From positions 1 through 33,507 of the forward strand of contig JAIFMG010000115.1 in assembly GCA_020048645.1 (NCBI GenBank): DNA of 33,507 nt. Reading direction: 5' to 3'. The stretch comes from Bacteroidota bacterium (GTDB lineage: Bacteria; Bacteroidota; Bacteroidia; Bacteroidales; UBA6013). Under the pieces are notes generated by a model. The model made no database searches, was not told the origin of the DNA, and saw only the letters and a program-made list of their open reading frames with translations. A program made the position numbers and the translations under genes. Positions 1 through 33,507 of the stretch are shown one piece after another (position 1 is the stretch's first letter; each line of letters begins with the position of its first letter).

Positions 1-5
1 AAAAC

Positions 6-124
6 CGGAACACGGAACGCGGAACAATCCCAAGCCCTGAAAGGGCGAAACAACATAGCCAGGGGTGAAGCCCCTGGAACCGCGAAAACCGAAACACGGA
101 ACGCGGAACATGGAACGCGGAACA
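6..124. repeat. Left-edge repeat: 7-bp tandem units and two small hairpins
   Basis: Two blocks of the 7-mer CGGAAC[A/G] are visible: three copies at 6-26 and five slightly varied copies at 90-124. Between them lie two hairpins with similar loops: GCCC-TGAAA-GGGC at 34-46 and the perfect CCAGGGG-TGAAG-CCCCTGG at 59-77. There is no credible reading frame. From memory, paired hairpins of this kind with TGAAG/TGAAA loops occur as dispersed intergenic repeats in Bacteroidota. Copies elsewhere in this genome cannot be seen from the window. Confidence 0.7.
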
Positions 125-139
125 CGCATCGCCGAACGC

Positions 140-838
140 TCATTCGGGCTCGGTGCCTTCGGACTTGGGCGGGCTGTCGGTTTCGGTGTAGTTGTATTGG
201 AATCCGTCGAGGGCGCGGGTGTCGGAAAAGGCGCTGAAGTCGGGCGGAGGGCCGTCGGGGTAGGTCTTGGGCCTGGGGTCTCGGAAAAAGAGGGCGACGA
301 GGACTCCGGCCAGCGCGCCCATGAGGTGGGATTCCCAAGAGACTTTGGGGTCGTCGGGGAGGATCCCCCAGATGATGCCTCCGTAGAGGAAGACCACGAG
401 CAGGGAGACGGCCATCTGCTGCCGGTCGCGGGTGAGCAGTCCGCTGGTGAAAAGGAAGGTGGCCAGGGCGTAGAGCAGGCCGCTGGCGCCGATGTGGAAG
501 GCCGGTCGGGCGCTTGCCCATACCCAGAGGCCGGTGGTGAGCCAGAGGGCCAGCAGGACGCCCCAGGCCTTTCGGCGGTGGAAGTAGAAGACGCCCAGGC
601 TGAGGAAGAAGACCGGGCCGGAGTTGGCGGCCAGGTGCGACCAGTCGCCATGCAGGAAGGGGGCCAGGGCGATGCCGGGCAGTCCGGCCCACGAGCGGGG
701 ATAGATGCCCCAGTGGCCGAAGTCGAGGTCCAGGGCCCACTCGGCCAGCTCGACCAGCCACATGGCCAAGAGCATGAGGGTCGGGAAGAGCAGCGCTCCG
801 GCGAGCTTTTTCTTCTCGAGGGCCTTGTCAAGCTCCAT
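140..838 (-). CDS. Rhomboid family intramembrane serine protease
   Basis: A 232-residue polytopic membrane protein of the rhomboid family, which cleaves transmembrane substrates inside the bilayer. The oxyanion motif HxxxN is at H68-N72, the catalytic serine sits in GASG (S119), and the catalytic histidine is H171 in an ESHLMGALAG helix. Together these make the Ser-His dyad of a likely active protease. About six hydrophobic segments are visible, followed by a soluble, Pro/Asp-rich tail of about 45 residues. The start codon lies 11 nt inside the end of the upstream RNase Z gene, so translation is probably coupled. The substrate cannot be inferred. The family call is firm; the biological role is not. 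Confidence 0.88.
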   Translation of the reverse strand: MELDKALEKKKLAGALLFPTLMLLAMWLVELAEWALDLDFGHWGIYPRSWAGLPGIALAPFLHGDWSHLAANSGPVFFLSLGVFYFHRRKAWGVLLALWLTTGLWVWASARPAFHIGASGLLYALATFLFTSGLLTRDRQQMAVSLLVVFLYGGIIWGILPDDPKVSWESHLMGALAGVLVALFFRDPRPKTYPDGPPPDFSAFSDTRALDGFQYNYTETDSPPKSEGTEPE

Positions 839-1784
839 CGTGGGGCGGGTTGGGTCGCTGGACGAAGGGCAGCTCGACGCGGAGGTTGTCCTGCGCCAGC
901 GTGGTGTTGGGGAAGATTTCCTGGGCCTCGGCGAGCAGCCGCTCCACGCCAGTCTCCTGGTACCGGAGCGAGAAGTGGCCGATGAGCAACTGCCGGACGC
1001 CGGCCATCTGGGCGATGGTGGCGGCCTGGGCGGCGGTGGAGTGCCCGGTCTGGTTGGCGCGCTCGACGAGGTGGCTGGCGAAGGTGGCCTCGTGGTAGAG
1101 CAGATCGACGCCGCGGACCCAGCCGGCCAGGGGCGGGTGGAACAGGGTGTCGGAACAAAAGGCGTAAGAGCGTGGCGCCCGGGGCGGGAAGGCGAGCTCG
1201 GGGTTGGGCACGAGCCTGTCGGGGCGCGGGAGGTCCTGCCCTTGGCGGACGAGCCGGATTTCGTTGGGGCTCATGCCGAATTGCCGGACGACTTCCGGGC
1301 GGATGTTGGCCAGGAAGGGCTTCTCGTCGAAGCGGAAGCCGCAGGTGGGCACGCGGTGGCTGAGGGGGAAGCTGGTCACGGACAGGGCGTGGTCGTCGAG
1401 GATGAGGCGGGGCTCGTCGAACTGGAGCGGATGGAACAGGACGGGGAAGGTGGGCGGCCCGAGCACCTTGTAGAGGAGCTCGAGGAGCTCCTGGAGCATG
1501 GGCGGGGCATGGACGTTGAGCGGGCTGGTGCGTCCGGCCAGGGAGAAGGTGGAAATGAGCCCGGGAAGCCCCAGGACATGGTCTCCGTGGAGGTGGCTGA
1601 TGAAGACGTGGTCGAGCTGGGCGGTCTTGATGCGGTTGCGCAGGAGCTGGGTCTGCGTTCCTTCGGCGCAATCGACCAAAAAAACACGCCCATGCACGTT
1701 GAGCGCATGAGCGGTGGCGTATCGCTTGGGCGAGGGCATGGCGGCCCCCGACCCGAGGATGGTCAGGTCGAAATTGAAGGGCAT
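828..1784 (-). CDS. rnz: Ribonuclease Z (tRNA 3' endonuclease)
   Basis: A 318-residue metallo-beta-lactamase-fold protein. The signature HxHxDH is at H64-H66-D68-H69 (SHLHGDH), preceded by a GSGAAMPSPKR segment and DCAEGTQTQL as in RNase Z. Further metal or substrate residues are in CSDT near residue 213, HSTAAQAA and IGHFSLRY. Length matches the roughly 310-residue short form (RNase ZS). The family cleaves the 3' trailer of tRNA precursors. The ATG shares one base with the TGA of the upstream STAS gene (TGATG), and its end overlaps the rhomboid gene, so the three genes form a translationally coupled set. Nothing about the other two genes suggests a tRNA role. Confidence 0.93.
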   Translation of the reverse strand: MPFNFDLTILGSGAAMPSPKRYATAHALNVHGRVFLVDCAEGTQTQLLRNRIKTAQLDHVFISHLHGDHVLGLPGLISTFSLAGRTSPLNVHAPPMLQELLELLYKVLGPPTFPVLFHPLQFDEPRLILDDHALSVTSFPLSHRVPTCGFRFDEKPFLANIRPEVVRQFGMSPNEIRLVRQGQDLPRPDRLVPNPELAFPPRAPRSYAFCSDTLFHPPLAGWVRGVDLLYHEATFASHLVERANQTGHSTAAQAATIAQMAGVRQLLIGHFSLRYQETGVERLLAEAQEIFPNTTLAQDNLRVELPFVQRPNPPHDGA

Positions 1785-2131
1785 CAGGAACGGTTCTCGA
1801 TGAACTCGACGGATTCTTCGACGTTTGCGGTGATGTTGAGGACGGTGTCGAGCTGCGAGATGGAGACCAGCCTCTCGACGGCAGGCTGGAGGCCCGTGAG
1901 GACGAAGTGTCCCTTGGCGCTCTTGCAGAGTCGATTGGCGATGAGGATGGCGCTCAGGCCGGAGGAGTCGCAGTACTCGGTCTTGGCCATGTCGAGGATG
2001 ATGTTCTTCTCGCCTTTTCCGGCGGTCAGAACGAGCTCGGACTTCAAGACGGGCGCCAGGTTGGTGTCGAGTTTTTCAGCCAGTACCTGGATCAGCGTGT
2101 AGTTGTCGAATTTTTCAACCTTCAAGTTCAT
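1784..2131 (-). CDS. STAS-domain protein, anti-sigma-factor-antagonist type
   Basis: A 115-residue single STAS domain. The phosphoacceptor motif is DSSGLSA at residues 55-61, with S57 in the position of the SpoIIAA phosphoserine, preceded by a hydrophobic strand IILDMAKTEY. In the SpoIIAA/RsbV family the unphosphorylated form binds a serine kinase/anti-sigma partner and releases a sigma factor or other target. No RsbW-like kinase is in the window, so the partner is encoded elsewhere, or this belongs to the stand-alone STAS proteins common in Bacteroidota. It is the first gene of the STAS-rnz-rhomboid set. I see no convincing promoter in the 150 nt upstream. Confidence 0.82.
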   Translation of the reverse strand: MNLKVEKFDNYTLIQVLAEKLDTNLAPVLKSELVLTAGKGEKNIILDMAKTEYCDSSGLSAILIANRLCKSAKGHFVLTGLQPAVERLVSISQLDTVLNITANVEESVEFIENRS

Positions 2132-2267
2132 CGTTTATCGTTTTTAATCCTTGAAAGGAGTTGTGCGTTAGGGTTAGAGCGGTAGGAAGTTGGACGGGAG
2201 GAAAGCAGGGCCTGCCTGATCGTCGGTTTTGAACACGCAATTTATCGCAAAAAATCCAATTGAGCAA

Positions 2268-2317
2268 GCGCTGGAAAAAAAACTTGCGCGGACTCGCCCC
2301 AGGCGAATCCGCGCAAG
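2268..2317 (-). terminator. Rho-independent terminator of rpsA
   Basis: On the minus strand, a 16-bp stem (arms 2283-2298 and 2302-2317, one mismatch, 3-nt loop) is followed immediately by an uninterrupted T run (the A run at 2274-2282 on plus). It lies 26 nt past the rpsA stop codon. It is the strongest intrinsic terminator in the window. Confidence 0.92.
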
Positions 2318-2343
2318 CGGGGATGCGTCAAGCCGTTGTCGGC

Positions 2344-4218
2344 TTATGCGTTGCCTTCTTCGAGCTTGGTCTTGAGGGCGGCGAGCTCGCTGATGTCTCC
2401 CAAGGTGGTCTTCTCGAGGTTGATGGCGGGCTTCTTCTCGGTGCGGGGCTTGCCGGCAGGGGCGGCCTGGGCGGTGTCGCGGCGCTTGGTGGTGCGCTCC
2501 TCGGCCTTCTTGGCGTCATCGAACACGCGGGTGTGCGAGAGGATGATGCGCTTCTGCTGCTTGGAGAACTCGATGACCTTGAACATGAGCTTCTCCTCGA
2601 CCTGCGCGTTGGCGCCGTCTTCCTTGACCAGGTGGCGGGGCGTCGCGAAACCTTCGACGCCGTAGGGCAGCGCGATGGACGCGCCTTTCTCGAAGATGCT
2701 CAGGATGGTACCCTCGTGGACGGAGTTGACCGTGAAGAGGGTCTCGAACACGTCCCATGGGTTTTCTTCGAGCTGCTTGTGGCCGAGGCTGAGGCGGCGG
2801 TTCTGCACGTCGATCTCGAGCACGACGACCTCGATGTCCTGTCCGATCTTGGTGAACTCGTTGGGGTGCTTGATCTTCTTGGTCCAGGAGAGGTCGGAGA
2901 TGTGGATCAGGCCATCGACTCCCTCCTCGATCTCGACGAACACGCCGAAGTTGGTGAAGTTGCGGACTTTGGCGTGGTGGCGCGAGCCGACGGGGTACTT
3001 CTCGGCGACCATGAGCCATGGATCGGGCTTGAGCTGCTTGATGCCCAGGGACATCTTGCGGTCCTCGCGGTCGAGGGTGAGGATGCGGGCTTCCACCTCG
3101 TCACCCACCTTGAGGAACTCCTGGGCGCTGCGCAGGTGCTGCGACCACGACATCTCGGAGACGTGGATGAGGCCTTCGACGCCGGGGGCGATCTCGACGA
3201 ACGCGCCGTAGTCGGCCATGACCACGACGCGGCCCTTGACCTGGTCGCCGACCTTCATCTCGGTGTTGAGCGAATCCCATGGATGGGGGGTGAGCTGCTT
3301 GAGGCCCAGGGCGATGCGCTTCTTGTCGTCGTCGAAGTCGAGGATGACGACATTGAGCTTCTGGTCGAGCTGGACGATCTCCTCGGGGTGCGAGACGCGG
3401 CCCCATGAGAGGTCGGTGATGTGGATCAGGCCGTCCACGCCGCCCAGGTCGATGAATACGCCGTAGGAGGTGATGTTCTTGACGGTGCCTTCGAGGACCT
3501 GGCCTTTTTCGAGCTTGGCGATGATCTCGCGCTTCTGCTGCTCGAGCTCCTCCTCGATGAGGGCCTTGTGCGAGACGACGACGTTCTTGAACTCGTGGTT
3601 GATCTTGACGACCTTGAACTCCATGGTCTTGCCGACGTAGATGTCGTAGTCGCGGATGGGCTTGACGTCGATCTGCGAGCCGGGCAGGAAGGCCTCGATG
3701 CCGAAGACGTCCACGATCATGCCGCCTTTGGTGCGGCACTTGATGAAGCCTTTGATGATCTCGTCCTTGTCCATGGCGTCGTTGACGCGGTCCCATGAGC
3801 GGAGGGCGCGGGCTTTCTTGTGCGAAAGCTGGAGCTGTCCGTTCTTGTCTTCCTCGTTCTCGACATAGACCTCGACGATGTCGCCCTTCTTGAGCTCGGG
3901 GTTGTAGCGGAACTCGCTGATGCTGACGTTGCCTTCGGATTTGAACCCGATGTTGATGCTGACCTCGCGCGAGCCGACGCTGGTCACGGTCCCGTTGAGG
4001 ACCTGGTGGGCGGCGACGGTGGCCAGGGTCTTGTCGTACATGGCCTCGACGGCCTTGCGCTTCTCGGAATTCTGCTCCTCTTCGGCCTCGAAGGCGTCCC
4101 AGTCGAAGTCCTCGTTCTTGACGAAGTTGTAGGTCTTCTTTTGGGGAACCTGCGCAACTTCTTGTTGGGAATCCACGGGGGTTTCCACTTCTTGGTTGTT
4201 GTCCAAATCTTCAGCCAT
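2344..4218 (-). CDS. rpsA: 30S ribosomal protein S1
   Basis: A 624-residue protein with six consecutive S1/OB-fold RNA-binding repeats, about residues 50-120, 134-207, 228-300, 313-387, 400-473 and 487-560. The third to fifth repeats carry the canonical pattern G-V/F-V/F-D/E-I/L followed by GLIH[IV]S/T. The first, second and sixth repeats are more divergent, as is usual for bS1. The N-terminus (NEDFDWDAFEAEEE) is the acidic, aromatic extension typical of Bacteroidota S1. The C-terminus is Lys/Ala-rich. S1 recruits mRNA to the 30S subunit, which matters where Shine-Dalgarno sites are rare, as here. The gene is monocistronic, with its own promoter, a short leader with a hairpin, and a terminator. 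Confidence 0.97.
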   Translation of the reverse strand: MAEDLDNNQEVETPVDSQQEVAQVPQKKTYNFVKNEDFDWDAFEAEEEQNSEKRKAVEAMYDKTLATVAAHQVLNGTVTSVGSREVSINIGFKSEGNVSISEFRYNPELKKGDIVEVYVENEEDKNGQLQLSHKKARALRSWDRVNDAMDKDEIIKGFIKCRTKGGMIVDVFGIEAFLPGSQIDVKPIRDYDIYVGKTMEFKVVKINHEFKNVVVSHKALIEEELEQQKREIIAKLEKGQVLEGTVKNITSYGVFIDLGGVDGLIHITDLSWGRVSHPEEIVQLDQKLNVVILDFDDDKKRIALGLKQLTPHPWDSLNTEMKVGDQVKGRVVVMADYGAFVEIAPGVEGLIHVSEMSWSQHLRSAQEFLKVGDEVEARILTLDREDRKMSLGIKQLKPDPWLMVAEKYPVGSRHHAKVRNFTNFGVFVEIEEGVDGLIHISDLSWTKKIKHPNEFTKIGQDIEVVVLEIDVQNRRLSLGHKQLEENPWDVFETLFTVNSVHEGTILSIFEKGASIALPYGVEGFATPRHLVKEDGANAQVEEKLMFKVIEFSKQQKRIILSHTRVFDDAKKAEERTTKRRDTAQAAPAGKPRTEKKPAINLEKTTLGDISELAALKTKLEEGNA

Positions 4219-4267
4219 TGAGAAAAAGTTTTGAAATTTAATGGGTTAGACATTATGTTGTTACGGA

Positions 4268-4280
4268 AGGGCTTCGCCCT
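4268..4280 (-). promoter_or_regulatory. Small hairpin in the rpsA leader
   Basis: AGGGC-TTC-GCCCT, a perfect 5-bp stem with a 3-nt loop, lies about 50 nt upstream of the rpsA ATG and inside the transcript predicted from the promoter at 4296-4326. Bacterial r-protein leaders often carry autoregulatory structures. A regulatory role for this hairpin is inference only. Confidence 0.3.
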
Positions 4281-4295
4281 CGCGTGTCAGGGCCG

Positions 4296-4326
4296 CGAAA
4301 ATAGCTTTTTTCCTTTGAAACACAAA
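4296..4326 (-). promoter_or_regulatory. Bacteroidota-type promoter for rpsA
   Basis: On the minus strand, TTTG (4323-4326) is followed after exactly 19 nt by TATTTTCG (4296-4303), matching the -33 TTTG / -7 TAnnTTTG pattern of the Bacteroidota housekeeping sigma except for C at the third-last base of the usual TTTG. Predicted transcription start is near 4290, giving a leader of about 70 nt. Confidence 0.6.
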
Positions 4327-4408
4327 AGCTTTCGGTGATTTTTCGCCCTTGGCGGCCCAGGAGGGTCCGCGGCCGAAGCGGCCCGCCAGCGCCAGTGCGT
4401 CGAAAAAA

Positions 4409-4439
4409 TTGGACTGGTGGCCCAGATCCCTTACATTCG
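4409..4439 (+). promoter_or_regulatory. Candidate promoter for the receiver-kinase gene
   Basis: TTG (4409-4411), a 20-nt spacer, then TACATTCG (4432-4439), close to the -33/-7 pattern. Predicted transcription start is near 4446. That places the in-frame ATG at 4417 upstream of the transcript and favours the ATG at 4495 as the true start. Confidence 0.45.
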
Positions 4440-4494
4440 CGGGAACAACCCGCCAGCCTTTTGCCAAGGTTGCGCCCAAATGCCAGGCCACAGC

Positions 4495-5754
4495 ATGGAA
4501 ATCGTGCAAAAAATTCTGATCGTTGACGACAAGCCGGCCAACCTCTTCGCCCTGGAGAAAGTCCTGGCCGACGTCAAGGCCGTGGTGGTCAAGGCCGCCA
4601 GCGGCAACGAAGCCCTGATAGCCACGCTCAACCACGACTTCTCGGTGGCCATCCTGGACGTGCAGATGCCCGAGATGGACGGCTACGAGCTGGCCGAGAT
4701 CCTGCGCGAGGAGGAAAAGACCCGGCTCATGCCCATCATCTTCCTCTCGGCGGTCTTCTCGGACGACTTCCACGTGTTCAAGGGCTACCGGTCGGGCGCC
4801 GTCGATTTCATCACCAAGCCCTTCAACCCCGAGGTGCTGCTCAACAAGGTGCGCGTCTTCCTGGACCTCAACCTCCAGAAGATGCAACTGGAGCAGCAGA
4901 AGCGCAAGCTGGAGCGCCTGGTGCTGGAGCTGAACCAGGCCAACGAGCGGCTCTCGCTCGAGATCGACGAGCGCGTGCGGGCCGAGCGCGAGCTGACCCA
5001 GAGCCAGGAGCGCCTGCGCGAGCTCAACGCCACCAAGGACAAGTTCTTCTCCATCGTGGCGCACGACCTGAAGAACCCCTTCAACTCCCTGATCGGCTTC
5101 TCGAACCTGCTGCTGCAAGGCAAGGGCAGCCTCGAGGACGAGAAGGTGGAGCACTTCCTCAACCTGATCCACAACGCGGCCAAGCGGGGCTACAACCTGC
5201 TGGAGAACCTGCTCGAGTGGTCGCGCTCCCAGACCGGCCGCATCAACCTCAGCCCGGCGCCCCTGCGGCTGGGCACCCTGGCCCGCGAGAGCTTCGACCT
5301 GCTCAGCAGCCAGGCCCAGAAGAAGAACATCGAGCTGGTCTCGGAAATCGCCCCCGAGGCCCGCGTCTTCGCCGACCTGAACATGATGAACACCGTGGTG
5401 CGCAACCTGGTCTCCAACGCCATCAAGTTCACCCCCGAGGGAGGCCGCGTCTGGCTGGGCGCCACCGAGCAGGGCGACCACCTGCGCCTGGAGGTGCGCG
5501 ACAACGGCGTGGGCATCAAGCCCGACAAGCTCGACAAGCTCTTCCGCATCGACCAGAGCGTCTCCACCAAGGGCACCTCCAACGAGCTCGGCACCGGGCT
5601 GGGCCTGGTCATCTGCCAGGAGTTCATGCACAAAAACAAAGGCCGCGTCTGGGCCGAGAGCGCCGCCGGCCAAGGCAGCTCCTTCTTCATCACCCTGCCC
5701 AGGGACCAGGACGCCTGGAACCGCCTGCCCGACCCCTCGGCGCAGGCGGTCTGA
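4495..5754 (+). CDS. Response-regulator receiver fused to a histidine kinase
   Basis: A 419-residue cytoplasmic signalling protein. Residues 5-125 are a receiver domain (acidic pair D11-D12, phosphoacceptor D55 in DVQMPEMDG, K108 in ITKPF). Residues 124-180 form a charged coiled coil. A HisKA segment follows with phosphoacceptor H190 (SIVAHDLKNPFNS), then a HATPase_c domain with N-box N308, G1 DNGVG (337-341) and G2 GTGLG (366-370). No membrane segment is present. The receiver precedes the kinase, an arrangement often found in proteins that take input from another kinase. The 4495 start fits both the receiver boundary (MEIVQKILIVDD) and the predicted promoter; upstream in-frame ATGs at 4417 and 4480 add residues with no domain match. 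Partners are unknown. Confidence 0.93.
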   Translation: MEIVQKILIVDDKPANLFALEKVLADVKAVVVKAASGNEALIATLNHDFSVAILDVQMPEMDGYELAEILREEEKTRLMPIIFLSAVFSDDFHVFKGYRSGAVDFITKPFNPEVLLNKVRVFLDLNLQKMQLEQQKRKLERLVLELNQANERLSLEIDERVRAERELTQSQERLRELNATKDKFFSIVAHDLKNPFNSLIGFSNLLLQGKGSLEDEKVEHFLNLIHNAAKRGYNLLENLLEWSRSQTGRINLSPAPLRLGTLARESFDLLSSQAQKKNIELVSEIAPEARVFADLNMMNTVVRNLVSNAIKFTPEGGRVWLGATEQGDHLRLEVRDNGVGIKPDKLDKLFRIDQSVSTKGTSNELGTGLGLVICQEFMHKNKGRVWAESAAGQGSSFFITLPRDQDAWNRLPDPSAQAV

Positions 5755-5902
5755 GAATCGCCCGCCGGCCCCGCTTTGGGCACGGTCTTGGCAGGGGGAT
5801 GCCCAAGAACATCCGACGGCTGCGTCCCTGGCCACGCGCCTTTTTCGCATCTTCGCACGGCCCCAGGCCGACCCGCTCGCCCCAACCCAAACCCACAACG
5901 CC

Positions 5903-6475
5903 ATGACCGACTGCCTGCAAAGCCTCGAAACCGCCCTCCCCCCCTCCAGTTGGGAGGAAATCGCCGCCGCCCGCCAAGGCCAGGCCGGAGCGCTCCGACT
6001 GCCCCGCGAGAGGCTGGACAGCCTGGAGCAGATGGCCCGGCACGTCAAGGGCCTCGGGCTGGCCCTCGACCTCGGCATCCGCGAGGGCGACCACCGGAGC
6101 CAGTTGGTCCGCGCGCTCGACCACGGCGCCCTGACGCGGCAGCGCCAGGGCTTCAAGCGGTTCATCGACGAGCTCGGCCACAGCGCCGACCGCTTCGGGC
6201 AGGCCGCCGGCACCAAGACCTTCCGCCTGCGCCTGATGGCCCTCGACGGGCAGAGCCTGCCCCTGGGCGAGCTGCTCCGGCAAGGCCCCGTGCTGGTCTG
6301 CCTCTACGGCCCCGGCGAGCTGGCCCTGCGCCACCACGAGCACGACGAGTGGATGGGCATCCCGCCCCAGCAGCCCGTCTGGCTGCGCCGCTCGATGGCC
6401 AGCCGGACATGCCTGCGCGGACACAGCAGCCTGGCCCTGCTGATGAACCTCGAGATCCCGGTCGGCCTCAACTGA
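5903..6475 (+). CDS. Unrecognised 190-residue protein
   Basis: A coding region by length, codon use and placement, but no family I can name with confidence. It is hydrophilic, has no signal peptide or membrane helix, and contains a Lys/Arg/His-rich middle (HVKGLGLALDLGIREGDHRS). Its C-terminal half reads FRLRLMALDG, then LVCLYGPGELALRHHEHDEW, then CLRGHSSLALLMNLEIP. The run of histidines (RHHEHDEW) could bind a metal, and the strand pattern is faintly like DUF1826, but I would not annotate it so. It lies 148 nt after the kinase gene with no visible terminator between, so co-transcription is possible. Confidence 0.6.
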   Translation: MTDCLQSLETALPPSSWEEIAAARQGQAGALRLPRERLDSLEQMARHVKGLGLALDLGIREGDHRSQLVRALDHGALTRQRQGFKRFIDELGHSADRFGQAAGTKTFRLRLMALDGQSLPLGELLRQGPVLVCLYGPGELALRHHEHDEWMGIPPQQPVWLRRSMASRTCLRGHSSLALLMNLEIPVGLN

Positions 6476-6509
6476 GCCCCAGGCGCGGAGACGCCCCTGG
6501 CGCGGGTCC

Positions 6510-6541
6510 TTTCGGGCTTGTCCAGATTTTTGCTAATTTCG
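6510..6541 (+). promoter_or_regulatory. Weak candidate promoter before the DUF6913 gene
   Basis: TTTC (6510-6513) and TAATTTCG (6534-6541), a -7-like element of the TAnnTTCG form. If real, transcription would begin almost at the GTG used as start codon at 6546, implying either a leaderless mRNA or the internal ATG at 6588 as the true start. Confidence 0.3.
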
Positions 6542-6545
6542 CAGC

Positions 6546-7091
6546 GTGAAAAGATACGGGAAAATCAGGGAGGCGCTGGCCGGTTGGATGCTCGGCATCA
6601 AGTTGAACAACTTGGGCAGAAAACGCCATTTCCACAACTTCGACACCGCCAAGACCGTCGGGATCCTCTTCGACGCCACCCACCAGGAATCCTACGTCTC
6701 CACCCGCAAGCTGGTGGCCAGCCTCCGGGCCAGGAACCTCAAGGTCACCGCGCTCGGCTACGTGGCCAGCCGCGAGGGCATCGACTACTTCGACAAGGAA
6801 GAGGGCTTCAGCTTCTTCTGCATCAAGGACGTGGGCCTGTTCCTCCAGCCCACCGCGCCCGAGGTCGCCGTCTTCCACAGCCAGCCCTTCGACATGCTGG
6901 TTGACCTTTCCATGGAATACGCGTTCCCCTTGAAGCTGGTCGTGAGCCTCTCGCCCGCCACCTTCAAGACCGGCTTTGGCGACGCCAGCCAGATGCACTA
7001 CGACATGGTCATCAACACCCAGGGCCAGAAGGGGATCAAATTCTGCATCGAACAACTCAACCACTACATGGGCGTGCTGCGCGCGGCCTGA
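6546..7091 (+). CDS. DUF6913-type conserved Bacteroidota protein
   Basis: A 181-residue soluble protein. It resembles a small family restricted largely to Bacteroidota (DUF6913 by recollection): a short basic N-terminus, then HNFDTAKTVGILFDA, a segment on arms of a Rossmann-like alternation (KVTALGYVASREGIDYF), and a C-terminal region with DMLVDLSMEY and YDMVINTQGQKGIKFCIEQLNHYMGVL. Function is not known. The listed start is GTG; an in-frame ATG at 6588 would remove 14 residues and fits the candidate promoter better. It sits 78 nt upstream of dapA on the same strand, a neighbourhood I recall for this family in other Bacteroidota, though I cannot check it. Confidence 0.75.
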   Translation: MKRYGKIREALAGWMLGIKLNNLGRKRHFHNFDTAKTVGILFDATHQESYVSTRKLVASLRARNLKVTALGYVASREGIDYFDKEEGFSFFCIKDVGLFLQPTAPEVAVFHSQPFDMLVDLSMEYAFPLKLVVSLSPATFKTGFGDASQMHYDMVINTQGQKGIKFCIEQLNHYMGVLRAA

Positions 7092-7169
7092 ACCCTCGCC
7101 GACAGCCGATCGCCAGCGGACGCCCGCCAGGATGGATCGCCGCCCAAAACCATCGGAAACACAACAAGA

Positions 7170-8075
7170 ATGAACAACAGGAAATTCTCAGGCACCGGGG
7201 TGGCCGTCGTTACCCCCTTCAAGCAAAACGGGGACATCGACTTTCCTGCCCTCGAACGCCTGGTCGAGCACCTGGTCAGCAACCATGTCGATTACCTGGT
7301 CTTCCTGGGGACCACGGCCGAGACCGCGACCCTCACCCCCACCGAGAGGACGGCCATCGTGGATTTCGCGCGAAACGCCGTCCGGGGGAGGCTGCCCATC
7401 ATGCTCGGCATCGGCGGCAACGACACCCGGACGCTGGTCCAGCAGATCCGCGAGATGGACTTCCAGGGCATCGACGGCATCCTCTCGGTGACGCCGGGCT
7501 ACAACAAGCCCAGCCAGAAAGGCCTGCTCTCGCACTACGCCGCCCTGGCCGAGGCCGCGCCCGTGGGCATCATGCTCTACAACGTCCCCTCGCGCACCAG
7601 CGTCAACCTCCAGGCCGACACGGTCGCGGAGCTGGCCCGGCGCCACGAGAACATCATCGGCATCAAGGAAGCCTCCGGCGACCTGGGGCAGGTCATGCAG
7701 ATCCTCAAGAACAAGCCCAAGAAGTTCATGGTCATCTCTGGCGACGACGCCCTGGCCATGCCCATGATAGCCCTGGGCGCCCGCGGGGTCATCTCCGTCA
7801 TCGCCAACGTCCTGCCCAGCGAGTACTCCGACATGGTGCGCCACGCCCTCGAGGGGCACCTCGACATGGCCCGGCAGTACCACTTCGAGATGCTCGACCT
7901 GATCCAGGCCCTCTTCGCCGAAGGAAACCCCGCCGGCATCAAGGCCGCCCTGGCCAAGGTCGGCATCCTCGAGCCCCACCTCCGCCTGCCCCTGACCCCC
8001 ATCAGCCCCGAGCTCGACCTGCGCATCAAGGGCCTGCTCAAGGCCTTCCTCCACCCCAAGATGGAAATGCTCTGA
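7170..8075 (+). CDS. dapA: 4-hydroxy-tetrahydrodipicolinate synthase
   Basis: A 301-residue class I aldolase that condenses pyruvate with aspartate semialdehyde, the first committed step of lysine and diaminopimelate synthesis. Key residues are visible: the GTT segment at 47-49 (T48-T49), Y137 in LYNVPSRTS, R142, and the Schiff-base lysine K166 in IIGIKEASGDL. The C-terminal SGDDALAMPMIALGARGVISVIANV is typical DapA. Length is normal for the family. The related N-acetylneuraminate lyases and other NAL-family enzymes share the fold, but the NVPSRT sequence and overall match favour DapA. No lysine riboswitch is evident in the short upstream gap. Confidence 0.95.
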   Translation: MNNRKFSGTGVAVVTPFKQNGDIDFPALERLVEHLVSNHVDYLVFLGTTAETATLTPTERTAIVDFARNAVRGRLPIMLGIGGNDTRTLVQQIREMDFQGIDGILSVTPGYNKPSQKGLLSHYAALAEAAPVGIMLYNVPSRTSVNLQADTVAELARRHENIIGIKEASGDLGQVMQILKNKPKKFMVISGDDALAMPMIALGARGVISVIANVLPSEYSDMVRHALEGHLDMARQYHFEMLDLIQALFAEGNPAGIKAALAKVGILEPHLRLPLTPISPELDLRIKGLLKAFLHPKMEML

Positions 8076-8167
8076 AACCCGCGCCCCCGGGGCGCCCCTG
8101 GCGCGAAGGGGCATCCCCGGGGAGCCGCCCTCCTGAAAATGGCCCCGCCCCTGCCAAGCCCCCCAGC

Positions 8168-8893
8168 ATGAAACGACAAGCGACCCTACTCGGCGGAATC
8201 TTGGCCATGGCCGCCACCCTTTCCGGATGCGCCGGATGCCTGCAAGGCCAAGGCCCGGCGACCAGCACAAGCCAGGACCTCGAGCCCTTCGCAAGCCTCC
8301 AGCTCGACTGCCAGGCCAAGACCACCCTGCACACCAGCTCCAGCCACGACAAGCTGGACCTGCTGGCCGACAGCAGCCTGGTGGACAACCTGGACATCAA
8401 CCAGAACGGCGACGAGCTGACCATCGCCCAAGACCAGTGCGTCGAGCCCGGCAGACCTTACGAGCTGGCCCTCCATGCCAGCCAGCTCCAGGAGCTGCGC
8501 CTGAGCGGCGCCACGGTGGCGCGGGCCCCCGAGGTACTGCGGGGCGAGCAGCTCCTGATCGTGCTCGAAGACGGGGCCGAGCTCTGGCTCGAGGTCAGGG
8601 CCATCGAGCTCACCATCGTGCTGGAGCACGACAGCAAGCTGCACCTGACCGGAACTTTCGAGAATTGCGAGCTGACCATGCAAGACCAGAGCCAGCTCGA
8701 TGCCAGCCCAGCACGGGCGCAGAACCTCCTGGTCGAGATGTCCGGCACCACCCGCGCCAGCATCGGCGTGGCCGCCAGCATCGAAGGCGTGCTCAGCGAA
8801 GAGGCCAGCTTGGAATGCCACGGGCAGCCCAGCCAGATCTCGACGCAGACCCAGGACATGGCCACCCTGAAATTCGCCGCGGCGGGCCAATGA
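8168..8893 (+). CDS. DUF2807-type (GIN domain) lipoprotein
   Basis: A 241-residue exported lipoprotein. The N-terminus has basic residues, a hydrophobic stretch and the lipobox LSGC with acylated Cys near residue 20. The rest is a series of short alternating strands with repeated patterns such as LQELRLSGATV, LLIVLEDGAELWLEV, LTIVLEHDSKLHLTG and CELTMQDQSQLDA. This is the right-handed beta-helix of the putative auto-transporter adhesin head GIN domain common in Bacteroidota. The function of the family is unsettled; an envelope location is likely. It ends 13 nt from the end of convergent engB. Confidence 0.8.
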   Translation: MKRQATLLGGILAMAATLSGCAGCLQGQGPATSTSQDLEPFASLQLDCQAKTTLHTSSSHDKLDLLADSSLVDNLDINQNGDELTIAQDQCVEPGRPYELALHASQLQELRLSGATVARAPEVLRGEQLLIVLEDGAELWLEVRAIELTIVLEHDSKLHLTGTFENCELTMQDQSQLDASPARAQNLLVEMSGTTRASIGVAASIEGVLSEEASLECHGQPSQISTQTQDMATLKFAAAGQ

Positions 8894-8906
8894 AAGGACG
8901 CCAGGC

Positions 8907-9500
8907 TCAGGAGCCGAGCGTCCGCTCGATGAAGTCGAGGATGGAATCCCTCCCCAGCTTGCTTTCGGCCGAACTGACGAAGACGGGCGGCAGCTCCTCC
9001 CAGCTTTCGAGCATCACCTGCTTGTAGGCCTCGACGTTCGAGGCCAGGCGCACCGGCCCGAGCTTGTCGGACTTGGTGAAGACCATCGCGAAAGGCACCT
9101 GATTCTCGCCCAGCCAGCCCATGAACTCCAGGTCGATCTTCTGGGGCTTGTGGCGCGCGTCGAGCAGCACGAAAAGGCAGTAGAGGTTCTCGCGGGTGAT
9201 GATGTACTCGCGGATGAAGGTCTCCCACTTCTTGACAATGGCCAGGGGCACCTTGGCGAAGCCATAGCCCGGCAAATCGACCAGGTACCATTTCCCGTTG
9301 ATGTCGAAATGGTTGATAAGCTGGGTCTTGCCAGGAGTCTGGGAAGTCTTGGCCAGTCCCGGGCGGTTGGTGAGCATGTTGATGAGCGAGGACTTGCCCA
9401 CGTTGGAGCGGCCGATGAAGGCGAACTCGGGCCGGTCAGGCTTTGGGCAAAGGCTGACCTGGGTGTTGCTCACGACGAATTGGGCGAAGTTGATCTGCAT
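8907..9500 (-). CDS. engB: Ribosome-biogenesis GTPase YsxC/EngB
   Basis: A 197-residue TRAFAC GTPase. The P-loop is GRSNVGKSS at 30-38, the switch I region carries the TPGKTQ segment, G3 is DLPGYG at 75-80, G4 is TKSD, and G5 is SSAES. The aromatic tail of the P-loop entry ([16 protein letters not shown]) is diagnostic for EngB/YsxC/YihA, which is needed for large-subunit assembly. Length is typical. It lies 21 nt downstream of apbE on the same strand and is probably co-transcribed with it. Confidence 0.96.
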
Positions 9501-9521
9501 CGGTCAAGGTGTTGGGTTGAA

Positions 9522-10556
9522 TCAAGGAACAGGTTCCAGCTCGATCAGGAGGCTGTCCAATCCGGCGCTGTGGCTGGTCTGGTAGCCCTGGGCATCCCCG
9601 TGGATGAAGAAGGCCTCGAGCTTGGGGTCGGCCTCCACGAAGCGCATGCTGGCCTCCAGGCCCATGACCATGAACGCGGTGGCCAAGGCGTCGGCCGTCA
9701 TGCAATCATCTGCCAATACGGTGACGCTGAGCAAGTTGTGATCCACCGGATAGCCCGTCCGTGGGTCGATGGTGTGGGAGTACTTGGTTCCGTCCTCCTG
9801 CTCGTAGAACTTGCGGTAGCTGCCCGAGGTGGCCAAGGCACGGCCCCGCAGGCGGATGGCGACCTCGAGCTGCCTGTCCTCGAAGCCAGATCCCTCGATG
9901 GGCTTGTCGATGCCCACTCGCCAGGCGTCGCCGCTGGGCCCGTCGCCCGAGGCCAGGACCTCGCCACCAATCTCGACCAGGAAATCGACGACGCCCTGTT
10001 CGCGGAGGAAACTGCCGAGCACGTCCACGGCGTAGCCCTGCGCGATGGCGTTGCTGTCGAAAGTCAGGAGGCTGTCCTGGGTCGTGACGCGGTCGCCGTC
10101 GAGGCGGACCTTGTTACTGCCCACGTGGGTCAGGAGGCTGTCCACCAGCTCGGGGCCCACCTGGTCGCGGCGCTCCAGGCCGAAGCCCCAGGCGCGCACC
10201 AGCGGCGCCACGGTGATGTCGAAAGCGCCGTCGGTCAGCTCGTAAATCTCGAGCGAGCGGCGCATGACGGCCTTGAAGTGCTCGTCCAGCACCACCTCCT
10301 CGCGGCGGTTGAGCCTCGAGATGATGGAGCTGTCCACGTAGATGGAAAGCGAGAGGTCGAATGCCTTGAGGATGGAATCGACCTGCGGCCCGAAGTCGCG
10401 CGACAGCGGATCGGCATAGACGATGCTGTAGGTGGTGCCTTGCGCCTGGCCAGCCAAACGCTGGAAGGTGACGGGTTTCGGCTGGGGCGACATGGAGTCG
10501 CAAGAGACCAGGAACAGGAGGGCGGCGACCCACCCGGTCCACTTCTCAATCCTCAT
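9522..10556 (-). CDS. apbE: FAD:protein FMN transferase, lipoprotein
   Basis: A 344-residue flavin transferase that attaches FMN from FAD to a Thr of target proteins such as NqrB and NqrC. From the chosen ATG the N-terminus is a lipoprotein signal with lipobox LVSC (Cys19). Conserved ApbE segments follow: LTDGAFDITVAPLVRAWGF, FDSNAIAQGYAVD, FLVEIGGEVLASG, HTIDPRTGYPV and the Mg2+-binding DDCMTADALATAFMVMG. An upstream in-frame ATG at 10604 would prepend hydrophilic residues before the signal peptide, so 10556 is preferred; it overlaps the preceding gene by 11 nt. The nearby nqr operon encodes its likely substrates. Confidence 0.94.
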   Translation of the reverse strand: MRIEKWTGWVAALLFLVSCDSMSPQPKPVTFQRLAGQAQGTTYSIVYADPLSRDFGPQVDSILKAFDLSLSIYVDSSIISRLNRREEVVLDEHFKAVMRRSLEIYELTDGAFDITVAPLVRAWGFGLERRDQVGPELVDSLLTHVGSNKVRLDGDRVTTQDSLLTFDSNAIAQGYAVDVLGSFLREQGVVDFLVEIGGEVLASGDGPSGDAWRVGIDKPIEGSGFEDRQLEVAIRLRGRALATSGSYRKFYEQEDGTKYSHTIDPRTGYPVDHNLLSVTVLADDCMTADALATAFMVMGLEASMRFVEADPKLEAFFIHGDAQGYQTSHSAGLDSLLIELEPVP

Positions 10557-11277
10557 CTTCGTCCTCCTCCTCGTGCTCGTCGTGCTCATCGGTTCCATCG
10601 CCAAGGCCCAGGCTCTTGAATACCTGCGAAAAGACGAACTTCCCCCTTTCCTGCTTGTCGTCGTGGAAGAAGCGGGAGGCGATCTTGCAAATGCCGAGGA
10701 CCTGCTCGTAGATTTCGTTCATCTGCTGGACGAAATCCTGGTTGATGGCCTTGGTGTCGGCCTCGAGCATCTCGGGCGAGAGGCCCTTGTCCACCAGGCC
10801 CTGGGCATAGCCGAGGAGCTCGTCGATGAGCTCCTGCGAAGTTCCCAGCTCGGTTATCTCGCGCTTGAGCTCGTCGGTCATGTTCTGGCGGAACTGGGCG
10901 AGCAGCCCCGCGAGGGACTTGTAGTCGCTCATGCGGGCGTTCTTGAGGTACTTCTTGTAACCGAGGAGGTTGAGGACTTCCTTGGCTCGGCGGGCCTCGA
11001 AATCGACCTCTACCTGCACCTTCAGGAAGGTGAGCTGGCGCAAGGCCACGGTGTGGATTTCCTTGGCATGCTGCATGACCCCGGAGGCGTTCTCCTTGAT
11101 GTTGGTGATGGCCTCGCAAGCGTCGATCTTGCCGATGACGGCCTGGGCGAAATCGGCGTTCCAGTTGGTACGGACGCGCCCGAACTCGTCGAGCTTGCCC
11201 ACGAAGTTGTCCATGATGGCCCGACAGGTCAGGAGAACCTCGTGGTCGCGGTAGGAATATTTTCTTTGTCTAGGCAT
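10546..11277 (-). CDS. Unrecognised soluble protein with acidic tail
   Basis: A 243-residue predicted helical protein with no signal peptide or membrane helix. It is rich in Lys, Glu, Gln and Leu through most of its length, with stretches that could form coiled coils (residues about 60-200), and ends in an almost purely acidic tail DEHDEHEEEDEDED. I do not recognise the family. The ATG at 11277 (MPRQRKYSYRDHE) is preferred over that at 11310, because the longer form starts inside a candidate -7 element (TACCTTAG, 11298-11305 on minus). The gene sits between the nqr operon and apbE, with the apbE start inside its last codons, so it may be functionally tied to ApbE or simply co-transcribed. Confidence 0.7.
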   Translation of the reverse strand: MPRQRKYSYRDHEVLLTCRAIMDNFVGKLDEFGRVRTNWNADFAQAVIGKIDACEAITNIKENASGVMQHAKEIHTVALRQLTFLKVQVEVDFEARRAKEVLNLLGYKKYLKNARMSDYKSLAGLLAQFRQNMTDELKREITELGTSQELIDELLGYAQGLVDKGLSPEMLEADTKAINQDFVQQMNEIYEQVLGICKIASRFFHDDKQERGKFVFSQVFKSLGLGDGTDEHDEHEEEDEDED

Positions 11278-11348
11278 GGTTCCCGAAATTGTTTTGGCTA
11301 AGGTAAGCATTTGCGGCGATAGAGAAAAGCCCGAATCTTTCAGGGCAC

Positions 11349-11382
11349 AAAAACGGAAAACGCCACACGGGGTGGCGTTTCC
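11349..11382 (-). terminator. Terminator-like hairpin after nqrF
   Basis: On the minus strand, an 11-bp stem with one bulged A (arms 11355-11366 and 11372-11382) is followed by a run of five T (the A run at 11349-11353). It lies 25 nt after the nqrF stop and likely ends the nqr transcript. Confidence 0.75.
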
Positions 11383-11406
11383 ATTTCTGCAAGCTAGGAC
11401 CCTGGG

Positions 11407-12666
11407 TCAACCTCCGAAGTCGTCGAAGTCGATCATCTCGCGGGGCACACCCAGGTCGTTGAGCATTTTCAAGACCGCGGCGTTCATCATGGGAGGGCCG
11501 CAGAGGTAGTACTCGATTTCCTCGGGCTCGTCATGCAAGTTGAGGTACTTCTCGAGCACGACCTGGTGGATGAATCCGGTGTAGCCAGTCCAGTTGTCCT
11601 GGGGCATAGGCTCCGAGAGGGCGATGTTGAACTTGAAGTTGGGGAATTTCTTCTCGATGGCGCGGAACTCCTCCTCGTAGAAGATTTCGCGCTTGGAACG
11701 CCCGCCATACCAGTAGGAAACCTTGCGGTTGGTCTTGAGGGTATGGAAGAGGTGGAAGATGTGCGAGCGCAAAGGCGCCATGCCCGCGCCGCCACCGATG
11801 TAGATCATCTCGTTCTGGGTGTCCTTGATGAAGAACTCGCCGTAGGGACCGGAAATCGTGACCTTGTCGCCCGGCTTGCGCGAGAAGACGTAGGAAGAGC
11901 AGATGCCCGGGTTGACGTTCATCAGGGCATTCTTCTGGCGGTCCCAAGGCGGCGTGGCGATGCGGATGTTGAGCATCACGATGTTGCCTTCGGCGGGATG
12001 GTTGGCCATGGAGTAGGCGCGGAAGGTGGGCTCGGGGTTGCTCATCTTCAGGTCGAACATCTTGAACTTGTGCCAGTCGTCCTGGAATTGCTCCTCGACG
12101 ATGATGTCCTTGAAGTCCACGTCGATCTTGGGCACGTCGATCTGGATGTAACCGCCCGACTTGAAGTCGAGGATCTCACCTTCGGGCAGCCTGACGACGA
12201 ACTCCTTGATGAAGGTGGCCACGTTGTTGTTGGAGACGACCTCGCATTCCCACTTCTTGATGCCCATGACCTCTTCGGGCACGTGGATCTTGATGTCGTT
12301 CTTGACCTTCACCTGGCATCCGAGGCGCCAGTTGTTCTGCAGCTGCTTCCGCGTGAAATAGGGCTTCTCGGTAGGCAAGGCGTCTCCGCCGCCCTCGAGG
12401 ACCTGGCACTTGCACATGGCGCAGGTGCCGCCGCCCCCGCAGGCGGAAGGCAGGAAGATCTTGTTGGCGGAAAGGGCCGAGAGGATGGAAGAGCCAGGGG
12501 CGACCTCCAGCACCTTCTCGCCATGGTTGATATCGATCTTCACCGTTCCGGCGGGCAGGAGCTTGGCCTTGGCCACCAGCAGGATCACGACCAGCAGCAG
12601 AATCATGGCCAAGAAGACCACGATGCCGGCCACGATCACGGTGGATTGTTCTACTAGTAGGGTCAT
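11407..12666 (-). CDS. nqrF: Na+-translocating NADH:quinone reductase subunit F
   Basis: A 419-residue electron-entry subunit of the Na+-NQR complex. An N-terminal membrane anchor (about residues 8-33) is followed by a plant-type ferredoxin domain with cluster ligands C76, C82, C85 and C117 ([11 protein letters not shown] and LGCQV). Next is an FAD-binding domain with RAYS at 216-219, and an NADH-binding domain starting at [12 protein letters not shown] (291). The C-terminus [10 protein letters not shown]...DFDDFGG is typical. It oxidises NADH and passes electrons through FAD and the 2Fe-2S cluster to NqrC, NqrB, riboflavin and quinone. It is the last gene of the operon, 32 nt after nqrE. All key residues are present. 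Confidence 0.98.
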
Positions 12667-12698
12667 GTCAAGATTGTTTTATGACGTTTGTACTCTTT

Positions 12699-13316
12699 TC
12701 AGATGTCGAAGCCCATGAAGCTCATGAAGGCCATGCCCATCAGGCCGGTAAGGATGAAGGTGATGCCCAGGCCCCGCAACGGAGCGGGGATGTCCGAGTA
12801 GCGCATCTTCTCGCGGATGGCCGCGATGCTGACCACTGCCAGGAACCAGCCCAGGCCGGACCCTATCCCAAAGACGGATGCCTCGACAATGTTGGAGTAC
12901 TCCCGCTCCTGCATGAACAAGGCCGCGCCCAAGATCGCGCAGTTGACCGCGATCAGCGGAAGGAAGATGCCCAGGGCCGCGTACAAGGCCGGAGAAATCT
13001 TCTCGATGACCATCTCGAGCAACTGGACGATGGAGGCGATGACGGCGATGAACATGATGAAGCTCAAGAAGCTCAGGTCCAATTCGGCGAAGCTCGGGTC
13101 GAGCCATGCCAAGGCGCCTTCCTTGAGCAGGTATTTCTCCAGTAGGTAGTTCACCGGGATGGTGATGGCAAGGACGAAGGTCACCGAGATGCCCAGGCCT
13201 GTGGAGGTTTCCACCGTCTTGGAGACGGCAAGGAAGGAACACATCCCCAAGAAGTAGGCGAATATCATGTTGTCCACAAAAATGGACCGGACGAAGATGC
13301 TGATCAATTCTTCCAT
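12699..13316 (-). CDS. nqrE: Na+-translocating NADH:quinone reductase subunit E
   Basis: A 205-residue integral membrane subunit with about six transmembrane helices, homologous to NqrD and to RnfA. The cysteines that in known structures help hold the membrane-embedded iron centre are present: C26 ([10 protein letters not shown]) and C126 (AVNCAILG). The half-helix signature regions [14 protein letters not shown] and [16 protein letters not shown] match. Length is near the usual 198-206. It lies between nqrD and nqrF with 26 and 32 nt gaps. Confidence 0.97.
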
Positions 13317-13342
13317 TGTGATGGCTTCTTTTTAGTATGTGC

Positions 13343-13975
13343 TTAACCGTTTTGCTCGATGAGCTGCTTGTAGCGAGACCGCTGGACCCAGATGATGGTT
13401 CCAACCGTGATCAAGGCCATCGGAGGCAGGATCATCAGGCCGTTGTTGACGTAACCCATCTCATAGAAGGCGTCCGGAACGACTTGGTAGCCCCAAATCT
13501 TGCCTGAGCCCAGGAGCTCGCGCAGGAAGGCCACGATGATGAGGATCACGCCGTAGCCCGCGCCGTTGCCGATGGCGTCCAAGACCGAGGGCAGGGGCTT
13601 GTTGCCCATCGCGAAGGCCTCCAGGCGTCCCATCAGGATGCAGTTGGTGATGATCAGCCCCACGAAGACCGAGAGCTGCTTGCTCACGTCATAGACGTAA
13701 GCCTTGAGGATCTGGTCCACGATGATGACGAGCGCCGCCACGATGGTCAACTGCACGATGATGCGGATCCGGTTGGGGATGGTGTTCCGCAGCAGCGAAG
13801 TGATGAGGTTCGAGAAGATCAACACCACGGTAACGGACAGGGCCATGACCACCGCGGACTTCATCTGCACGGTGATGGCCAAGGCTGAACATATACCCAA
13901 AACCTGGACGGTGATGGGGTTCTCCATGTTCAGCGGATTGGTGACAAGTTTCAGGTCTTTGGATGTTAGTGCCAT
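13343..13975 (-). CDS. nqrD: Na+-translocating NADH:quinone reductase subunit D
   Basis: A 210-residue membrane subunit with about six transmembrane helices, paralogous to NqrE and related to RnfE. C29 (LGICSALAIT) and C112 (ITNCILMGRLEAFAM) correspond to the NqrD ligands of the membrane iron centre. The short hydrophilic N-terminus and the NGAGYG segment near the middle are typical of NqrD. It starts 12 nt after nqrC ends, the tightest junction in the operon. Confidence 0.97.
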   Translation of the reverse strand: MALTSKDLKLVTNPLNMENPITVQVLGICSALAITVQMKSAVVMALSVTVVLIFSNLITSLLRNTIPNRIRIIVQLTIVAALVIIVDQILKAYVYDVSKQLSVFVGLIITNCILMGRLEAFAMGNKPLPSVLDAIGNGAGYGVILIIVAFLRELLGSGKIWGYQVVPDAFYEMGYVNNGLMILPPMALITVGTIIWVQRSRYKQLIEQNG

Positions 13976-13987
13976 GGTTGTGGAAGC

Positions 13988-14713
13988 TTAGTGGGTTTGG
14001 TTGAAGTAGGGCGAGAAGAATCCGAGGCAGTCGGTCAGCATGTACTGGACCCCCTTGCTGGTGATGGTCCCGCCCGAGATTCCGTCCACCGCGTTGGGGT
14101 TGCCTTCACCCATGCCCTTGGTAACGGCCAGGACGGGCGCCTGCTGTTTGGCCTCCTTCGCGGGATCGTACGATCCCAGCTCGATGGTCTTGCCCTCGAA
14201 CTGCTTCTGGAACTGGTCGTAGCTCGAGATTTCCGCGCCGAGGCCCGGGGTCTCGGACTTGTGGTCGAACACCGCTCCGTAGATGGTCTTGTTGTCGTCG
14301 TTGAGCGAAACGTAGCCCCAGATGGGACCCCAGAGCCCCGTCCCGCGGACAGGGATGATGGTCTTGGTGGAGCCGTCGTCCAGCTTGGCGATGAAGACCG
14401 GCATGTGGCGCTCTTCGATGCTCTTGGCCAGCTCGGCCTTCATGTCGATGGTGAAGGGATCGACCGCGTCCACGACTTTGCCCTGGTGGTCGATGGTATA
14501 TTTCTCGACGATGTGCTGGTCAAACTTGGCCTCGGCGTCCTCTACAGTGCTCTCGATGAGCACGCACGAGAGCAGGTTCTGCTTCTTCTCTATTTCCACG
14601 TTCTTGTCCTGCCTTTCCTTCAGGCCAGTGGCCGCGAGCGACAGTGCCGCAGCCACGATGATGACCATCACCGAGGAAAAGATGTAGATATAGGAGTTTG
14701 AATTGGTATCCAT
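13988..14713 (-). CDS. nqrC: Na+-translocating NADH:quinone reductase subunit C
   Basis: A 241-residue subunit with one N-terminal transmembrane helix (about 8-30) and a periplasmic FMN-binding domain. FMN is attached covalently to a Thr by ApbE; the site here is DGISGGTITSKG with the acceptor at T216. The usual SGAT appears as SGGT, which I recall as common in Bacteroidota NqrC and not a loss of function. The RGTGLWGPIWGYV segment is conserved. The C-terminus is about ten residues shorter than in proteobacterial forms. Confidence 0.97.
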   Translation of the reverse strand: MDTNSNSYIYIFSSVMVIIVAAALSLAATGLKERQDKNVEIEKKQNLLSCVLIESTVEDAEAKFDQHIVEKYTIDHQGKVVDAVDPFTIDMKAELAKSIEERHMPVFIAKLDDGSTKTIIPVRGTGLWGPIWGYVSLNDDNKTIYGAVFDHKSETPGLGAEISSYDQFQKQFEGKTIELGSYDPAKEAKQQAPVLAVTKGMGEGNPNAVDGISGGTITSKGVQYMLTDCLGFFSPYFNQTH

Positions 14714-14745
14714 GTTGTGTTTTTTTCAAGTCAGGTTCAACATTC

Positions 14746-15942
14746 TCACTTGGCGGAAGCCGTGGCGCGGGCCAGGCGGCGCTTGATGTGGCCCTGGATG
14801 ACGTAGTGGTCGATCAGCGGGGCGAAGACGTTCATCAGCAGGATGGACAGCATGACGCCCTCGGGATAGGCCGGGTTGAGCACGCGGATCATGATGGAGA
14901 AGAAGCCCGCGAGGAAACCGTAGATCCATTTGCCTTTGTCAGTCTGGGCCGCCGAGACGGGGTCGGTCACCATGAAGACGGCACCGAAGGCGAATCCGCC
15001 CAGCACCAGGTGGTAGTGCGCGGGAAGGGTCATGTAGGCGTTGTCGGAATAGCCAGCCAAGCCGTTGAGCAGCAGGCCCATGGCCAAGCCGCCCAGCACG
15101 AAGGAGAGCATGATCTTCCAGTTGCCGATGCCCGTTACCAGCAGCACAACGGCCCCAATCATTATCATCAAGGTGGAAGTCTCGCCTATGGAGCCGGGAA
15201 TCACGCCCAGGAACATGTCCCAGAAGGTGTAGGCCTGGCCCAGTCCGTTGTGGAGCGTTCCCGTGAAACCTTCGGCGGCGGCCTGCGCCAGGCAGGTGGC
15301 CCCGGAGAAGCCATCGACGATGCCCTCTCCAGCGGAAAGCCCGGAAATCCAGATGAAGTCGCCCGACATTTGGGCGGGGTAGGCGAAGAACAGGAAGGCA
15401 CGCGCCGTGAGCGCCGGGTTCAGGATGTTCATCCCCGTGCCCCCGAAGACCTCCTTGCCGAAGAGCAGGGCGAAGGCCGTGGCCACGAAGACCATCCAGA
15501 GCGGCACATCCACCGGGACGATCAGCGGGACCAGCATCCCCGAGACCAGGAAGCCCTCGTTGACCTCGTGGCCCCGGATCTGGGCCATGGTGAACTCGAC
15601 GGCAAGGCCGGCGGTGTAGGAGGCGGCGATGATGGGCACCACTTTGATCAGTCCATGCAGGAACATCATCATGAAAGTGGCCTCGACGCCCGTGGCAAGG
15701 TAGTGGTGGTAGCCCACGTTCCAGATGCCGAAGAACAAGGCGGGCATCATGGCCAGCACCACCAGCGCCATGGAGCGCTTGGAGTCGATGTAGTCGCGGA
15801 TGTGCGCCCCCACTTTCGTGACCCGGTTGGGCACGAAGAACAGGGTATGGAAGGCGTCGAAGGTGGAGTGCAGGTAGTGGAACTTCCCGTCTTTCTCCAC
15901 GTGCGGCTTCAGGTTGTCGAACAGGTTTCTGAGTGCTTTCAT
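14746..15942 (-). CDS. nqrB: Na+-translocating NADH:quinone reductase subunit B
   Basis: A 398-residue membrane subunit with about ten transmembrane helices. It carries a covalent FMN and forms part of the Na+ path and quinone site. The ApbE motif is VDGFSGATCLAQ, with the acceptor T216. Conserved segments include the N-terminal SKRSMALVVLAMMPALFFG, EVFGGTGMNILNPALTARAFLFFAYP and FMVTDPVSAAQTDKGKWIYG. Length is slightly below the proteobacterial 412. It is 25 nt downstream of nqrA. Confidence 0.98.
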   Translation of the reverse strand: MKALRNLFDNLKPHVEKDGKFHYLHSTFDAFHTLFFVPNRVTKVGAHIRDYIDSKRSMALVVLAMMPALFFGIWNVGYHHYLATGVEATFMMMFLHGLIKVVPIIAASYTAGLAVEFTMAQIRGHEVNEGFLVSGMLVPLIVPVDVPLWMVFVATAFALLFGKEVFGGTGMNILNPALTARAFLFFAYPAQMSGDFIWISGLSAGEGIVDGFSGATCLAQAAAEGFTGTLHNGLGQAYTFWDMFLGVIPGSIGETSTLMIMIGAVVLLVTGIGNWKIMLSFVLGGLAMGLLLNGLAGYSDNAYMTLPAHYHLVLGGFAFGAVFMVTDPVSAAQTDKGKWIYGFLAGFFSIMIRVLNPAYPEGVMLSILLMNVFAPLIDHYVIQGHIKRRLARATASAK

Positions 15943-15967
15943 ATTGGACTCGTTGCTGGGTTCGCGA

Positions 15968-17332
15968 TTAGCTCATTTCTTTTTTCATCATGTCCAAGCC
16001 TTTGCGCAGGATGCTCTGGACCTCGATCTTGGAGGCGCAGACGTACTCGCACAGGGCCATGTCTTCCTCGGCCACCTCGTAGATGCCGAGTTTTTCCATC
16101 AGCTCGACGTCCTCGATCAGGACGGCCTTGAGCAGTTGCACGGGCATCAGGTCCATGGGCAGGACCTTCTCGTACTGGCCCGAGAAGACGAAGGCGCGGT
16201 GGCCGCCGTGGAAGTTGGTGTCGAGTCGGTACTTCTTGCCATTGCCCGAGAGCCACGAGAAGAAGGTGCGCGAGAAGCTGAACTTGCCGAAGCCCGGAAG
16301 CGCCCAGCCGAAGAACTCGTAGTGGTTGCCTTCGGGCAGGACGGTTATCTGGTGGTGGTAGTAGCCGATTCCGTTGGCTTCCATCGCCTTGGCGCCCGTC
16401 AGGGCGTTGCCGCTGATGATGCGGGGCTTGTAATCCTTGGCCTCGGCCAGGTTGCCCTGGATGAAGTTCTTGATGGGAGTGCCGTAGAGGCCCTTGACGT
16501 ACCGGGGCTCCTTGACCTCCGAGCCGGTCACGGCCACCACGCGGGTGGCGTCGTAGGCGCCTTTCATGAACAGCTTGCCGATGGTGGCCGTCGCCAGGGC
16601 GTCGAGGTACCAGACCACTTCACCCTTGTTGATGGGGTCGATGTGGTGGATCTGGATGCCCGCCAGGCCCGAGGGATGCGGGCCGGAGAACCGGTTGACC
16701 TGGACGTTCTCGGCCTGCGTGAAGGCGGCGGACTTGGTCTTCTCGGCGTGGATGCCCACGTGTACCTTGCCCGTGGTCAGCTTGCGCAGGGCGGCCAGGC
16801 CCACCTTGAAGGCCTCTTCCTGGCCCTGGATGAGGAAGTCGTAGTCGGGGGCCAGCGGCGAGCTGTCGAAGGCCGTCACGAAGATGGACTTGGGCGACTG
16901 GTTGGGATTGGCGATGACGGCGTAGGGGCGCTGCCGGATGGAGGGCCAGATGCCAGAGAGCATGATGTTCTGCCTGACCTGCTCGGGGCTGAGGCTCGTG
17001 GGGTCGCCCTTGGTGAAGCTTTCGTACTCGACCTGGGCGTCCGGCTCGATGACGATCTCCAGCAGCTTGCGCTTCTCGCCGCGGTTGATGGCCGAGACGG
17101 TGCCGCTGACGGGCGAGGTGAACATCACCTCGGGCGAGGCCTTGTCGAAGAAGAGCGGACTTCCGGCCTTCACCCTCTCGCCCTGCTTGGCTTTGAGCTT
17201 GGGTGTGATGCCGTGGAAGTCGGTGGGATGGATCACGTAAGCGTTGGGCTTGGGCGCCTCGACCAGCTTGGCTTGAGGCCCGCCTTGCAACGGAATGTCC
17301 AGTCCTTGGGTAATCTTGGTTATTTTAGACAT
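15968..17332 (-). CDS. nqrA: Na+-translocating NADH:quinone reductase subunit A
   Basis: A 454-residue cytoplasmic, peripheral subunit of Na+-NQR that contributes near the quinone site. It starts with DIPLQGGPQAKLVEAP, continues with VKAGSPLFFDKASPEVMFTSPVSGTVSAINRGEKRKLLEIVIEPD (a biotinyl/lipoyl-like fold, of which GTVSAINRGEKR is the core), and holds the conserved GPHPSGLAGIQIHHIDPI. It is the first gene of the operon and has the best promoter in the window 36 nt upstream. An in-frame start other than 17332 is not needed. Confidence 0.97.
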   Translation of the reverse strand: MSKITKITQGLDIPLQGGPQAKLVEAPKPNAYVIHPTDFHGITPKLKAKQGERVKAGSPLFFDKASPEVMFTSPVSGTVSAINRGEKRKLLEIVIEPDAQVEYESFTKGDPTSLSPEQVRQNIMLSGIWPSIRQRPYAVIANPNQSPKSIFVTAFDSSPLAPDYDFLIQGQEEAFKVGLAALRKLTTGKVHVGIHAEKTKSAAFTQAENVQVNRFSGPHPSGLAGIQIHHIDPINKGEVVWYLDALATATIGKLFMKGAYDATRVVAVTGSEVKEPRYVKGLYGTPIKNFIQGNLAEAKDYKPRIISGNALTGAKAMEANGIGYYHHQITVLPEGNHYEFFGWALPGFGKFSFSRTFFSWLSGNGKKYRLDTNFHGGHRAFVFSGQYEKVLPMDLMPVQLLKAVLIEDVELMEKLGIYEVAEEDMALCEYVCASKIEVQSILRKGLDMMKKEMS

Positions 17333-17367
17333 GATTCTTGGCGCTCTTAGGTTACTGTTTGCGCCGA

Positions 17368-17397
17368 CAAAACTAAAAAATTTTCAATGAAGTGCAA
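17368..17397 (-). promoter_or_regulatory. Promoter of the nqr operon
   Basis: On the minus strand, TTG (17395-17397), a spacer of exactly 19 nt, then TAGTTTTG (17368-17375), a full match to the Bacteroidota -7 TAnnTTTG. Predicted transcription start is near 17361, about 29 nt before the nqrA ATG. Confidence 0.75.
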
Positions 17398-17517
17398 GCC
17401 CAAGGCTGATCCGATTTATTTGGGGGCGAAAAGATAACCCAAGAGCAACAAACTGATTGACAAACCTTTGGGCAGGAACATGTTTCACAACACATCCCAA
17501 AGGGTGTTTTTGTGGCC

Positions 17518-19530
17518 TCATCCCGGGCTTTCCACGAAGCGGAAGCCCAGGATAAGGTCGCCCTTTTCGAGAAGGTGGACCACTTCCATCCCGCTGACCA
17601 CCTGGCCGAAGACGGTGTACCTCCCGTCGAGCTGCGGCGTGGGGCTGTGGGTGATGAACCACTGGGCTCCCTCGGTGTCCTTGCCGGCCGAGGCCATGCC
17701 CAGGGCTCCCGTGTCGAAGCGCAGGGTCGAGACCTCCGTGCGGATGGCGTATTCGAGGGCACCCCAGCCGTCGCCCCGCGAGCATCCTCCCTGGACCACG
17801 AAGTTCGGGACGACCCGATGGAAGCTCTTGCCCTCGAAATAGCCGGAGCCGAGCAACTCCAGGAAGCTGGCCACCGTCTGGGGGGCCTGGTTGACGTACA
17901 GCTCGGCCACGAAGTCGCCCTTGGTGGTCTCGATGAGAACGCGGGTGTTCTGGCGGATGGGCCCGATGGTCTCCCAGTTGAGGGAAGCCATGGGCAATTC
18001 CTGCGGCAGGGTCCGGGCGGGGCGGTTCTCGAGCAGGGCCAGGGTCTGGTTCAGCTCCGCCCAGGCCTCGAAGTCGCGGGGCATCTGGCAGCGCTCCATG
18101 GCCTGCGCCAGGTAGCCCCTGTCGGTCCGCCGGGCGTGGGCCAGCAGCCGGGGGTCGCGCAGGGCGATGGCCACCAGCGAGGTGGCCGCGGGGTCGTCCA
18201 GGGCCACGATGCGGCGGAAGTAGTCGTCGAACAGCGAGTCGAGCCGCGGGCCGCGGGTGCCGCGGGCCAGCGAGTCGAAGTCGGGATGCAGGCGCATGGC
18301 CGTCATGGCCTCGACGGCGGCGGTGCGCACGGGCGCGTCCTTGGCGGCGGCGAGCTCCGCCCAGACCAGCGGGTGTAGCAGGGGCGAGCCCGCGAGGGCC
18401 AGCAGGAAGTCGGCCTTCTGGTGGGGGTTGTCGGTGCCTCGGTAGGCCGCCAGGGCGTAGTCCTGGAAGCGCTTCTCGGCCGGGCGGGCGGCGATGGCGG
18501 CGCGCAGCATCAGCGCCCGGGTCACCCAGTGCGGCGTCTGCACCGCGAACCCGAAGTAGGTGTCGGCGTCCGGGCTGCGGCTGTTCGCCACGAAGAACTC
18601 GGCCGCGCGCTGGGCCACGTGCGGGTTGGGGTCGAGCAGCAGCTCGAAGAGCGCCCGCTTGGCCCCCTCGTAGTCGTAGCGGGCCAGCGCCGCGACGGCG
18701 CTGACCCGGGCCCGGTAGTCCTTCGACCTGTCGCGGGCCAGGGCGTTCAGGCTGTCGAAGCCCCGGATGCTGGGCTGGGCCCCGAGCGCGCTGGCCAGGT
18801 TCATCTGCGCCACCGGGTCCTCCTCGTGGGCCAGCAGCTCGGCCAGCAGCAGCTCGAGCCCCTCCTCCCAGAAGGCGGACCCGCGGCGGAGGTAGAAGCT
18901 CGCCGCCTGGCGCACCCGGTAAGGGCGATGCGCCTCCATCAGCTCCAGCACCTTGGCCGTGGCCTCGGGCGAGCAGAGGCCCCGGAGGCCGCACCGCGCC
19001 AGGCCCCAGGCCTGGCCCAGGGTGCCTTGCAGGTTCGCCGCGTCGTACTCCAGGCTGGCCAGCGCGGCCAGCCCGGCGGCTCCGCCCGTCTTGCCCAGGG
19101 CCTCCATCAACTGCGCCTGCACCGAGGTCTCGTTCTCCTGCGCCAGAAGGGCCAGAAGCGCCTCGGTCGCGCTCGTGTCGGCGCACTGGCCCAGCGCGAA
19201 GGCGGCGGCCTCGCGCACGGCCATGCTCGAGTCCTGGCGAGCCAGCAGCAGCAGCGGGCCGACAGCCTTGGGCGACTGCGCGTTGGCAAGGCCCAGGCAA
19301 AAGGCCGCGCGCAGCCGGCTGTCCTCCGACTGAAGGTGGCCCAGCAGAGAGTCCAGCGCCCGCTCGTTCTGCCACTCGGCCGCCCGGACCATGCCCGGAT
19401 CGCGGTAAACGTTGTCGCCTACCTGCTCGCTCGCGCCGGGCTGGCTCACGCTCTGGCGGCAGGAGGGCAAGAGCCAATGCAATGAAAACAATACCAAAAA
19501 AGGGAATAAATGTCGTCTTGTTCCTGCCAT
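17518..19530 (-). CDS. Lipoprotein with HEAT-type repeats and a cyclophilin domain
   Basis: A 670-residue exported protein. From the ATG at 19530 the N-terminus is a lipoprotein signal with Cys in LLPSCRQS. Residues from about 40 to 500 are alternating helical pairs rich in Leu, Ala and Arg (for example DSLLGHLQSEDSRLRAAFCLGLA and AVREAAAFALGQ) typical of HEAT/PBS-lyase-like repeats. The last 145 residues are a cyclophilin-type peptidyl-prolyl isomerase with FHRVVPNFVVQGG, GALGMASAGKDTEGAQWFI and LDGRYTVFGQVVSGMEVV, so the active site is largely intact. Likely a periplasmic folding factor whose repeat superhelix binds clients or membrane partners; this is inference. A longer form from 19665 adds residues with no signal-peptide character. 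Confidence 0.87.
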   Translation of the reverse strand: MAGTRRHLFPFLVLFSLHWLLPSCRQSVSQPGASEQVGDNVYRDPGMVRAAEWQNERALDSLLGHLQSEDSRLRAAFCLGLANAQSPKAVGPLLLLARQDSSMAVREAAAFALGQCADTSATEALLALLAQENETSVQAQLMEALGKTGGAAGLAALASLEYDAANLQGTLGQAWGLARCGLRGLCSPEATAKVLELMEAHRPYRVRQAASFYLRRGSAFWEEGLELLLAELLAHEEDPVAQMNLASALGAQPSIRGFDSLNALARDRSKDYRARVSAVAALARYDYEGAKRALFELLLDPNPHVAQRAAEFFVANSRSPDADTYFGFAVQTPHWVTRALMLRAAIAARPAEKRFQDYALAAYRGTDNPHQKADFLLALAGSPLLHPLVWAELAAAKDAPVRTAAVEAMTAMRLHPDFDSLARGTRGPRLDSLFDDYFRRIVALDDPAATSLVAIALRDPRLLAHARRTDRGYLAQAMERCQMPRDFEAWAELNQTLALLENRPARTLPQELPMASLNWETIGPIRQNTRVLIETTKGDFVAELYVNQAPQTVASFLELLGSGYFEGKSFHRVVPNFVVQGGCSRGDGWGALEYAIRTEVSTLRFDTGALGMASAGKDTEGAQWFITHSPTPQLDGRYTVFGQVVSGMEVVHLLEKGDLILGFRFVESPG

Positions 19531-19793
19531 ATCTTTTTTCTTCGGAAAATTCCGTTTTGATGCTACATTCCAACAAACCATGACCCAAACCGCTTTCTCG
19601 CGTTTTGATTGTTCATAAGTTAATCCGCCTTTTCCTTCCATTCGTCCCGGATGGTCCATCGCCACTTTTTCTGACCGCTAAATTAAGGCCTTTGGCGCCA
19701 TGCGGCGTTAAATATTGTTAAAAAATGTAACCCCTACCCAACCCCGAGCGTCTGGCTTGCGTGACCTCCAACAGAAACCCCCTCCCACAGACC

Positions 19794-20108
19794 ATGAAAA
19801 AGCTCATCCTCCTGGCCCTGATAAGCCTCCTGGCCCTCAACATCGCCCAAGCCCAGCCGCCCGCGGCCTGGCCCAACGCCATCCGGCTCGGCTCCGGGTT
19901 CAGCGTCGAGCTTTGCCTGGACGACCCGCAGCAGGTCTATGTCGAGCTCCAGACCGCCACCGCCGAGGTGCTGCACCGCGTCCGCCTGAGCGCCGGGCAA
20001 GGCCCGGTCCGCGTCGAGCTGCCCACGCAGGGCCTCCCCAAGGGAGTCTATTTCGTGCTCACGGTCGTGGGCGGCCAATCTTGCCTCGAACAACTGCTCA
20101 TCGCCTGA
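19794..20108 (+). CDS. Small secreted protein resembling a lone PorSS (T9SS) C-terminal domain
   Basis: A 104-residue protein. A Sec signal (MKKLILLALISLLALNIAQA) is followed by about 80 residues that have the strand layout of a type A Por secretion tail: VYVELQTATAEVLHRVRLSAG, then VRVELPTQGLPKGVYFVLTV ending in EQLLIA. The LPKGVYFV-type core and the short terminal strand are the usual hallmarks. Normally this domain is the last 70-90 residues of a large cargo protein; here it is nearly the whole protein. It could be a stand-alone small adhesin fold unrelated to T9SS. The ATG at 19794 is chosen for the signal peptide over that at 19761. Confidence 0.6.
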   Translation: MKKLILLALISLLALNIAQAQPPAAWPNAIRLGSGFSVELCLDDPQQVYVELQTATAEVLHRVRLSAGQGPVRVELPTQGLPKGVYFVLTVVGGQSCLEQLLIA

Positions 20109-20256
20109 CAAAGCACCACGCGCCTGCCTTTTATCTTCCACCAGCACACTCTCCTTTTTGCCCACGACCCCAGAACGAACGCAAAGCCAAGCCCCGCGCC
20201 AAGGGCACGAACCGCAGACCGACAAGCGCCCAACCGCCAGGGAAGACACCAGCCCC

Positions 20257-20275
20257 GGCCTTGGGCGCCAAGGCC
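20257..20275. repeat. Perfect inverted repeat upstream of the sigma gene
   Basis: GGCCTTGG-GCG-CCAAGGCC, an 8-bp perfect stem with a 3-nt loop, in a C/A-rich, T-poor intergenic stretch (20109-20396) that otherwise shows no gene or convincing promoter. It has no T run, so it is not an intrinsic terminator. It could be an operator or transcript structure. Confidence 0.4.
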
Positions 20276-20396
20276 ACCCAAGCCAAGACCATCCCCCACC
20301 ACCCCACCCCGATGGCCCAGCCTCCCGCCGACACGGGCGAAAAACGCCGAAACCCACGAGCCTAGCGCTGGCCCCAAGATCGAGTGAACCCAAAGC

Positions 20397-20987
20397 ATGA
20401 GCATCGACCCCGAGCTGATCGACGGCTGCCTCAAAAACAGCCGAAAGCACCAGGAGCGCCTCTTCAAGGTCTGCTTCAGCCCGCTCATGTCGGTCTGCCT
20501 GCGCTACCACCACAACCACGAGGACGCCCGCGCCGTGGCCAACCTCAGCTTCCTCAAGATCCTCGACAAGCTCCAGACCTACAGGCCCGAGGTGCCCTTC
20601 GAGGCATGGGTCAAGCGCATCGCCCTCAACTCCATCATCGACGACTACCGCAAGAACAAAAAGATCAACGAAAGCACCTCGCTCGTCGAGTTCCAGGACT
20701 TCAACGACCACCACGACCTCACCGACTTCAACCTGGCCGACCAGGACTTCGACGCGCAGGAGCTGCTCCGCATGATCGCACAACTGCCGCCCGCCACCAA
20801 GGCCGTGTTCAACCTCTTCGCCATCGACGGACTGCCCCACAAGGAAATCGCCGATCAGCTCGGCATCTCCGAAGGAACCTCCAAATGGCAACTCGCCCAG
20901 GCCCGCAAATTGCTCCAAGATAAAATCAAGTCCCTCCGAAAACAACTCAAAACCGTCCTGCTATGGCTGATCAACAACACCCGATAG
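20397..20987 (+). CDS. ECF-type RNA polymerase sigma factor
   Basis: A 196-residue sigma-70 family protein with region 2 at about 20-90 (YHHNHEDARAVANLSFLKILDKL and PFEAWVKRIALNSIIDDYRKNKK) and region 4 at about 120-180 (LPPATKAVFNLFAIDGLPHKEIADQLGISEGTSKWQLAQARKLLQ), where the helix-turn-helix lies. There is no region 1 or 3, as in extracytoplasmic-function sigmas. The C-terminal 15 residues are hydrophobic/basic. Its last 25 nt overlap the start of the next gene, which encodes an anti-sigma-like membrane protein, so the two are very likely a regulatory pair. Confidence 0.93.
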   Translation: MSIDPELIDGCLKNSRKHQERLFKVCFSPLMSVCLRYHHNHEDARAVANLSFLKILDKLQTYRPEVPFEAWVKRIALNSIIDDYRKNKKINESTSLVEFQDFNDHHDLTDFNLADQDFDAQELLRMIAQLPPATKAVFNLFAIDGLPHKEIADQLGISEGTSKWQLAQARKLLQDKIKSLRKQLKTVLLWLINNTR

Positions 20988-22492
20988 ACGAACTTTTCCG
21001 CCAGAAGCTCGACGCCCTAGACGTCCCCTACCAAGACGGCTTCTGGCAAGACGCCGCCACCTTGCTCGACCAGCGCGACAAGGCCGCCCGGCCGCTCTGG
21101 AAACGCCTCTGGCACTGGCTCGCCGGGCTCGGACTGCTCGCGCTGGCCGCGCTCGGCATCCTGCTGGCCGCCGATCCCGTGGCGCCCGCCACTGCTCCCA
21201 GGCTGCCGCAGGCAAGCGCCGCCACACAAAGCTCCTCCGCCCCTGCCCAACCAGCGGCAGAAGCCAGCATCAGCGCGCCACACCAAGCCAACACCCTGTC
21301 TTCCGCGCCGACCGACCATGCGGGACACCCGCGCCAGGGCGAGGCCCCTGCGCGAAATGGCGCTTCCCCCAAAGCCCATTCACTTTCATTTTCGGGAAAT
21401 GCCAACGCCCAGCCCGCCCCGAATGCTGACGTTTCCACCGGACAGCGCGCCGACGAAAATGCCGACCATCAAGCCCTTTCGGCAAATGCCTCCGCGGCGA
21501 CCTCGCACAACATCCCAAACTCTTCTGGCGGACCAACCCCCCCCAACCTCGTCCGAATTTCATCTTCGGGAAATGCCAACGCGACACAAGCAGCGAATGC
21601 GCAAAACCCACTCGGACTCGACACGCATGAAAATTTCAATCTCACTTATTTTTCGGTAAATGCAGAAGCGGCGCAGCTTGAAAACATACCAAACGTTGAC
21701 AGCGAGGAAACAGGCGAAAACGCCAATTCCCCTTCACTTTCGGGAAATGCCCGCCCGGCGCCCCAAGCTGACCGCTTGGGCATCACCCTCGACGGGCTGC
21801 TCCCCATCGGCCTCCTGACCGAGGCAACCCGACCGGAACTTCAAGCCAGAAGCCTAGAAAAGAGCCACTTCCAATCGCCCTACTGGGAGGTGGGCCTGCT
21901 GGCGCAGTCGTCCCTTTCGCGCGGCTTCCTCAACGGCAAAGCCCAGCGCCAGGCCGCCTCGCTCAACTCCAGCTTCGGGCTCGAGTTCGCCTACGCCTTC
22001 CGCTACCGCTGGCAACTGCACCTGGGCGCGGCCGTCCACTCGCGCGGCAGCCTCAACAGCGACACGACCCTGCGCGGCGGCTACTTCGACTTCGACTTCT
22101 ACCCCGAGACCCTGGTCATCGTCCAGAAGAAGCTCCACTACCTCGAACTGCCCGTCGGCGTTCGCTGGCGCGTCGGCGGAAGGCACCAGATCGGCCTGGG
22201 GGCCAGCTACCACCTCCTGCTCGACTCGCGGGGCGAGATGCACCACAGCGCCACCGACCGCGAGGGCCAGCACGACTTGGGCATACAAGCGGCCAACGGC
22301 TACCGCCAAGGATTCGCCGACGACGACTGGAGCGCCCAGCTCAGCTACGAGCTCCGGCTCAACCCGCAGCTCAGCCTGGCCGCGCGCGGCAGCATCGGCC
22401 TGCGCGACATCACCCTCGATTCCCATTTCCACAACCAGAGCCCCGACCGCAACATCAACCTGCGCCTGGGGCTGAAATTCCACCTCCGATGA
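20963..22492 (+). CDS. Anti-sigma-like membrane protein with repeat linker and beta-barrel domain
   Basis: A 509-residue protein of unusual build. Residues 1-45 are a short polar segment (IDELFRQKLDALDVPYQDGFWQDAATLLDQ) like that of Bacteroidota anti-sigma proteins; 50-70 is one hydrophobic helix; 72-140 is Ala/Pro/Ser-rich; 144-290 is a 29-residue repeat array; and 305-509 is a series of amphipathic strands with aromatic ends typical of an outer-membrane beta-barrel (YWEVGLLAQSSLSRG to NINLRLGLKFHLR). The C-terminal residue is Arg after Leu, not Phe. It overlaps the sigma gene upstream and the lipoprotein gene downstream (ATGA). Best reading: a membrane sigma regulator that reaches the outer membrane. 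The barrel could alternatively be a soluble beta domain. Confidence 0.75.
   Translation: MADQQHPIDELFRQKLDALDVPYQDGFWQDAATLLDQRDKAARPLWKRLWHWLAGLGLLALAALGILLAADPVAPATAPRLPQASAATQSSSAPAQPAAEASISAPHQANTLSSAPTDHAGHPRQGEAPARNGASPKAHSLSFSGNANAQPAPNADVSTGQRADENADHQALSANASAATSHNIPNSSGGPTPPNLVRISSSGNANATQAANAQNPLGLDTHENFNLTYFSVNAEAAQLENIPNVDSEETGENANSPSLSGNARPAPQADRLGITLDGLLPIGLLTEATRPELQARSLEKSHFQSPYWEVGLLAQSSLSRGFLNGKAQRQAASLNSSFGLEFAYAFRYRWQLHLGAAVHSRGSLNSDTTLRGGYFDFDFYPETLVIVQKKLHYLELPVGVRWRVGGRHQIGLGASYHLLLDSRGEMHHSATDREGQHDLGIQAANGYRQGFADDDWSAQLSYELRLNPQLSLAARGSIGLRDITLDSHFHNQSPDRNINLRLGLKFHLR
21391..21770 (+). repeat. Exact 87-bp (29-residue) repeat array inside the anti-sigma-like gene
   Basis: The core S-x-N-A (DNA TCGG[GCT]AAATGC, mostly TTTCGGGAAATGCC) recurs at protein residues 144, 173, 202, 231 and 260, so every 29 residues exactly. 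Two further Asn positions keep the same period (154/183/212/241 and 166/195/224/253). The rest of each unit is diverged. The core uses AAT for Asn, whereas AAC is preferred elsewhere in the window. Confidence 0.9.
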
Positions 22493-23850
22493 AGACCAAG
22501 GCCCTCGCACTGGCCGCCGCCCTCGCGCTGGCCGCCTGCGAATCCAACGAATATCCGGAGCTGCAGCTCGACACCGAGGCCGCCTTCTACGTCCGCGGAA
22601 TGCTCAACGGGCAAGCCTTCGCCCTCGAGGCCGGGCGCCAGGGCTACTTCATCCGCAACGGCTTCGAGGCCCTGCCCGACACCTCGCTGCTCCGCCTCTG
22701 GACCAAGTTCGAGCACCAGGATTGCCCCAACTGCGCCAGCAACCTCACCTTCGACTTCCTGCAAGCCTCCCTCCCGCTGGCCGACCCGATGGACGCGATG
22801 GTCAGCCAGGTACCCGCCTTCGCCCTGCCCGGGCAGGCCCTGCTCGCCGTCGAAACCCGGTTCGACTGCCGCAGCGAGCTGGCACCCGGCGAAATCGTCC
22901 GATGGGACTTCGGCGACGGGCACCAGGCCGCCGGCGCCAGCGTCGTCCACGGCTACCAGCAGCCCGGAAGCTACACCGTGCGCATGGCCATCAGCGGAAA
23001 CGGACAAGAGCGGCAAGTCACCACCCAAGTCCAGGCCGACGCCACCGACCGACGCGGGCAGGCCGCCCTCGCGACGGGCCTCAGCCGGCTCGTGCTCCAG
23101 ACCCAAGCCACCGACGAGGAGCCCCTTGCCGTGGTCTGGACCTTCGACGATGGGCTGAGCCTGAGCGGAGCCACCGCCAGCCGCCTGGTCGTCCCCGGAC
23201 ACGCGCTCAAGGTCAGCCAGGTGGCCGTCTTCGCCAGCGGCAGCTCGCTACTGGAGGCCCCCCTGATCACCGGCCCGACCGACTGCGCCATCGACCTGCG
23301 CGCCACCCATGTCGGGCCGCTCGAGGTCCGGTTCGCCGCTCAGGGCGCCCCCGCCGGCTCGTCCTTCCGCTGGACCTTCGGCGACGGGCACACCTCTACC
23401 CTGGCCAACCCCAGCCACCCCTACTCCACTGCCGGAGTTTACAAGGTCTGCCTCCGCGTCCAGACGCCCCAAGGCTGCGTCTGGGAGCAGTGCGCCAACA
23501 TCCGCACACTGCTCAACCACCAGCAGCCCGTGGCCAACTTCAGCTACTGGGAAGAGCCCCTCGACTCCACCCGCTTCGACTTCCAGACCCGGGCCATCAT
23601 GGCCCAGCAGCGCCCCGGGCAAGTCGCCATCTCGCACACCGACCCCCAAGGCAACCGCTACGGAACCGACCTGGCCAGCCAACCCCTCGAAAGCCAGATC
23701 GTCATCGAGCGCGTCGAGCAAGCAGGCACCGACTCGCTCGGCCGACAGGTCCTAAAAGTCTGGCTCCGTGTCGATTGCCTGCTCCACAGCGCCACGCAGC
23801 CCATCCGCCTCGAGCAGGTCGAAGCCTGCATCCCCCTGGTCGTGCCCTGA
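22489..23850 (+). CDS. PKD-domain lipoprotein
   Basis: A 453-residue exported lipoprotein. The signal is MKTKALALAAALALAAC with lipobox LAAC. Two clear PKD-type immunoglobulin-like domains are present: one with VRWDFGDGHQA...HGYQQPGSYTVRM at about 145-190 and one with FRWTFGDGHTSTLANPSHPYSTAGVYKVCLRV at about 290-330. Between them is a degenerate third with VVWTFDDGLSLSGA. The C-terminal 110 residues are unassigned. PKD domains usually mediate extracellular protein or polysaccharide contacts. Its ATG overlaps the stop of the upstream barrel protein (ATGA), so it is the last gene of the sigma-factor unit and may be a ligand-contacting partner or regulated cargo. No enzymatic motif is seen. Confidence 0.82.
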   Translation: MKTKALALAAALALAACESNEYPELQLDTEAAFYVRGMLNGQAFALEAGRQGYFIRNGFEALPDTSLLRLWTKFEHQDCPNCASNLTFDFLQASLPLADPMDAMVSQVPAFALPGQALLAVETRFDCRSELAPGEIVRWDFGDGHQAAGASVVHGYQQPGSYTVRMAISGNGQERQVTTQVQADATDRRGQAALATGLSRLVLQTQATDEEPLAVVWTFDDGLSLSGATASRLVVPGHALKVSQVAVFASGSSLLEAPLITGPTDCAIDLRATHVGPLEVRFAAQGAPAGSSFRWTFGDGHTSTLANPSHPYSTAGVYKVCLRVQTPQGCVWEQCANIRTLLNHQQPVANFSYWEEPLDSTRFDFQTRAIMAQQRPGQVAISHTDPQGNRYGTDLASQPLESQIVIERVEQAGTDSLGRQVLKVWLRVDCLLHSATQPIRLEQVEACIPLVVP

Positions 23851-24054
23851 AGATGGGCGCCCGCCTGTCCATACTTCCTTCCATCATAAAGACTCAAGCT
23901 GGCCTCCTCGTGCTTCCCAATCCATGAAACCCCTCACTTTCAGGAACGACCTGACACGCGTCGCGAAAAAAGAGTGCGGTCTGTTGCCAAGCTGCTTCCG
24001 ATAGTGATAAATACAAATCGTCAGCATCCTGCGAAATTTGGGAGATTCAGGGCG

Positions 24055-24222
24055 AATCCCGAAGGGATGGAACTGTTGTAGCCAGCCAAGCGTGCGTGGA
24101 GGGGAACCCCGAAGGGTTGGCATGATCTGGCTCTTCCTCCCGACCAGGACAATTTCACCCCTTCGGGGTTCTATTCTATGGCTTGGCTCCGCTTTCCACA
24201 CTCATGGCACCCCTTCGGGGTT
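24055..24222. repeat. Four phased copies of a CCCCGAAGGGG palindromic repeat
   Basis: Units start at 24055 (AATCCCGAAGGGATGG), 24105 (AACCCCGAAGGGTTGG), 24156 and 24208 (both CACCCCTTCGGGGTT), so spaced 50, 51 and 52 bp. The first two are in one orientation and the last two in the other. The sequence between is less conserved but includes recurring CATGATCTGG/CATGG-like words. From memory, this palindrome appears in intergenic dispersed repeats in Bacteroidota. Confidence 0.75.
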
Positions 24223-24320
24223 GGGCGAGTCTTCAAAGCAATCGATCACCCATGAACGCGGCTCGGTATCAGAACAGCTCGGATTTGTCAGAAATGGGTG
24301 CTTGGGACATTGCACCCCCT

Positions 24321-24335
24321 AAAGCAACTTGGTGT
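24321..24335. repeat. 15-mer shared with the 27.1-kb gap
   Basis: AAAGCAACTTGGTGT occurs identically at 24321-24335 and 27137-27151, and its core ACACCAAGTTG occurs inverted at 27012-27022. Confidence 0.6.
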
Positions 24336-24432
24336 TTTGGGCCAGCATTCGAACACAAAGGCACTCGGCATCAAGCTGTTTTGCCGACATTTCCGCACGA
24401 CTTCCGAAGCGGCCTGCTTGGGGCTGGCAGGC

Positions 24433-26826
24433 TCATTCGTAGCGGAGCGAGCGCGCCGGGTCGGTCAGGCTGGCCTTGACGGACTGGTAGGCCGTGGTCA
24501 GGACCGTGGCCGCAAGGCTGATGAGGCTGGCCCAGAGCAGCTCCGCCCAGCCCACCTCGACGCGGTAGGCGAAGTTCTCGAGCCACTGGCGCAGGCTCCA
24601 CCAGGCGGCCAGCCAGCCCAGCAGGTTGGCCCCGACAAAGGGCCACAGCAGCTCGCGCCAGAGCAGGCCCACAACCTCGAAGGCCGAGGCGCCGAGCACC
24701 TTGCGGATGCCTATCTCCTTGATTCGCTGCGAGGTAACGAACGAAGACAAGCCCACGAGCCCCAGGCAGGTTATCAGGATGGCCAGCAGGGCCAAGTAGC
24801 CGAAAGTCTGGCTCAGCTTGCTCTCGACACGGTAAAAACGCGAGAGCGTCTGGTCGAGCAGGTGGTAGCGGAAGGTGCCATCGCCAGAGAGCTCCCCGGC
24901 GACGCGCTCGACCTCGGCCAGCGCCTGCTCCGTATCCGGGCCCAGCCGCAGGTTGAGCACCGGCAGGGGCAGGCTGTCGAACAGGAGCACCAGCGGGTCG
25001 ATGGGCTGGTGCAGCGAAACATAGTTGAAGTCGGCCACCACGCCCACCACGCGGCCCAGGATGCGCCCGACGGCGGCCGCGTCGTCGCTCGAGGACATGG
25101 GCGTGCCCAGCGCGGCCTCGGGCGTCAGGCCCAGGGCGCGGACGGCCGCCTCGTTGAGGATGAACTGCTCCCCCTGCCGGAGGCTGTCGAAGTCGGCGCC
25201 CGCGACCAGCCGAAGGCCGAGCGTGGCCAGGTAGTGGGCGTCGGTGGAGATGAAGTTCAGCGCCAAGATGGCCGTGCTGTCGGCCAGCTCCACCACGAAG
25301 GGCATCCGCGACGTGCGCTCGGCGGGCAGGGCCGACGAGCAGAAGCTCGACTCCAGAACTTGCGGAAGCTCGCCCAGGCGCGCCTGGAACTCGTCGGCGC
25401 GCGCCCACAGGAGGCTGTCGCGCAGGGCCGCCACCATGATGTTGCCCTTTTCGAAGCCCAGGTCCTTGTTCTGGAAGAAGTCGAACTGCTTTTGCACCAC
25501 CAGCGTGCCCGCCAGCATCGCCACCGATATGCCCAACTGCAAGCCAACCAGCACCTTGCGCAGCCGTCCGCCGTGGCGCTTGCCCACCCGGGCCTTGCCC
25601 TTGAGCACCTCCACGGCCTTGAAGGACGAAAGGTAGAAGGCCGGATAAAGCCCCGAGGCCAGGCCCACCAGCAGGCTCAGGCCGAAGCTGATGGCCAGCA
25701 TGGGCAGGTTTTCGTTCCAGACGAAGCGCAAGTCCTTGCCTGAGAGCGTGTTGAAGCTCGGCAGCAGCCACTCGACCAAGGCCACGGCCAGCACCCAGCC
25801 GGCCAGGGCCAGCAGCAGCGACTCGCTCAGGAAACGCAGCCGGATCTGCCCGAGGCTCGCCCCCGCGACCTTGTGGATGCCCACCTCCTTGGCCCTGTCG
25901 GAGGCGCGCGCCGTGGCGATGTTGGTGTAGTTCACCACCGCGATGGTCAGGATGATGGCCGCGATGGCGATGAAGATCTGCACGTAGCGCCGCTCACCCG
26001 AGGGCAGGTCCCACTCGGCCTGCGAATCGAGGTAGATCGAGGCCAGCGGCTCGAGCACGGGCTGGTAGGTGGCCCCGAGCGACTGGCCCAGCTCGGCCAT
26101 GTGGCGGTCGTAAAAGCCCGAAAACCGCGCCCCGAAGGCCTCCGGGTCGAAGCCCTCGCGCACGCGCAAGTAGGTGAAGGCGTTGAACGACCAGATGCTC
26201 GCCTGCTCGGCCCAGTCGGCCACCGTGCCCAGCGAAAGCAGCATCCCGAAGCGCAGGTGCGAGTTGCCCAGGGGATCCGCGAGCACGCCCACCACCACGA
26301 AAGGCTGGTCGCCCTCGCGGACGAGCACCTTGCCCACGGCCGGCTCCTGGCCGAAGTAGCGCTCGGCCACCTGCCGGCTCAGCACGACGGTGTTGGGCTC
26401 GGTGAGGGCCTTTTCGGCTGTCCCTTCGGCAAATTCGAAACCGAAAAAGTCAAAAAAGCTCGAATCGGCATAAAACACGTCATCGTGCATGAACTGTTTC
26501 TGGCCGTATCGGAAGCCCTGCTCGCCCGCGTCGATCACGCGCAAGAAAGCCTCGACCTGCGGGTCTTCCCGCGCCAGCAGCGGCCCAAGGGGCAGACCGC
26601 TCGTGGCCACCGTGTCGCTCTGGTTGGCGATGGTGTAGCCCGAGCTGACGCGGTAGGTCCGCTCGTGGTTGGGCTGGTGCCGGTCGTAGCTCAGCTCGTC
26701 CTGCACGTAAAGCCCGATCAGGCTGGTGGCGGCCAGGCCCAGCACAAATCCCAACACGTTCATGCTGGCGTAAAACTTGTCTCGGACCAGGCCTCGGTAC
26801 GCGCTTTTCAGGTAACTGCCAAACAT
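24433..26826 (-). CDS. MacB/FtsX-type ABC transporter permease
   Basis: A 797-residue membrane protein with the layout of the large Bacteroidota permeases. An N-terminal helix (VLGFVLGLAATSLIGLYV at about 22-40) precedes a MacB-like periplasmic core. Central transmembrane helices sit around 295-430, including the FtsX-like AIAAIILTIAVVNYTNIATARASDRAKEVGIHKVAGASLGQIRLRFL pattern. A second periplasmic core follows, then a C-terminal FtsX domain with SQRIKEIGIRKVLGASAFEVVGLLW and the end TDPARSLRYE. Both copies of the REVGI-R/KVxGAS motif are present. The ATG at 26826 is chosen because the upstream extension has no membrane or conserved sequence. No ATPase is adjacent, so the partner is elsewhere. 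Substrate unknown; lipoprotein, peptide or antibiotic export are family precedents. Confidence 0.92.
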   Translation of the reverse strand: MFGSYLKSAYRGLVRDKFYASMNVLGFVLGLAATSLIGLYVQDELSYDRHQPNHERTYRVSSGYTIANQSDTVATSGLPLGPLLAREDPQVEAFLRVIDAGEQGFRYGQKQFMHDDVFYADSSFFDFFGFEFAEGTAEKALTEPNTVVLSRQVAERYFGQEPAVGKVLVREGDQPFVVVGVLADPLGNSHLRFGMLLSLGTVADWAEQASIWSFNAFTYLRVREGFDPEAFGARFSGFYDRHMAELGQSLGATYQPVLEPLASIYLDSQAEWDLPSGERRYVQIFIAIAAIILTIAVVNYTNIATARASDRAKEVGIHKVAGASLGQIRLRFLSESLLLALAGWVLAVALVEWLLPSFNTLSGKDLRFVWNENLPMLAISFGLSLLVGLASGLYPAFYLSSFKAVEVLKGKARVGKRHGGRLRKVLVGLQLGISVAMLAGTLVVQKQFDFFQNKDLGFEKGNIMVAALRDSLLWARADEFQARLGELPQVLESSFCSSALPAERTSRMPFVVELADSTAILALNFISTDAHYLATLGLRLVAGADFDSLRQGEQFILNEAAVRALGLTPEAALGTPMSSSDDAAAVGRILGRVVGVVADFNYVSLHQPIDPLVLLFDSLPLPVLNLRLGPDTEQALAEVERVAGELSGDGTFRYHLLDQTLSRFYRVESKLSQTFGYLALLAILITCLGLVGLSSFVTSQRIKEIGIRKVLGASAFEVVGLLWRELLWPFVGANLLGWLAAWWSLRQWLENFAYRVEVGWAELLWASLISLAATVLTTAYQSVKASLTDPARSLRYE

Positions 26827-27286
26827 GATGAATTTTGTTAGAAGCATTCGGGACTTCGCAGGGCAATGTAAGCAATTCTTCGACATTCGGCTGCTTACTC
26901 CCATTATTGGAAAAACCATCCATCAGGTTGAATCTTTCAAACGACCACATTGCGTCAAAACAAGTTAAAAAAATACTAGGCAGGATAGAAAAACCTTTCA
27001 GCCCAAAACTGACACCAAGTTGTGCTCAAACGCATTGGCCAATTCCTGGAGTTACGCTGCCGGGCTCGAATCCCGTAGCAATTGGCACAACAGCCAAATT
27101 TTGTCGGTCAATGGTGATGTGTCTGTCTCAACATCGAAAGCAACTTGGTGTAAAGGTTTCATTGTTGACTTTTCCTCTACCCTAAATCAGAAATTTTTCG
27201 CCGTTAGCATTCGCCAGTTTCATCCATTTGGTGTAAATTGGCTGAAGGAACCAATTGTCCAAAATTTCAAACCAAACTAAGAAAAC
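26827..27286. other. 460-bp gap between divergent genes with an inverted-repeat element
   Basis: Holds the paired 11-mers ACACCAAGTTG (27012-27022) and CAACTTGGTGT (27141-27151), about 140 bp apart end to end, and a short inverted repeat AATTGG...CCAATT at 27237-27256 just before the next gene. It is more AT-rich than neighbouring genes. No gene and no clear promoter are visible. Confidence 0.6.
27012..27151. repeat. Inverted-repeat-bounded segment (possible MITE remnant)
   Basis: Perfect 11-bp terminal inverted repeats ACACCAAGTTG / CAACTTGGTGT enclose about 118 bp without a reading frame. No clear target duplication is seen. The third copy of the end sequence at 24325-24335 suggests it is dispersed. 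Confidence 0.35.
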
Positions 27287-27646
27287 ATGGCAGAAGTTAA
27301 GAAAATCACACACCAGTCGAAGACAATCTTTCTGGCCGACCACCGGGGATGGCAGGGCCAGGAGGTCATCGACAACCAGCTTCATCTGCTGGAAATGGTC
27401 AAGAAGGAGGGCGGGAAGACGGCCCTGGTCCTGACCGACATGACGGAAGTTTTCGTTACGATCGAGGTACACCGCAAGCTCAAGGAAATCGGCGAGGAAC
27501 TCCTCAAGCACAGCCGAAAAGCCGCGGTGGTGGGCATGAACACCGGCGCCAAGAAGGTGCTGATCAACGCGTTCATCGCCGTGGCGGGCAAGCCCATGAG
27601 GCTGTTCGACGAGGTGGAAACGGCCAAGAACTGGCTGGTGCAGTGA
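27287..27646 (+). CDS. SpoIIAA-like (STAS/SEC14-fold) protein
   Basis: A 119-residue soluble protein with alternating strands and helices: TIFLADHRGWQGQEVIDNQLHLLEMV, TALVLTDMTEVFVTIEVHRKLKEIGEELL, KAAVVGMNTGAKKVLINAFIAVAGKPMRLFDEVETAKNWL. The C-terminal pattern KAAVVG...RLFDEVETAKNWL is like the SpoIIAA-like proteins (DUF3478/STAS-like), in which a short lysine-rich helix precedes a terminal WL. No DSSG phosphosite is present. The function of this family is largely unknown. An 11-bp hairpin follows its stop codon. Confidence 0.6.
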   Translation: MAEVKKITHQSKTIFLADHRGWQGQEVIDNQLHLLEMVKKEGGKTALVLTDMTEVFVTIEVHRKLKEIGEELLKHSRKAAVVGMNTGAKKVLINAFIAVAGKPMRLFDEVETAKNWLVQ

Positions 27647-27652
27647 GGCATC

Positions 27653-27684
27653 GGGCGGCAGGGCGGCTCGTTTCCCTGCCGCCC
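27653..27684 (+). terminator. Strong GC hairpin after the SpoIIAA-like gene
   Basis: GGGCGGCAGGG at 27653-27663 and CCCTGCCGCCC at 27674-27684 form a perfect 11-bp stem with a 10-nt loop, beginning 7 nt after the stop codon. No T run follows, so it may slow or partly end transcription or protect the 3' end rather than act as a classic terminator. Confidence 0.5.
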
Positions 27685-27788
27685 GCTCCTGATTCATGGC
27701 AAGGCTGCCTCGGCGGAAAGCCAAGCGCGACGCGCCCGAACTTTCAGCGGGCAAGACCGTAGGAAACCCAACCCAACCCAAGCTTCGC

Positions 27789-27950
27789 ATGGAAATAGCC
27801 CTGTTCGTCTTCCTGATCATTGGCTTTTTTGTGGCTATCCAGGCAATTCGCTTGGTCGCCGAGCTCTTCTCGGAAATCATAAAGCTGGCCCCGATGTTTT
27901 TCCTGCTGCTTGTCCTGGCCGTGATGGCCTGGCTGTCATGGTGGTTGTGA
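27789..27950 (+). CDS. Small two-helix membrane protein
   Basis: A 53-residue hydrophobic protein starting MEIALFVFLIIGFFVAIQAIRLV and ending FFLLLVLAVMAWLSWWL, with two predicted membrane helices separated by a short polar segment ELFSEIIKLAP. A longer frame from 27696 adds a basic, low-complexity leader that looks untranslated. Function unknown. It lies convergent to the phosphatase gene. Confidence 0.5.
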   Translation: MEIALFVFLIIGFFVAIQAIRLVAELFSEIIKLAPMFFLLLVLAVMAWLSWWL

Positions 27951-27976
27951 CCATGTGAATATCAGCAAAAATCAAC

Positions 27977-28010
27977 CCTCGCGGGGCTTCGCGACAGAAG
28001 CGTGGCGAGG
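27977..28010 (-). terminator. Probable terminator of the phosphatase gene
   Basis: Two nested stems, CCTCGC/GCGAGG (27977-27982 with 28005-28010) and GCTTC/GAAGC (27986-27990 with 27997-28001). On the minus strand they are followed by GTTGATTTTTG. It lies directly after the stop codon at 28013. Confidence 0.55.
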
Positions 28011-28012
28011 CT

Positions 28013-28762
28013 TCAGGAGTCCACCATCGGCTCGAAAAACAGGCTGCGGCTGTCGAGCTCGAAGGCGCAAAGGTGGCCGAAGTCCTCGGCGCGGAAGTCG
28101 TCGCCGGAGGCCATGCGCAGCGGGCGGCTCTTGTGCCGATAGACGCATCCGTTGTCGAGCGGGATTTTGGCATGTGCCTCGCGCACGGCCCGCTCGATGA
28201 CGGGCCGGGTGGTGGGCTGGTGGCCGTAGAGCACGGGTTTTCCACCTTGTTTTTCGAGGTCGGCGGGCCAGTCGCGCAGTTCCAGGAGGTCGCTGGCGGC
28301 CTCGAAGGGCCAGGCTTTCGCGAGGTCGAGGCCCGCGTGCAGCAGGTGGAAGTCGTCGAGCTCGATGTGGTGGGGCATGGCCTCGAACAGGCGGCGGAAC
28401 TCGGCGCGCAGGCGCTGGCCGGGGCCGAGCAGGTCGAGGGCGCCCATGCGCTTGAGGTAGCCCCAGAAGTAGCCCGGCTCGTACTCGCGCTCGGCGGCGA
28501 GCAGGTTCTCCTCGTGGTTGCCGCGCACGAAATGGAGCTGGTAGCCCTTGTCGAGCAGCGCGAGGAGCCGCGAGAGCACCTGGGCGCTCCGGGGGCCTTT
28601 GTCCACCAGGTCGCCGATGAAGAAGACCTGGTCGCTGGGCTGTAGGTCCAAGGTCCTGAACATCAGGATCTCAAGGGTCACGGCGCATCCGTGGACATCG
28701 CCAATGACCAGGCGGCGCGACTGGCCGCGGGGCACGAACTGGCGCAAGGGCTTGGCATCCAT
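28013..28762 (-). CDS. PP1/PrpA-like metallophosphoesterase
   Basis: A 249-residue calcineurin-fold phosphatase. Motifs in order: GDVHG with D22 and H24 (residues 21-25), GDLVDKG (50-56), GNHEEN (81-86), then LLHAGLD and YGHQPT supplying the remaining metal-binding histidines. These are the signatures of the bacterial PPP family (serine/threonine phosphatase or diadenosine tetraphosphatase-like). The substrate cannot be told from sequence. It lies 42 nt after the tRNA-dihydrouridine synthase gene on the same strand and probably shares its transcript. Confidence 0.87.
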   Translation of the reverse strand: MDAKPLRQFVPRGQSRRLVIGDVHGCAVTLEILMFRTLDLQPSDQVFFIGDLVDKGPRSAQVLSRLLALLDKGYQLHFVRGNHEENLLAAEREYEPGYFWGYLKRMGALDLLGPGQRLRAEFRRLFEAMPHHIELDDFHLLHAGLDLAKAWPFEAASDLLELRDWPADLEKQGGKPVLYGHQPTTRPVIERAVREAHAKIPLDNGCVYRHKSRPLRMASGDDFRAEDFGHLCAFELDSRSLFFEPMVDS

Positions 28763-28804
28763 GGACTTGCAGGGGCGAAGTTGGGTGCTGGCTCTCGGTT
28801 CGGC

Positions 28805-29830
28805 TCAGACGGGCTCCGTCTCCAGGGCCTTGGCCCAGGGGCTTTCGAGGATGAGCTGGCGGACCTGCTCGAGGCCGTGGGTCTCCATCATGGCGGCGCG
28901 GATGGGGGCGGCCCCGGCGAAGTCGTGGGTGTAGATCTTGAAAAAGCGGCGCAAAATGGCGAAATTGCGCTCGCCGTCCCATTGTTTGTGGAAGTCGGTG
29001 GCGTGTTTCCAGAGCAGGGCGAGCTTCTGCTCGGGGCTGCGCTCGGGCTTTTCGCGGTTGAAGAACCACGGATTGGCGAAGATGCCCCGCCCGACCATCA
29101 CGCCATCGACGCCATGCCGGGCGATCTTGTCGAGCCCGTCGGCCACGCTGGCCACGTCGCCGTTGCCGATGATGGGAATGTCGAGCCCCATCTCGTCGCG
29201 GACGCGGACGACCTTGGCGATCTCGTCCCAATCGGCGGGCACTTCCGACATTTGCTTCTGCGTGCGGCCGTGCATGACCAGGGCGGCGGGGCCGGTCTCG
29301 AGGATCTGCCGGGTCCATTCCTCGGTGCGGTGTTGCGATACGCCTGTGCGGGTTTTGACGCTCACGGGCAGGTTCGAGGCCTCGCGGGTGGCCAGGACGA
29401 TCTCGCGGGCCAGGTCGGGGGTGCCGATCAGGGCCGAGCAACTGCCCTGCTTGACGATCTTGCGGACGGGGCATCCCATGTTGATGTCGATGCCATCGAA
29501 CTCGAAAGCCTCGCAGAGCCAGCGGGTTGCCTGGTGGTACTTCTCGGGATTGGCCCCCCAGATCTGGGCGACGATCTTGACGCCCTTGGCGCGGAGCAAA
29601 TCCCGCTCCGACTGGCTGACCACCAGGCGCTTGGCCACCTTGTCGCGGCCCACGGGGTGGCAGAGGCCGTCCGTGGAGGTGAACTCGGTATAGACCACTT
29701 GCAGCCACTCGGGCGCGGATACGTGCAGGACCAGCTCGCGGAAGACCGTGTCCGTGACGTCCTCCATCGGCGCGAGGGCGAAGATGGGGCCTTGGGCCTT
29801 GAGCTGTTTCCAGAAATCGCCGTTTTCCAT
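28805..29830 (-). CDS. dus: tRNA-dihydrouridine synthase
   Basis: A 341-residue FMN enzyme that reduces uridines in the tRNA D-loop. It starts IFALAPMEDVTDTVFRELV (FMN-site strand) and has the catalytic cysteine C120 in IDINMGCPVRKIVKQGSCSALIG. Further typical segments are PVSVKTRTGV, ALVMHGRTQKQMS, IIGNGDVASVADG and GVDGVMVGRGIFANPWF. Length is usual for the DusB/DusA-like group, and the GCPVRK sequence leans to the Gram-positive/Bacteroidota Dus type. Subfamily is uncertain, so no letter is given. A candidate promoter lies 38 nt upstream. Confidence 0.94.
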   Translation of the reverse strand: MENGDFWKQLKAQGPIFALAPMEDVTDTVFRELVLHVSAPEWLQVVYTEFTSTDGLCHPVGRDKVAKRLVVSQSERDLLRAKGVKIVAQIWGANPEKYHQATRWLCEAFEFDGIDINMGCPVRKIVKQGSCSALIGTPDLAREIVLATREASNLPVSVKTRTGVSQHRTEEWTRQILETGPAALVMHGRTQKQMSEVPADWDEIAKVVRVRDEMGLDIPIIGNGDVASVADGLDKIARHGVDGVMVGRGIFANPWFFNREKPERSPEQKLALLWKHATDFHKQWDGERNFAILRRFFKIYTHDFAGAAPIRAAMMETHGLEQVRQLILESPWAKALETEPV

Positions 29831-29867
29831 GCCTATTCGGGTGGTTTCGTGGGTGGGAAATGGGCCG

Positions 29868-29897
29868 CGAACTTACGCGATTCTGCCGAAAAGACAG
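29868..29897 (-). promoter_or_regulatory. Candidate promoter for dus
   Basis: On the minus strand, TAAGTTCG (29868-29875) is a -7-like element. A CTG triplet, one base off TTG, lies 19 nt upstream in the usual -33 place. Spacing to the dus ATG is about 38 nt. Confidence 0.35.
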
Positions 29898-29919
29898 CCT
29901 TGCCGCACGCGGCCCTCGC

Positions 29920-30510
29920 TCAGCGGATGGTCTCCTTGACGCGGACGTCGCCCAGCATGACATCCCAAAAGCCGATGACGCGCCCCCCGATCTGGGTCTC
30001 CTTGCGCTCGACATAGATGGTTATGTCCTTCTGGGTCTGGTCGCGATAGACCAGGCCGGTTTCGTCGGAATAGGCAGAGAAGCGCTGGAAGACGGTGATC
30101 ACGCCCACGTAGCGCCCATCGGGCTGGAGCTCCAAGTCGCTGACATACTGAATGTCGAACCAGTCGATTTCGACGCGGTCGTAGTTCAGGCGCAGGAGGC
30201 GCTCCAGGTAGGTGCGCACCGGATAGTTGACGATGGAGCCGTCAGCCACGTTCGAGACGCCGAAGCGGGAACCCTCCATGAAGAGCTCCACGGCCCTTTC
30301 GATGACCCGGTTGGCCTCCGACCAGGGCGTGGCCTTGTCGCCGATCAGTCGGATGTAGGTGCTCAGGTCGCGCACCTTTTCGAGGGCCAGGCTGTCGATG
30401 GCCATTTTGCGCTCGGGGCTGATGGCCTCGGCCTGGGCGAAGGCGGGCGAGGCGGCGGCCAGCCACAAGGCCATGACCCACAAGAGTTTGAAATGCTTCA
30501 GGGTTTCCAT
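29920..30510 (-). CDS. Exported protein of unknown function
   Basis: A 196-residue protein with a Sec signal ending ASPAFA-QAEA (cleavage near residue 26). The mature part is mixed helix and strand: IDSLALEKVRDLSTYIRLIGDKATPWSEANRVIERAVELF, then several strands including VEIDWFDIQYVSDLELQ, YVGVITVFQRFSAYS and KDITIYVERKE. The pattern suggests an NTF2-like cone fold, but I cannot confirm it. It starts 7 nt after the upstream lipoprotein gene, so the two are co-transcribed. Confidence 0.72.
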   Translation of the reverse strand: METLKHFKLLWVMALWLAAASPAFAQAEAISPERKMAIDSLALEKVRDLSTYIRLIGDKATPWSEANRVIERAVELFMEGSRFGVSNVADGSIVNYPVRTYLERLLRLNYDRVEIDWFDIQYVSDLELQPDGRYVGVITVFQRFSAYSDETGLVYRDQTQKDITIYVERKETQIGGRVIGFWDVMLGDVRVKETIR

Positions 30511-30517
30511 CGGTGGC

Positions 30518-31174
30518 TCAGGGGTTTGAAAGTTCGAGGAGGGTTATCTTGCCTTGTGCGTCAAGTTCCAACAGGTCGATTTTCTTGTTGAAGTTCTTGG
30601 TATCCTTGATGTACTCGAGGTACTTGCGGATGGTGGTGGGCTCGTCGTAGTCCACGATGGCGCCTTCGCGGGCCACGACGATCAGCACGGGTGCGTCGGG
30701 CGAGGCGAACTGCTGGAGGGTCTGGGCGATGCGCTGGTTGGCGGCGTCGATGTCGTTGGCCAGGGCGGCGTCCTGTATCTGGTTGAGGCTCAGGCGCAGG
30801 CTCTGCTCGCGCGAAAGGACCGCGGGGTTGGGCGGGTTGTCGTTGGGGCGGTCGGCGTTGGCGGCGGCCTCGGCGCGCTTGCGCTCAAGCAGTTGGCGGG
30901 CCTGTTCGAGCAGGGCGAGCACCTCGGGGTCGGTCAGGTTGAGGGCCTCGATGCGGCGGATCTCGCTTTCGAGCTCCTCGATGCTGACGTTGGGGTCAGC
31001 CAGCAGGCCGCGGAGGGCCGAGGCGGTGCTCTGGACCAGCTCCTGGCGCTGGCGCTCCTGCTCCTGGGCCTCGCGCTTGGCCTTGCAGCCCACCGAAGAG
31101 CCAGCCAGCAGCATCAGCACGGCCAAGAGCATCAGGTTGTTGGAAATGCCTCGCAAGGCGTTTTTCAGTTTCAT
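30518..31174 (-). CDS. Lipoprotein of unknown function
   Basis: A 218-residue lipoprotein with lipobox SVGC (Cys near residue 30) following a hydrophobic signal. A long charged helical region (about 35-105, rich in Glu, Arg, Gln and Ala, likely coiled coil) follows, then a Pro/Asn linker, and a C-terminal region with APVLIVVAREGAIVDYDEPTTIRKYLEYIKDT and KIDLLELDAQGKITLLELS. No family is recognised. It is the first gene of a pair with the exported protein downstream. Confidence 0.75.
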   Translation of the reverse strand: MKLKNALRGISNNLMLLAVLMLLAGSSVGCKAKREAQEQERQRQELVQSTASALRGLLADPNVSIEELESEIRRIEALNLTDPEVLALLEQARQLLERKRAEAAANADRPNDNPPNPAVLSREQSLRLSLNQIQDAALANDIDAANQRIAQTLQQFASPDAPVLIVVAREGAIVDYDEPTTIRKYLEYIKDTKNFNKKIDLLELDAQGKITLLELSNP

Positions 31175-31789
31175 ACTGGGTGAGTTTTGGGTTGGGCGGG
31201 ATTTGGTTCCAAAAATAGCATTCTTCCGTCATGGCAAAGCATCGATCGGGCAACAAATTGAATTGGCGCTGCTACCGTTCGCTCTTGTCCCACAATCGCC
31301 CCAGTGCGTGGCGACACTTGCAACACATTGATATTCAAAATACTGTCTCCAAGAGTAAAGCACTTGGGTATAGGGTTCCTCCCTTTTCCTGCGGACGACG
31401 TCGGCCATGCGTCTTGGCGCCAAGTCTTCGTTCTCGCCAAGATGCAAAGCTGGCCCACTGCCCCGACGAAGACGCCCAAGGTCGCCAGTGGCCACCTCTC
31501 GCGCAGCGCAGGGCCTACGAACAAAATTCGCCCAGCCCTTTGGATTTTTAGAAATAAGTGCATACCTTGGTAAGCTAGAAACGCATGCAAGGATGGCAAG
31601 GCAACGTTCAAAGCCACCGACAGTTGATGCCCAAATCCGCTTGGAGCTGGGCTCGGAGCAGCCCGCGGGGAAGGCCCCTGGGCGGCGTCTTTCAGAAACG
31701 CACAACTGGGAAGCCTGACGGGGGAGCGAGGTTTTTTAGGATGGCCTTTCATTCAAAAGGAATTGAATTTCTTGTAAAAAAGCAAAAAT
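31175..31789. other. 615-bp gap with no credible gene
   Basis: It holds the promoter at 31210-31238 and, at 31405-31452, a sequence with the palindrome CTTGGCGCCAAG (31413-31424) followed by words resembling a dispersed intergenic repeat (CTTGGCG / CGCCAAG around GATGCAAAGC). Overlapping open frames on both strands are judged spurious. The change to AT-rich DNA begins near 31735. Confidence 0.6.
31210..31238 (-). promoter_or_regulatory. Promoter for the lipoprotein/exported-protein pair
   Basis: On the minus strand, TTTG (31235-31238) and TATTTTTG (31210-31217), an exact TAnnTTTG. The spacer is 17 nt, two short of the commonest value. Predicted transcription start is near 31203, about 30 nt before the ATG. 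Confidence 0.55.
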
Positions 31790-32986
31790 ATGAGAATAAA
31801 TAGTTTGAAACTGAATAATTTCAAATGTTTTCAAAATTTAGAAATTGATTTTGGAAAAATAACTCTACTGACAGGCGCAAACAGCAGTGGCAAGAGCTCA
31901 CTCATCCACTCGCTTTTAGCAGTTATGCAAACCAAAGATTTCCCCTATGAATTATCACCCAATGGTGATTTTTTTAATATGGGAAATTTCAGAAACATGG
32001 TATCGGGTTACGATTTAAAAAATTCAATTGAGCTTTCATTTTCATTGGATTCAAAGAATCAGATGAAAATTCGTTTTAAATCTGTTTGGGAGAATAATCC
32101 CATCAATGGAATGCCCGTTTGCAAACTATTCGAATATGACAATGGGGAAGATTTTTTGACCATCGAAATTAAAGATAATCAGTACTTTTTCACCAACGAA
32201 AAAAATGAAACAACCCTATACGATTCATTGCCCAAATTAAAACAAGGAATTGAAAAATGGTATGGTGAAATAAATTTTCTCCATAAGGATATTGAAGAGC
32301 TTCGAAACTATCATTTCAATTTCATAAATTCATACCGCATTGGTCCCGATCGAAACAATTTCCGAGTTCCTAAAGCAGAAATTGTCAAACCCAATGGTAG
32401 CGGTTATGAAAATGTCATATGCGAGTGGAGTGAAATGAGAAGCCCTAAATTTATTGAGCTCGTCGATGCGATGAAAGAGCTAGGTTTGGTTTCTGACATC
32501 AAAGTAAAAACGAGAGAACAAGGCGATTTTGATTTGCAAGTTCAGACCAAGGAAAACGGAATTGTTTCATCATTGATTGATGTCGGATTTGGAGTGAGCA
32601 AAATTTTACCTGCAATCGTGGCTGATTTACAATTGAATCAAAATTCAATTCTAGCAATTTCAGAACCGGAAATTGACTTGCACCCCAGCATTCAAGCGGA
32701 TTTTGCTGATTACCTGTCAAAGCAAGTGAGAACAAATGGCAAGCAGTATATCATCGAAACGCACAGTGAATATTTGTTGAATCGAATTCGATTGTTGATT
32801 GCAAAAGGAGAGCTAAACGAAAGCGACGTGGAAGTTTATTATTTTGAAAACGATGGTGAAAAATCGGACACTTGTCGTATTCAATTCAAGAAAAACGGTG
32901 AAATAATTGGAGCACCTGACAATTTTTTCAAAACCTATTTGATTGATACCATGCAATTGGCAATGAGCACATTTGACTATGAATGA
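31790..32986 (+). CDS. OLD/DUF3696-like AAA ATPase (AT-rich, likely acquired)
   Basis: A 398-residue ABC-type ATPase of the OLD/RecF-like class. Walker A is GANSSGKSS (29-37), the signature-like segment is VGFGVSKILPAI (265-276), and Walker B is LAISEPEIDLHPS (288-300) with IETHSEYLLNRIR as D-loop/H-motif (322-334). The C-terminal half (VEVYYFENDGEKSDTCRIQF..., GEIIGAPDNFF) matches the DUF3696-type AAA proteins. There is no TOPRIM nuclease domain, so this is not a full OLD protein. Such ATPases commonly pair with a separate nuclease or other effector in phage-defence modules. Codon use is AT-rich, unlike the rest of the window. The stop overlaps the next gene's start (ATGAATGA). Confidence 0.9.
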   Translation: MRINSLKLNNFKCFQNLEIDFGKITLLTGANSSGKSSLIHSLLAVMQTKDFPYELSPNGDFFNMGNFRNMVSGYDLKNSIELSFSLDSKNQMKIRFKSVWENNPINGMPVCKLFEYDNGEDFLTIEIKDNQYFFTNEKNETTLYDSLPKLKQGIEKWYGEINFLHKDIEELRNYHFNFINSYRIGPDRNNFRVPKAEIVKPNGSGYENVICEWSEMRSPKFIELVDAMKELGLVSDIKVKTREQGDFDLQVQTKENGIVSSLIDVGFGVSKILPAIVADLQLNQNSILAISEPEIDLHPSIQADFADYLSKQVRTNGKQYIIETHSEYLLNRIRLLIAKGELNESDVEVYYFENDGEKSDTCRIQFKKNGEIIGAPDNFFKTYLIDTMQLAMSTFDYE

Positions 32987-33377
32987 ATCAACGGACAGGA
33001 AAAGGGATATATTCATCGACAACAACATTGCAAAAAAAATTGCGTCTGCCAAGGATTTTGAATACATCAAATTGATCGTATGGTTGATGCAATTGTCGAA
33101 AAGTGATGTTGACAAAATATTTCCTAGAATGAGGATTGCAAACAAGGAAATTCTTTATTCTTGTTACCGCAAAGAAAACAGACCATATCTTGCAATTTCA
33201 AGGAAGATTCTTAACGAATATTCAAGTTCTTCCAATGGCGCAAAATCGATCACTGCAATCACCAACGTCATAAATCGTTTGAAGGCTGACGGAAATAGGC
33301 TAAATTCGATAAAAAAGTCCCAGATAGATGAATTTATCGAGAAAAGGAAAAAATCTTTTCTCGTTTGGACGATTTAA
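32979..33377 (+). CDS. PIN-like effector partner of the ATPase, frameshifted and possibly truncated
   Basis: A gene encoding 132 residues from the ATG at 32979 (an in-frame TTG at 32973 is less likely). The start IFIDNNIAKKI resembles the first acidic motif of PIN-like nucleases, and IANKEIL and ILNEYSSSS could hold the acidic residues of the middle motifs. The frame ends at 33377 (LVWTI), but adding one A to the A6 run at 33348-33353 yields IFSRLDDLNKDKEHIPVVLLSDK, ending at 33424. The VVLLSD core is what I recall from relatives that then continue for 40 residues or more. The gene therefore appears frameshifted and also ended early. Function as a nuclease is inferred, not shown. Confidence 0.65.
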   Translation: MNESTDRKRDIFIDNNIAKKIASAKDFEYIKLIVWLMQLSKSDVDKIFPRMRIANKEILYSCYRKENRPYLAISRKILNEYSSSSNGAKSITAITNVINRLKADGNRLNSIKKSQIDEFIEKRKKSFLVWTI

Positions 33378-33467
33378 ACAAAGACAAGGAGCACATACCC
33401 GTTGTTCTCTTATCGGATAAGTAAAAGGCTAGATTCAGTTTGCATTATCAATACGAAAAGATTTTTC

Positions 33468-33498
33468 CACGAAATGCACGAAAAACACGAAAAATATT
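33468..33498 (+). repeat. Short 9-bp tandem repeat at the right edge
   Basis: CACGAAATG, CACGAAAAA, CACGAAAAA in tandem (within 33468-33498). A-rich spacer repeats like this are common in Bacteroidota intergenic DNA. It follows the end of the PIN-like gene. Confidence 0.5.
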
Positions 33499-33507
33499 CT
33501 TGTCCTC

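Follow-up and report, generated by a model that had tools for sequence, protein, structure and literature searches.

A probable Dma-type anti-sigma factor with an outer-membrane barrel, its likely lipoprotein partner and a predicted promoter motif associated with type IX secretion cargo in Bacteroidota

Results

Organization of the locus and architecture of the fusion protein

The window (the whole stretch of DNA that was analyzed, 33,507 nt) contains three consecutive genes for an ECF sigma factor, a fusion protein with the build of a Dma-type anti-sigma factor and a lipoprotein with PKD domains, preceded by a predicted promoter and a gene for a small secreted protein (Table 1). The ATG of the fusion gene lies within the last codons of the sigma factor gene (fusion start at 20963, sigma end at 20987), an overlap of 25 nt; that the two genes overlap had been noticed in a preliminary description of this DNA.

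Table 1 Features of the operon and of the encoded fusion protein (positions in the window)
Feature	Position	Strand	Details
Predicted ECF promoter of the operon	19736..19762	+	ACCCAACCC (-35), 15 nt, CGT (-10, 19760-19762); near-consensus motif copy
Small secreted protein, 104 aa	19794..20108	+	signal peptide; ends LPKGVYFVLTVVGGQSCLEQLLIA; between predicted promoter and sigma gene
ECF sigma factor, 196 aa	20397..20987	+	Pfam Sigma70_r2 and r4_2 above cut-off; TIGR02937
Dma-type anti-sigma/outer-membrane barrel fusion, 509 aa	20963..22492	+	ATG start
N-terminal cytoplasmic segment, residues 1-51	20963..21115	+	Trp28 invariant; putative sigma binding
Inner-membrane helix, residues 52-70	21116..21172	+	N-in by the positive-inside rule
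Disordered periplasmic tether, residues 71-305	21173..21877	+	pLDDT <50 for 75-298
29-aa (87-nt) repeat array, ~4.6 units, residues 139-271	21377..21775	+	inside tether; periodicity; 174-nt spacings
C-terminal 10-strand outer-membrane barrel, residues 307-507	21881..22483	+
PKD lipoprotein, third operon gene	22489..23850	+	lipobox LAAC (Cys17); PKD domains; conserved partner of the sigma-Dma pair

Hydropathy analysis identified one hydrophobic helix in the fusion protein (residues 52-70), which agrees with the single membrane helix that had been proposed to follow a short N-terminal segment. Five lysine or arginine residues are found in the 15 residues before this helix and one in the 15 residues after it, so the N-terminus should be cytoplasmic. 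The full-length AlphaFold model consists of helices at residues 7-18 and 25-70, disorder at 75-298 and a barrel at 307-507 (pLDDT ~95). When the C-terminal part was modeled on the basis of a 46-sequence alignment, ten strands were obtained with a pLDDT of 92.2, and the PDB folds most similar to this barrel model according to Foldseek were OmpA, Ail, OmpW, NspA and OprG. The same part matches Pfam OMP_b-brl_2 (PF13568) with 29.0 bits against a cut-off of 27, or 31.6 bits for the domain alone. The suggestion that about 200 C-terminal residues form an outer-membrane barrel was thereby borne out, as residues 305-509 were modeled as such a barrel at high confidence and no soluble fold was obtained. 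Searches with residues 1-51 against Pfam and the PDB gave nothing convincing, and no curated anti-sigma domain was matched. Further PF13568 genes in the genome of the window were considered as additional Dma copies and rejected, a sigma factor gene being present in none of their loci.

The Asn/Ala/Pro repeat linker of the preliminary description is real and more exact than had been claimed, with a unit of 29 aa, a periodicity above that of all 500 shuffles and a signal that is visible in the DNA as well (identity of 0.48 at lag 87). Its interpretation as a dispersed genomic element was rejected, as near-exact copies are confined to the fusion gene. The tethers of five relatives (L012, L013, L016, L020, and L075) are internally repetitive too, but their periods (21-35 aa) are unrelated; as linker repeats thus differ in length and sequence between some relatives, the tether seems to have been built by repetition more than once.

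Relatives of the fusion protein and their gene neighborhood

A single-protein scan of the genome contigs for close homology returned no relative of the fusion protein, and closer alignment returned Bacteroidia MAG records only. Of 296 genomes from the class, 155 contained matches to a family profile built from three sequences (L002, L003, and the window), bare barrels and N-termini being among these matches. Seventy relatives were selected by a barrel or N-terminal match, with frames ≥ 400 aa favored and sigma factor genes left out of the selection. All of them share the build of the window protein, and in all 70 the fused gene lies directly behind an ECF sigma factor gene, which is independent support for the pairing because the relatives had been chosen without regard to sigma. 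The reading frame is not a chance one, since homologs in which the parts are arranged identically are found throughout the class. Together with the window, the fusion gene overlaps the sigma factor gene in 49 of 71 cases, lysine and arginine are more numerous before the helix than after it in 68 of the 71 sequences, and Trp28 is the one residue of the N-terminal segment that is invariant (71/71). The barrel is conserved as a family with conserved motifs, and the length of the tether ranges from ~126 to 368 aa.

These data qualify the earlier description of the N-terminus as anti-sigma-like, against which a mismatch of residues 1-45 with all known anti-sigma N-termini would have counted: a Pfam or PDB match was indeed not obtained, but the segment constitutes a conserved family of its own, with its tryptophan in 71/71 sequences and its position always behind a sigma factor gene, as described for Dma proteins (PMC13088901).

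A lipoprotein family as third member of the operon

In 40 of the 71 operons, the gene that follows the fusion belongs to one homologous lipoprotein family, characterized by an invariant lipobox cysteine and by distinctive N- and C-terminal parts. PKD domains are present in 32 of 38 aligned lipoproteins, the family including short forms that lack PKD. The association was also approached from the opposite side, by searching 148 genomes with a profile of the lipoprotein C-terminal part alone. This reverse search yielded 33 matches at E ≤ 1.1e−12, one of which is located at a contig edge, while 31 of the other 32 lie behind a sigma-Dma pair; among the strong matches from outside the profile-building set, the proportion was 9/10. 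The weak matches of the same profile were mostly stand-alone short lipoproteins. The lipoprotein presumably contacts the barrel as its partner. In one relative (L132), the sigma-Dma pair is followed by two short lipoprotein genes of this family in tandem (3955-4578 and 4584-5222), and in two others (L018 and L071) a secreted protein with SprB repeats takes the place of the lipoprotein after the anti-sigma factor.

A predicted promoter motif upstream of the sigma factor genes

An enriched-word search 5' of the sigma factor genes recovered CCCAACCT followed, 15 nt on, by CGT, which is how an ECF promoter is built (AAC in the -35 and CGT in the -10 element). With up to two mismatches, the motif was found in 24 of 64 upstream regions, whereas the controls gave 0.6 (dinucleotide shuffles), 1 (reverse complement) and 2.3 (stretches taken at random from these loci), and its spacing was 15 in 19 of 22 cases; these upstream counts are not blind, the motif having been derived from those very sequences, whereas the genome searches are. 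The strict motif is absent from many sigma-Dma operons. Sigma-70-type promoters were also looked for and none was found, and terminator-like sites did not exceed their frequency in shuffles.

In the 4.8-Mb genome of the window, the local pattern (T or C as last letter of the -35 element) has 3 sites, compared with 5 for the backward control. This count is at background, but the placement is not, as a rough estimate gives a probability of 2e−4 for finding any of three sites ≤ 700 nt 5' of the sigma factor gene on the right strand. The site is located ~30 nt 5' of the small ORF and 635 nt 5' of the sigma factor gene, and its position upstream of both predicts a four-gene transcript. The small ORF itself was considered as a type IX secretion system (T9SS) cargo on account of a C-terminus that resembles a sorting tail by eye only, but this was not supported: it had no NCBIfam or Pfam match (TIGR04183, PF18962) and aligned weakly with sorting domains in hhalign (21%). 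One relative (L209) has the same order as the window, the gene that separates promoter and sigma factor gene there encoding a T9SS cargo protein of 663 aa.

Motif sites genome-wide and T9SS cargo

The strict motif has 11 sites in 296 genomes (backward control: 2), and 7/7 genomes with it carry a sigma-Dma operon that has a lipoprotein or a SprB protein behind it. A further strict-motif site precedes PorP/SprF and then GldJ (L166). A looser version of the motif (MCCCAACCYTT-N13-CGTR) was searched in 51 genomes with sigma-Dma operons and gave 53 sites, against 6 for the backward control. Fourteen of these precede the sigma factor genes of sigma-Dma operons, and 22 precede 21 genes, in 11 genomes, for proteins with a T9SS sorting domain, which scores above the curated cut-off in 19 of the 21 and a little below it in the remaining two (L161 and L163). 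Three sites precede large secreted proteins that were seen in part (one with 17 SprB repeats), and the other 14 are followed by no sigma, T9SS-cargo or large secreted-protein gene. The genome of the window encodes more than 50 type A sorting domains, an estimated 1% or so of its genes; given such a frequency, a cargo gene behind 22 of the 39 non-operon sites is far above background. The link between motif and cargo is strongest in few genomes, as two genomes of one genus (G101 and G138) supply 11 of the 22 cargo sites.

The second motif site in the genome of the window lies before a gene (L167) whose 816-aa product combines PKD with a type A sorting domain. A third one (G000:C199, L168) precedes a 1783-aa protein with a kinase-like start and may be due to chance.

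From these sites we infer that the window sigma factor reads the CCCAACCT-N15-CGT motif and drives both its own operon and T9SS surface proteins. Another ECF sigma factor of the same genomes could also be the reader of the motif.

Discussion

In FecR-type signaling, as in the system of the window, an outer-membrane barrel, an inner-membrane anti-sigma factor and an ECF sigma factor take part in one signal path, but there the barrel is one protein and the anti-sigma another, with contact between them in the periplasm, whereas here they form one chain. Cell-surface signaling of the FecR type has been reviewed elsewhere (PMC9249621). The fusion itself is already known and matches the Dma class of dual membrane-spanning anti-sigma factors, named in 2024 in Bacteroides (PMC13088901), and the earlier remark that little has been described of how the fusion works is accordingly right in part only. 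In Bacteroides thetaiotaomicron, Dma1-3 occur with Das sigma factors, and deletion of dma2 raises the expression of das2 and of the operon genes, with a phenotype that requires das2; the build in four parts, the association with an ECF sigma factor and an operon of three genes have all been described for these proteins (PMC13088901). We liken the window protein to them by architecture and gene position: the four parts come in the same order next to an ECF sigma factor gene, including the single transmembrane helix, the long disordered tether and the C-terminal beta-barrel, while the N-terminal sigma-binding domain of Dma has as its counterpart a conserved segment with an invariant tryptophan that lacks a curated domain match. 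The partner of Dma is a sigma factor of the ECF21 family and that of the window protein is the adjacent ECF sigma factor (assigned by Pfam). The two systems differ in the third gene, here a mostly PKD-containing lipoprotein family without a match to DUF4943 (the annotation of BT_1557), and in the predicted regulon, which consists here of T9SS cargo and not of vesicle or polysaccharide genes, Bacteroides Dma1 and Dma2 being tied to vesicles and polysaccharide loci and not to the T9SS (PMC13088901).

Control of the T9SS by an ECF sigma factor is known in Porphyromonas gingivalis (PMC7712824), where the sigma factor likewise acts on T9SS genes and a surface protein stands ahead of the signal, although through a two-component system instead of an envelope-spanning anti-sigma factor, and on T9SS components instead of mainly cargo. 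It has also been suggested for Flavobacterium psychrophilum (PMC9723704), in which the SM6 promoters have a CGT -10 box, as here, and targets that include T9SS components and one sigma/anti-sigma pair; the anti-sigma is not described there as a barrel fusion and the listed targets are not cargo, the comparison covering the -10 box and the targets of SM6. In the open-access papers that were searched, the 2024 PNAS paper on Dma not being among them, we found no report of a PKD-lipoprotein partner, of a CCCAACCT-N15-CGT promoter or of a link between Dma-like anti-sigmas and T9SS cargo.

Overall, the interpretation given to the fusion protein in the preliminary description is supported, and the protein would carry the state of the outer membrane to the sigma factor. 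Our favored reading, with a probability of about 0.64, is a sigma/Dma-type anti-sigma/PKD-lipoprotein operon in which sensing at the outer membrane frees the sigma factor for the transcription of the operon and of T9SS surface genes. The computational analyses show how the protein is laid out, that it ends in a barrel fold, that the operon is conserved and that there is a promoter motif associated with T9SS cargo; sigma binding, the signal and the release step of the anti-sigma are put forward here as probable parts of the scheme, and analogy with dma2/das2 (PMC13088901) speaks for sequestration of the sigma factor. The N-terminal segment would hold the ECF sigma factor at the inner membrane, and the chain would cross this membrane once, span the periplasm as a flexible tether and end as an outer-membrane barrel, which, with the lipoprotein as its likely partner, would gate the sigma factor from the outer membrane. 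This outer end may sense that conditions at the surface have changed, or that type IX secretion has; the tether would pass this on, probably via regulated proteolysis, and the freed sigma factor would then transcribe its own operon and the genes of T9SS-exported surface proteins from CCCAACC(T/C)-N15-CGT promoters.

Three other readings were weighed against this one. It is very improbable that an ordinary outer-membrane protein stands by chance behind the sigma factor gene and is no anti-sigma at all: residues 1-51 do lack a curated anti-sigma domain, but the sigma gene directly upstream in 70/70 relatives, the overlap in 49/71, the conserved N-in N-terminus and the published genetics of Dma2/Das2 (PMC13088901) argue against it. 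We also regard as improbable, though less extremely so, a barrel that serves as a constitutive outer-membrane anchor while stretch, cleavage of the tether or a periplasmic ligand brings about activation, either within the periplasm or at the level of the inner membrane; a long disordered tether with self-repeats, found here and in several relatives, would suit such a role, while a barrel family with conserved motifs and a lipoprotein partner would not.

Unlikely, finally, is a barrel that reports outer-membrane protein assembly and has no ligand, so that failed insertion by BAM would leave it unfolded and lead to proteolysis of the anti-sigma and release of the sigma factor as an envelope-stress response. 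The sensor is presumably a BAM client, with a last strand of the 'LRLGLxYxL' type in many members, and the wide variation in linker length (~126-368 aa) implies that the tether is no strict ruler, both of which fit this possibility; the predicted targets, however, include T9SS cargo and surface adhesins but neither chaperones nor proteases, and surface sensing accounts better for an operon with a PKD lipoprotein of its own.

A tentative extension, which is less likely than not, would make the sigma-Dma-lipoprotein operons of Bacteroidota feedback controllers of type IX secretion: barrel and PKD lipoprotein would monitor either the cargo at the surface or the flux of export, and the tethered sigma factor would adjust the expression of cargo genes through CCCAACCT-N15-CGT promoters, a single step that spans the whole envelope. 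Dma-type anti-sigmas have so far been studied in one gut species. Should a readable promoter and a dedicated lipoprotein be common to the operons, their regulons would become predictable from the DNA of many uncultured Bacteroidota, and a concrete, testable candidate would be available for how the output of type IX secretion is set.

Flanking genes

Beyond the operon, three genes on the reverse strand of the window appear, by eye, to code for an NqrA-like protein (15968-17332), a HEAT-repeat/peptidyl-prolyl isomerase-like protein (17518-19665) and an FtsX-type permease (24433-26919).
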